Source of the DNA: Candidatus Thalassarchaeaceae archaeon
GTDB taxonomy: Archaea > Thermoplasmatota > Poseidoniia > Poseidoniales > Thalassarchaeaceae
Length of the DNA: 35,567 nucleotides
NCBI GenBank assembly: GCA_030747675.1
Contig: JASLKH010000095.1
Location: forward strand, 1 to 35,567
Reading direction: 5' to 3'
Below the pieces are notes generated by a model, which did no database searches, was not told where the DNA came from, and saw only the letters and a list, made by a program, of their open reading frames with translations. A program made the translations under genes and the position numbers. Of this stretch, positions 1 through 35,567 are shown in pieces (position 1 is the stretch's first letter; each line of letters begins with the position of its first letter).

Positions 1-2
1 GT

Positions 3-974
3 TTGATGGCTAAAATGTCGGGGAATCTTTCACTTTCTCGTTTGCATTTGTCACGAGCGTTGCATTCAGCAACATTAGTTGACGATGTGGGCGCTGAAAT
101 GAGAGCAATGCATCAACTGGGCCTCCTTGCTTTGGCAACTGATGATTGGTCTAGGGCAGCCTCTTTGTTTGAAACCTCGGATAGACAAGCTCAACTCATT
201 GGCGCACATCGTCTCCCTCACCTTGTTTCTGCGGCGATTTCGCGCCACCTTAATGGTGATCAAGTAGCGGCTTCAACTCACATCAAAGCAGCCTATCCTC
301 TTGTTCAAAATAATAAGGCAGAGTCTACAGATATGTTAACGAGTATTGGTAATGCCTTATTGACAGTGGATTGCCCTGGTTTGGCAATTGAGGTGCTAGA
401 TGAAGCAATGGAATGTGCTATTGAATCGGACCAAACAGGTCGCTTGGAGATGTTGGCAGATCATCTATTACTTGCCAATACTGCGATGAATAATCGCGAG
501 CAAGGTCAGTTTGATGGTTTGCGCCAATTGCTTGATGGACTAAATGATCTCCATGAAGATGCAGTTGAAGAATTTGAAGCGAAAATAGTTGAAATTGATG
601 AGCGCACTGCAGAACTCTCGAAACCATTGGATGAAACTTGGACTGAATGGCAAGATGCCTCACGTCTTATTCCGGATGGCCAACCATTGACAGTATTACG
701 AATCGATGAAGATGATGATGGGAGGGCCTTGATAATCACTCATCATTCTAAACTAGGAGCACTTGGACTATGGCTTCCAGAAGGTGGAATTCAAGCCGCA
801 CCAGGTAATTTGATTCAAATCCAGAGTAGTAAAGTCAAGGTTGCTAGCCCTCCAAATTCACTTCGTGATATGCACAACATCAGGGGTTTGGTTGCAATTG
901 AAAACCCCGACATGCTTACATTTTCTGTACGAACAGAAGAGATAGTCGATGAGGAAGATGAAACTATTGATTGA
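3..974 (+). CDS. Helical-repeat (TPR-like) protein, 5'-truncated
   Basis: The reading frame is open to the left window edge, so the true start lies outside; about 323 residues are visible. The first 200 or so residues are Ala/Leu-rich paired helices with TPR-like spacing, for example around residues 35-65 and 100-150. A predicted beta-rich C-terminal domain of about 110 residues follows, and the protein ends in a strongly acidic tail (VDEEDETID). No catalytic motif was recognised. TPR folds usually mediate protein-protein contacts, so a scaffold or regulatory role is only inferred. It converges with the MobA-like gene, with three bases between the two stop codons. The family of the C-terminal domain is unknown to me. 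Confidence 0.7.
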   Translation: MMAKMSGNLSLSRLHLSRALHSATLVDDVGAEMRAMHQLGLLALATDDWSRAASLFETSDRQAQLIGAHRLPHLVSAAISRHLNGDQVAASTHIKAAYPLVQNNKAESTDMLTSIGNALLTVDCPGLAIEVLDEAMECAIESDQTGRLEMLADHLLLANTAMNNREQGQFDGLRQLLDGLNDLHEDAVEEFEAKIVEIDERTAELSKPLDETWTEWQDASRLIPDGQPLTVLRIDEDDDGRALIITHHSKLGALGLWLPEGGIQAAPGNLIQIQSSKVKVASPPNSLRDMHNIRGLVAIENPDMLTFSVRTEEIVDEEDETID

Positions 975-977
975 CAT

Positions 978-1556
978 TCACTCATTTGCTGAATACGATG
1001 AAATAGAATTTAGCACATCCAAATCCTGAACCTCATCGATATTCACATGCAACCATTCATCAGCCACTTCAAATCGCTCTGGCGTACATAGATTGCGAAG
1101 AGGCGTATCAGGCTGAGAGCATCGGATACGCGCAATATCTTCTGGCATGAGAAGTAAAGGATGCCCTCCTCGTCCATCTTTGCTTGGGCAAGAACAAATT
1201 TCCATCGTTAGGAGTTGATTCAAAGTGGAATTACTAAACCCTGGTCTGTCAACAGGAACAACTAGCAGACGAAACGCCCCTTCGCCTCCCTTTGTATCAA
1301 GAATTTGCTTTAATCCACATTGAAGTGAACCAGTTCTTCCCGCTTCTGGGTTTGGATTGATGACGATAGTCCGTTCGGGAAGCGCAGTCATGATGTCAAC
1401 AACAATATCAGAACGTGTTACTATTACTGGTTCCAGATTCTTCGCTTCAAGGCGTTCTACAATATACTCTATGAGTGTCTTTTGACCAATTTTGACAAGC
1501 GCCTTGGGTTGCCCTAGTCGAGAACTGGCCCCTGCGGCCAGAACAATACATCTCAC
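978..1556 (-). CDS. MobA/MocA-like nucleotidyltransferase (NTP_transf_3)
   Basis: A 192-residue protein with the glycosyltransferase-A-like nucleotidyltransferase signature LAAGASSRLGQPKAL at residues 6-20. A metal-binding Asp follows in VVPVDRPGF near residue 104, and a GRGGHPLLL segment near residue 129. This pattern fits MobA/MocA-type enzymes, which attach GMP or CMP to molybdopterin, but also related sugar-phosphate or cofactor nucleotidyltransferases, so the substrate is not settled. Translation likely starts at GTG 1556. A GAGGTGA Shine-Dalgarno overlaps the stop codon of the upstream acyl-CoA dehydrogenase gene, which indicates translational coupling. A MogA and a MoeB-like protein elsewhere in the window make a molybdenum cofactor role plausible. 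Confidence 0.8.
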   Translation of the reverse strand: MRCIVLAAGASSRLGQPKALVKIGQKTLIEYIVERLEAKNLEPVIVTRSDIVVDIMTALPERTIVINPNPEAGRTGSLQCGLKQILDTKGGEGAFRLLVVPVDRPGFSNSTLNQLLTMEICSCPSKDGRGGHPLLLMPEDIARIRCSQPDTPLRNLCTPERFEVADEWLHVNIDEVQDLDVLNSISSYSANE

Positions 1557-1565
1557 AAGTTCACC

Positions 1566-2714
1566 TCAAAGGTCCCGAGTCATTTCACGTCCGATGATCA
1601 TTCGTTGAACTTGAGATGACCCTTCGTAAATTTGCATAACTTTCGCAGCACGCATTAATCGTGCTACTGGATACTCTTCTGAATATCCGTAGCCACCGAA
1701 AATTTGTACCGCATCAGTGGTAACTTCCATTGCTGCATCAGCAGCAAATCGCTTTGCATGGGCAGCACTTTCGGTGTTGCGAATACCTTGATCGGACTCC
1801 CATGCAGTTTTCCAAGTCAATGCTCGACTCGCTTCAATTTTCGTTTTCATATCGGCGAGCATAAATTGGATTGCTTGATGCTGGTGCAATTTTTTACCAA
1901 ATGTTTCCCGCTCGTTTGAATATTGTAGTGCATGTTCGAATGCAGCCCGACTAATCCCTGTCGCATGAGCGGCAATATTGGGTCTCGACAAATCAAATGC
2001 TTTCATTGCATTGAACCAACCGTTGCCTTCAACACCCCCAACTAAATTTGCTGCTGGGACCCTTACATTTTCGAAATTAATTGCACGGGTATCAGATGCT
2101 CTTTGGCCCATGTTTCTTTCTTTCTTTCCTAATGACATACCATCTAGCCCAGATTCAACAATGAATGCACTCATCCCCTTGTATCCTGCATCTTTGTTGG
2201 TGTAGGCCAGAACAAAGAACCAATCGGCCTTACCTGCGCCAGTAATCCACATTTTAGAACCATTGATGATGTAATCATCACCGTCTTTTACTGCAGTAGT
2301 TGTAATGCTAGCAACATCAGAACCAGCACCTGGCTCAGTCACTGCATATGCTGCAATTCTAGGTGCTTCAATAAGTCGTCCGAGGTACTTTTCTTTCTGT
2401 TCTTCAGTACCACCAGTAATGATTGGAGCAGCCGTCAATCCGTTACTATAGGCTGCAGTAGCGAATCCTGGGTCGCCCCATGCGAATTCCTCCTGTACCA
2501 AGACTTCTACCATTGTCCCCATGCCCATTCCACCGTATTCTTCAGGGACATGTAAATTCATCAATCCCAAATCATGAGCGGCTTCAATTGCCTCCATTGG
2601 GAATTCACTTGTCGCATCCCAATGTTCAGCCATAGGACGGATATTTTCTTGTGCAAATTCATGAGCCAGTTCTCGTAGCATCTCTTGCTCTTCGGAGAGT
2701 TTGAAGTCCACCAT
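1566..2714 (-). CDS. Acyl-CoA dehydrogenase (FAD-dependent)
   Basis: A 382-residue protein of standard length for the acyl-CoA dehydrogenase family, which oxidises acyl-CoA thioesters at C2-C3 and passes electrons to an electron-transfer flavoprotein. The FAD/substrate motif YAVTEPGAGSD is near residue 125. The C-terminal block QIFGGYGYSEEYPVARLMRA is followed by QIYEGSSQVQR, whose Glu (about residue 364) is the catalytic base position in the short- and medium-chain enzymes. The gene lies 31 nt after the fused E1 gene, with an AGGTGG Shine-Dalgarno before its ATG. That pairing suggests a branched-chain acyl-CoA substrate (isobutyryl-, 2-methylbutyryl- or isovaleryl-CoA), but chain specificity cannot be read from the sequence. 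Confidence 0.95.
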   Translation of the reverse strand: MVDFKLSEEQEMLRELAHEFAQENIRPMAEHWDATSEFPMEAIEAAHDLGLMNLHVPEEYGGMGMGTMVEVLVQEEFAWGDPGFATAAYSNGLTAAPIITGGTEEQKEKYLGRLIEAPRIAAYAVTEPGAGSDVASITTTAVKDGDDYIINGSKMWITGAGKADWFFVLAYTNKDAGYKGMSAFIVESGLDGMSLGKKERNMGQRASDTRAINFENVRVPAANLVGGVEGNGWFNAMKAFDLSRPNIAAHATGISRAAFEHALQYSNERETFGKKLHQHQAIQFMLADMKTKIEASRALTWKTAWESDQGIRNTESAAHAKRFAADAAMEVTTDAVQIFGGYGYSEEYPVARLMRAAKVMQIYEGSSQVQRMIIGREMTRDL

Positions 2715-2745
2715 GTCACGTCCACCTGTTTTCTGGTCTTAGCAT

Positions 2746-5361
2746 TCACCCACACAGATTTCGCAGATGTTGTACAACAAGATTTGCTGTGGGAATTGTA
2801 TGATCCTCTAGTGGTGGTGCAAATGGAACAGGTGTATCTAGAGCCCCAATCACGGCTGGTGGGGCTTCCAACGTCCAGAATGCTTCTTCTTGTATGCGGC
2901 TGCTAACTGTGTGACCCAATGCCCCAGTATACTGTGCCTCTTGCAAAACCATCAATCGACCTGTGCGTTTGACACTATCAACACAGGTTTTTGCATCAAA
3001 TGGAGCGAGAGTACGTAAATCAACAATTTCAATTTCCTTTCCTTCTGCGGCCAATGTTTCTGCTGCTTTGAGAGCAACGTGTACCATTGCTCCCCATGTG
3101 ACTAGTGTTGCATCAGAACCACCACGGACAATATTTGCCTTTCCAATTTTGTAAGTCCCACCGGATTTGATTACTTGTTGAACCGAATCTGTATCGACTT
3201 GCATGTGAATTCTGTCTCCCCAACCAGTAATTCCTCCCCGGAGACCATACATCCCAAGGTGTTCTAAGTATACCACGGGATCTTGTAAAGAGGAGGCCTC
3301 AACGAGTAAGTCAAAGGCATCCTGAGGATTGCTTGGGAAACAGATTACAAGACCTGGATCATTGAGGAACCAAGATTCAATCATATTCGCATGAAATGGC
3401 CCACTACGTGTTTTTGCTCCCAGTGGTATTCTGACAACTAACGGAACATCTGCACCCCATCGCCAGCGCAGTTGAGCCGCGTTATTGATTAGAGGATTCA
3501 TTGCAAGAGCTGCGAAACCACCGAATTGAATTTCTGCGATGGGTCGCATTCCACCCAAAGCTGCACCAGTGGCTGCGTGAATGATGGCGGCTTCAGAAAG
3601 TGGCATATCGAGTAAAAGATCACCATGTCCAGCATTCTTGAGAGGTATTGTCATCCCAAATGCTCCAGCAACTTCCATATCTTCTCCCATGAATATTGTT
3701 GATGACCCATAACGTTCGGCGATATTGACCAACCCATTCTGAATCGCACGGCTGTAGGACCATGCATTTGCATCATCCGAGAATTGCAGAGTTATTTCCC
3801 CAGGTGGAACCGGTGCATCACTTGGTGTTGAATCTTGGGTTTTCATTCGTTGAAGTTGCATTTCATGAGTATCAGCATCATGGAAACTAGTGATTCCTTT
3901 GGTGACTGTATGCGGTTCTGGCCAATCCATGGCCTCCATTTCAGCACGCCCAGCATCGACGTATGCTTGTTCTTCTTCCTCCATTCTTCCAAGTACTTGT
4001 TCTTCTACCCCCAATTTCAGAAGTAAAGAACGATGGTTTGGCACTGGATCCTTTTCTTCCCAATAAGCGAGCATCCCTTTGTTTGCATAACCAGGGGGGT
4101 TCCCACTAGGTGAACCAAGGTACAAATCATCATGATGATGTGCATGTCCACATCCACGCATAGTTTCAACATGGATTAGCACTGGTCCTCCACCTTCCAT
4201 TGCGAATTCTCTTGCAGACGCGATTGAAGCATGAAAGAGAGTTGGGTTTGAACCATCAATTGTCCAAGAGGGGATACCCATTGCTGCACCTTTGTCCCCC
4301 CATGTTTCAGATGCAGATTGCCCTACTGTGAAGGTATCAAGAGCAATTTGGTTATTTTGAATCATGAAGGCTATTGGTAGTCCACGAGCTCCGGCGAAAT
4401 TCATGGCTTCCCAAAACTCTCCTGACGAACTGCATCCTTCTCCCACAGGTGCAAATTGGAATCTTTTCATTTCCAACCGCTTACTGGCCAAAGCAAAACC
4501 TGTGGCAGTAGCACTGGCAATTGGTAATGGCGCAGTAGGAGGTAATACGCCGAGTTCCATATTGCCAATATGCAAATCTCGTCCTCCTGACCCGGGATTT
4601 CCACCATCCATGTATGAATCAGCCTTCCCCATCTGGGCAGCAAATAATTCAGTTGGTGTTTGGCCCATTGCTAAAGCGAGACCAATGTCTCGAATCATTG
4701 GAGCAACAATATCGCCAGTATGCATTTCTCCACTTGGCTTATCTTTTGCAAGTTGCAAAGCGGTTGCGCAAGCAACAATACCTTCCTGCCATGTTGAACG
4801 AAACCCCTTCCCTCCAAATTTTCCACCATCAGGAGTTTCGATACCATTTGTGAAAAGATCCTTCAGATGACTATCAAGAGCACGTGTACGAGTCATCCAC
4901 CTCTGCCAATCCATTCGTTGATCAATGGTGACTGCAGCTGCGTGAGCAATTCTACGGAGACAAAGGCGCACATCAATTAGCAAGCGTTTGGCCCGCCGAG
5001 ATAGGTGAAGTGCCCCAGTTCTTCTCGGGATTATCTCTTTTTCATCTATTTTCAATTCTGTTGAGCGCTTTGAAAGATTTTCTTCCAACAGGCTAGCAAA
5101 TGATTCACTGAAAAGGTGGAAACTAGGCCCATCCCATTCGGAGCCCTCAGATTCAGTTGTAATTTCATCAAAGAGCCACCCAATGAGACGAAGATGGCCA
5201 TCATGGCGCTCGGCTATGAATCGAATTAATTCTGATTTCACCATGTCTCTTTGAATGGGTTTGGAAAAATCAAGGTGAACCCTTGGTTTCCAATTCTCGC
5301 CCCAAAGATTTGGGAGATCAGTCTGGCCCAACCTAAGTCCTCCGGACTGTTGGTTTAGCAT
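2746..5361 (-). CDS. Fused 2-oxoacid dehydrogenase E1 (alpha+beta), branched-chain type
   Basis: An 871-residue single-chain E1. An N-terminal extension of about 150 residues has no motif I recognise. The E1-alpha region (about residues 180-450) carries the thiamine diphosphate/Mg signature GEGCSSSGEFWEAMNFA near 307 and then NN near 337; GEG instead of GDG is usual in branched-chain 2-oxoacid dehydrogenases. The E1-beta region (about 525-871) carries FMGEDMEVAGAFG, LPLSEAAIIHAATGAA and VVRIPLGAKTRSGPFHA. The expected reaction is oxidative decarboxylation of a 2-oxoacid and transfer to E2 lipoamide. No E2 or E3 gene is visible. The downstream acyl-CoA dehydrogenase supports Val/Leu/Ile degradation. 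Alpha and beta are usually separate genes, so the fusion plus the extension is notable. Confidence 0.92.
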   Translation of the reverse strand: MLNQQSGGLRLGQTDLPNLWGENWKPRVHLDFSKPIQRDMVKSELIRFIAERHDGHLRLIGWLFDEITTESEGSEWDGPSFHLFSESFASLLEENLSKRSTELKIDEKEIIPRRTGALHLSRRAKRLLIDVRLCLRRIAHAAAVTIDQRMDWQRWMTRTRALDSHLKDLFTNGIETPDGGKFGGKGFRSTWQEGIVACATALQLAKDKPSGEMHTGDIVAPMIRDIGLALAMGQTPTELFAAQMGKADSYMDGGNPGSGGRDLHIGNMELGVLPPTAPLPIASATATGFALASKRLEMKRFQFAPVGEGCSSSGEFWEAMNFAGARGLPIAFMIQNNQIALDTFTVGQSASETWGDKGAAMGIPSWTIDGSNPTLFHASIASAREFAMEGGGPVLIHVETMRGCGHAHHHDDLYLGSPSGNPPGYANKGMLAYWEEKDPVPNHRSLLLKLGVEEQVLGRMEEEEQAYVDAGRAEMEAMDWPEPHTVTKGITSFHDADTHEMQLQRMKTQDSTPSDAPVPPGEITLQFSDDANAWSYSRAIQNGLVNIAERYGSSTIFMGEDMEVAGAFGMTIPLKNAGHGDLLLDMPLSEAAIIHAATGAALGGMRPIAEIQFGGFAALAMNPLINNAAQLRWRWGADVPLVVRIPLGAKTRSGPFHANMIESWFLNDPGLVICFPSNPQDAFDLLVEASSLQDPVVYLEHLGMYGLRGGITGWGDRIHMQVDTDSVQQVIKSGGTYKIGKANIVRGGSDATLVTWGAMVHVALKAAETLAAEGKEIEIVDLRTLAPFDAKTCVDSVKRTGRLMVLQEAQYTGALGHTVSSRIQEEAFWTLEAPPAVIGALDTPVPFAPPLEDHTIPTANLVVQHLRNLCG

Positions 5362-5387
5362 ACGGCCTAAAACGATGCGGCAAGTTT

Positions 5388-5406
5388 CGGCGCCCTACGG
5401 GCGCCG
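5388..5406 (-). repeat. GC-rich inverted repeat, 8-bp arms, 3-nt loop
   Basis: Arms cggcgccc (5388-5395) and gggcgccg (5399-5406) are perfectly complementary around a 3-nt loop. The hairpin begins immediately after the stop codon of the VTT membrane-protein gene and lies 27 nt before the E1 start codon, on the strand of both. No U-rich tract follows, so it is not a classical intrinsic terminator. RNA processing or stability, or a protein-binding site, is possible. Confidence 0.75.
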
Positions 5407-6186
5407 TCACTCTTCTTCTTCAATCACTTCGGAAAGTGCCTTCATAGTGACTTTGGTGACAACAATTGTTGCGACAATTGTTGCCACTAACCCGATGATT
5501 AAAGTCATCATCCCAGTAGTAGATGCAGTAAAATTGTCAAATCCTCCCTCGCGAAGGGCAATTTCCCCTATTGCATATCCATAGTAGGCGTAGGCTAAGC
5601 AGAACACCATGCTCGAACAGTTGGAAATGACGAAAGTTCTGAGAGTAACTGGTCCTGCTCCCAGAATATAATTTAACCATTCATCTGGAAGAATAGGTGA
5701 TAACCTAACCAAAATTGAGATTCGCATACTCTCTTCACCAATTGCATATTCGATATTCCTCATTTTAGGATCACTAGCAACTGCTGCTGAAATAGCATCT
5801 CTGAACAACCATCTTCCAAAGAGAAATGCAAAAATCCCACCGATCATGGAACCTGCAAAGTTGATGATGACAGCCCAGTGAAAAGGAAAAATTGCCCCTG
5901 CGAAAATTTTGATGAATGGTGTAGGCATTAAGAGAACAACGGCTAACGAAAGTCCGAGGATAAATGCGATAATTCCCCACGAACCTGCACGATCAACTAA
6001 CTCCATCACAGCATTGTGATTCTTAAACAATAAAACGGCACATGCCAAGCATATTGCAATGAAAATTAGACCTAGTCCTACTCGCCAAACATAGAGGTTT
6101 GGTTGATTTTTCTTCATACGTTGGAGGTGTTCCCTCCTTTCGATCAAACCCAAATCTTTAGCAGGTGTTATTCGAGGCAATTTCAT
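5407..6186 (-). CDS. VTT-domain (TVP38/TMEM64/DedA-like) membrane protein
   Basis: A 259-residue polytopic membrane protein. A basic N-terminal cytoplasmic segment is followed by a transmembrane helix near residues 34-55. The VTT/SNARE-associated domain spans about 75-215 and includes FAGAIFPFHWAVIINFAGS, the FGRWLFRD turn, and RLSPILPDEWLNYILGAG, which matches the re-entrant region of TVP38/DedA proteins. A last helix (about 223-247) precedes an acidic EEEE tail. Family members are linked to lipid scrambling or membrane homeostasis; the substrate here is unknown. Its ATG overlaps the stop of the upstream receiver-domain gene by four bases (ATGA), so the two are probably translated together. 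Confidence 0.88.
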   Translation of the reverse strand: MKLPRITPAKDLGLIERREHLQRMKKNQPNLYVWRVGLGLIFIAICLACAVLLFKNHNAVMELVDRAGSWGIIAFILGLSLAVVLLMPTPFIKIFAGAIFPFHWAVIINFAGSMIGGIFAFLFGRWLFRDAISAAVASDPKMRNIEYAIGEESMRISILVRLSPILPDEWLNYILGAGPVTLRTFVISNCSSMVFCLAYAYYGYAIGEIALREGGFDNFTASTTGMMTLIIGLVATIVATIVVTKVTMKALSEVIEEEE

Positions 6187-7184
6187 TCCTCCTCATCGGG
6201 AACATCTGGGAGGGCTTCTAAGCAATCAACAACCATTTGTTGAGCATCTTCCAGTTGTGTAGAATACATTGCGAGATGTTCTCTAACGGGAATTCCCATG
6301 TCCCAAAACAAATCCCGAATTATTTCGAGAGAAAGTTTGGTCATTTTCAAAGTATTTGGGTCTAAAGGAACCATGCCATTGAATTCAGTTAGAATTGCTA
6401 CTTTTTCAGGAGGGTCTAGTAATCGTTCAAGTTGTTCATCGAGCTCACCTTGTATTTTGTCAGCGCGGCTATCCATTGCATCAATCAGGCGACTTCTTCT
6501 CTCCGCCTTTTTTTCTGCAACAATTTTTTCTCTTTCATCATCATCAATATCATCATCGACTTCTACTTCAATTTCGGCTCCAAGAATCAATTCGTCAAAT
6601 GCAAGTCGGAGTAGTCGTTCAAGAACCGCTGCTTCAACATCAGGGGGTGCATCCATTCTAGAAAGTACATTTTCGACAAATTCGGTATCTATCGAATCAT
6701 CTCCAAGCAATTCTTTCAAAATGGGTAGTGACCACGAGGGGTCACCTGGGGTAACACTCACTTCGAAAAATCCGGAACCAGTTCCTGTGCGGATTACAGC
6801 AGGCGGCTCGACAAAAAGTTTCTTTGCATGCTTATCCAATTGAGTAAGTAATTTTGTCATATCAACTGGTTTGGATAACACTTCACTTACACCTGCTTTC
6901 GCTGCTGAAACGAGATACTCTTCACCTGTATTTTGAGATAGAATTACGATTCGACATTTTAGAGCAAATTCAGGGTCAGATGAAAGACGACTTGCAGCAT
7001 CAATTGCATCGCCCGTTTTCCATTCAGCATCGATTAGAACCACGTCAGGCATTGTTGCAAGAGCAGTTGCTTCGCATTGACGCAGCGTCCCCGCCCTTGT
7101 GACTGAATATTCCTCACGCTCAAGAGTACCAGCAAGGAGGTTACGGCGCCCCTCCTTTTCGTCTGCAACAATAATTGATGCCAT
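6183..7184 (-). CDS. Stand-alone receiver (REC) domain protein with unknown C-terminal domain
   Basis: The chosen start (MASIIVADEKEGRR, ATG 7184) opens directly on the first beta strand of a receiver domain. An upstream in-frame ATG at 7256 would translate an inverted repeat into a basic leader and is less likely. REC features are the acidic pair D8/E9, phosphoacceptor Asp52 in VVLIDAEW, Ser83 in VILSQ and Lys105 in LSKPVD, so it looks phosphorylatable. The remaining 210 or so residues are helical and highly charged (a DDDIDDDERE stretch, then coiled-coil-like) and match no output domain I know. The protein ends PDVPDEEE, and the codons of this tail (GAG GAG GAA) also form the Shine-Dalgarno for the overlapping VTT gene. 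No histidine kinase is nearby. Confidence 0.85.
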   Translation of the reverse strand: MASIIVADEKEGRRNLLAGTLEREEYSVTRAGTLRQCEATALATMPDVVLIDAEWKTGDAIDAASRLSSDPEFALKCRIVILSQNTGEEYLVSAAKAGVSEVLSKPVDMTKLLTQLDKHAKKLFVEPPAVIRTGTGSGFFEVSVTPGDPSWSLPILKELLGDDSIDTEFVENVLSRMDAPPDVEAAVLERLLRLAFDELILGAEIEVEVDDDIDDDEREKIVAEKKAERRSRLIDAMDSRADKIQGELDEQLERLLDPPEKVAILTEFNGMVPLDPNTLKMTKLSLEIIRDLFWDMGIPVREHLAMYSTQLEDAQQMVVDCLEALPDVPDEEE

Positions 7185-7185
7185 G

Positions 7186-7207
7186 GGAACGGCCTTCGGC
7201 CGTTTCC
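7186..7207 (-). repeat. GC-rich inverted repeat just upstream of the REC gene start
   Basis: Core arms aacggcc (7188-7194) and ggccgtt (7198-7204) flank a 3-nt loop, and further pairing outside extends the stem with one wobble or mismatch. The element ends one base before the preferred ATG at 7184 and lies about 50 nt after the stop of the MoeB-like gene. A stable stem directly at a start codon could restrict initiation or mark a processed 5' end. Confidence 0.7.
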
Positions 7208-7256
7208 GACGTCCTTTGAATGTGGCCCTTACTTTGCAACTCAAAATGCGATTCAT

Positions 7257-8381
7257 TCAGTACTTTGGAATGGCCGAATCAACTTCTTCATGCCATGCAT
7301 GTACCCCTCCTTCAAGGTTGAACATTCTATTGGCTTCAAATCCAAATTGGGTTAGTGCATAGGCCGCCATTGCAGAGCGGAGCCCTGATCTACAATAGAA
7401 TAGAATATCTCTATCTTTGGGTAAATCTGCTGCTCTCATCAATATTTCATCATGCGGTATGAGGGCATCTGTATCTGGCAATGATACAATAGACGCTTCA
7501 ATTTCATTGCGAACATCAAGAAATAACGGGTCCCAACCCTTAGCCTTGCGTGAAACATAATCAGTCGGCGAAATCCCAGAGAAGGGGGCATCCATTTTTT
7601 TGATTCCACAGAATCCTTCATAGTCAATTAATTCTGTAACTTCATCTCTATTTTCATTGGCTTCAAATGTCAATATTCTCGAAGTCATTTCCAAGGCGTC
7701 ATAGACTAGAAGCCGTCCTCTGAGTGGTTTTCCAATTCCGATTAAAATTTTAGCAACCTCTGTTGCTTGTATAGAACCAATGACCCCAGGTAAAACACCG
7801 AGTACGCCCCCATCTTCACACGAAGGCACTGCCTCTGGAGGAGGCGGTACTGGAAACAAATCACGATATGTTGGTCCCCCGTTTAGGTTGAACACACTCA
7901 CTTGCCCTTCAAAGCGGTAAATACTTCCATAGACCCATGGGATTCCTAGTATTTCACAAGCATCGTTAACAAGATATCTTGTCGGAATGTTATCGGTTCC
8001 ATCTAGGACTATATCGTGTCCTTTGATGTAATCTAGTGCATTTTCTGAAGTCAAACGTTCATGATGTACAGTAACGTCGATTGAAGGGTTTAGATTTAGC
8101 ATTCTTTCCTTAGCTGAACTCGCCTTTGATGTGCCGATATTATCGTCTCGATGTAGAATTTGTCGTTGTAAATTTGATCGTTCAATTACATCATCGTCAA
8201 TGATTGTGATATGGCCAACACCTGCTGCAGCGAGATAGAACAATGCGGGAGAACCTAGCCCTCCGGCTCCAACACAAAAAACACGAGCAGCCTTGAGTTT
8301 AGTTTGCCCTTCTGGCCCTACTTGGGGCAGAACGAGGTGGCGCGCATAACGCGCTCTATCTGCATCGGTAAGGTCTGACAT
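7257..8381 (-). CDS. moeB: MoeB/ThiF-type E1-like adenylyltransferase fused to rhodanese (MoeZ/UBA4-like)
   Basis: A 374-residue protein starting at MSDLTDADRARYARH; a GTG/ATG further upstream at 8405 is possible but departs from family starts. The N-terminal adenylation domain has the nucleotide-binding GAGGLGS (38-44), the ERSNLQRQ arginine segment near 67-74, DGTDN near 127-131 and the PSC catalytic cysteine (C188) in PSCEDGGVLGVLPG. The C-terminal rhodanese domain (about 275-374) carries the active loop YCRSGLRS with Cys330. Such fusions activate the C-terminal glycine of MoaD/ThiS/SAMP-like proteins and load sulfur for molybdopterin, thiamine or tRNA thiolation. The zinc-ligand motif CYRC of MoeB is TYRD here, so that structural zinc site is absent. 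It sits in a minus-strand run after trxB. Confidence 0.9.
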   Translation of the reverse strand: MSDLTDADRARYARHLVLPQVGPEGQTKLKAARVFCVGAGGLGSPALFYLAAAGVGHITIIDDDVIERSNLQRQILHRDDNIGTSKASSAKERMLNLNPSIDVTVHHERLTSENALDYIKGHDIVLDGTDNIPTRYLVNDACEILGIPWVYGSIYRFEGQVSVFNLNGGPTYRDLFPVPPPPEAVPSCEDGGVLGVLPGVIGSIQATEVAKILIGIGKPLRGRLLVYDALEMTSRILTFEANENRDEVTELIDYEGFCGIKKMDAPFSGISPTDYVSRKAKGWDPLFLDVRNEIEASIVSLPDTDALIPHDEILMRAADLPKDRDILFYCRSGLRSAMAAYALTQFGFEANRMFNLEGGVHAWHEEVDSAIPKY

Positions 8382-8426
8382 GACACGCTGTGTGACTTCA
8401 CGCACTTGAGCGCTGCGCCACCAAAT

Positions 8427-9359
8427 TCAGTGGACGTTTTCTTCTAACCACCGTTCAGCATCGATTGCTGCTGCACATCCTTGACCTGCAGCAGTAATGG
8501 CTTGTTTGTATCGTGTATCAACGACATCACCAGCAGCAAATACACCAGGGACATTGGTCATAGTATGCTCTGTGTGGATTAAATAACCCTCATCATCAGT
8601 ATCAACTTGTCCACCAAGGAAACCAGTAATGGGGGTATGTCCAATCGCAATGAATGCACCCGTACAGGATATTCCGTGCTCGCTTCCGTCTCTAGGGTCT
8701 TCAAGAATTGCGCCTGTTAATCCATTATCATCAGACAACCATTTCTTGACTTGCCTGAATGTCTGGATTTCGATTTTGGGATGGTTCGCAGCCCGCTCGT
8801 ACATTACTTTCGAAGCACGGAACACATCTCGTCGATGGATGAGAGTCACCTTGGAAGCAAATCTAGTTAGGAACGTTGCTTCTTCCATAGCAGAATCTCC
8901 ACCACCTACAACTATGATTTCTTCATCTCGGAAGAAGGCACCATCACAAGTTGCACAGGTCGAAATTCCTCGGCCCTTTTGTGCATCTTCCCCTTCTACA
9001 CCGAGCCAGATGGCTTCTGCGCCAGTACAAATAATCACAGAATGAGCAAAGAATTCTTCCCCTTCAGTTTCAATTTTGTATGGTTGTTGACTGAAATCAA
9101 CACTGCCAACATTTCGATCTTGTACCTCTAGGCCAAACCTTTCGGCTTGTGTTCGTAGGTCCATCATCATCTCAGGTCCACCTATTCCTTTTGGATATCC
9201 AGGGAAGTTCTCAATATCGCTAGTAAGCATTAACTGTCCACCCGACATGTAGCCTCCAAACATTAGAGGGTTCAGCATTGCACGGGCAGTGTAAAGGCCA
9301 GCGGTATATCCAGCAGGGCCTGAACCAATGATAATCACGTTGCGCACATCTTGGCTCAT
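8427..9359 (-). CDS. trxB: Thioredoxin reductase (NADPH, FAD)
   Basis: About 310 residues from the preferred start MSQDVRNVIIIG. An in-frame upstream ATG (9389) would add a Cys-rich ten-residue leader and is less likely. Motifs in order: FAD-binding GSGPAGYTAGLYTARA, redox centre CATCDG near residues 134-139, NAD(P)-binding VGGGDSAMEEA near 155-165, and the C-terminal FAD motif AAGDVVD. This is the low-molecular-weight thioredoxin reductase family and it should reduce thioredoxin in the cytoplasm. It is the first gene of the minus-strand run and is divergent from the YdjM-like gene across a 66-nt gap. Confidence 0.95.
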   Translation of the reverse strand: MSQDVRNVIIIGSGPAGYTAGLYTARAMLNPLMFGGYMSGGQLMLTSDIENFPGYPKGIGGPEMMMDLRTQAERFGLEVQDRNVGSVDFSQQPYKIETEGEEFFAHSVIICTGAEAIWLGVEGEDAQKGRGISTCATCDGAFFRDEEIIVVGGGDSAMEEATFLTRFASKVTLIHRRDVFRASKVMYERAANHPKIEIQTFRQVKKWLSDDNGLTGAILEDPRDGSEHGISCTGAFIAIGHTPITGFLGGQVDTDDEGYLIHTEHTMTNVPGVFAAGDVVDTRYKQAITAAGQGCAAAIDAERWLEENVH

Positions 9360-9425
9360 AGGATGTTGGCAAGAACGACATCTCTTCAACCTTCACTGAG
9401 CGCCCCCAGAACGGAGCGGAAGTAA

Positions 9426-9971
9426 ATGGATGTCATTTCACACTGGTTCATGGGTTCAGGAGTAACCCAGGGGCGAGCAAAATTTTGGGTAGCAGGTTCA
9501 ATGGGTGTGTTGCCAGATTTACTGGTTTTCGTTCCAAACACAATCATTTTGTTATTGAGTGGAAGTTCACGACCGGATGTTGATGATTCAACTGTTACAG
9601 GGGACTTTGGATGGTATGCATGGGAAGCTTACCAAATCACTCATAGTTTGTTTTGGATTACCATCGGTTTTCTTTTCACTTGGTGGTATTTTGAGAAAAA
9701 AGGAGTCAATCAATACTTTTTCACTAATTCCAGTCTATCAGCACGAGATGCTTCTTTTTGGTTATGGCTTCCATGGTTGTTGCATATACTGAACGATATC
9801 CCAACTCATACTAAGCAATTTTTCCCGACACCTTTTGTCGCCCCAATTAGTGATATCACCTTCGATGGAGTTCGGTGGTCAACTCCTTGGGTTTGGTTCA
9901 CAAACCTGGCCATTATTTTGGTAATATGGGGAGTAGTATTTTATCAAAAGAAAAATGTCCATAATTCATAG
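9426..9971 (+). CDS. YdjM/DUF457-like membrane protein (putative metal-dependent hydrolase)
   Basis: A 181-residue multi-spanning membrane protein with helices near residues 20-45, 70-90, 112-125 and 155-175. Conserved polar positions resemble the YdjM/DUF457 family: an early HW at residues 6-7, PDLL near 30, THSLFW near 72-77, and LLHILNDIPTH around 118-128 followed by PTPF. In that family the His/Asp positions are thought to bind metal, but activity is poorly characterised. The cupin gene follows 15 nt after the stop, probably in the same transcript. Function unknown; the family assignment comes from motif spacing only. Confidence 0.7.
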   Translation: MDVISHWFMGSGVTQGRAKFWVAGSMGVLPDLLVFVPNTIILLLSGSSRPDVDDSTVTGDFGWYAWEAYQITHSLFWITIGFLFTWWYFEKKGVNQYFFTNSSLSARDASFWLWLPWLLHILNDIPTHTKQFFPTPFVAPISDITFDGVRWSTPWVWFTNLAIILVIWGVVFYQKKNVHNS

Positions 9972-9986
9972 AGCAGGGGTAGTAAT

Positions 9987-10346
9987 ATGGGAAAGATAAA
10001 TTTGAAAGAAAAGTTGGATAAATTTTCAGATCATTGGTCGCCCAAGGTGATTGCTGAAATGAATGATTACCAATTCAAATTAGTTAAAATAAAGGGCGAC
10101 TTTGTGTGGCATAATCATACAGATACAGACGAGGTTTTCATCGTGCTTGAAGGCTCAATGAAAATTGAATTTGAGAATGAAACAATTGAGTTGGATGAAG
10201 GTGAAATGTATGTGGTTAGAAAAGGGGTTGAACACAAACCATATGCAGAAAATGAGTGCAAGGTTATGCTCGTAGAGCCACGTGGGGTTGTAAACACCGG
10301 GGACATAAAAGGTAATCTCACAGCATCAAATGATGTATGGGTTTAA
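9987..10346 (+). CDS. Small cupin-domain protein
   Basis: A 119-residue single-domain cupin. Motif 1 appears as HNHTDTDEVFIVLEG (about residues 42-56), giving the HxH...E metal ligands and the conserved glycine. Motif 2 appears as GEMYVVRKGVEHKP (about 72-85) with the final metal-binding His. The full ligand set suggests a metal-binding cupin, but such stand-alone proteins range from isomerases and dioxygenases to sugar-binding regulators, and the sequence does not decide between them. An AGGGGT stretch before the ATG may serve as a ribosome-binding site. It lies just downstream of the YdjM-like gene. Confidence 0.88.
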   Translation: MGKINLKEKLDKFSDHWSPKVIAEMNDYQFKLVKIKGDFVWHNHTDTDEVFIVLEGSMKIEFENETIELDEGEMYVVRKGVEHKPYAENECKVMLVEPRGVVNTGDIKGNLTASNDVWV

Positions 10347-10374
10347 TCTCCATTAAGCCCATGGTAGGCATTAG

Positions 10375-10383
10375 AATTATATC
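10375..10383 (+). promoter_or_regulatory. TATA-like box for the 10405 gene
   Basis: The stretch aattatatc is centred about 25 nt upstream of the ATG at 10405, with purine-rich bases ahead of it. That spacing fits an archaeal TATA box driving a leaderless or nearly leaderless transcript. No Shine-Dalgarno is visible before this start, in agreement. Confidence 0.5.
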
Positions 10384-10404
10384 TACAATTAAAGTAGAAT
10401 CATT

Positions 10405-10794
10405 ATGCCTGAAGATGAAGGTTCTCCACTTGTAATTGCAGCAAGTCTTCTTTTACTAGTCAGCATCGTTTTTTGGATTGTGGGCTTTTTAATCTCAACA
10501 GGTAATTTAGGGGATTATAACCAAACATCAGGGCCGATGGCTGTCTCAGATGCATGTTGTACAGGATTGTGGGTAATGGGTGTGGGTTTGATTAGTTGCA
10601 GCATCGGTAGTGGATTATTAATTTCAGGAGGTGTGTTCGAGGGGGTAAAAGCAAGCCCAGTAGTTTTACATCAAAATCCAGCAATTCCTAAGGCTACCTC
10701 GATCACTGTAAAACCGGTACTCCCTAAGGCTGTGAAAATTGAGCAATCTACGGATACTTCTACTGAAGAAGAATCGATATTTTTAGAAGATTAA
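10405..10794 (+). CDS. Small two-helix membrane protein, unknown function
   Basis: A 129-residue protein with two clear hydrophobic helices, about residues 11-32 (IAASLLLLVSIVFWIVGFLI) and 55-78 (a Gly/Ser/Cys-rich helix with GVGLISCSIGSGLL). The C-terminal tail of about 50 residues is soluble, Pro/Lys/Val-rich, and ends in an acidic stretch (EEESIFLED). I recognise no family. A TATA-like box about 25 nt upstream suggests its own leaderless promoter. Its TAA stop overlaps the stop codon of ribH on the other strand within the four bases TTAA. Confidence 0.75.
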   Translation: MPEDEGSPLVIAASLLLLVSIVFWIVGFLISTGNLGDYNQTSGPMAVSDACCTGLWVMGVGLISCSIGSGLLISGGVFEGVKASPVVLHQNPAIPKATSITVKPVLPKAVKIEQSTDTSTEEESIFLED

Positions 10795-11189
10795 GACATT
10801 GAAGAAATGGCAGCTATTGCTGCTCTCGCGTGCGGCTCTAATCTGGGGCTAATGTGTTCGGTTTCGGCCCCCGGTCCGATGATTCCGAGGCCAACAGGTT
10901 TGTTCCAAGTGAGTTGTAAGTCGATAATACTCTTAATCACAGCCTGGCCCATAGCAAGTCCATGTTGTGTTTGACCTTTTTCGATAATACCAAGGCATGC
11001 GGCACCAGATATATTCTCTCTGGACAATAATCTATCCAGAGCGAGAGGGACTTCCATTGCACCTGGTACCCATACAATCTCAACAATTTCTAACCCTTTC
11101 ATTTTCGCTTCATCAGATGCCCAATCCAACATTTTGGTAACTTCAACTTTGTGAAAAGACCCACAAACAATTGCTATATTCAAAATCAC
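10791..11189 (-). CDS. ribH: 6,7-dimethyl-8-ribityllumazine synthase
   Basis: A 132-residue protein matching archaeal-type lumazine synthase, which condenses 5-amino-6-ribitylaminouracil with 3,4-dihydroxy-2-butanone 4-phosphate. The substrate loop VWVPGAMEVPLAL lies near residues 40-52. GIIEKGQTQHGLAMGQAV (about 68-85) contains the His that acts as proton acceptor in the family. Length is typical of the short archaeal form. It starts with GTG at 11189, overlapping the ribE stop as GTGA, and is the last gene of the ribB-ribL-ribE-ribH operon. Confidence 0.93.
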   Translation of the reverse strand: MILNIAIVCGSFHKVEVTKMLDWASDEAKMKGLEIVEIVWVPGAMEVPLALDRLLSRENISGAACLGIIEKGQTQHGLAMGQAVIKSIIDLQLTWNKPVGLGIIGPGAETEHISPRLEPHARAAIAAISSMS

Positions 11190-11782
11190 ACTTCCTTACT
11201 CGCCATCACACGTTTGACAGTCTCGACAACCGTTTGAGTCATTGCATCTATTTCGATATTTACTGAAGAGCCTGAGGTCTTCGAACCCAAAGTGGTCAAT
11301 CGCAAAGTTTCCGGAATGATGTGGACCTCAAACCCACCTTCTCCGTCGGTTTTCCCAACTGTTAGAGATATACCATCAACAGCGATGTATCCTTTTTCAT
11401 GAATGAATTCTGCAATGTGAAGGGGTGCTATTATCTTGTAATCCTGATTTACAACAGATTTTATTTGAGCGGTAGATATAATGTGGCCAGAGAGAATATG
11501 CCCTCCTAGTTCGTCCCCCATGCGCATTGCCCGTTCCACATTAACATCTGAACCGACATTTAATTCTCCGAGAGTCGTCCTTTTGAGAGTCTCAGGAATG
11601 AGATCAAAAGTAACCTCGTTCTTTATTGATGTAGCTGTGAGACAAACACCATCAATTGAAACCGAACCACCTATTTCCAATCCCTCCTTGGATGGAATTT
11701 CGATACCAAGAGTAGTGATATTCCCTTTTCTTTCGAGGCTCTGTATTCTTCCACGACCTTGCACTATACCAGTGAACATCAT
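11186..11782 (-). CDS. ribE: Riboflavin synthase, bacterial type (two lumazine-binding domains)
   Basis: About 197 residues with two tandem lumazine-binding barrels. The first begins MFTGIVQGRGRI and contains SIDGVCLTAT, then GELNVGSDVNVERAM and GGHILSGHI; the second contains YIAVDGISLTVG and NIEIDAMTQTV. This is the trimeric bacterial/eukaryotic riboflavin synthase fold. Many archaea use an unrelated lumazine-synthase-like enzyme, so horizontal acquisition is possible. Two adjacent ATGs (11782 and 11779) are possible starts, and MFTG at 11779 matches family starts. A GGAGGTGA Shine-Dalgarno is embedded in the last codons of ribL, indicating translational coupling. Confidence 0.95.
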   Translation of the reverse strand: MMFTGIVQGRGRIQSLERKGNITTLGIEIPSKEGLEIGGSVSIDGVCLTATSIKNEVTFDLIPETLKRTTLGELNVGSDVNVERAMRMGDELGGHILSGHIISTAQIKSVVNQDYKIIAPLHIAEFIHEKGYIAVDGISLTVGKTDGEGGFEVHIIPETLRLTTLGSKTSGSSVNIEIDAMTQTVVETVKRVMASKEV

Positions 11783-12243
11783 TGTTCACCTCCTAAGTTC
11801 CCCATCCTCTTCTGTGCCCATTGGAGTGTCAGAATTTTGTCGATGATCTTTCGAGTGCCATCTAGGTCTTCAGACAATCCCCCTACACGGACTAATTTGA
11901 TATGTTCAAATCCTCTTTCATCAAGCCCAACTCGAATAGCTGCTTCAGCATGTTCTTGGTCGTACCCCAACGCAATGATGTCTGGTTCCACCAATGGTAA
12001 GATTTCATACATTGGCAGTGAGGGTGGATTCCCAATAATTGCATGGTCAACGGGCTTTAGCCCCGCCACCATTCTTTTTCTCAAGTCATGACTTGTTACC
12101 GGTTCGTGTTTTCGCATTCGAACTGTGTCATCGTGCGCCACAACAACGGTCAGATGCTCTCCGAGTTTTTTTGCTTCTTCTAGGTAATGCAAATGCCCAG
12201 CGTGCAATAAATCAAAAACACCAACAGCCATTATTCGAGCCAT
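11779..12243 (-). CDS. ribL: Archaeal FAD synthetase (FMN adenylyltransferase)
   Basis: About 154 residues of the cytidylyltransferase-like nucleotidyltransferase family. The motif GVFDLLHAGHLHYLEEAKKLG lies near residues 8-28 (the HxGH nucleotide-binding signature), VVVAHDD near 34-40, and the GGLSEDLDGTRKII segment stands in the place of the usual SSTxI motif. The archaeal RibL family adenylates FMN to FAD, and its position inside a riboflavin operon supports this over a glycerol-3-phosphate cytidylyltransferase. The preferred start is ATG 12243, preceded by GGAGTGA; a GTG at 12252 overlapping the ribB stop is an alternative. Its C-terminus LGGEQ encodes the ribosome-binding site for ribE. 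Confidence 0.9.
   Translation of the reverse strand: MARIMAVGVFDLLHAGHLHYLEEAKKLGEHLTVVVAHDDTVRMRKHEPVTSHDLRKRMVAGLKPVDHAIIGNPPSLPMYEILPLVEPDIIALGYDQEHAEAAIRVGLDERGFEHIKLVRVGGLSEDLDGTRKIIDKILTLQWAQKRMGNLGGEQ
11786..11793 (-). promoter_or_regulatory. Strong Shine-Dalgarno for ribE inside ribL
   Basis: On the minus strand the bases read GGAGGTGA, an excellent anti-16S match located 3 nt before the tandem ATGATG of ribE. The same bases encode Gly-Gly-Glu at the end of RibL, so coding and initiation signals overlap. Confidence 0.8.
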
Positions 12244-12248
12244 GTGGT

Positions 12249-12959
12249 TCACTCCAACTCCATAGCATTCATTATGTCGTCGCCAGTTAGCATTGGGATA
12301 TTATTTTTCTTTGCATAAGCACGTGCATCTTCGACAGATAAGGCCCTGTCGCCATTTGGTTGCAACATTTCTGCACCGATGGTGCAAGGTGCTAGTCCGG
12401 CAAGTCTTGCAATTGCAACAGCCAGTTCGGTATGCCCTTGTCGTGATGATAGTCCCCCTGGGGATTCTCTGCATAGGGGAATGTGCCCCGGCGTTCTGAA
12501 TTCTTCCCCTAGGGCAATAATTGCCAACCCTGAATCTTTTCCTAGCATTTCTCCGGCTAATTCTCCGAACCTGCGCGTAGTCAGTGCTCGATCATGATCG
12601 GTAATTCCAGTGTACGTGTCCCTATGATTCAAGGAAAGCGTGAATGCAGATTTTGAATCATATTGCAAATCGTTGGTAATAAGTGCTCCAAGTACAGGGT
12701 TTTCTTTTACCAGAGCTGGGTGTGTGTGAATATCCTGTAACCAAGGTAAGCCAAATTTTTCTCCTATATCATTTCCAATTGCAAGAAAAAGAAGTCCTCC
12801 ACAATCTTGCCTCAAGCGTCGCATAATAGCTGGTGTGGCTGCTGCCGCAGGCCATAATAAATCAGTTTCACATTCTCGGAAATCCGAATCAAAAACCATC
12901 ACTGGATCTCCACGAGAAAAAGCCTCAATGGCAAGAGATAGTTGCTCAGAAGGTCGCAT
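12249..12959 (-). CDS. ribB: 3,4-dihydroxy-2-butanone 4-phosphate synthase
   Basis: About 236 residues, full length for the single-domain enzyme that converts ribulose 5-phosphate to 3,4-dihydroxy-2-butanone 4-phosphate plus formate. The acidic loop DSDFRECETDLLWPA, near residues 25-40, stands in for the usual DxxxRENEGD metal-binding loop. TGITDHDRALT occurs near 119, and FRTPGHIPLCRESPGGLSSRQGHTE near 155-179 is the family signature. ATG 12959 is the preferred start; GTG at 12968 would add three residues. It is the first gene of the riboflavin operon and faces the FG-GAP gene across the divergent gap. No FMN riboswitch-like structure was recognised upstream. Confidence 0.93.
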   Translation of the reverse strand: MRPSEQLSLAIEAFSRGDPVMVFDSDFRECETDLLWPAAAATPAIMRRLRQDCGGLLFLAIGNDIGEKFGLPWLQDIHTHPALVKENPVLGALITNDLQYDSKSAFTLSLNHRDTYTGITDHDRALTTRRFGELAGEMLGKDSGLAIIALGEEFRTPGHIPLCRESPGGLSSRQGHTELAVAIARLAGLAPCTIGAEMLQPNGDRALSVEDARAYAKKNNIPMLTGDDIMNAMELE

Positions 12960-13146
12960 ATTGCTCACTCTGCCTCAACCCCCGGAGGGGCTTTTGAACC
13001 CCGTTCTTTTCGGTAATTGATGGTCGGTTGTATTACTACGTTTCACTCTCTAAATCGGGGGCGATATGCCCCCTCTTTATTGTTCAATGAGGTTTTCCAA
13101 TATGCCCGAAAATTGAAGCCATGTGGCCGCTCGTAGTTATTTGAAT
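12960..13146. other. Divergent intergenic region, ribB / FG-GAP gene
   Basis: About 190 nt between the preferred starts. It holds a short CCCC-GGA-GGGG inverted repeat at 12980-12990 and a CCCGAAAATTGAAG stretch near 13104 that could contain a BRE-like element, but no convincing TATA box for either gene. No small gene or RNA was recognised. Confidence 0.5.
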
Positions 13147-15078
13147 ATGCCACGTCGTAGCCAAGTTCACCCGATAATAGTGCTCCTAATGTTCTGTTTG
13201 AGCAGCATTCCTGCTTCAGCGGACACCGGCGACACCTTGCCTGCGTTTGATGAAGTTACAATTGGTTCTGGTTTCGAATTTATTGATTCAGGTCCAACGA
13301 CCATTTGGTCGTCATATGGCCCAGGTGTGGCGTGGGGAGATTATGATGAGGATGGTGATCAGGATGTGTTTATTACAGCACGATTCGATCATTTAGGTCA
13401 AGAAACTGCAGAATTGTTGGGGTATTCACACTTTTCTGAGATTCCATCCAATTCTTCTGATTTTATTGCATTGGATGAGAATGCAACAGGCACAACTCAC
13501 TTGATGAGAAATAATGGTGATGGGACTTTCACAGATGTTTCGGAAAGCAGCGGTATTTCAACTGATAACTCAACAACACTTGGTGCTACATGGGCCGATT
13601 ATGATGGTGATGGTGATGTTGATTTGTATCTGTCAAATTATGGACATGCAGACTTAGAAAATCCCTATGGCACCGGTGCTGCCAATCAGATGTACAGAAA
13701 TGTGAATGGAACATTCGTTGATGTTACGATTGAATCTAATCTTGGCAACCCTGGTCATTCCTCAGCATCGGTTTGGGCAGATTATGATCACGATGGAGAT
13801 TTAGATTGTTATTCAATGAATTTCGGAATGATTGATGAATATACTAATCAAGCTAGAACAGAGAGTAATATCTTGTATCGAAATGAGGGCGATTCAAATG
13901 GTGATGGAATTCCCGAATTCAGTGACGAAACGAAAGAGGCTGGCGGAGTATATGGTCAAAAAGAATCTGCAGGGGCTGATTTCGAGACGTTTATCGGTCC
14001 AGCATTAACAATTCAATTAACCGGCCCCGTGAATCCAAGCGCCCAGATGTCATTCCCTGCAGGAATACGAGAAGAACCCACAGGGTCGGGAATGTCATGG
14101 GCTGCTGTTTGGTTCGATGCTGATGGAGATGGTTGGGAAGATTTGTATATTGCAAGTGATTTTGGTACTTCACCATTGTATCGTAATAATCAGGATGGAA
14201 GTTTTGAAATTGTTACAGCAGAATCTGGTTTGAATAAGCAAGGGACAGGAATGGGTGCACATGCCGCTGATATTGATAATGATGGTGATTTAGACCTATG
14301 CCAATCGAATTTCGGGCCGAATTTTTTATGGAATAATATGGGTGATGGCACTTTTTCAGAGGATTCTGAGATCTTAGGTTTACACACTAACACATTGGTG
14401 AATTGGGATTGTCATTTCTTTGATTTTGATTTGGATGGAGACCTGGATTTGTGGTTTGGTGTTGGCCGAATTAATCTTTACATTTCTAGCCAGTATAATT
14501 CCCTTTACCGAAATGATGGAGATACCAATGGTGATGGCTACATTGAATTCACAGATGTAGCTGCAGAGATTGGTTTGTCTGAAGATGACAAAACTATGGG
14601 TGTTGCTCTTGCTGATTATGACAATGATGGCGATTTAGATTTGTTACTCGCTCATGCCGACCGTTCTCCCCGTTTGTGGAGAAATAACGCTGTTGAATCC
14701 GGGGGTGGACAATGGATCAAAGTCCAATTGCATGGTGCTGGAGCATCATTGGGTGGCTCCAACTCGAATGGAGTAGGTTGTTTAGTCACTATTACTTTGG
14801 AAGATGGAAGTATATTGAATCAGCACGCGTATGCAGGTGATGGTTTCCTCGGTAATGGGGATCCTAGCGTATTTTTTGGTCTAGGAAATCAAAGTATATC
14901 TGAAATCTCAGTGACATGGTCGACTGGACACATCCAGTCACTTTCGAATATTACTGAGAATTCAGTTATTGACATTTTCGAGATTGTTCCTGATGAGCCA
15001 TCTTCGAATAATTTCTCAATGTTCTTCAATATCATTATGGTACTGTCAGTTGCCTTTTTGCTATACAATCGCCTGTGA
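13147..15078 (+). CDS. Exported FG-GAP/VCBS repeat protein with ASPIC/UnbV domain and C-terminal anchor
   Basis: About 643 residues from ATG 13147; an in-frame GTG at 13123 would add eight. A signal peptide (IIVLLMFCLSSIPASA) is followed by seven FG-GAP/VCBS repeats of the form ADYDxDGDxDLY, at about residues 63, 149, 210, 322, 373, 425 and 489. Each has a DxDxDG calcium-binding loop, and together they suggest a beta-propeller. An ASPIC/UnbV domain follows (about 520-595; WIKVQLHG, SNGVGCLVTI, GDGFLGNGDPSVFFGLG, ISVTWSTGHIQSL). A single C-terminal helix anchors the protein outside the cell. The architecture resembles CRTAC1-like proteins. It ends one base before the convergent heme peroxidase gene, and the two may act in the same compartment. 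Confidence 0.92.
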   Translation: MPRRSQVHPIIVLLMFCLSSIPASADTGDTLPAFDEVTIGSGFEFIDSGPTTIWSSYGPGVAWGDYDEDGDQDVFITARFDHLGQETAELLGYSHFSEIPSNSSDFIALDENATGTTHLMRNNGDGTFTDVSESSGISTDNSTTLGATWADYDGDGDVDLYLSNYGHADLENPYGTGAANQMYRNVNGTFVDVTIESNLGNPGHSSASVWADYDHDGDLDCYSMNFGMIDEYTNQARTESNILYRNEGDSNGDGIPEFSDETKEAGGVYGQKESAGADFETFIGPALTIQLTGPVNPSAQMSFPAGIREEPTGSGMSWAAVWFDADGDGWEDLYIASDFGTSPLYRNNQDGSFEIVTAESGLNKQGTGMGAHAADIDNDGDLDLCQSNFGPNFLWNNMGDGTFSEDSEILGLHTNTLVNWDCHFFDFDLDGDLDLWFGVGRINLYISSQYNSLYRNDGDTNGDGYIEFTDVAAEIGLSEDDKTMGVALADYDNDGDLDLLLAHADRSPRLWRNNAVESGGGQWIKVQLHGAGASLGGSNSNGVGCLVTITLEDGSILNQHAYAGDGFLGNGDPSVFFGLGNQSISEISVTWSTGHIQSLSNITENSVIDIFEIVPDEPSSNNFSMFFNIIMVLSVAFLLYNRL

Positions 15079-17004
15079 TTATTCTTCTTCATCGGAGAAG
15101 GTTTTGCTTCCAATCCAAGTCATAGTTAGTAGGCCTCCAACACCAATTATAATCAAGCCCAAAATGAGAGATGATATTTCAACTGATTCTTCTGTTTCCG
15201 TTTCAGATATTTCTAGGTTCAAATGTTGGCACTCCATTTTTGAGACATCATGCTCGGCGAAGAATACATCACACTGAATGTTCTCAATTTCAGTATTCCG
15301 AAGAATGATATCAGCCAAACTTGTTGTTTTCAACTCAATTCGAACATCATCGAGTTCGATATCATTCTCATAGTATAGCGGATCACCATCCCTTAATCTT
15401 AGGAATTGGTCCCGAATAAGAGCATCCATGGTTTCACCAATAGCAGAATCCACTAAATGGTCTTCTGCTAGCATTCCAATAAGTGGGTCGATGTGACCAG
15501 GGTCATCGTTTCCATAGGCATTTGAAAGGCGATTGAATATTTCTGAATTACTAGTGATATTGGAGAAATTTGTGATATCTTCTAAGCCAAGATGTTCACG
15601 TATTGTGCCATAGTCAGCCAAACCATGGTCACGCCCTCGTTGGATGTCTATTGCACAAAGATCAGTTCCTCCAGCACCTGGGATTCCGAATAATTGATTA
15701 CGTAAATTATCACCATAATACACATCATTAGCGGGTTGTGTACTCATCGCCATACCTCGAATCAGAGGAGATATTCCTCCTTGCTCTGTAATGGGCTTAG
15801 TGGTCCAAAAACCTTCAGCTAAAGTCATGTGGCCAGCCGGAGTTCGATCCTCATTCGCTCGTAGAAATGTGTCCCCAATTTGACTATGACCCATTCTAAA
15901 ACCAACAGTTGCAAATGCATTTGTCACAGTTGAATTAATACTCGCATTATATTCAGAATAGGGTTCCAAAGTCACTCCTAAACTGGGCAAGAATTCTTCG
16001 TAGGTAATTGCTTGAATCTGTGCGGCAATTAGTTTTCTAGCACGTTGGTATATTTGTTCATCACTCCAGCCGGGGTTTCTTTCCCCGATTTCTTCAGCTA
16101 ATCGGTTATGCTCGCGTAAGAACAGTACATGAATGGCCATGAGGGCTATGTGTTCGTTCGCTCTTGAGTCACCAGCAACAAACCGGACATCTGCGCTAAA
16201 TCCAGCAAAAGACATTCCTGGTGCAGATGAATCATCACTATCGGCAATCGGAAGTAAATCCCCTTCCTCCCAATCACTTACTTTCATTTTACCATCTGAG
16301 AAAGTTCGAAGCCAATCAGAGCGGTTTTGATCTGACCCATATACTACACTTCCATCAATCCATGTTGTAATTGAATTGGGGTGCTCTCGGCCGATAACTG
16401 TTCCATTTTCATTGGTTTGGTTCTCATATAGCGACCGGAATACAAGTAATTTTCCAGGGGAGGGAAACTCCAGGTCGTCTTCAGGAATGTCGATATCAGC
16501 ATGTTCTGGAATTCCTGCTTCCCCAACACGACCGTTTTGGGTGAGGGTGAAATCGATTTCATGTGTGATAAATTGCCCCCAAAGCCAGTTGAAATCAGAC
16601 AAACCCCTTTCATCTGAAATGAATTGCTTCTCATCACAAATTTCATTGCTAATCATACGTGGATTTGGGAGGTCCGATAATCCCATCCAATTTGCTCCTT
16701 GATCATGTGTCGCTGGCGCAAGTCTCCCAAGTAAACTCCCCGCCGAACCTCGCATAGGTTCAGATTCGATTAAACCAATCCCATCCACAGGATATTTTGA
16801 TTCAGGAATTGTTTCACCAGCGACATACGTATCTGTAGTTTCAGCCTTAACAATGGCTGAAGCACTGGCAGGAGATATAATGATGAAAACCATGGCTATT
16901 GCTCCAAAGAGCGATATTGGGAACCCGGCAACACTCACTCTTCGCATCAATAGGACCTGATTGTGATTCACAAATAAATGGTTAGTTCGTTTCCATAGAT
17001 TCAA
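15079..17004 (-). CDS. Animal-type heme peroxidase, exported and C-terminally anchored
   Basis: 641 residues from ATG 17004; an inner ATG at 16947 (MRRVSV...) directly before the signal peptide is a good alternative and has a TATA-like element upstream. Peroxidase-cyclooxygenase superfamily motifs run in order: WGQFITHEIDFT with distal His148; VAGDSRANEHIALMAIH with catalytic Arg281 and Glu284; FLREHNRLAEE (296-306); ATVGFRMGHSQI with Arg370 and proximal His373; DIQRGRDHGLADYG (453-466). The Asp that precedes the distal His in myeloperoxidase and forms a heme ester is Thr147 here, while the other ester-forming Glu is kept. A transmembrane helix near 610-632 is followed by an acidic SDEEE tail. 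Such enzymes oxidise halides or organic substrates with H2O2; the substrate here is unknown. Confidence 0.93.
   Translation of the reverse strand: MNLWKRTNHLFVNHNQVLLMRRVSVAGFPISLFGAIAMVFIIISPASASAIVKAETTDTYVAGETIPESKYPVDGIGLIESEPMRGSAGSLLGRLAPATHDQGANWMGLSDLPNPRMISNEICDEKQFISDERGLSDFNWLWGQFITHEIDFTLTQNGRVGEAGIPEHADIDIPEDDLEFPSPGKLLVFRSLYENQTNENGTVIGREHPNSITTWIDGSVVYGSDQNRSDWLRTFSDGKMKVSDWEEGDLLPIADSDDSSAPGMSFAGFSADVRFVAGDSRANEHIALMAIHVLFLREHNRLAEEIGERNPGWSDEQIYQRARKLIAAQIQAITYEEFLPSLGVTLEPYSEYNASINSTVTNAFATVGFRMGHSQIGDTFLRANEDRTPAGHMTLAEGFWTTKPITEQGGISPLIRGMAMSTQPANDVYYGDNLRNQLFGIPGAGGTDLCAIDIQRGRDHGLADYGTIREHLGLEDITNFSNITSNSEIFNRLSNAYGNDDPGHIDPLIGMLAEDHLVDSAIGETMDALIRDQFLRLRDGDPLYYENDIELDDVRIELKTTSLADIILRNTEIENIQCDVFFAEHDVSKMECQHLNLEISETETEESVEISSLILGLIIIGVGGLLTMTWIGSKTFSDEEE
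16974..16979 (-). promoter_or_regulatory. TATA-like element for the inner peroxidase start
   Basis: ATTTAT on the minus strand lies 27-32 nt upstream of the ATG at 16947, close to archaeal TATA spacing for a leaderless transcript. It lies inside the coding region if translation begins at 17004, so it favours the inner start. Support is weak without transcript data. Confidence 0.35.
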
Positions 17005-17088
17005 GGCGAATGAGTGTTACACAACTTGTGCTCCAGCAGAGAAATGGTCAGAGTCCACACTCAAACCCTTTTCAAAGTGAGAGCGTTT

Positions 17089-17102
17089 CGGCCGGAAGGC
17101 CG
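17089..17102 (+). repeat. GC-rich inverted repeat abutting the endonuclease IV Shine-Dalgarno
   Basis: Arms cggcc (17089-17093) and ggccg (17098-17102) flank a GGAA loop. The right arm runs straight into GGAGG (17102-17106), which sits 7 nt before the ATG at 17114. A stem this close to the ribosome-binding site could tune initiation. Confidence 0.6.
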
Positions 17103-17113
17103 GAGGGACATAT

Positions 17114-18283
17114 ATGCCATTGAAACTAGGACCTGCCGGAGTTCCCCTTTCATGTAAAGGGCGAACAATTGTTGAAGGAATGGATGATATCACGGCTCTA
17201 GGGTTAGAAACCATGGAGATTCAAACTGTCCGTACAGTTGCTCCACATCACTTTGACCAATATTGGCAGGCAGGGATACTTTCTTGGAAAACAGATTTCG
17301 AAATGAACCTCCATGGTCCGTATTATGCTGAATTACTTGGAGATCGTCGAGAATTAAACAGAACTCTTTCAAAAATGGAAGCAAGTTTACAGGCGGCGAA
17401 GGTCATTAATGCAAGACACATCACATATCATGTGGGTCCATATGGTGATTTTAGTCGAGGAAAAGATGCTAATGAACACGTTGCCAATGTAATGGCAGGA
17501 GTTGTTGATCGTTGTGCCCAAATTTGGAACAACAAGGATGAGGAGGAAGATTATGCAGCCTTCCCCTGGGTTTTGGAGAACAGCCCTACTCTGATTGGTG
17601 TTGAAACCAGTGGGCGTCAGGAACTCTGGGGTTCATTGGAAGAGGTATTGGAAGTTACTAATCATGTTGAAGGAACAGTTCCAGTATTGAATCTTGCACA
17701 CATTCATGCACGGGGACATGGGCGACTACGAACGTCCGAGGATTTTGGTGAATTATTTGATCAAGTTCGTGAAACAATTGGTGGGAAGACATTCTATTGC
17801 CACTTCAGTGGCATTGAACATCGAATGGGTAACGCATTACATTATACTCAGATAAAGAAATCAGATTTGAAATTTGAACCATTAGCTGAATTCCTTGCTG
17901 AAGACGGAGACTGGTTAGATATCACCATGATTTCAGATTCACCTTTGTTAGAACATGATGCAATGTTCATGCTCCAGCAATGCGAGCGTGCAAAACACCG
18001 ACTATTCGAGAAGCGTGCTCGTGATGATCGTCGTAACAAACTTGCAATAGCTCAAGGAATTGATCCTGAGGAGCTCGCGGCACGTGAAGCAGAAGAACGT
18101 GCAAAGCGACTTGCTGCTGAAGGGAAGTCAGAAGAGCCTGCTAAAAAGCCTGAAGCGAAAGTCGAGAAAGTCGAAGAGAAAACTAAGAAAGAAACTGCCA
18201 AATCTACAAAGAAAGCAGCAACTAAGAAGAAGGATGAGCCAATGGATTTCTCCTCTGAAGACGACGACGATGATCTCTTTTGA
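17114..18283 (+). CDS. nfo: Endonuclease IV family (AP endonuclease, TIM barrel) with charged C-terminal tail
   Basis: 389 residues; about the first 285 form an endonuclease IV-like barrel that should cleave at abasic sites in DNA. Candidate metal ligands are His67 (NLHGPYY), His106 (YHVGPYG), Glu164 (GVETSG), His196 (NLAHIHARGHG) and a His in YCHFSGIE. Two usual acidic ligands differ: the Asp preceding the conserved His is Asn193, and the late Glu in SESP is Asp in SDSPLLEHDA. The last 100 or so residues are a Lys/Glu/Ala-rich low-complexity tail ending in DDDDDLF, not part of the bacterial enzyme. A GGAGG Shine-Dalgarno precedes the ATG. tRNA-Phe follows on the same strand. Confidence 0.87.
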   Translation: MPLKLGPAGVPLSCKGRTIVEGMDDITALGLETMEIQTVRTVAPHHFDQYWQAGILSWKTDFEMNLHGPYYAELLGDRRELNRTLSKMEASLQAAKVINARHITYHVGPYGDFSRGKDANEHVANVMAGVVDRCAQIWNNKDEEEDYAAFPWVLENSPTLIGVETSGRQELWGSLEEVLEVTNHVEGTVPVLNLAHIHARGHGRLRTSEDFGELFDQVRETIGGKTFYCHFSGIEHRMGNALHYTQIKKSDLKFEPLAEFLAEDGDWLDITMISDSPLLEHDAMFMLQQCERAKHRLFEKRARDDRRNKLAIAQGIDPEELAAREAEERAKRLAAEGKSEEPAKKPEAKVEKVEEKTKKETAKSTKKAATKKKDEPMDFSSEDDDDDLF

Positions 18284-18319
18284 TTGCTATTGCTTCCTTC
18301 CGAAAGTGTTGATAACACA

Positions 18320-18332
18320 GGGCCGGTGGCCC
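18320..18332 (+). repeat. Short GC-rich inverted repeat upstream of tRNA-Phe
   Basis: Arms gggcc (18320-18324) and ggccc (18328-18332) flank a GGT loop, 10 nt before the mature tRNA 5' end and 37 nt after the endonuclease stop codon. It may help define the precursor 5' leader for RNase P, or separate the mRNA from the tRNA. Confidence 0.5.
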
Positions 18333-18342
18333 GGTCACCCAT

Positions 18343-18418
18343 GCGGTGGTAACTCAGCTGGGAGAGTGCCAGACTGAAGATCTGGAAGTCGCCGGTTCAA
18401 GCCCGGCCCACCGCACCA
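18343..18418 (+). tRNA. tRNA-Phe (anticodon GAA), CCA encoded
   Basis: A complete 76-nt cloverleaf. The acceptor stem GCGGTGG/CCACCGC is perfect. The D stem is ACTC/GAGT with loop AGCTGGGA. The anticodon stem CCAGA/TCTGG encloses loop CTGAAGA, giving anticodon GAA. A 5-nt variable loop and the T arm GCCGG-TTCAAGC-CCGGC follow. The discriminator base is A and the 3' CCA is genome-encoded. There is no intron. The last A of CCA is immediately followed by the stop codon of the convergent gene on the other strand. No clear TATA box precedes it, so it may be co-transcribed with the endonuclease gene. Confidence 0.97.
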
Positions 18419-19303
18419 TCATTCCTTTTTCCCAAAGCGAATGGCAACTGCTAGAATTACCAGAAGCGTGACTGGTAAATTTGCCGCGGGCAAAATATTC
18501 GAGACACTACCTGCCTCTTCAGCCGGATGAACTTTGATTCCAGATACTGAAAATTGTTGATTTATAGTTCCTTCACTGTGTATTGAAAAATCACTAGTCA
18601 CAGTTAATTGGAAGTTGAAATGGGCTATTTCGCCATTCAAATTAGAGGGGGATTCAACAATCACATGGATTCTTTCTGGCGGAGCCATACTATCAATTTC
18701 TATCGAAGTAATTGGAAGATAAATTCCCCAATCACTCATTGCTAAATATCCAGAATCAGTAGATATCAAGAATTTATCTCTAGCATTTCCATCATTATAA
18801 ATTTTGAATTCAAGAGTATAATTCTGATTAGTTTCCATTTCAACAATTGGCGTATCAGTCTCCACTCTAAAGCTACTATATTGTGCAATTATAACAAGAA
18901 CACTAACACTTCTGGATTCACATGTTAGACAAGGGACTCCATTGGCAGTAGTTACAGTGGCTGAAATCGTTGCTTGCCGAGCCCCCTCAGGCATTGCAAT
19001 ATCTCCTCGAAAGAGCACTTCAAATGTTACAGAATCACCGGCAGGAACTGTAATTGAATCGGGTGCAGAGTATGCCAAGCCTGAAGCAGTTACTTGAATA
19101 TCAACATCCTCAAGATACACCGTAGGATTTTCAGCAGTGCAGTAGGCAGTAGTGATTCTGGTGGCTTCAGGGTATACATGCATTGGAGATGGTTGTTCGC
19201 AAGTGACATTGACATCGGGATTAAATTGACCTTCTGCTGGAGGTGAAAATTGCACTATGGTTGTAAAGAAGAGCAGTGAAAATAATACAACTGCTATTCG
19301 CAT
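18419..19303 (-). CDS. Exported, membrane-anchored NEW3/CARDB-like beta-sandwich protein
   Basis: 294 residues. An N-terminal signal peptide (IAVVLFSLLFFTTIVQF) is followed by about 240 residues of predicted beta structure, a C-terminal helix (about 272-289) and a short basic end, so the bulk is extracellular. The segment LEFKIYNDGNARDKFLIS near residues 169-186 is typical of NEW3/COG1470-type Ig-like domains found in archaeal surface proteins. Four cysteines, including a CLTC pair, may form disulfides. The function is unknown; surface or adhesion-related is an inference. Its stop codon abuts the 3' CCA of tRNA-Phe. Confidence 0.8.
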   Translation of the reverse strand: MRIAVVLFSLLFFTTIVQFSPPAEGQFNPDVNVTCEQPSPMHVYPEATRITTAYCTAENPTVYLEDVDIQVTASGLAYSAPDSITVPAGDSVTFEVLFRGDIAMPEGARQATISATVTTANGVPCLTCESRSVSVLVIIAQYSSFRVETDTPIVEMETNQNYTLEFKIYNDGNARDKFLISTDSGYLAMSDWGIYLPITSIEIDSMAPPERIHVIVESPSNLNGEIAHFNFQLTVTSDFSIHSEGTINQQFSVSGIKVHPAEEAGSVSNILPAANLPVTLLVILAVAIRFGKKE

Positions 19304-19343
19304 GCTTGATGCTAACTTTAATGTGTCAAAACCTTTGGCCCTG

Positions 19344-20168
19344 TTACTTCACATTTTCAAGAGCATCTTGTTGAATTGCATACAATCTTGCTAATCCAGA
19401 TTCAGCCATATCCATGAGATTATTCAATTGTTCTCTTGAATACGTGGCCTCTTCACCAGTTGCTTGAATTTCTACTAAGTTTCCATCTGAGGTACCAATG
19501 ACATTCATGTCTACATCAGCGTTTGAATCAAGGATGTAATCTAAATCCAGGTACACATCTTCACCCAATAGGCCGACACTAATTGCGGCAACATTAGTGG
19601 GCATAACTGCACCTTCATGTGCGGTCATTTCTTCAGCACTCAATTGACGAGCAGCCCATTCTTTTCCTGCATCGGCGGGCTTTCGATCTGCAACTGGTAA
19701 GCACAACCCTTGTTCAATTAGCCTACGCACTCCAAGTCGCAATGCAATCATTGCTGCAGTAATAGATGCACAACGTGTCCCTCCATCTGCATTCAAGATG
19801 TCACAATCTATCGTTAGGCTATGTGGACCTAGTTCTTCCAAATTGATTCCTGCACGTAAACTTCGAGCAACTAGACGCTCAATTTCGTATGTTCTCCCTT
19901 TCGCCCCTCTTCGTTCACGTTGGAAACGAGAATCAGTGGAGCCTGGCAGGAGGCTATATTCTGCATTGACCCATCCTTTGGTAGCGTCACGTGGAAACCA
20001 GCGCGGTAGATTACGTGCACGCGTGCAGCATGCTAGAACCACAGTGTCACCTTGTTTGTAGAGAACGCTTGCTAAAGCATTGGGAGTGAAGTTGAGTTCG
20101 ATTTCAACATCTCTCATCTCATTTTTTTCTCGTGTGAGTTTCAACTCGGCTTCTTTGAACTTGGCCAT
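19344..20168 (-). CDS. rph: RNase PH, bacterial type
   Basis: 274 residues of the RNase PH/PNPase fold, resembling bacterial RNase PH more than archaeal exosome Rrp41. Diagnostic stretches are KGWVNAEYSLLPGSTDSR (64-81), RGAKGRTYEIERLVARSLRA (87-106), DCDILNADGGTRCASITAA (121-139), with GTR 130-132 as the phosphate site, and DLDYILDSNADVDMNV (208-223), carrying the catalytic Asp residues. The enzyme removes 3'-terminal nucleotides of tRNA by phosphorolysis. About 35 extra residues (156-192) before MPTNVAAISVG look like an insertion or an enlarged loop, and the usual N-terminal RPDGR motif is missing. It sits between mogA and the exported NEW3 protein gene on one strand. Confidence 0.88.
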   Translation of the reverse strand: MAKFKEAELKLTREKNEMRDVEIELNFTPNALASVLYKQGDTVVLACCTRARNLPRWFPRDATKGWVNAEYSLLPGSTDSRFQRERRGAKGRTYEIERLVARSLRAGINLEELGPHSLTIDCDILNADGGTRCASITAAMIALRLGVRRLIEQGLCLPVADRKPADAGKEWAARQLSAEEMTAHEGAVMPTNVAAISVGLLGEDVYLDLDYILDSNADVDMNVIGTSDGNLVEIQATGEEATYSREQLNNLMDMAESGLARLYAIQQDALENVK

Positions 20169-20186
20169 GGTCTGCCGACCGGGGCT

Positions 20187-20741
20187 TCATCTTTGAATCG
20201 TGCGGCGGGCATGTGGTGGCCTCCAAGCCGCCCATGGGCCCTCAGTAGTCTCAATGTAAGGCCCTCCAATCAAATCAACGCAGTATGGAACTGCAGCCCA
20301 AATCTCATCGATTGTTTCGCGAATTGATCTTGGTGAACCTGGCAAATTGAGAATCAATGTTGAATCTCTTACTCCAGCAGTTTGCCTTGATAGGATTGCT
20401 GTAGGTACGTGCCGTAAAGAGATAGCACGCATTTTCTCCCCAAAGCCTGGTAGAATTTTTTGGCAAACAACTTCAGTCGCTTCAGGAGTTACATCTCGGG
20501 GAGCTGGCCCAGTTCCTCCAGTTGTAATAATAACGGCGCATCCTAAATTACATAATTCAATCAGAGAATTTTCTATCACACTTTGTTCATCCTTCACGAT
20601 TTTTCTTTCAATCCGAAATACTGAATCAATAGCCTCTTGCAGAAAACTTTCGATGGCCGGTCCGCTAATATCCTCATAAGTTCCTTCACTGGCACGATCG
20701 GATGCGGTGAGCACACCGAAGATTATCTCATCATTGGCCAC
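20187..20741 (-). CDS. mogA: Molybdopterin adenylyltransferase (MogA)
   Basis: 184 residues closely following the MogA pattern: SDRASEGTYEDISGPAI (14-30), the MPT/ATP-binding TTGGTGPAPRDVTPEAT (73-89), PGFGEKMRAISLRHVPTAILSR (98-119) and VPYCVDLIGGPYIET near the end. MogA adenylates molybdopterin before metal insertion by MoeA. The C-terminal WRPPHARR is also MogA-like, which separates it from MoaB. It begins with GTG at 20741. The closest neighbours are the K+ channel gene upstream (31 nt) and rph downstream (18 nt), so any operon logic is not obvious. Confidence 0.93.
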   Translation of the reverse strand: MANDEIIFGVLTASDRASEGTYEDISGPAIESFLQEAIDSVFRIERKIVKDEQSVIENSLIELCNLGCAVIITTGGTGPAPRDVTPEATEVVCQKILPGFGEKMRAISLRHVPTAILSRQTAGVRDSTLILNLPGSPRSIRETIDEIWAAVPYCVDLIGGPYIETTEGPWAAWRPPHARRTIQR

Positions 20742-20772
20742 GGTGCTGCGAGAGAATGCCCACTAAGAAGCC

Positions 20773-21747
20773 TCACTCTTCCTCATTTTCCGTTGAAAGT
20801 GCTTCCCGAGCAATCGTTCTTCTCATTTTCCGCTCATCACGCGGTAGTGGATTTCTTGATTCGATTTCATTTGAGCGGACCGATCCGGGCACCTTCCCAT
20901 TGAGGATGAATCCCTTTGCATCATGGAATTCAGTAGCTGTAAGCCACCCGTCACGACGCATATCTGCAAGTCTTTCTAGCCGTTCAATCATTTGTATTGT
21001 ATCGATATTCGATACATCATCCATTTTCTGATTTTTCCGACCTCTAGCCCATATCAATTGCGACAACGTCGCAGTTAGTAAACCGTATAGAGCAATACCT
21101 GTGAACATCAGAAAAATTGCTACTACTCTACCTCCTGTTGTTACAGGTGCATAGTCACCGTAACCAACTGTAGTTGCTGTTGTAATCGCCCACCACATAG
21201 ATTGCGGAAGCGTTGTGATACAAGTTTCTCCACAAGCGTCGGCTGTTGCTTGTTGTTCGAAAAGAAATGCGATGAAACCACCTGCAAAACCAATTGCAGT
21301 GACTACGAAAAGAAGGTGTTGAATCTGTCTTTGGACAGGAGAATCTTCACTTGTTTCGTGAAGCCCGAGAAGGTTTGTGGCCAAAGAATAAACCTTTGTC
21401 AGATGCACTAATCTAAGAAGAACAATAACACTAATTTGGGGTATTGCTGCTAGAATAACTGGCGTTAATCCAAGAACTCCCCAACTTTGGGCGCGCCACC
21501 ATTCAGAACGATCATCGGTGGTGGAAAGATCAGTTGCTAATTCAGCAATAAAGAAGCCGACAATTAGCAAGTCAAGAATAGAGATAATCCAGAATAATGT
21601 GGGATTGGTATTGACGAGGTCTTCTTGAATAACAAAGATGACGATTCCAATTGAAATAAGAGAGAATATGAGTTCAAGGTTTTCAACACGAACCCAGTTT
21701 GACCACCAGAAGGTTTTGTCCTCGGTGACAACATCATCCTCGGACAT
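20773..21747 (-). CDS. Potassium channel, voltage-gated-like, with SHOCT-like C-terminus
   Basis: 324 residues. Four N-terminal helices (about 25-42, 51-71, 90-105, 105-125) form a voltage-sensor-like region, although the fourth has few basic residues (LRLVHLTKVY), so strong voltage gating is doubtful. A pore module follows: a helix at 146-163, the selectivity filter TVGYGD (193-198) and an inner helix near 208-232. The cytoplasmic tail holds IERLERLADMRRDGWLTATEF (about 254-274), which resembles a SHOCT domain, and ends in acidic NEEE. The expected role is K+ conductance across the cytoplasmic membrane. No ligand-binding RCK domain is present. Confidence 0.9.
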   Translation of the reverse strand: MSEDDVVTEDKTFWWSNWVRVENLELIFSLISIGIVIFVIQEDLVNTNPTLFWIISILDLLIVGFFIAELATDLSTTDDRSEWWRAQSWGVLGLTPVILAAIPQISVIVLLRLVHLTKVYSLATNLLGLHETSEDSPVQRQIQHLLFVVTAIGFAGGFIAFLFEQQATADACGETCITTLPQSMWWAITTATTVGYGDYAPVTTGGRVVAIFLMFTGIALYGLLTATLSQLIWARGRKNQKMDDVSNIDTIQMIERLERLADMRRDGWLTATEFHDAKGFILNGKVPGSVRSNEIESRNPLPRDERKMRRTIAREALSTENEEE

Positions 21748-21821
21748 GAATTGGTCAACGAAAAGGAGGAGTTCTTGAGTGTTCGGTGTCCCTTAGAGGT
21801 TGGGTGCCGATTATTCAGAAT

Positions 21822-22898
21822 TCATGCATCGTCGAGAGATTCCTCATCAACGACTTCTTCTTCTTCAGGATCAAGTGATGTATGTTCCTCTTGAGATCTT
21901 TTCCACCTACTTTTTGAGCAGAGTACGATGTTAGCAATTGGGTCGCCAGTCCGGACGAGAGGATTGACCGCTAAACCTATGATAATTCCAGTTCTAGGGC
22001 TTACAACAGTCTGTGTACTAGCTCCAAAGGGGTCAGTTACATGTGCGATAACGTCTCCTTTTGTGACATGGTCTCCAGGAGACACCATTGAGTGCAATAG
22101 CCCCCCTCCTTCTGCTCGAGCCCATTTTGAACGTCTTACAAGCATCCGTACTGCTGGCATACGAGTATCTCTTGTAATCATGCCAATGCCTGACATCACA
22201 TTGAGTACCCCTTCAATTCCTGAATGTACTGCTTCAAGTTCAAATCGATGAGCACTACCTGCCTCCAGAAGGATGGCCGGTGTACCTGCATTTGTTGCTT
22301 CTTTACGGAGAGACCCTTCAGGTCCTTTTGAGTGTAGAATAATACGGGTTCCGAAAGACCTAGCCAGAGTCATTGCTTCAGAGTTATCAAAATCTGCGCG
22401 AATATGTGGCAGATTCGTTCTTGATTGTGGAGCCGAATGCAAGTCGATTAGGTAATCTGAATTTTTCACTACACTTGCAAATAATTCATGAGCGATGCGT
22501 TGAGATTGATTACCGCCTACTTTACCAGGAAATAGTCGATTAATATCTCTGTTATCTGGTGCTTCCCGCTGTTGTAACAACATGCCTTCTATGTTTACGA
22601 CTGGTACACAAATCAGCGTACCAGACATTTCTGAGAGCGAGATAAAATCATCATCGGTCCCTGCAATATGGTCGTCTCCATGAATTAGGTGGTGAACAAC
22701 AGATACCCCGTTCAATTCGTCACCATGAACACCTGCTACCAGTGCTAAAACAGGACCTGGTTTTTCCCCATTCATAATGTATACAGGTATATTACGGTCA
22801 TTTCCAGCAGGTCCTTCTCCCAATTCCAATTGTGTCTTTACACGCCCTCCCGGTTCAACTTCAACTCCTAAAAAATTAAAATTTCCCCGGCCGGTCAT
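21822..22898 (-). CDS. Succinylglutamate desuccinylase/aspartoacylase-family zinc hydrolase
   Basis: 358 residues of the M14-related AstE/AspA family. The zinc motif GVHGDE lies near residues 57-62, DNRDINRLFPG near 115-125, and DLHSAP near 152-157 supplies the third zinc ligand. LLEAGSAHRFE near 213-223 contains a candidate catalytic Glu. The C-terminal beta domain (PGDHVTKGDVIAHVTDPFG) resembles the biotinyl-like barrel seen in this family. These enzymes hydrolyse N-acyl amino acids; the substrate is not evident. The protein ends in a long acidic tail (DPEEEEVVDEESLDDA). It starts the minus-strand run, divergent from the RPA gene across 235 nt. Confidence 0.88.
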   Translation of the reverse strand: MTGRGNFNFLGVEVEPGGRVKTQLELGEGPAGNDRNIPVYIMNGEKPGPVLALVAGVHGDELNGVSVVHHLIHGDDHIAGTDDDFISLSEMSGTLICVPVVNIEGMLLQQREAPDNRDINRLFPGKVGGNQSQRIAHELFASVVKNSDYLIDLHSAPQSRTNLPHIRADFDNSEAMTLARSFGTRIILHSKGPEGSLRKEATNAGTPAILLEAGSAHRFELEAVHSGIEGVLNVMSGIGMITRDTRMPAVRMLVRRSKWARAEGGGLLHSMVSPGDHVTKGDVIAHVTDPFGASTQTVVSPRTGIIIGLAVNPLVRTGDPIANIVLCSKSRWKRSQEEHTSLDPEEEEVVDEESLDDA

Positions 22899-23133
22899 GA
22901 ACTGCCGAAGTGAATCTACGTAACAATTTCTCTGTTCAATGATTCTTTCTTATTTTACTTCACAAGGGTTCAAGAACCGTCGAGTAAAGGCACAAACTCC
23001 GGAGGTGATGGAGTGCCGCGTCTTCCCCAAATAGCACGAGTGGCCATCGTCTTTCGTTTCAATTGTTTGATTACAATCGGAACGAGATGCGCTCGTGCGG
23101 ACGCGGTCTTTTGACCCCCAGGAGTTGCTCAAA
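22899..23133. other. Divergent intergenic region, AstE-like / RPA
   Basis: 235 nt, the longest non-coding stretch in the window apart from alternative starts. The left part is AT-rich (ttcttattttacttc near 22948) and could carry a promoter for the minus-strand gene. The right part is GC-richer and contains an AGGAG Shine-Dalgarno at 23120-23124. No RNA gene, repeat or conserved small ORF was recognised. Confidence 0.5.
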
Positions 23134-24837
23134 ATGCCTAACCCAGAAGAGTTTGAAGAAGAAGTAAATGCGGTAAAAGAAGCCGTACCAGATGCAGATG
23201 AGAAAGCGATTGCCGATGAATTTCGGCGATATCGAGACGAATTTCTAATACCTCCAAAGGAGGCCCTTCGTAGTGTACTCAAGAAATTCCAGACAGAAGC
23301 CGGAATGGAAGTCACCTCACCATCAAATCTACCAAATAATCGACCAGCAGCAAAATCGGTTGATCGTTTCGAACAACTGGGTTCCGATGATTCAAATGTG
23401 ACTATAGAAGTACAAATTGTCACATATACTCCTCGAATTCAAATGGTAAGGGGAGAAGAGCGACAAATTGCATTTGGTTGGATTGAAGACAATCCTTGGG
23501 AAGATGGTGGAAATAGGACTCGATGGGACTTCAAAGATTGGGGGAACCATGCTGAGTCACTTGCACCAGGTTCTGTGGTCCGACTAGAGGGTGTTTCAGT
23601 AAATGAATGGAATGGTAAAAGATCAATCAATATCAATCAATCAAGTCGAGTTGCTGTATTGCGTGCAAGTGAGCGTGCAGTGGTTATGGCGCCTTCCGAA
23701 CCAACTCCAATTTCTCAAGTTTTAGATATGGATGGTTTTGCCACAGTCGTTGCTAGGGTTATCTCTGTTAGGCAACAGTCAATTACAAGAAAAGATGGAA
23801 CGACAGGGGAACTAATCAAGGGCCGAATTGCCGATGATTCCGGCACCATGGGATTCGCTTGTTGGAGTGAGTTTGATCACCCTGTTGGTACTTTATTAAA
23901 AATTGAAAATGCTGCGATACGTCGTTTTAGGGAAACACCTGAATTGAATATCGGAGAGCGAACCAAAGTAGAAGTATTTCATGATGGTAATTTCGCTTCT
24001 CTTGATGAGTTAGAAACATCATCTGTAGCCCAAATTGAAGATTTCCGTGATGGAGCTGTTGATGTCAATACAGTAATTCAACTTACATCTTGGGATGAGC
24101 GCAGGTTCACAAATCAATCTGGTGAAGAAAAGTCGGTATGGGGTGGTGACGTAGTTGACCCAACAGGTTCTTGCCGTCTAACTGCATGGACAGAACTACC
24201 GATTGATGTGAAATCATTACCTATTGCGATTAAATTGAAAAATGCCAGAATTCGAAGTTGGCAGGGTTCTCCAGACTTAGTTGTAGATCGTCCTGATCAA
24301 GTTGAAATTCTCAAGAAAATCCCATGGGATACAATTGACCCTTCCGAGCACACAATTGAAGTTACATTTTCAGAGTTAATGAGCGGTGGTTCGCGAAAGG
24401 GAGTCACTAGTGAAGCAACAGTAGTTGCAGTCCAGACAGGTTCAGGCATAATTCATCGATGTCCAGAATGCAAGAAGGCCATGCGTGATGGTGCTTGTAG
24501 AGACCACGGGGCACAAGCAGGTGTTGAAGACTTACGACTTCGCCTTGTTCTCGATGATGGAATACACAATGGGGCCCTAATCATTGCTCGTGAAGCCGCT
24601 GAAAAATTTCTCGGCCAATCAATGGATGATGTATCAGAGTCCTTCAAAATAGATGGTGGTGAAACATTTCACAATGAGTTACGTGCTAAATTAATTGGAC
24701 GTCGTTATCGATTCAATGGGCGAGCAATGATTGATAATCAAGGTGCTTTAATTATGGCAGATACATTTGAAGAATCAGACCAGGATGTGACCGAATTGGC
24801 GCAGAATGTCAGGGAAACTTGGGGGGTATTTGTTTGA
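23134..24837 (+). CDS. Archaeal replication protein A (RPA), OB folds with zinc finger
   Basis: 567 residues from ATG 23134, which has AGGAG about 9 nt upstream; an in-frame ATG at 23095 lacks such a signal. An N-terminal helical region of about 60 residues is followed by three or four OB folds, recognisable from repeats such as RLEGVSVNEWNGKRSININ, KGRIADDSGTMGFACWS and RIRSWQGSPDLVVD. A zinc-finger segment CPECKKAMRDGACRDHG lies near residues 444-460. Archaeal RPA coats single-stranded DNA in replication and repair. The next gene starts within the stop codon (TTGA overlap) and encodes the expected RPA-associated protein. Confidence 0.9.
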   Translation: MPNPEEFEEEVNAVKEAVPDADEKAIADEFRRYRDEFLIPPKEALRSVLKKFQTEAGMEVTSPSNLPNNRPAAKSVDRFEQLGSDDSNVTIEVQIVTYTPRIQMVRGEERQIAFGWIEDNPWEDGGNRTRWDFKDWGNHAESLAPGSVVRLEGVSVNEWNGKRSININQSSRVAVLRASERAVVMAPSEPTPISQVLDMDGFATVVARVISVRQQSITRKDGTTGELIKGRIADDSGTMGFACWSEFDHPVGTLLKIENAAIRRFRETPELNIGERTKVEVFHDGNFASLDELETSSVAQIEDFRDGAVDVNTVIQLTSWDERRFTNQSGEEKSVWGGDVVDPTGSCRLTAWTELPIDVKSLPIAIKLKNARIRSWQGSPDLVVDRPDQVEILKKIPWDTIDPSEHTIEVTFSELMSGGSRKGVTSEATVVAVQTGSGIIHRCPECKKAMRDGACRDHGAQAGVEDLRLRLVLDDGIHNGALIIAREAAEKFLGQSMDDVSESFKIDGGETFHNELRAKLIGRRYRFNGRAMIDNQGALIMADTFEESDQDVTELAQNVRETWGVFV

Positions 24838-25790
24838 CTGAACCACGCCGTAATCGAAGGCAATCAGCCATTAGATTATTTGCTCAAGAATACAATGAAT
24901 CAAGTTTGCCTGATGGCGGTCAAGGGGAATTTGACCCTAGATTCATTGTTACAAAATTGGGAGCCCGGGTCAACCGTATGATGGCTGCTGGAGTAATTGA
25001 ACGCTTAGAACGTCGGGATACAGAAAGGGGGCCAATGTTTTCTGGACGTATACGGGATCCAACTGGTATGCACAGTTGGAGTGTGGGTTCATTCAAACCA
25101 GAGTTACATACTGATTTGGAAGAATTATTGGCAAGATTCGAAGGAGGAGATAGATTCCTAATGGCTTGTATTGGTAAATCAAGTCATTTTGCTAGAGAAG
25201 ACGGAGGTATATTCTGTCGAATGCAGATGGAAGAATTTGCTATTATCGATCGAGATACTTATGCACATTGGTTGGTTGAAACATCACACCACACCATGCG
25301 GCGTATCGATGCACAGAGTAAAGCACAATCAGCCGATGGTAGTTCGGCAGCAGAATTACGTAATGCTGGAGTTCCTAATGACCTTGTCGAAGGTTTAGAA
25401 CTTGCTCTAGATCACTACGGAGAATGGGATCCAGAGGGTTACAAAGTGGGCGTTCTCCAGGCCCTTAGTGCCGCAGAGGGAAGGATGGTATCATTTGAAG
25501 AGCATGAAGCAATGGATTCTTCTTCTGAACAAGAGAAAATCGTCGATGAAAAACCTGCAACACCCACAGTCGATGCTGAACCAAGTAATACTGCCGATAT
25601 AGAATCAATTGTCCTTGAAATAATCAAAGGAAATACAAATGAGCGCGGAATAGATCACGACTCAATAGTAAAGCAATGTGCTCTCAAAGGCATCACTGAT
25701 GAATCTAGCATAGAAGATGCAATTGATTGCCTTCGAGATGACAAATGTGAGATTATGGAGCCTAATTTTGGTTGGTTCTTGCCAATTTAG
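24834..25790 (+). CDS. RPA-associated protein (COG3390-like)
   Basis: 318 residues from TTG 24834, whose TTGA overlaps the RPA stop codon; a GGGGGGT stretch upstream can serve as Shine-Dalgarno. The N-terminal 150 or so residues match the archaeal RPA-associated OB-fold family: RLFAQEYNESS, FIVTKLGARVNRMMAAGVIERLERRD, FSGRIRDPTGMHSWSVGSF. A variable linker rich in Ser/Glu/Asp (about 200-260) and a C-terminal winged-helix-like segment (IESIVLEIIKGN through GWFLPI) follow. Family members work with RPA on single-stranded DNA. Gene order and overlap make co-expression with RPA almost certain. Confidence 0.87.
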   Translation: MTEPRRNRRQSAIRLFAQEYNESSLPDGGQGEFDPRFIVTKLGARVNRMMAAGVIERLERRDTERGPMFSGRIRDPTGMHSWSVGSFKPELHTDLEELLARFEGGDRFLMACIGKSSHFAREDGGIFCRMQMEEFAIIDRDTYAHWLVETSHHTMRRIDAQSKAQSADGSSAAELRNAGVPNDLVEGLELALDHYGEWDPEGYKVGVLQALSAAEGRMVSFEEHEAMDSSSEQEKIVDEKPATPTVDAEPSNTADIESIVLEIIKGNTNERGIDHDSIVKQCALKGITDESSIEDAIDCLRDDKCEIMEPNFGWFLPI

Positions 25791-25864
25791 AGTAGACTAA
25801 TTGGATGTCGTTGACCCGCTACCTTGAAGGTCATTCTTCTAGCATGGGGTATTGAGGCGCCCAC

Positions 25865-26209
25865 ATGGCTCAGGCTGGAACAGTTTTCATTCGCGGTTTT
25901 GAGGGGGACTGGTTACAGTTTGTGGACTGCAAAATAACTGTTGATATTCGCCGTCGAATTACTCGCGAAGTGAAGCGCGGAGGTGAAGGAGATGATTTAC
26001 AAGACGAGGGTGCTGAATCAGCAGTTTACACTCTTGAAGGCAACATCGGCGTTTCAGGTTATCGAGAAGTACTAGCAATTTTTCGCTCTGGTGAAGTTTG
26101 GTTGTTAGATCCTTTCACTCAAGACGAAATTAAAGTTGCATTCCAAAGCTTGCATTATGAAGGCGACAATGGTACTTATTCCTTTGAGTTAATTGAGGAT
26201 GTGATTTAA
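25865..26209 (+). CDS. Small beta-rich protein of unknown function, first gene of pilus-like cluster
   Basis: 114 residues, predicted mostly beta, with no signal peptide or membrane helix. Features are an early FEGDWLQFVDCKITVDIRRR, a central YTLEGNIGVSGYREVLAIF and WLLDPFTQDEIKV. This arrangement faintly recalls small phage tail or baseplate beta-domain proteins, but that is an impression only. It follows the RPA pair by 74 nt and its stop overlaps the next start (TAATG), which ties it to the T2SS-F/ATPase genes. It could be a cytoplasmic regulator or assembly factor for that machine. I do not recognise the family. Confidence 0.7.
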   Translation: MAQAGTVFIRGFEGDWLQFVDCKITVDIRRRITREVKRGGEGDDLQDEGAESAVYTLEGNIGVSGYREVLAIFRSGEVWLLDPFTQDEIKVAFQSLHYEGDNGTYSFELIEDVI

Positions 26210-26793
26210 TGGCCTCTGAGCGTGAGGAATCTTCAGATCTCCTTTACGCTATGAGGGCAATTATGGTTATGATGAATTCGGGCATTGGTCTTGAAGCAGC
26301 CCTTCAGATGATTGGAAGAGGTGGATATGGTGTCATATCAAAGGATTTCCAAGGTATTCTTGAAAATTTGCAGCGGGGAGCCAGACTGGAAGACGAATTT
26401 GGAAGACTCTCAACCTCTGTAAAGAGCAAGGCATACAAGCGACTTTTGGGTACGTTGAGATCGAATGTATCGAGTGACACAGACCTCGTGCGTGCATTGC
26501 AGCAACAAGCAGATCGAGAGGAGGAAGAGCGTAATGAGAAACTTAAGGGCTACATCGAGACTGTAAGTGGATTACCTACGATGTTACTGACTTTGGGCAT
26601 TCTGTCACCAATTATCTTCGGGATTCCAGCAATGTTGCCAATTATTGCGCCCGACATTTTGAATAGTGGCCTAGCTGGAATGGGCTCTATTGCTCAGGCA
26701 GCGGCATGTTTTGGTCCGGCTTTATTTTTCACAACTATCTTGATCGGCCTAGTTGGCTATCGCGCACATTCTAAAGACCCGGGGGTAATTTAA
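26209..26793 (+). CDS. T2SS-F/TadC-like membrane protein (first of pair)
   Basis: 194 residues. A cytoplasmic helical part (about 1-115) has the GspF/T2SSF pattern: MMNSGIGLEAALQMIGRG, then ENLQRGARLEDEFGRL, then LRSNVSSDTDLVRALQQQADREEEERNEKLKGYIE. Two membrane helices follow (about 120-145 and 160-183). Proteins of this type form the inner-membrane platform of type IV pili, Tad pili, archaella and type II secretion. At 194 residues it carries only one T2SSF module, while archaeal FlaJ/TadC platforms often have two. The companion gene supplies another. Confidence 0.88.
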   Translation: MASEREESSDLLYAMRAIMVMMNSGIGLEAALQMIGRGGYGVISKDFQGILENLQRGARLEDEFGRLSTSVKSKAYKRLLGTLRSNVSSDTDLVRALQQQADREEEERNEKLKGYIETVSGLPTMLLTLGILSPIIFGIPAMLPIIAPDILNSGLAGMGSIAQAAACFGPALFFTTILIGLVGYRAHSKDPGVI

Positions 26794-26794
26794 T

Positions 26795-27541
26795 TTGGAT
26801 TTTCTCTGGCAAATTTACGATTTAGCATCAAATAGTTTATTCTTGGTTTTGATGCTACCACTCGCCTTACCCTGTGCTGCTGGAGCGATTCCAGGACTAA
26901 TTGATCGTTTAAGGCGCAGAAATTTGGAGCAAGCATTACCTGAAGTTTTGGAATCAATATCATCCAGTATTGGGGCAGGTCTTGGCTTACAACAGGCATT
27001 AACTGACATATCTCAGAAAAGAGATGATGAAACCGGAAAATTGCTCAAAAAGGCAATTCAACGCTCTCACGCCACTACTTTTGATGCTGCTCTAGTTGAA
27101 TATGCATTGAATAGTAGGAGTACATTGATTCAACGAGTCATTAACCTCCTGACTACGGCGATTGAACAAGATGCACCCTTACAAGAAGTTACCAACTCGA
27201 TGTCAATAGAATATGATCGCTTGAATAAATTGATTAATCTACGAGAAAAAGAAATGATGGGGCAATCAAGCCTTTTGTTAATGCTCATGTGTCTTCTCCT
27301 ACCCGGAATAATGGGTGCGATGTTTGCCTTATTCGGTTTAGCATCAATTGGGTCCTATTGGGGCCATATTCACGGCGTGATGTTGCCATATTTGATGGCA
27401 TCAGCCGCCCTCACAGTCGTCATCTCTGGTCGTATGTTGGGTAGAACCAAGCAAGCATTGTGGTGGATTCCATTTTGGTCAGTCTTATCTGCTATGCTTT
27501 ATCTTGGTCTATTCGAAGGAATTCAGGGTTCGATGATGTAA
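26795..27541 (+). CDS. T2SS-F/TadB-like membrane protein (second of pair)
   Basis: 248 residues starting at TTG 26795 with GGGGGT (26781-26786) eight bases upstream. An N-terminal helix (about 10-32) is followed by a T2SSF cytoplasmic domain (LEQALPEVLESISSSIGAGLGLQQALTDI, QRVINLLTTAIEQDAPLQEVTNSM) and several membrane helices between about 155 and 240. The layout matches TadB-like platform proteins, and together with the preceding gene it would form a TadB/TadC-style heteromer. It starts two bases after the preceding stop and ends eleven bases before the ATPase ATG. Confidence 0.87.
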   Translation: MDFLWQIYDLASNSLFLVLMLPLALPCAAGAIPGLIDRLRRRNLEQALPEVLESISSSIGAGLGLQQALTDISQKRDDETGKLLKKAIQRSHATTFDAALVEYALNSRSTLIQRVINLLTTAIEQDAPLQEVTNSMSIEYDRLNKLINLREKEMMGQSSLLLMLMCLLLPGIMGAMFALFGLASIGSYWGHIHGVMLPYLMASAALTVVISGRMLGRTKQALWWIPFWSVLSAMLYLGLFEGIQGSMM

Positions 27542-27552
27542 GGTGATTGAAA

Positions 27553-28800
27553 ATGGCAGATGATGTGTTAACTCGATATGGTGTTGTTGAAATTTACATG
27601 GAACCCGGGCACCCTAGTCCAATGTACCATTATGGGGGGCATGTAGAACAGAACCCATATGGGGCCCTTGCGGCCTTATTTGCTGACGATCAGTTGGAGG
27701 AAGTGATGTACAACGGCGGCGCCCAGTGCGTGAAAATCGCTCATCGCGACCATGGTATTTGTCGAACAAATATTTGGGTGGATGATCAAGAAGGAATTGA
27801 GATCGCCAAAAATATTGCTGCTTTGACTAATGTGCCGCTGGGTGACGGACCAGGTTTAGTCCCGATATTTGATGGACGCCTTCCCGATGGTTCTCGAGTT
27901 AATGGCACACTCCCACCAATTTCACCAGATGGACCTACACTGACAGTCAGGAAATTCAGGGAAGATCCGATTACTATCATTGATTTGGTGAGATGGGGCA
28001 CAATTAACAGTCGACTTGCAGCAATGATGTGGGTTTGGGTAGAAGGACTTGATGCACGACCTGCCAACTTTGTTATTGCAGGTGGTACAGGTTCTGGAAA
28101 AACGACCACTTTGAACTGCCTTGGCATGTTCATACCTTGGGACAAACGCCTTTTGACTGTTGAAGATACAGCTGAACTGCAGGTTTATCACGACCATTGG
28201 TTGCGTATGGAAACAAGGCAAGAACGTCCCGATGGTACACTAGAAGTCACGATGGATGATTGTTTGAAATCCAGTCTACGTATGCGTCCAGACCGAATTA
28301 TAGTTGGTGAAGTGCGTGGCCCTGAAGCATCAACACTCTTGACTGCAATGAACACCGGTCACGACGGGTCATGTGGAAGTCTGCATTCTAATACTGCTGC
28401 AGAAACAGTCACTAGATTGTGTAGTGCACCAATGAATGTCCCACCGATTATGTTGACAGGACTTGATCTCATTATCATGCAGAGCCGAGTTCACCATGGT
28501 GGGCAAACTGCACGACGAATTACTGAGGTAGCCGAAATATCAGGAATGGAAGGGGACAAACCGCGATTGAATCCCATATGGAAATATGATGCATCGAAGG
28601 ATATGATTGTTGAAACAGGTGTGCCAAGCAAATTCCGAGAAACACTTTGTGACGTAGCAGGTATAAGACCTGCTGATTACGAAGCCGCTATACAAGTTAG
28701 AGAACAAATCATCCTTGATTTATTGAACAAGGGAGTTCGTGGTATTGAGCAGGTAACAAAGGTGTTTCAATCATACTACTCTTCAAATCGAAGAAGTTGA
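27553..28800 (+). CDS. Secretion/pilus assembly ATPase, CpaF/TadA/VirB11 type
   Basis: 415 residues from ATG 27553, preceded by GGTGA (27542-27546) directly after the upstream stop codon. Walker A is GGTGSGKTTTLNC (about 177-189). The Asp-box region TVEDTAELQ and the Walker B-like RPDRIIVGEVRGPEA (about 245-259) follow, then a His-box-like GSLHSNTAAETVTRL. The N-terminal EVMYNGG and TVRKF segments are typical of CpaF. It should power pilus or secretion platform assembly at the cytoplasmic membrane. No prepilin, prepilin peptidase or secretin gene is visible. Its stop is immediately adjacent to the stop of the convergent SAP-repeat gene. Confidence 0.95.
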   Translation: MADDVLTRYGVVEIYMEPGHPSPMYHYGGHVEQNPYGALAALFADDQLEEVMYNGGAQCVKIAHRDHGICRTNIWVDDQEGIEIAKNIAALTNVPLGDGPGLVPIFDGRLPDGSRVNGTLPPISPDGPTLTVRKFREDPITIIDLVRWGTINSRLAAMMWVWVEGLDARPANFVIAGGTGSGKTTTLNCLGMFIPWDKRLLTVEDTAELQVYHDHWLRMETRQERPDGTLEVTMDDCLKSSLRMRPDRIIVGEVRGPEASTLLTAMNTGHDGSCGSLHSNTAAETVTRLCSAPMNVPPIMLTGLDLIIMQSRVHHGGQTARRITEVAEISGMEGDKPRLNPIWKYDASKDMIVETGVPSKFRETLCDVAGIRPADYEAAIQVREQIILDLLNKGVRGIEQVTKVFQSYYSSNRRS

Positions 28801-30570
28801 TTATTCGCTGGCTTCAGCGTCAAAACCTTTGGATAATCGCCCTAGTAATTCATCAGCCTTGTCAAGTTTTGTTTTAACCCTACTCACTGTTGAAATTTCA
28901 TTGGCTTGTTCGGCTACAGAAGCAGGAACTCCATGTGCTACTGAATCTGCAGTGGGTGCTGGCCTCCCCATGTCTTCTAAGAGACCACGAAGTGAATCAA
29001 CAACATCCGAAACTTTGTCTGGATCAAGCGAGAGTGCTGAAGGAAGCCCAGGGATGTCTTCGCTACCAATGTATCCCATCGCGGCGGCTAGAACACCCGC
29101 TGAAGAAATTGCTCTGGGACGAACTTCGGGGTGGCCCACATCCCATCCACGCCTCTCAAGGAAGCGAATAAGCAGTGCATGTTCAACTGGGCCAAATTGC
29201 CCATCTGACCTTCTGACAAGTGTTTCGACAATGCGTTCAAATGCTTCAATTTGCTCCTCAAATCGTTGTAAAGTCCGCATCGCATCCGCTGAAACATCTT
29301 GTGTTCCACGATATAGTACTTCCATTGCTCGATGACGACGTGCAGTCACAGGGTCCATTTCATCTTCGGATGCTCTTAGGCTAATTTGCAAATCAAATAG
29401 GCCATGGACACGACCGCTAATCCCTGGCAATTCCATGTCAAGACCTTCTTCCGCAGCCATGGCTTCAAATCGAACTCGTGCGAGGGCAATGTCTGATTCC
29501 TCTGAGTCAAGAATATCCTCTAAGGAATCTAGCAACTTTGCCCGGCACTCTTCGAGGCGACGCAATGCTTTCCGTTCTCTCCAAGAACCAGGGACTTGTC
29601 CACTTGCACTTGTTTCTTGATCACGTCTTCCTGCCATTGCTGTCAGTTCAGATAGAATGCGTTCGCGTACTGCTGCATGTGTGACACGAAATCCTTGTGC
29701 ACCCAAATCTTCAATGAATGCAGTAACATCATTTGCATCGTGTTCACGTCCAATGAGGAGAAACTCTCGGATGTGACAGTGTAATTCTGCCATTCTAGAA
29801 TCAAGTTCGATAAGTGCGGCTCCAGTGCCTTCGTCAATTGTAGATTTACCGAGTGGTAGAACATTTGCGGTTTCAGGTTCAACGATACCTTCTACTTCTT
29901 CAGGAGGTTCTTCTTCTGCTTCTGCAAGAACGTCATTCAATGCATCTACATCGACAGAATCAATTGATTCTTGAATCATTGCTGCAAGTTCCGCAGCTTC
30001 ATTTTCAGGTGGTGTAACAACCTCTTGGATTGAGACCTCAATCACCTCAGGGGTCTCATCAGGTGGAGGTGAAGGTGCCATTTGTTGGAATTTTTTTGGT
30101 GATTTTTTCCCACGTTTGAGACTTTTCTTTACTTTGCCCCATCCCCCATCATGAAGTGCAAGAACGCCGGCTACTCTGGAGAATAATTGTTGCTTACTTC
30201 CCGAACGCTGTAGTTCTAATGCCTTGCACAATTCATGCAATTCATCTCTGGTCGCTTCTGAAATTGTTTCGGGATTCAATTTTTTGGGATCGTGATTCAA
30301 ATGTAGCCATAAACGCTGCCGTTTCAACTTAATTGAGCCCGAGCGTTTAATTCCGAAGTACCCAAGTAATTCACCCAAGTCATTGTTTGGGATTTCTTGC
30401 AGAGATTCCCAGGATAAATCAACATCAGATAAAACTAATTTTTCTATGAGACGAGCGCGCAACTGCTCTACATTTCCTGCTTTGGAAATTTCATTTGATA
30501 TTGCTATTTCTCGAAGTTCATCGAGTTTTGCGGAATAGAACCCGAATAGCATATCCTCGTCGACATTCAT
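28801..30570 (-). CDS. SAP-repeat protein with long helical C-terminal region
   Basis: 589 residues. Three SAP-like helix-turn-helix modules lie in the first 140: KLDELREIAISNEISKAGNVEQLRARL (about 15-41), NDLGELLGYFGIKRSGSIKLKRQRL (about 63-87) and RDELHELCKALELQRSGSKQQLFSRV (about 108-133). A Lys-rich patch (about 145-160), a Pro/Glu-rich acidic linker (about 165-240) and a long alpha-helical region to the end follow. SAP modules usually bind DNA, so a chromatin- or DNA-associated role is inferred. The C-terminal part is not recognised. A TATA-like box lies upstream. Confidence 0.8.
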   Translation of the reverse strand: MNVDEDMLFGFYSAKLDELREIAISNEISKAGNVEQLRARLIEKLVLSDVDLSWESLQEIPNNDLGELLGYFGIKRSGSIKLKRQRLWLHLNHDPKKLNPETISEATRDELHELCKALELQRSGSKQQLFSRVAGVLALHDGGWGKVKKSLKRGKKSPKKFQQMAPSPPPDETPEVIEVSIQEVVTPPENEAAELAAMIQESIDSVDVDALNDVLAEAEEEPPEEVEGIVEPETANVLPLGKSTIDEGTGAALIELDSRMAELHCHIREFLLIGREHDANDVTAFIEDLGAQGFRVTHAAVRERILSELTAMAGRRDQETSASGQVPGSWRERKALRRLEECRAKLLDSLEDILDSEESDIALARVRFEAMAAEEGLDMELPGISGRVHGLFDLQISLRASEDEMDPVTARRHRAMEVLYRGTQDVSADAMRTLQRFEEQIEAFERIVETLVRRSDGQFGPVEHALLIRFLERRGWDVGHPEVRPRAISSAGVLAAAMGYIGSEDIPGLPSALSLDPDKVSDVVDSLRGLLEDMGRPAPTADSVAHGVPASVAEQANEISTVSRVKTKLDKADELLGRLSKGFDAEASE

Positions 30571-30602
30571 GTGCGCTCATGTCCCTTGCGCATTGGCGCG
30601 AC

Positions 30603-30610
30603 TGTATATG
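30603..30610 (-). promoter_or_regulatory. TATA-like box for the SAP-repeat gene
   Basis: CATATACA on the minus strand lies 33-40 nt upstream of the ATG at 30570, compatible with an archaeal TATA box and a 5' leader of about ten bases. It separates this gene from the upstream unknown gene, which also has an inverted repeat in the same gap. Confidence 0.5.
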
Positions 30611-30623
30611 TTACGCTTCTACA

Positions 30624-30640
30624 ACGGCCCTAAGGGCCGT
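30624..30640 (-). repeat. GC-rich inverted repeat, 7-bp arms, 3-nt loop
   Basis: Arms acggccc (30624-30630) and gggccgt (30634-30640) are perfectly complementary around TAA. It lies 27 nt after the stop of the minus-strand gene at 30667 and just upstream of the TATA-like box for the SAP gene. No U-tract follows, so ordinary intrinsic termination is not supported. Confidence 0.7.
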
Positions 30641-30666
30641 CTTCGGACCTTGTGTGAATTTGCGGA

Positions 30667-31776
30667 CTAGATGTCAAAGAATGGTGGGCGATATGGCCCC
30701 AACCGGGGGTCTTCCAAGTTCTCAGCAGTTGTTGCATTAAGCATAGTTTCCCAATCATTTGCCATGAAACGGATAGAAATCTCGGCTTGGTCCTTTTTGA
30801 TTAGTCTCTCAAGTAGCAAAGTTCGAGTCCCAGTTTTGTCCATAGTTTCGATTAAGATTTCAATTAATGATTCATATTTCACAGGTTGTTCGTTAATTTT
30901 TGGAATTTGAATTTCCCCTTCCGCATCAAGGAGTGACGTGGATCTCATCAAATCCTTTTCTGATTCAGCTTGTTTGAGTAATGAACCAATTTGGCGATAT
31001 CTAACGATTAATCCAATACGATCATGTATTTCTTTCCCTATTGAATTCAACAAAATCCGTTCATATTCCCAGGCGATTTTTGCTTCCTCGTCACCAATTA
31101 AATCAGCAATATAGGAAGGAAAACCATTTCGTGAAACTAGTAGAGTTAATCCTTGCAATGGTGAAGGTAGAAATCTTACAGTTTCCCCTTCCCTTGGATC
31201 CACCATTAGTTTGTGTCTTCGTGTATCAATTTTTGTTTCATCAAACAAGTGCCTTCTAAGTGTATAGCCGTTGATGGTCCCTGATGACCTCAAATCCTCT
31301 AGCCAAGTTGCCATTTCCAATCCTTCTTCTTCAGATGGAATTGGCATCCCAACAGTATCTGCGAAGGCTACAGGGGACATTACCCTGTAGTCTGCTCTAT
31401 AGCGTCTCAATTGTCGCCTCTTGAGTTTATTTGGAGACAAAATTATTGATTTATATGGGATGTGAGAAGGCCGATCAGATGCGACTAGAATGTGACTTTC
31501 TTCACGTCTTGGAAGAGATGTAGCTACAGGCATCTCCTTTCTTTCTTCAGAGTTATGATTATACCATTTTATGGCTTCAATTGCGACAAGGTCGCACTCG
31601 TGTTCGGATAGAGATTTTTCGGCATCGCCAATTGAATTAGAATATGTGATTTCAATTTCAAATCCTTCCAACCGATTAGATTCTAACCACTTTTCCACAT
31701 GAGGGCGAGTGGGTGCATCTTTAGTTTGAACTACGAGAAGACGAATTTTTTCGGGTCCTGCTTCCGCTTCCGTCAT
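30667..31776 (-). CDS. Unrecognised soluble protein, 369 aa
   Basis: 369 residues with no signal peptide or membrane helix. The first 130 residues look alpha/beta (IRLLVVQTKDAPTRPHVEKWL, then CDLVAIEAI and SHILVASDR), as in a Rossmann-like or response-regulator-like fold, but without conserved active-site residues. A middle segment near 150-235 is mixed, and the C-terminal 130 residues are helical and charged. The end reads LGPYRPPFFDI. No family assignment is justified. It shares the strand with the SAP-repeat gene and is divergent from the prenyl synthase gene. Confidence 0.65.
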   Translation of the reverse strand: MTEAEAGPEKIRLLVVQTKDAPTRPHVEKWLESNRLEGFEIEITYSNSIGDAEKSLSEHECDLVAIEAIKWYNHNSEERKEMPVATSLPRREESHILVASDRPSHIPYKSIILSPNKLKRRQLRRYRADYRVMSPVAFADTVGMPIPSEEEGLEMATWLEDLRSSGTINGYTLRRHLFDETKIDTRRHKLMVDPREGETVRFLPSPLQGLTLLVSRNGFPSYIADLIGDEEAKIAWEYERILLNSIGKEIHDRIGLIVRYRQIGSLLKQAESEKDLMRSTSLLDAEGEIQIPKINEQPVKYESLIEILIETMDKTGTRTLLLERLIKKDQAEISIRFMANDWETMLNATTAENLEDPRLGPYRPPFFDI

Positions 31777-31861
31777 AATCTCGCCTCAGGGCGAACACGC
31801 ATCGTGTCCGGCTCGTGGCGGCAGCCACCTGTTGATATATCCACCCCTCTTCGAAGGCATC
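31777..31861. promoter_or_regulatory. Divergent promoter region with three inverted repeats and a TATA-like box
   Basis: Three short inverted repeats stand almost end to end: TCGCC-TCAG-GGCGA (31781-31794), ACACG-CAT-CGTGT (31795-31807) and GTGGC-GGCA-GCCAC (31815-31828). TTGATATATC at 31832-31841 is centred about 25 nt before the ATG at 31862 and is a good TATA candidate for a leaderless prenyl synthase mRNA. The repeats lie just upstream of that box, where archaeal regulators often bind. Confidence 0.6.
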
Positions 31862-32842
31862 ATGGAAGGGTCTGACGTGACTACGTCTCTTCTCCTAGAA
31901 CGGAGAATGGCAGTTGAAGATGCCCTTAATTCATTGGTTGATAAATCATTGAAAGGACCTACCAGTGCGGCGTTTGAATTGATTCAAGAAGTCCTTTTAT
32001 CAGGAGGGAAACGGATTCGTCCAGTTCTAACTTTACTTGCTTACGAATTGGCTGGAGGCCAAGACCTTAGTGAAGTCATGGATTTTGCGATTGCGACAGA
32101 ACTTATCCACACTGCAACTTTGATTCACGATGATGTCTATGATGGTGCTAAGTTCCGTCGTGGTGTTCAAACAATTCATGAGAAGCATGGTTTGGATCGA
32201 GCAATTATAGGTGGCGATTTCCTTTTCGTTCTTGGTTTTGGTTTCGGTGGCCGATATGATGAAACTATTGTTAGGGTTATGACTGAAACATGTACTTTGA
32301 TTGCGGCTGGCGAAATTAAGCAACTCCAACATATTGGTGATCTTTCAACGTCTCCAGAAGATTACTATGAAATCATTAGAGGGAAAACAGCAGGCCCATT
32401 TTCTTCTGCATGCGAATGTGCGGCTCGAATTGCGGGTGCGAGTATGGACCAAGTTATTGCCATGCGTGATTTTGGAATGGAACTCGGTATTGCTTTCCAG
32501 TTGGTTGATGACTTACTTGATTTGACGGGAGATGAAAGAATGGGTAAGCCAAGAGGAACTGATGTCCATGAGGGTAAAATGACTCTCCCGTTGATTCATT
32601 CTTTGACATTGTTGCATGGAGATGGCCGCCGTCAACTTGCAGAAGTTTTGGAGAATTTCCGCGAGGATCGTTGGGATGAATTGGAGTCATTGATTGAACA
32701 ATCTAACTCGTTCAATTATTGCCGTTTGTTGATTCAAAATCACCTCGAAAGAGCTTTAGAGCATTTATCTATCTTTGAAGAGAATGAAATTAGAGATGTG
32801 CTTGGTGACATCACTCGGCAGGTGATGATGCGCAATGACTGA
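31862..32842 (+). CDS. Geranylgeranyl (polyprenyl) diphosphate synthase
   Basis: About 326 residues from ATG 31862. A TTG at 31832 is in frame but overlaps the TATA-like box and is disfavoured. Trans-prenyltransferase motifs: GGKRIRP near 46-52, first Asp-rich DDVYD at 90-94, the GGDFLF region near 115, and second Asp-rich DDLLD at 216-220. A small Ala sits five residues before the first Asp motif, compatible with C20 or longer products. In archaea this enzyme makes GGPP for ether lipids, and the directly overlapping geranylgeranyl reductase gene supports that role. Exact chain length cannot be fixed from sequence. Confidence 0.93.
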   Translation: MEGSDVTTSLLLERRMAVEDALNSLVDKSLKGPTSAAFELIQEVLLSGGKRIRPVLTLLAYELAGGQDLSEVMDFAIATELIHTATLIHDDVYDGAKFRRGVQTIHEKHGLDRAIIGGDFLFVLGFGFGGRYDETIVRVMTETCTLIAAGEIKQLQHIGDLSTSPEDYYEIIRGKTAGPFSSACECAARIAGASMDQVIAMRDFGMELGIAFQLVDDLLDLTGDERMGKPRGTDVHEGKMTLPLIHSLTLLHGDGRRQLAEVLENFREDRWDELESLIEQSNSFNYCRLLIQNHLERALEHLSIFEENEIRDVLGDITRQVMMRND

Positions 32843-33935
32843 CTCATTCCATCACGATGTCATTGTCATAGGCGGCGGCCCAGCAGGAAGTACAGTTGCT
32901 CGGTATGCTGCGGCTGGAGGGGCAGATGTATTGGTTATAGATGGGAGGGATCCAATTGGAACGCCATTGCAGTGCGGCGAGTTAGTACCTAGCAATGATG
33001 AGATGCGCCGCCTTTGTCCAGATGTCCCAGACATGGATGATTTATTCAAAACGCCTCAGTCTGCAGTCTCAAGAATTTCAACAGAAATGCACCTAGTTCC
33101 CCCTTCCGGAAACCCTCTTAAATTTCCTTTTGAGGGTTATGTACTCAATCGAGTTGCTCATGATGAAGCGTTAGTGGAACTGGCTAAAGAAAACGGAGCA
33201 AAGTATCTGGTTGATTCCCATGTATCGCGAGTTGAAGGGGAAACGGTATATCTTCGAAACGGCTCATCTTACACTGCTAAAATAATCGTAGGTGCAGGAG
33301 GTCACAACGATCCGCTTCGGCGCGATTTTTGGGATGAGTCCTCGACAAAAATACCAGTCAAATTCGTCTTGATGGACGGTGAATTTGGTGATGCAGTTGA
33401 ACTCCATTTTGGTTCTATGGCACCAGGTGGTTATGCCTGGATGTTTCCTAAATCGAGTGGGGCGAATATTGGACTTGGTATTCAACGCAGTTTCGCTAAA
33501 GGTCGCAGTCTCAATAAATATGCAGAGGATTTTATTTCTAAGTATGAAGGTGAAGTATCATTTCGTGGAGCCGGATCACTACCGATGTCAGGCTCAATTC
33601 GTACATTTGTCAAAGGTAATTACCTGTTAGTTGGAGATTCTGCTGGGATGGTATTGCCATCTAATGGTGCAGGCATCACTATAGCAATGATAGGTGGACG
33701 AATTGCTGGTCAAGTTATTTCGGAAAATCTTCAAAACGGAACAGCATTGGATGAATATGAAAAACGTTGGAAAAAGCAGATGGGTAAGGTTATGCGAAAT
33801 TCAAAGCGAGCGTTTAGATTTGGAAGTCTCATGTTTAGATTGCCTAATTGGATGTTGAATGCGCTGTTCAATCGCCTCACTAAGGGCATTATTTGGCGCG
33901 CAGTGACCTGTAGGCGAATGTTTTGGATAATTTGA
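32835..33935 (+). CDS. Geranylgeranyl reductase family flavoprotein (archaeal lipid saturation)
   Basis: 366 residues. The N-terminal FAD-binding motif IVIGGGPAGSTVARYAA lies at 10-26, followed by LQCGELVPSN near 46-55. YAWMFPKSSGANIGLGI (about 198-214) is the family substrate/FAD motif, and GDSAGMVLPSNGAGITIA (about 268-285) is the second FAD motif. These enzymes reduce geranylgeranyl chains of archaeal ether lipids or related isoprenoids. The start overlaps the end of the prenyl synthase gene by eight bases, with GGTGAT upstream as Shine-Dalgarno, so the two are translationally coupled. A hydrophobic/basic C-terminal segment may contact the membrane. Confidence 0.92.
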   Translation: MTDSFHHDVIVIGGGPAGSTVARYAAAGGADVLVIDGRDPIGTPLQCGELVPSNDEMRRLCPDVPDMDDLFKTPQSAVSRISTEMHLVPPSGNPLKFPFEGYVLNRVAHDEALVELAKENGAKYLVDSHVSRVEGETVYLRNGSSYTAKIIVGAGGHNDPLRRDFWDESSTKIPVKFVLMDGEFGDAVELHFGSMAPGGYAWMFPKSSGANIGLGIQRSFAKGRSLNKYAEDFISKYEGEVSFRGAGSLPMSGSIRTFVKGNYLLVGDSAGMVLPSNGAGITIAMIGGRIAGQVISENLQNGTALDEYEKRWKKQMGKVMRNSKRAFRFGSLMFRLPNWMLNALFNRLTKGIIWRAVTCRRMFWII

Positions 33936-33977
33936 ATTCATGCGACTGTTTTCATACTTTGACCTTTTGGCCTCCTT

Positions 33978-34223
33978 GTGGATTGGGCACACTACTCACT
34001 TGCGCTAATCGCAGGATTCGCTCTGACACGTTTGGCCACAGAGAAGCTGAAGGTCCGTCTCAAGGGCGGTGGGTTCTGGGTGCACCATTGGATTCTTGCA
34101 GCGGTTGCGATGGTTGGGATCTACTTTACTGGCATCGAACACCCTGCCGTTTGGGGTGGATTAACTGGTGTCGCCCTTGAAGGCCTACGAAGGAAAAATT
34201 GGGGCCTAAAGCACAAAAAATGA
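33978..34223 (+). CDS. Small two-helix membrane protein
   Basis: 81 residues from GTG 33978. Two hydrophobic segments (about 6-20 and 38-66) are separated by the basic stretch TEKLKVRLKGG, and the tail is basic (RRKNWGLKHKK). No family was recognised. It lies 42 nt after the geranylgeranyl reductase gene and may belong to the same transcript. Codon choice and the clear helix pattern support a real gene, but the start is uncertain because no strong ribosome-binding site is visible. Confidence 0.65.
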   Translation: MDWAHYSLALIAGFALTRLATEKLKVRLKGGGFWVHHWILAAVAMVGIYFTGIEHPAVWGGLTGVALEGLRRKNWGLKHKK

Positions 34224-34227
34224 AAGG

Positions 34228-34244
34228 TTCCTCCTACGGAGGAA
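34228..34244 (+). promoter_or_regulatory. Hairpin pairing the Shine-Dalgarno with its complement
   Basis: Arms TTCCTCC (34228-34234) and GGAGGAA (34238-34244) pair perfectly around a TAC loop. The right arm contains GGAGG (34238-34242), positioned 7 nt before an ATG at 34250, so folding would hide this ribosome-binding site. It starts 4 nt after the stop of the small membrane-protein gene. Confidence 0.65.
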
Positions 34245-34249
34245 ACATT

Positions 34250-34279
34250 ATGGCTGCAAAGTTATCACTTGGGCCATGA
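34250..34279 (+). CDS. Possible nine-codon leader ORF (MAAKLSLGP)
   Basis: ATG 34250 has an ideally spaced GGAGG upstream and opens a nine-codon frame that ends in TGA overlapping the ATG of the large exported protein gene (ATGA). The arrangement looks like a translated leader that delivers ribosomes to the downstream start. It is too short to judge by composition; conservation in relatives would be needed to accept it as coding. Confidence 0.4.
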   Translation: MAAKLSLGP

Positions 34280-35567
34280 CCTCAACGACCGTCAACCGAA
34301 CCTTGCCGCTGGCCACCATATTGGTTGCGCTCACCATGTTCCTCGGTAGCGTGCCTAGCGTGGATATAGCAGCGCTAGCTTCTTACTCAGATACCGAAAA
34401 GGTTCAGACTGAAACATTTTACTTTGATGAAACGATTTACCATGAATCTGAGAACGAATTATTTGCATCACACAGGACATTGTTCACGACTCCGAGTATA
34501 CCTGGAAATGCTCCCTGGTATAATGCAGATGAGGCGACTTGCCTCGTAATCAAAGGATATGCACCGGTTTGGGATTGCAGAGATTTGGATGGTAGCCCTG
34601 GAGGTGCGCAAGGGCATTATCTTGAACACGATAAATACTCTTTCAATGTCGCAATGGTTTACCAATATAAAATCGAATATTCTGGTTCGGTTGAAATAGA
34701 GACTAGGACAACTTGGTCTTATGGCAGTGCTCCACAGACGACGATGACCGTTACCGATTCATCAGAAACCATGATTGTATCTGCAAAGGCATCATTACGA
34801 TTGAATCTATATCGACATTATGTTGGACCTAATGGCCATGATTATCAACTTCGCAATGAACTTCCATTCGACTATCCTGCCCTATCAACAAGCGATATTG
34901 ATGGGAGTGGAAACTCTGTTACAATAGGAGGTCAACGCTTCTACAAATGGGATCAATACAGTGTAGTTGATTCGGAATATAATCAGCAAGATGAATTGGG
35001 TTCAAAGCATACTTTAGCGGGCTCAAAAACTGTGGCGGAAATCGATTTGCTTGAATTGGCAGCAAATCGTGCCCCGAGTACGACGATTCGTTCTATCGCC
35101 ACTGCATTCAGTTATTTTCTTGAAATTAGTTTCCAAATAAACTTAAATTTGAAAACTGAAATGACCAATTACGCACAACTTTTCCTTGGCATGTCTTCAG
35201 TTCAATCAATAAGAAATAGTTTCAATCATCCAAGTCAGAAAGCCGCATATAATTGCGCATTAACTAGTTCAAATTATTGTATCAAGATGGTTTCTGGACA
35301 AGGTACTCAAATAAATGGATTTTTAGGATTTTATCATCAAATAAAAACCTCAGAATCCTATAGTGCGGATATTGTAATAGGTCCAGCAGATTCATGGGAA
35401 GCGCAATTATTGTGGTCTTTCTTCACAAATCAAGACGAATGGTCAAGAACACTCTCAGAGGGCCATTTCGCGACAGCAAGCACGGGATATCAGTTCACCG
35501 AAACATCTGAAACAATATCTATTGATTTGTCAGGATATGTACCTGCACCACCAAATAACGCCCCTAC
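34276..35567 (+). CDS. Large exported protein of unknown function, 3'-truncated
   Basis: The frame opens at ATG 34276, the first start codon after an in-frame stop at 34207, and stays open to the window edge, giving at least 430 residues. The N-terminus (MTSTTVNRTLPLATILVALT... with an AxA-like site near IAALA) is a signal peptide. The mature part is rich in Tyr, Ser, Asn and Thr, predicted beta, with a few Cys (CLVIKGYAPVWDC, YNCALTSSNYC) that may pair. The last visible residues, YVPAPPNNAPT, look like a proline-rich linker, which suggests more domains beyond the edge. I recognise no domain. It is probably a surface or secreted protein, translationally coupled to a short leader ORF. Confidence 0.85.
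   Translation, partial: MTSTTVNRTLPLATILVALTMFLGSVPSVDIAALASYSDTEKVQTETFYFDETIYHESENELFASHRTLFTTPSIPGNAPWYNADEATCLVIKGYAPVWDCRDLDGSPGGAQGHYLEHDKYSFNVAMVYQYKIEYSGSVEIETRTTWSYGSAPQTTMTVTDSSETMIVSAKASLRLNLYRHYVGPNGHDYQLRNELPFDYPALSTSDIDGSGNSVTIGGQRFYKWDQYSVVDSEYNQQDELGSKHTLAGSKTVAEIDLLELAANRAPSTTIRSIATAFSYFLEISFQINLNLKTEMTNYAQLFLGMSSVQSIRNSFNHPSQKAAYNCALTSSNYCIKMVSGQGTQINGFLGFYHQIKTSESYSADIVIGPADSWEAQLLWSFFTNQDEWSRTLSEGHFATASTGYQFTETSETISIDLSGYVPAPPNNAP

Follow-up and report, generated by a model that had tools for sequence, protein, structure and literature searches.

Does a small hairpin that encloses a Shine–Dalgarno (SD) sequence ahead of a nine-codon reading frame control the translation of the large exported protein encoded next to it, or does the palindrome belong to another kind of element altogether? 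The arrangement lies on the forward strand of the window, the 35,567-nucleotide stretch of DNA analysed here, which is one whole contig of a metagenome-assembled genome from a Marine Group II archaeon. The arms TTCCTCC (34228–34234) and GGAGGAA (34238–34244) form seven perfect pairs around the loop TAC, and the 3′ arm contains the SD sequence GGAGG (34238–34242), located seven nucleotides (AAACATT) 5′ of ATG 34250. This ATG opens the nine-codon leader (34250–34279; ATG GCT GCA AAG TTA TCA CTT GGG CCA TGA, encoding MAAKLSLGP), whose TGA overlaps the start codon of the next gene in an ATGA at 34276–34279. The pairing, the spacing and the overlap had been picked out in an earlier note on this DNA, and all three are present in the sequence. 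The hairpin (34228–34244) ends 5 nt before ATG 34250 and 31 nt before ATG 34276. The latter begins the N-terminal part, 430 aa, of the exported protein (34276–35567, forward strand), which runs off the contig end and has no Pfam match. On the other side the hairpin is preceded, at a distance of 4 nt, by the stop codon of a gene for a small membrane-type protein of 81 aa (33978–34223, forward strand), a family present in a few other genomes; genes for a polyprenyl (GGPP-type) synthase and for a geranylgeranyl reductase come before it.

The isolated stem is predicted to fold with −8.6 kcal/mol and 6 bp, the outer U-A pair being frayed, and 2 of 200 shuffled sequences fold equally well. The hairpin is kept in RNA contexts of 17–101 nt and is absent from the minimum free energy structure of a 141-nt context, in which another fold wins; in the 65- and 101-nt folds AUGGC of the leader pairs with GCCAU around the main start at 34276. 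Perfect stems with seven or more pairs and loops of 3–8 nt are not rare as such, the window harbouring 23 of them. The specific combination TTCCTCC-N3..8-GGAGGAA has a single match in the window, against none in 100 shuffles, and a single match in the genome. The distinctive character of the 34228 hairpin resides in its being GC-rich, closed by a 3-nt loop and intergenic, with a GGAGG at the N7 distance that is the usual SD spacing in this genome. One of the triggers that had been envisaged for it is melting by temperature. The stem shares with RNA thermometers of the fourU and ROSE types an SD that forms one strand of a hairpin, but it is short, perfect and G-C-rich (five of seven pairs) and carries no U-rich or non-canonical zipper. 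A scan of the window with Rfam models detected only a tRNA and no match to a thermometer model, and a thermometer is thus unlikely.

The features of this hairpin recur across the genome, and a class was defined by a perfect stem of at least 6 bp, an arm GC content of at least 57%, a 3-nt loop and an intergenic location. Its statistics come from samples of 402 kb in this genome and 400 kb in one genome of a second family (G035), analysed with a home-made gene finder whose start positions are approximate. In the 402 kb, 21 of 25 stems with at least 7 bp, at least 60% arm GC and a 3-nt loop are intergenic, in a sample of which intergenic DNA makes up about 14%; neither loops of 4, 5 or 6 nt nor AT-rich stems show a comparable excess. 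The loops TAC, GTA, TAT, ATA, TAA or TTA (TAN/NTA) are found in 24 of 34 intergenic hairpins versus 2 of 20 coding ones, and the TAN and NTA forms display no strand preference. The arms vary from site to site. Members cluster near gene starts: 14 of 29 lie within 26 nt of a possible start, a position shared by 18% of random intergenic positions. They are common in co-directional and divergent regions and absent (0/29) between convergent genes. The second-family genome follows the same pattern, with 11 of 13 stems intergenic, 8 of 19 within 26 nt of a start and a single one of the 19 in a convergent region. Summed over 17 genomes of the genus, the pattern CCCCTANGGGG has about 469 sites, against 34 for its reversed control, a 14-fold enrichment; across 311 genomes it is also enriched in g12 of the other family and close to control level in g13, g16, g5 and g11.

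The 34228 hairpin has the stem, GC content, loop and intergenic location that define this class, lies within 26 nt of a start (ATG 34250), and belongs to a class of gene-start hairpins, specific to the lineage and GC-rich, with stems of 6–8 bp or more and an A/T-rich triloop. It does not have the properties of an intrinsic terminator: the stem is followed by ACATTATGG with no T-run, and the class is all but missing from convergent regions in both samples. Conservation at an orthologous gene, which other members of the class exhibit, is not found for it.

Indeed, the whole neighbourhood is peculiar to this genome. In 14 sister species a methyltransferase gene in convergent orientation comes next after the geranylgeranyl reductase gene, V-ATPase genes follow where the contig is long enough, and none of them has an orthologous locus with the stem or the leader. 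Because the region 33936–35567 differs in all 14, the 81-aa gene and the exported-protein gene owe their place here to an insertion, or to a join at the contig end, that is specific to this genome. Across 319 genomes of the order the exported protein has five homologues, at most 48% identical and with open frames of about 1,900–2,350 aa; viral contigs contain none. Neither the stem nor the leader occurs at any of the five, and a TATA-like box precedes the ATG of each by approximately 25–30 nt. One homologue (L011) starts about 150 nt past the 3′ end of a 16S rRNA gene. The comparative check that had been proposed for the locus, compensatory changes in the stem together with a conserved leader frame, turned out negative: this instance is not conserved, and by the criterion set in the earlier note a switch at this locus gains no support from conservation. 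The combination of SD, hairpin and leader is a plausible gate and is unique to this genome.

Two explanations that would deprive the locus of its meaning can be weighed at this point. The hairpin might be a chance structure with no function, a reading to which the abundance of stems in the window and the lack of conservation of this instance lend something; yet the GC-rich subtype with a 3-nt loop is strongly intergenic and enriched, and a chance origin is most improbable. Alternatively, translation of the exported protein might really begin at ATG 34250, and the nine-codon ORF would be an artefact of a frame shifted by a one-base error or mutation near 34250–34276. Class members usually sit 0–7 nt before a real start, which points to 34250, and the end of the contig, itself assembled from a metagenome, is 1.3 kb away. 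However, a start at 34276 gives a gapless N-terminus of equal length with the closest, 48%-identical homologue (MTSTTVNRTLPLATILVALTMFLG versus MAEEFQVSINKIFPVILVVILFLG), and a frame error appears very unlikely.

If the single locus is unconserved, the SD-in-hairpin geometry that it displays is not. A search of the genus for CCTCC-N3..8-GGAGG uncovered recurrent sites with 3-nt loops. Upstream of pheS, CCTCC-TAY-GGAGG-N7-start is present in all 10 sister-species sequences examined: the arms are invariant, the loop reads TAT or TAC, the spacer nucleotides vary and the start codon is ATG, GTG or TTG. Among the pheS loci retrieved, all nine from the genus carry this hairpin and none of the 71 from other genera does. 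A membrane-protein gene, represented by eight sequences, is preceded by the invariant stem CGCCTCC-NNN-GGAGGCG with the loops TAT, ATA, TTA, TAA or AAA, and its invariant TTG start lies exactly 7 nt after the GGAGG of the hairpin arm. An SD enclosed in a hairpin at N7 spacing is conserved at both genes, and such an architecture is therefore real in the genus. In an exported-protein gene compared between two sequences (L052 and L054), TCCTCCT-TAC-AGGAGGA in one corresponds to CCCTCCT-TAC-AGGAGGG in the other, directly before the ATG. This outer pair is the one compensatory change seen within orthologous stems, and because these stems are mostly invariant, covariation is unable to prove pairing at the RNA level. 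The notion that every CCTCC-NNN-GGAGG site is an SD hairpin was rejected: one family of sites (D) lies upstream of a promoter, one site falls inside a leaderless start, and the arms of most class members contain no SD.

The proposal that the hairpin is a switch sequestering the SD thus emerges divided. Its geometry is correct, and the same SD-in-hairpin arrangement with N7 spacing recurs at pheS and at the membrane-protein gene; but at 34228 itself the relatives have neither stem nor leader, and since most members are devoid of an SD, sequestration is not the general function of the class. The reading preferred here, to which slightly less than an even chance is assigned, is that the 34228 hairpin is a class member that acts as a translational gate on read-through mRNA, ribosomes reinitiating at the ATGA. 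On a transcript that continues from the genes before it, the hairpin would hold the SD of the nine-codon ORF closed. A ribosome terminating on the 81-aa gene, whose stop codon is 4 nt upstream, would cover the 5′ arm and open the hairpin; the nine codons could then be read, and translation could resume at the exported protein's ATG, which overlaps their stop. Synthesis of the exported protein from read-through transcripts would thereby be limited.

Leader and exported gene are co-directional with an overlapping stop and start, the structural basis of termination–reinitiation coupling. In Haloferax volcanii and Escherichia coli, strict coupling was observed for 13 of the 14 tested gene pairs with an ATGA overlap (PMC6728339), and coupling requires an overlap or a very short distance, gaps of about 20 nt nearly abolishing it (PMC10666635). 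It follows that direct reinitiation from the 81-aa stop at 34250 (26 nt away) or 34276 (52 nt away) is not expected without a new SD-led initiation. The 4-nt overlap is common to the 34250–34279 leader and the archaeal systems described in these two studies (PMC6728339, PMC10666635), although the known pairs consist of full genes and the partner here is an unconserved frame of nine codons. In classical cases of SD masking the SD likewise resides within a structure, and at 34228 a terminating ribosome would reach the 5′ arm; those SDs, however, pair over a long range with the upstream coding region, whereas the present one is engaged in a local 7-bp hairpin in the gap between genes. The gate is favoured by the class enrichment, the proximity to starts, the same SD geometry at pheS, the genome's own SD spacing and the literature on ATGA coupling. 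Against it count the lack of conservation of this instance, the lack of an SD in the arms of most class members, the promoter-like elements close upstream of several members and the alternative fold in longer RNA.

The promoter-like elements bring in the main rival of the translational gate. In both sampled genomes TTSAAR motifs (TTCAAG/TTGAAG) peak at −30 to −26 of starts, and they recur before pheS (L253–L323), so that TTSAAR may be the core promoter element of this order. A conserved TCAARG motif upstream of the hairpins is only weakly enriched (6 hits). A TATA- or TTSAAR-like sequence is found close upstream of the palindrome at pheS, the membrane-protein gene, a V-ATPase gene and the exported-protein gene of L052 and L054. 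With an element that close, transcription would start inside or after the palindrome, and the hairpin may therefore be missing from the gene's own mRNA; the palindrome would then act on DNA, or on read-through RNA only. The rival sees it as a DNA element, flanked by the core promoter element and the start codon, that would influence transcription or serve as an insulator; the mRNA of the gene itself would be leaderless or nearly so, and SD and nine-codon ORF would be incidental. The near-absence of the class between convergent genes, its frequency in co-directional and divergent regions, the indifference of TAN and NTA loops to strand, the TATA or TTSAAR elements directly upstream of palindromes and the TATA-like boxes of the exported-protein homologues all speak for such an element. 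Yet the arms vary between sites, unlike the operator of a single regulator, and the exact N7 position of the GGAGG together with the ATGA overlap would go unexplained. At the locus itself, ATGAAAGG (34220–34227, forward strand), one mismatch from TTSAAR and 30 nt before ATG 34250, is a weak putative element; ATG 34276 has no good promoter element at −30, a further point against the DNA-level reading. A DNA-level role is considered somewhat unlikely.

A further reading retains the RNA hairpin and dispenses with the nine-codon coupling. In insertion sequences subject to fold-back inhibition, an inverted repeat just upstream of the start masks initiation only on long read-through transcripts. By analogy, the hairpin would block the adjacent start on such transcripts and leave a leaderless mRNA from the gene's own promoter unaffected. 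Insulation of this type fits a position right before starts irrespective of an SD, the variable arms and the absence from convergent regions. The resemblance is an analogy only, as the present class belongs to cellular archaeal genes and has variable arms, and the divergent sites have less read-through to guard against; insulation by folding back is given a small probability.

Whichever role applies at 34228, translational gating on read-through mRNA being the one favoured, the single locus is of modest interest and the class behind it matters more. Gene regulation in these abundant uncultured archaea is little known, and the class can be counted: a genome has dozens of copies, a simple rule serves to find them, and their positions are conserved at pheS among other genes. 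The chances appear even that these palindromes are an undescribed class of Marine Group II gene-start elements with free arms and a fixed, A/T-rich 3-nt loop, variable between lineages, which would insulate transcription units from one another or act as brakes between them. On this view the element is kept unchanged at some orthologous genes, comes and goes between genera and at times takes in an SD. Limited literature searches on SD sequences and promoters of Marine Group II/Poseidoniales returned no description of the class, and two papers on Marine Group II mention neither hairpins nor promoters.

Other members in the window, all on the reverse strand, illustrate this range. ACGGCCC-TTA-GGGCCGT (30624–30640) is intergenic, 53 nt before a start codon. 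CGGCGCCC-GTA-GGGCGCCG (5388–5406) directly follows a stop codon and is not conserved in sister species. Nearby, the 871-aa ORF of the same strand probably starts at TTG ~5331 rather than at ATG 5361; a GGAGG precedes this TTG by 7 nt, and the sister species have the same arrangement. AACGGCC-GAA-GGCCGTT (7188–7204) is located 3 nt before an ATG and has an identical stem in nine sister species; aligned over 10 sequences of the genus, AACGGCC-GNA-GGCCGTT is invariant in its stem. The conservation extends to ATGTTCAARGGTCGTCG just upstream of it, which may represent a promoter element or a mini-ORF. Outside the window, six sequences of an EcfT-like gene show conserved coding from an apparent ATT, 7–8 nt after the GGAGG of a hairpin arm, which makes conserved AUU initiation in archaea a possibility.
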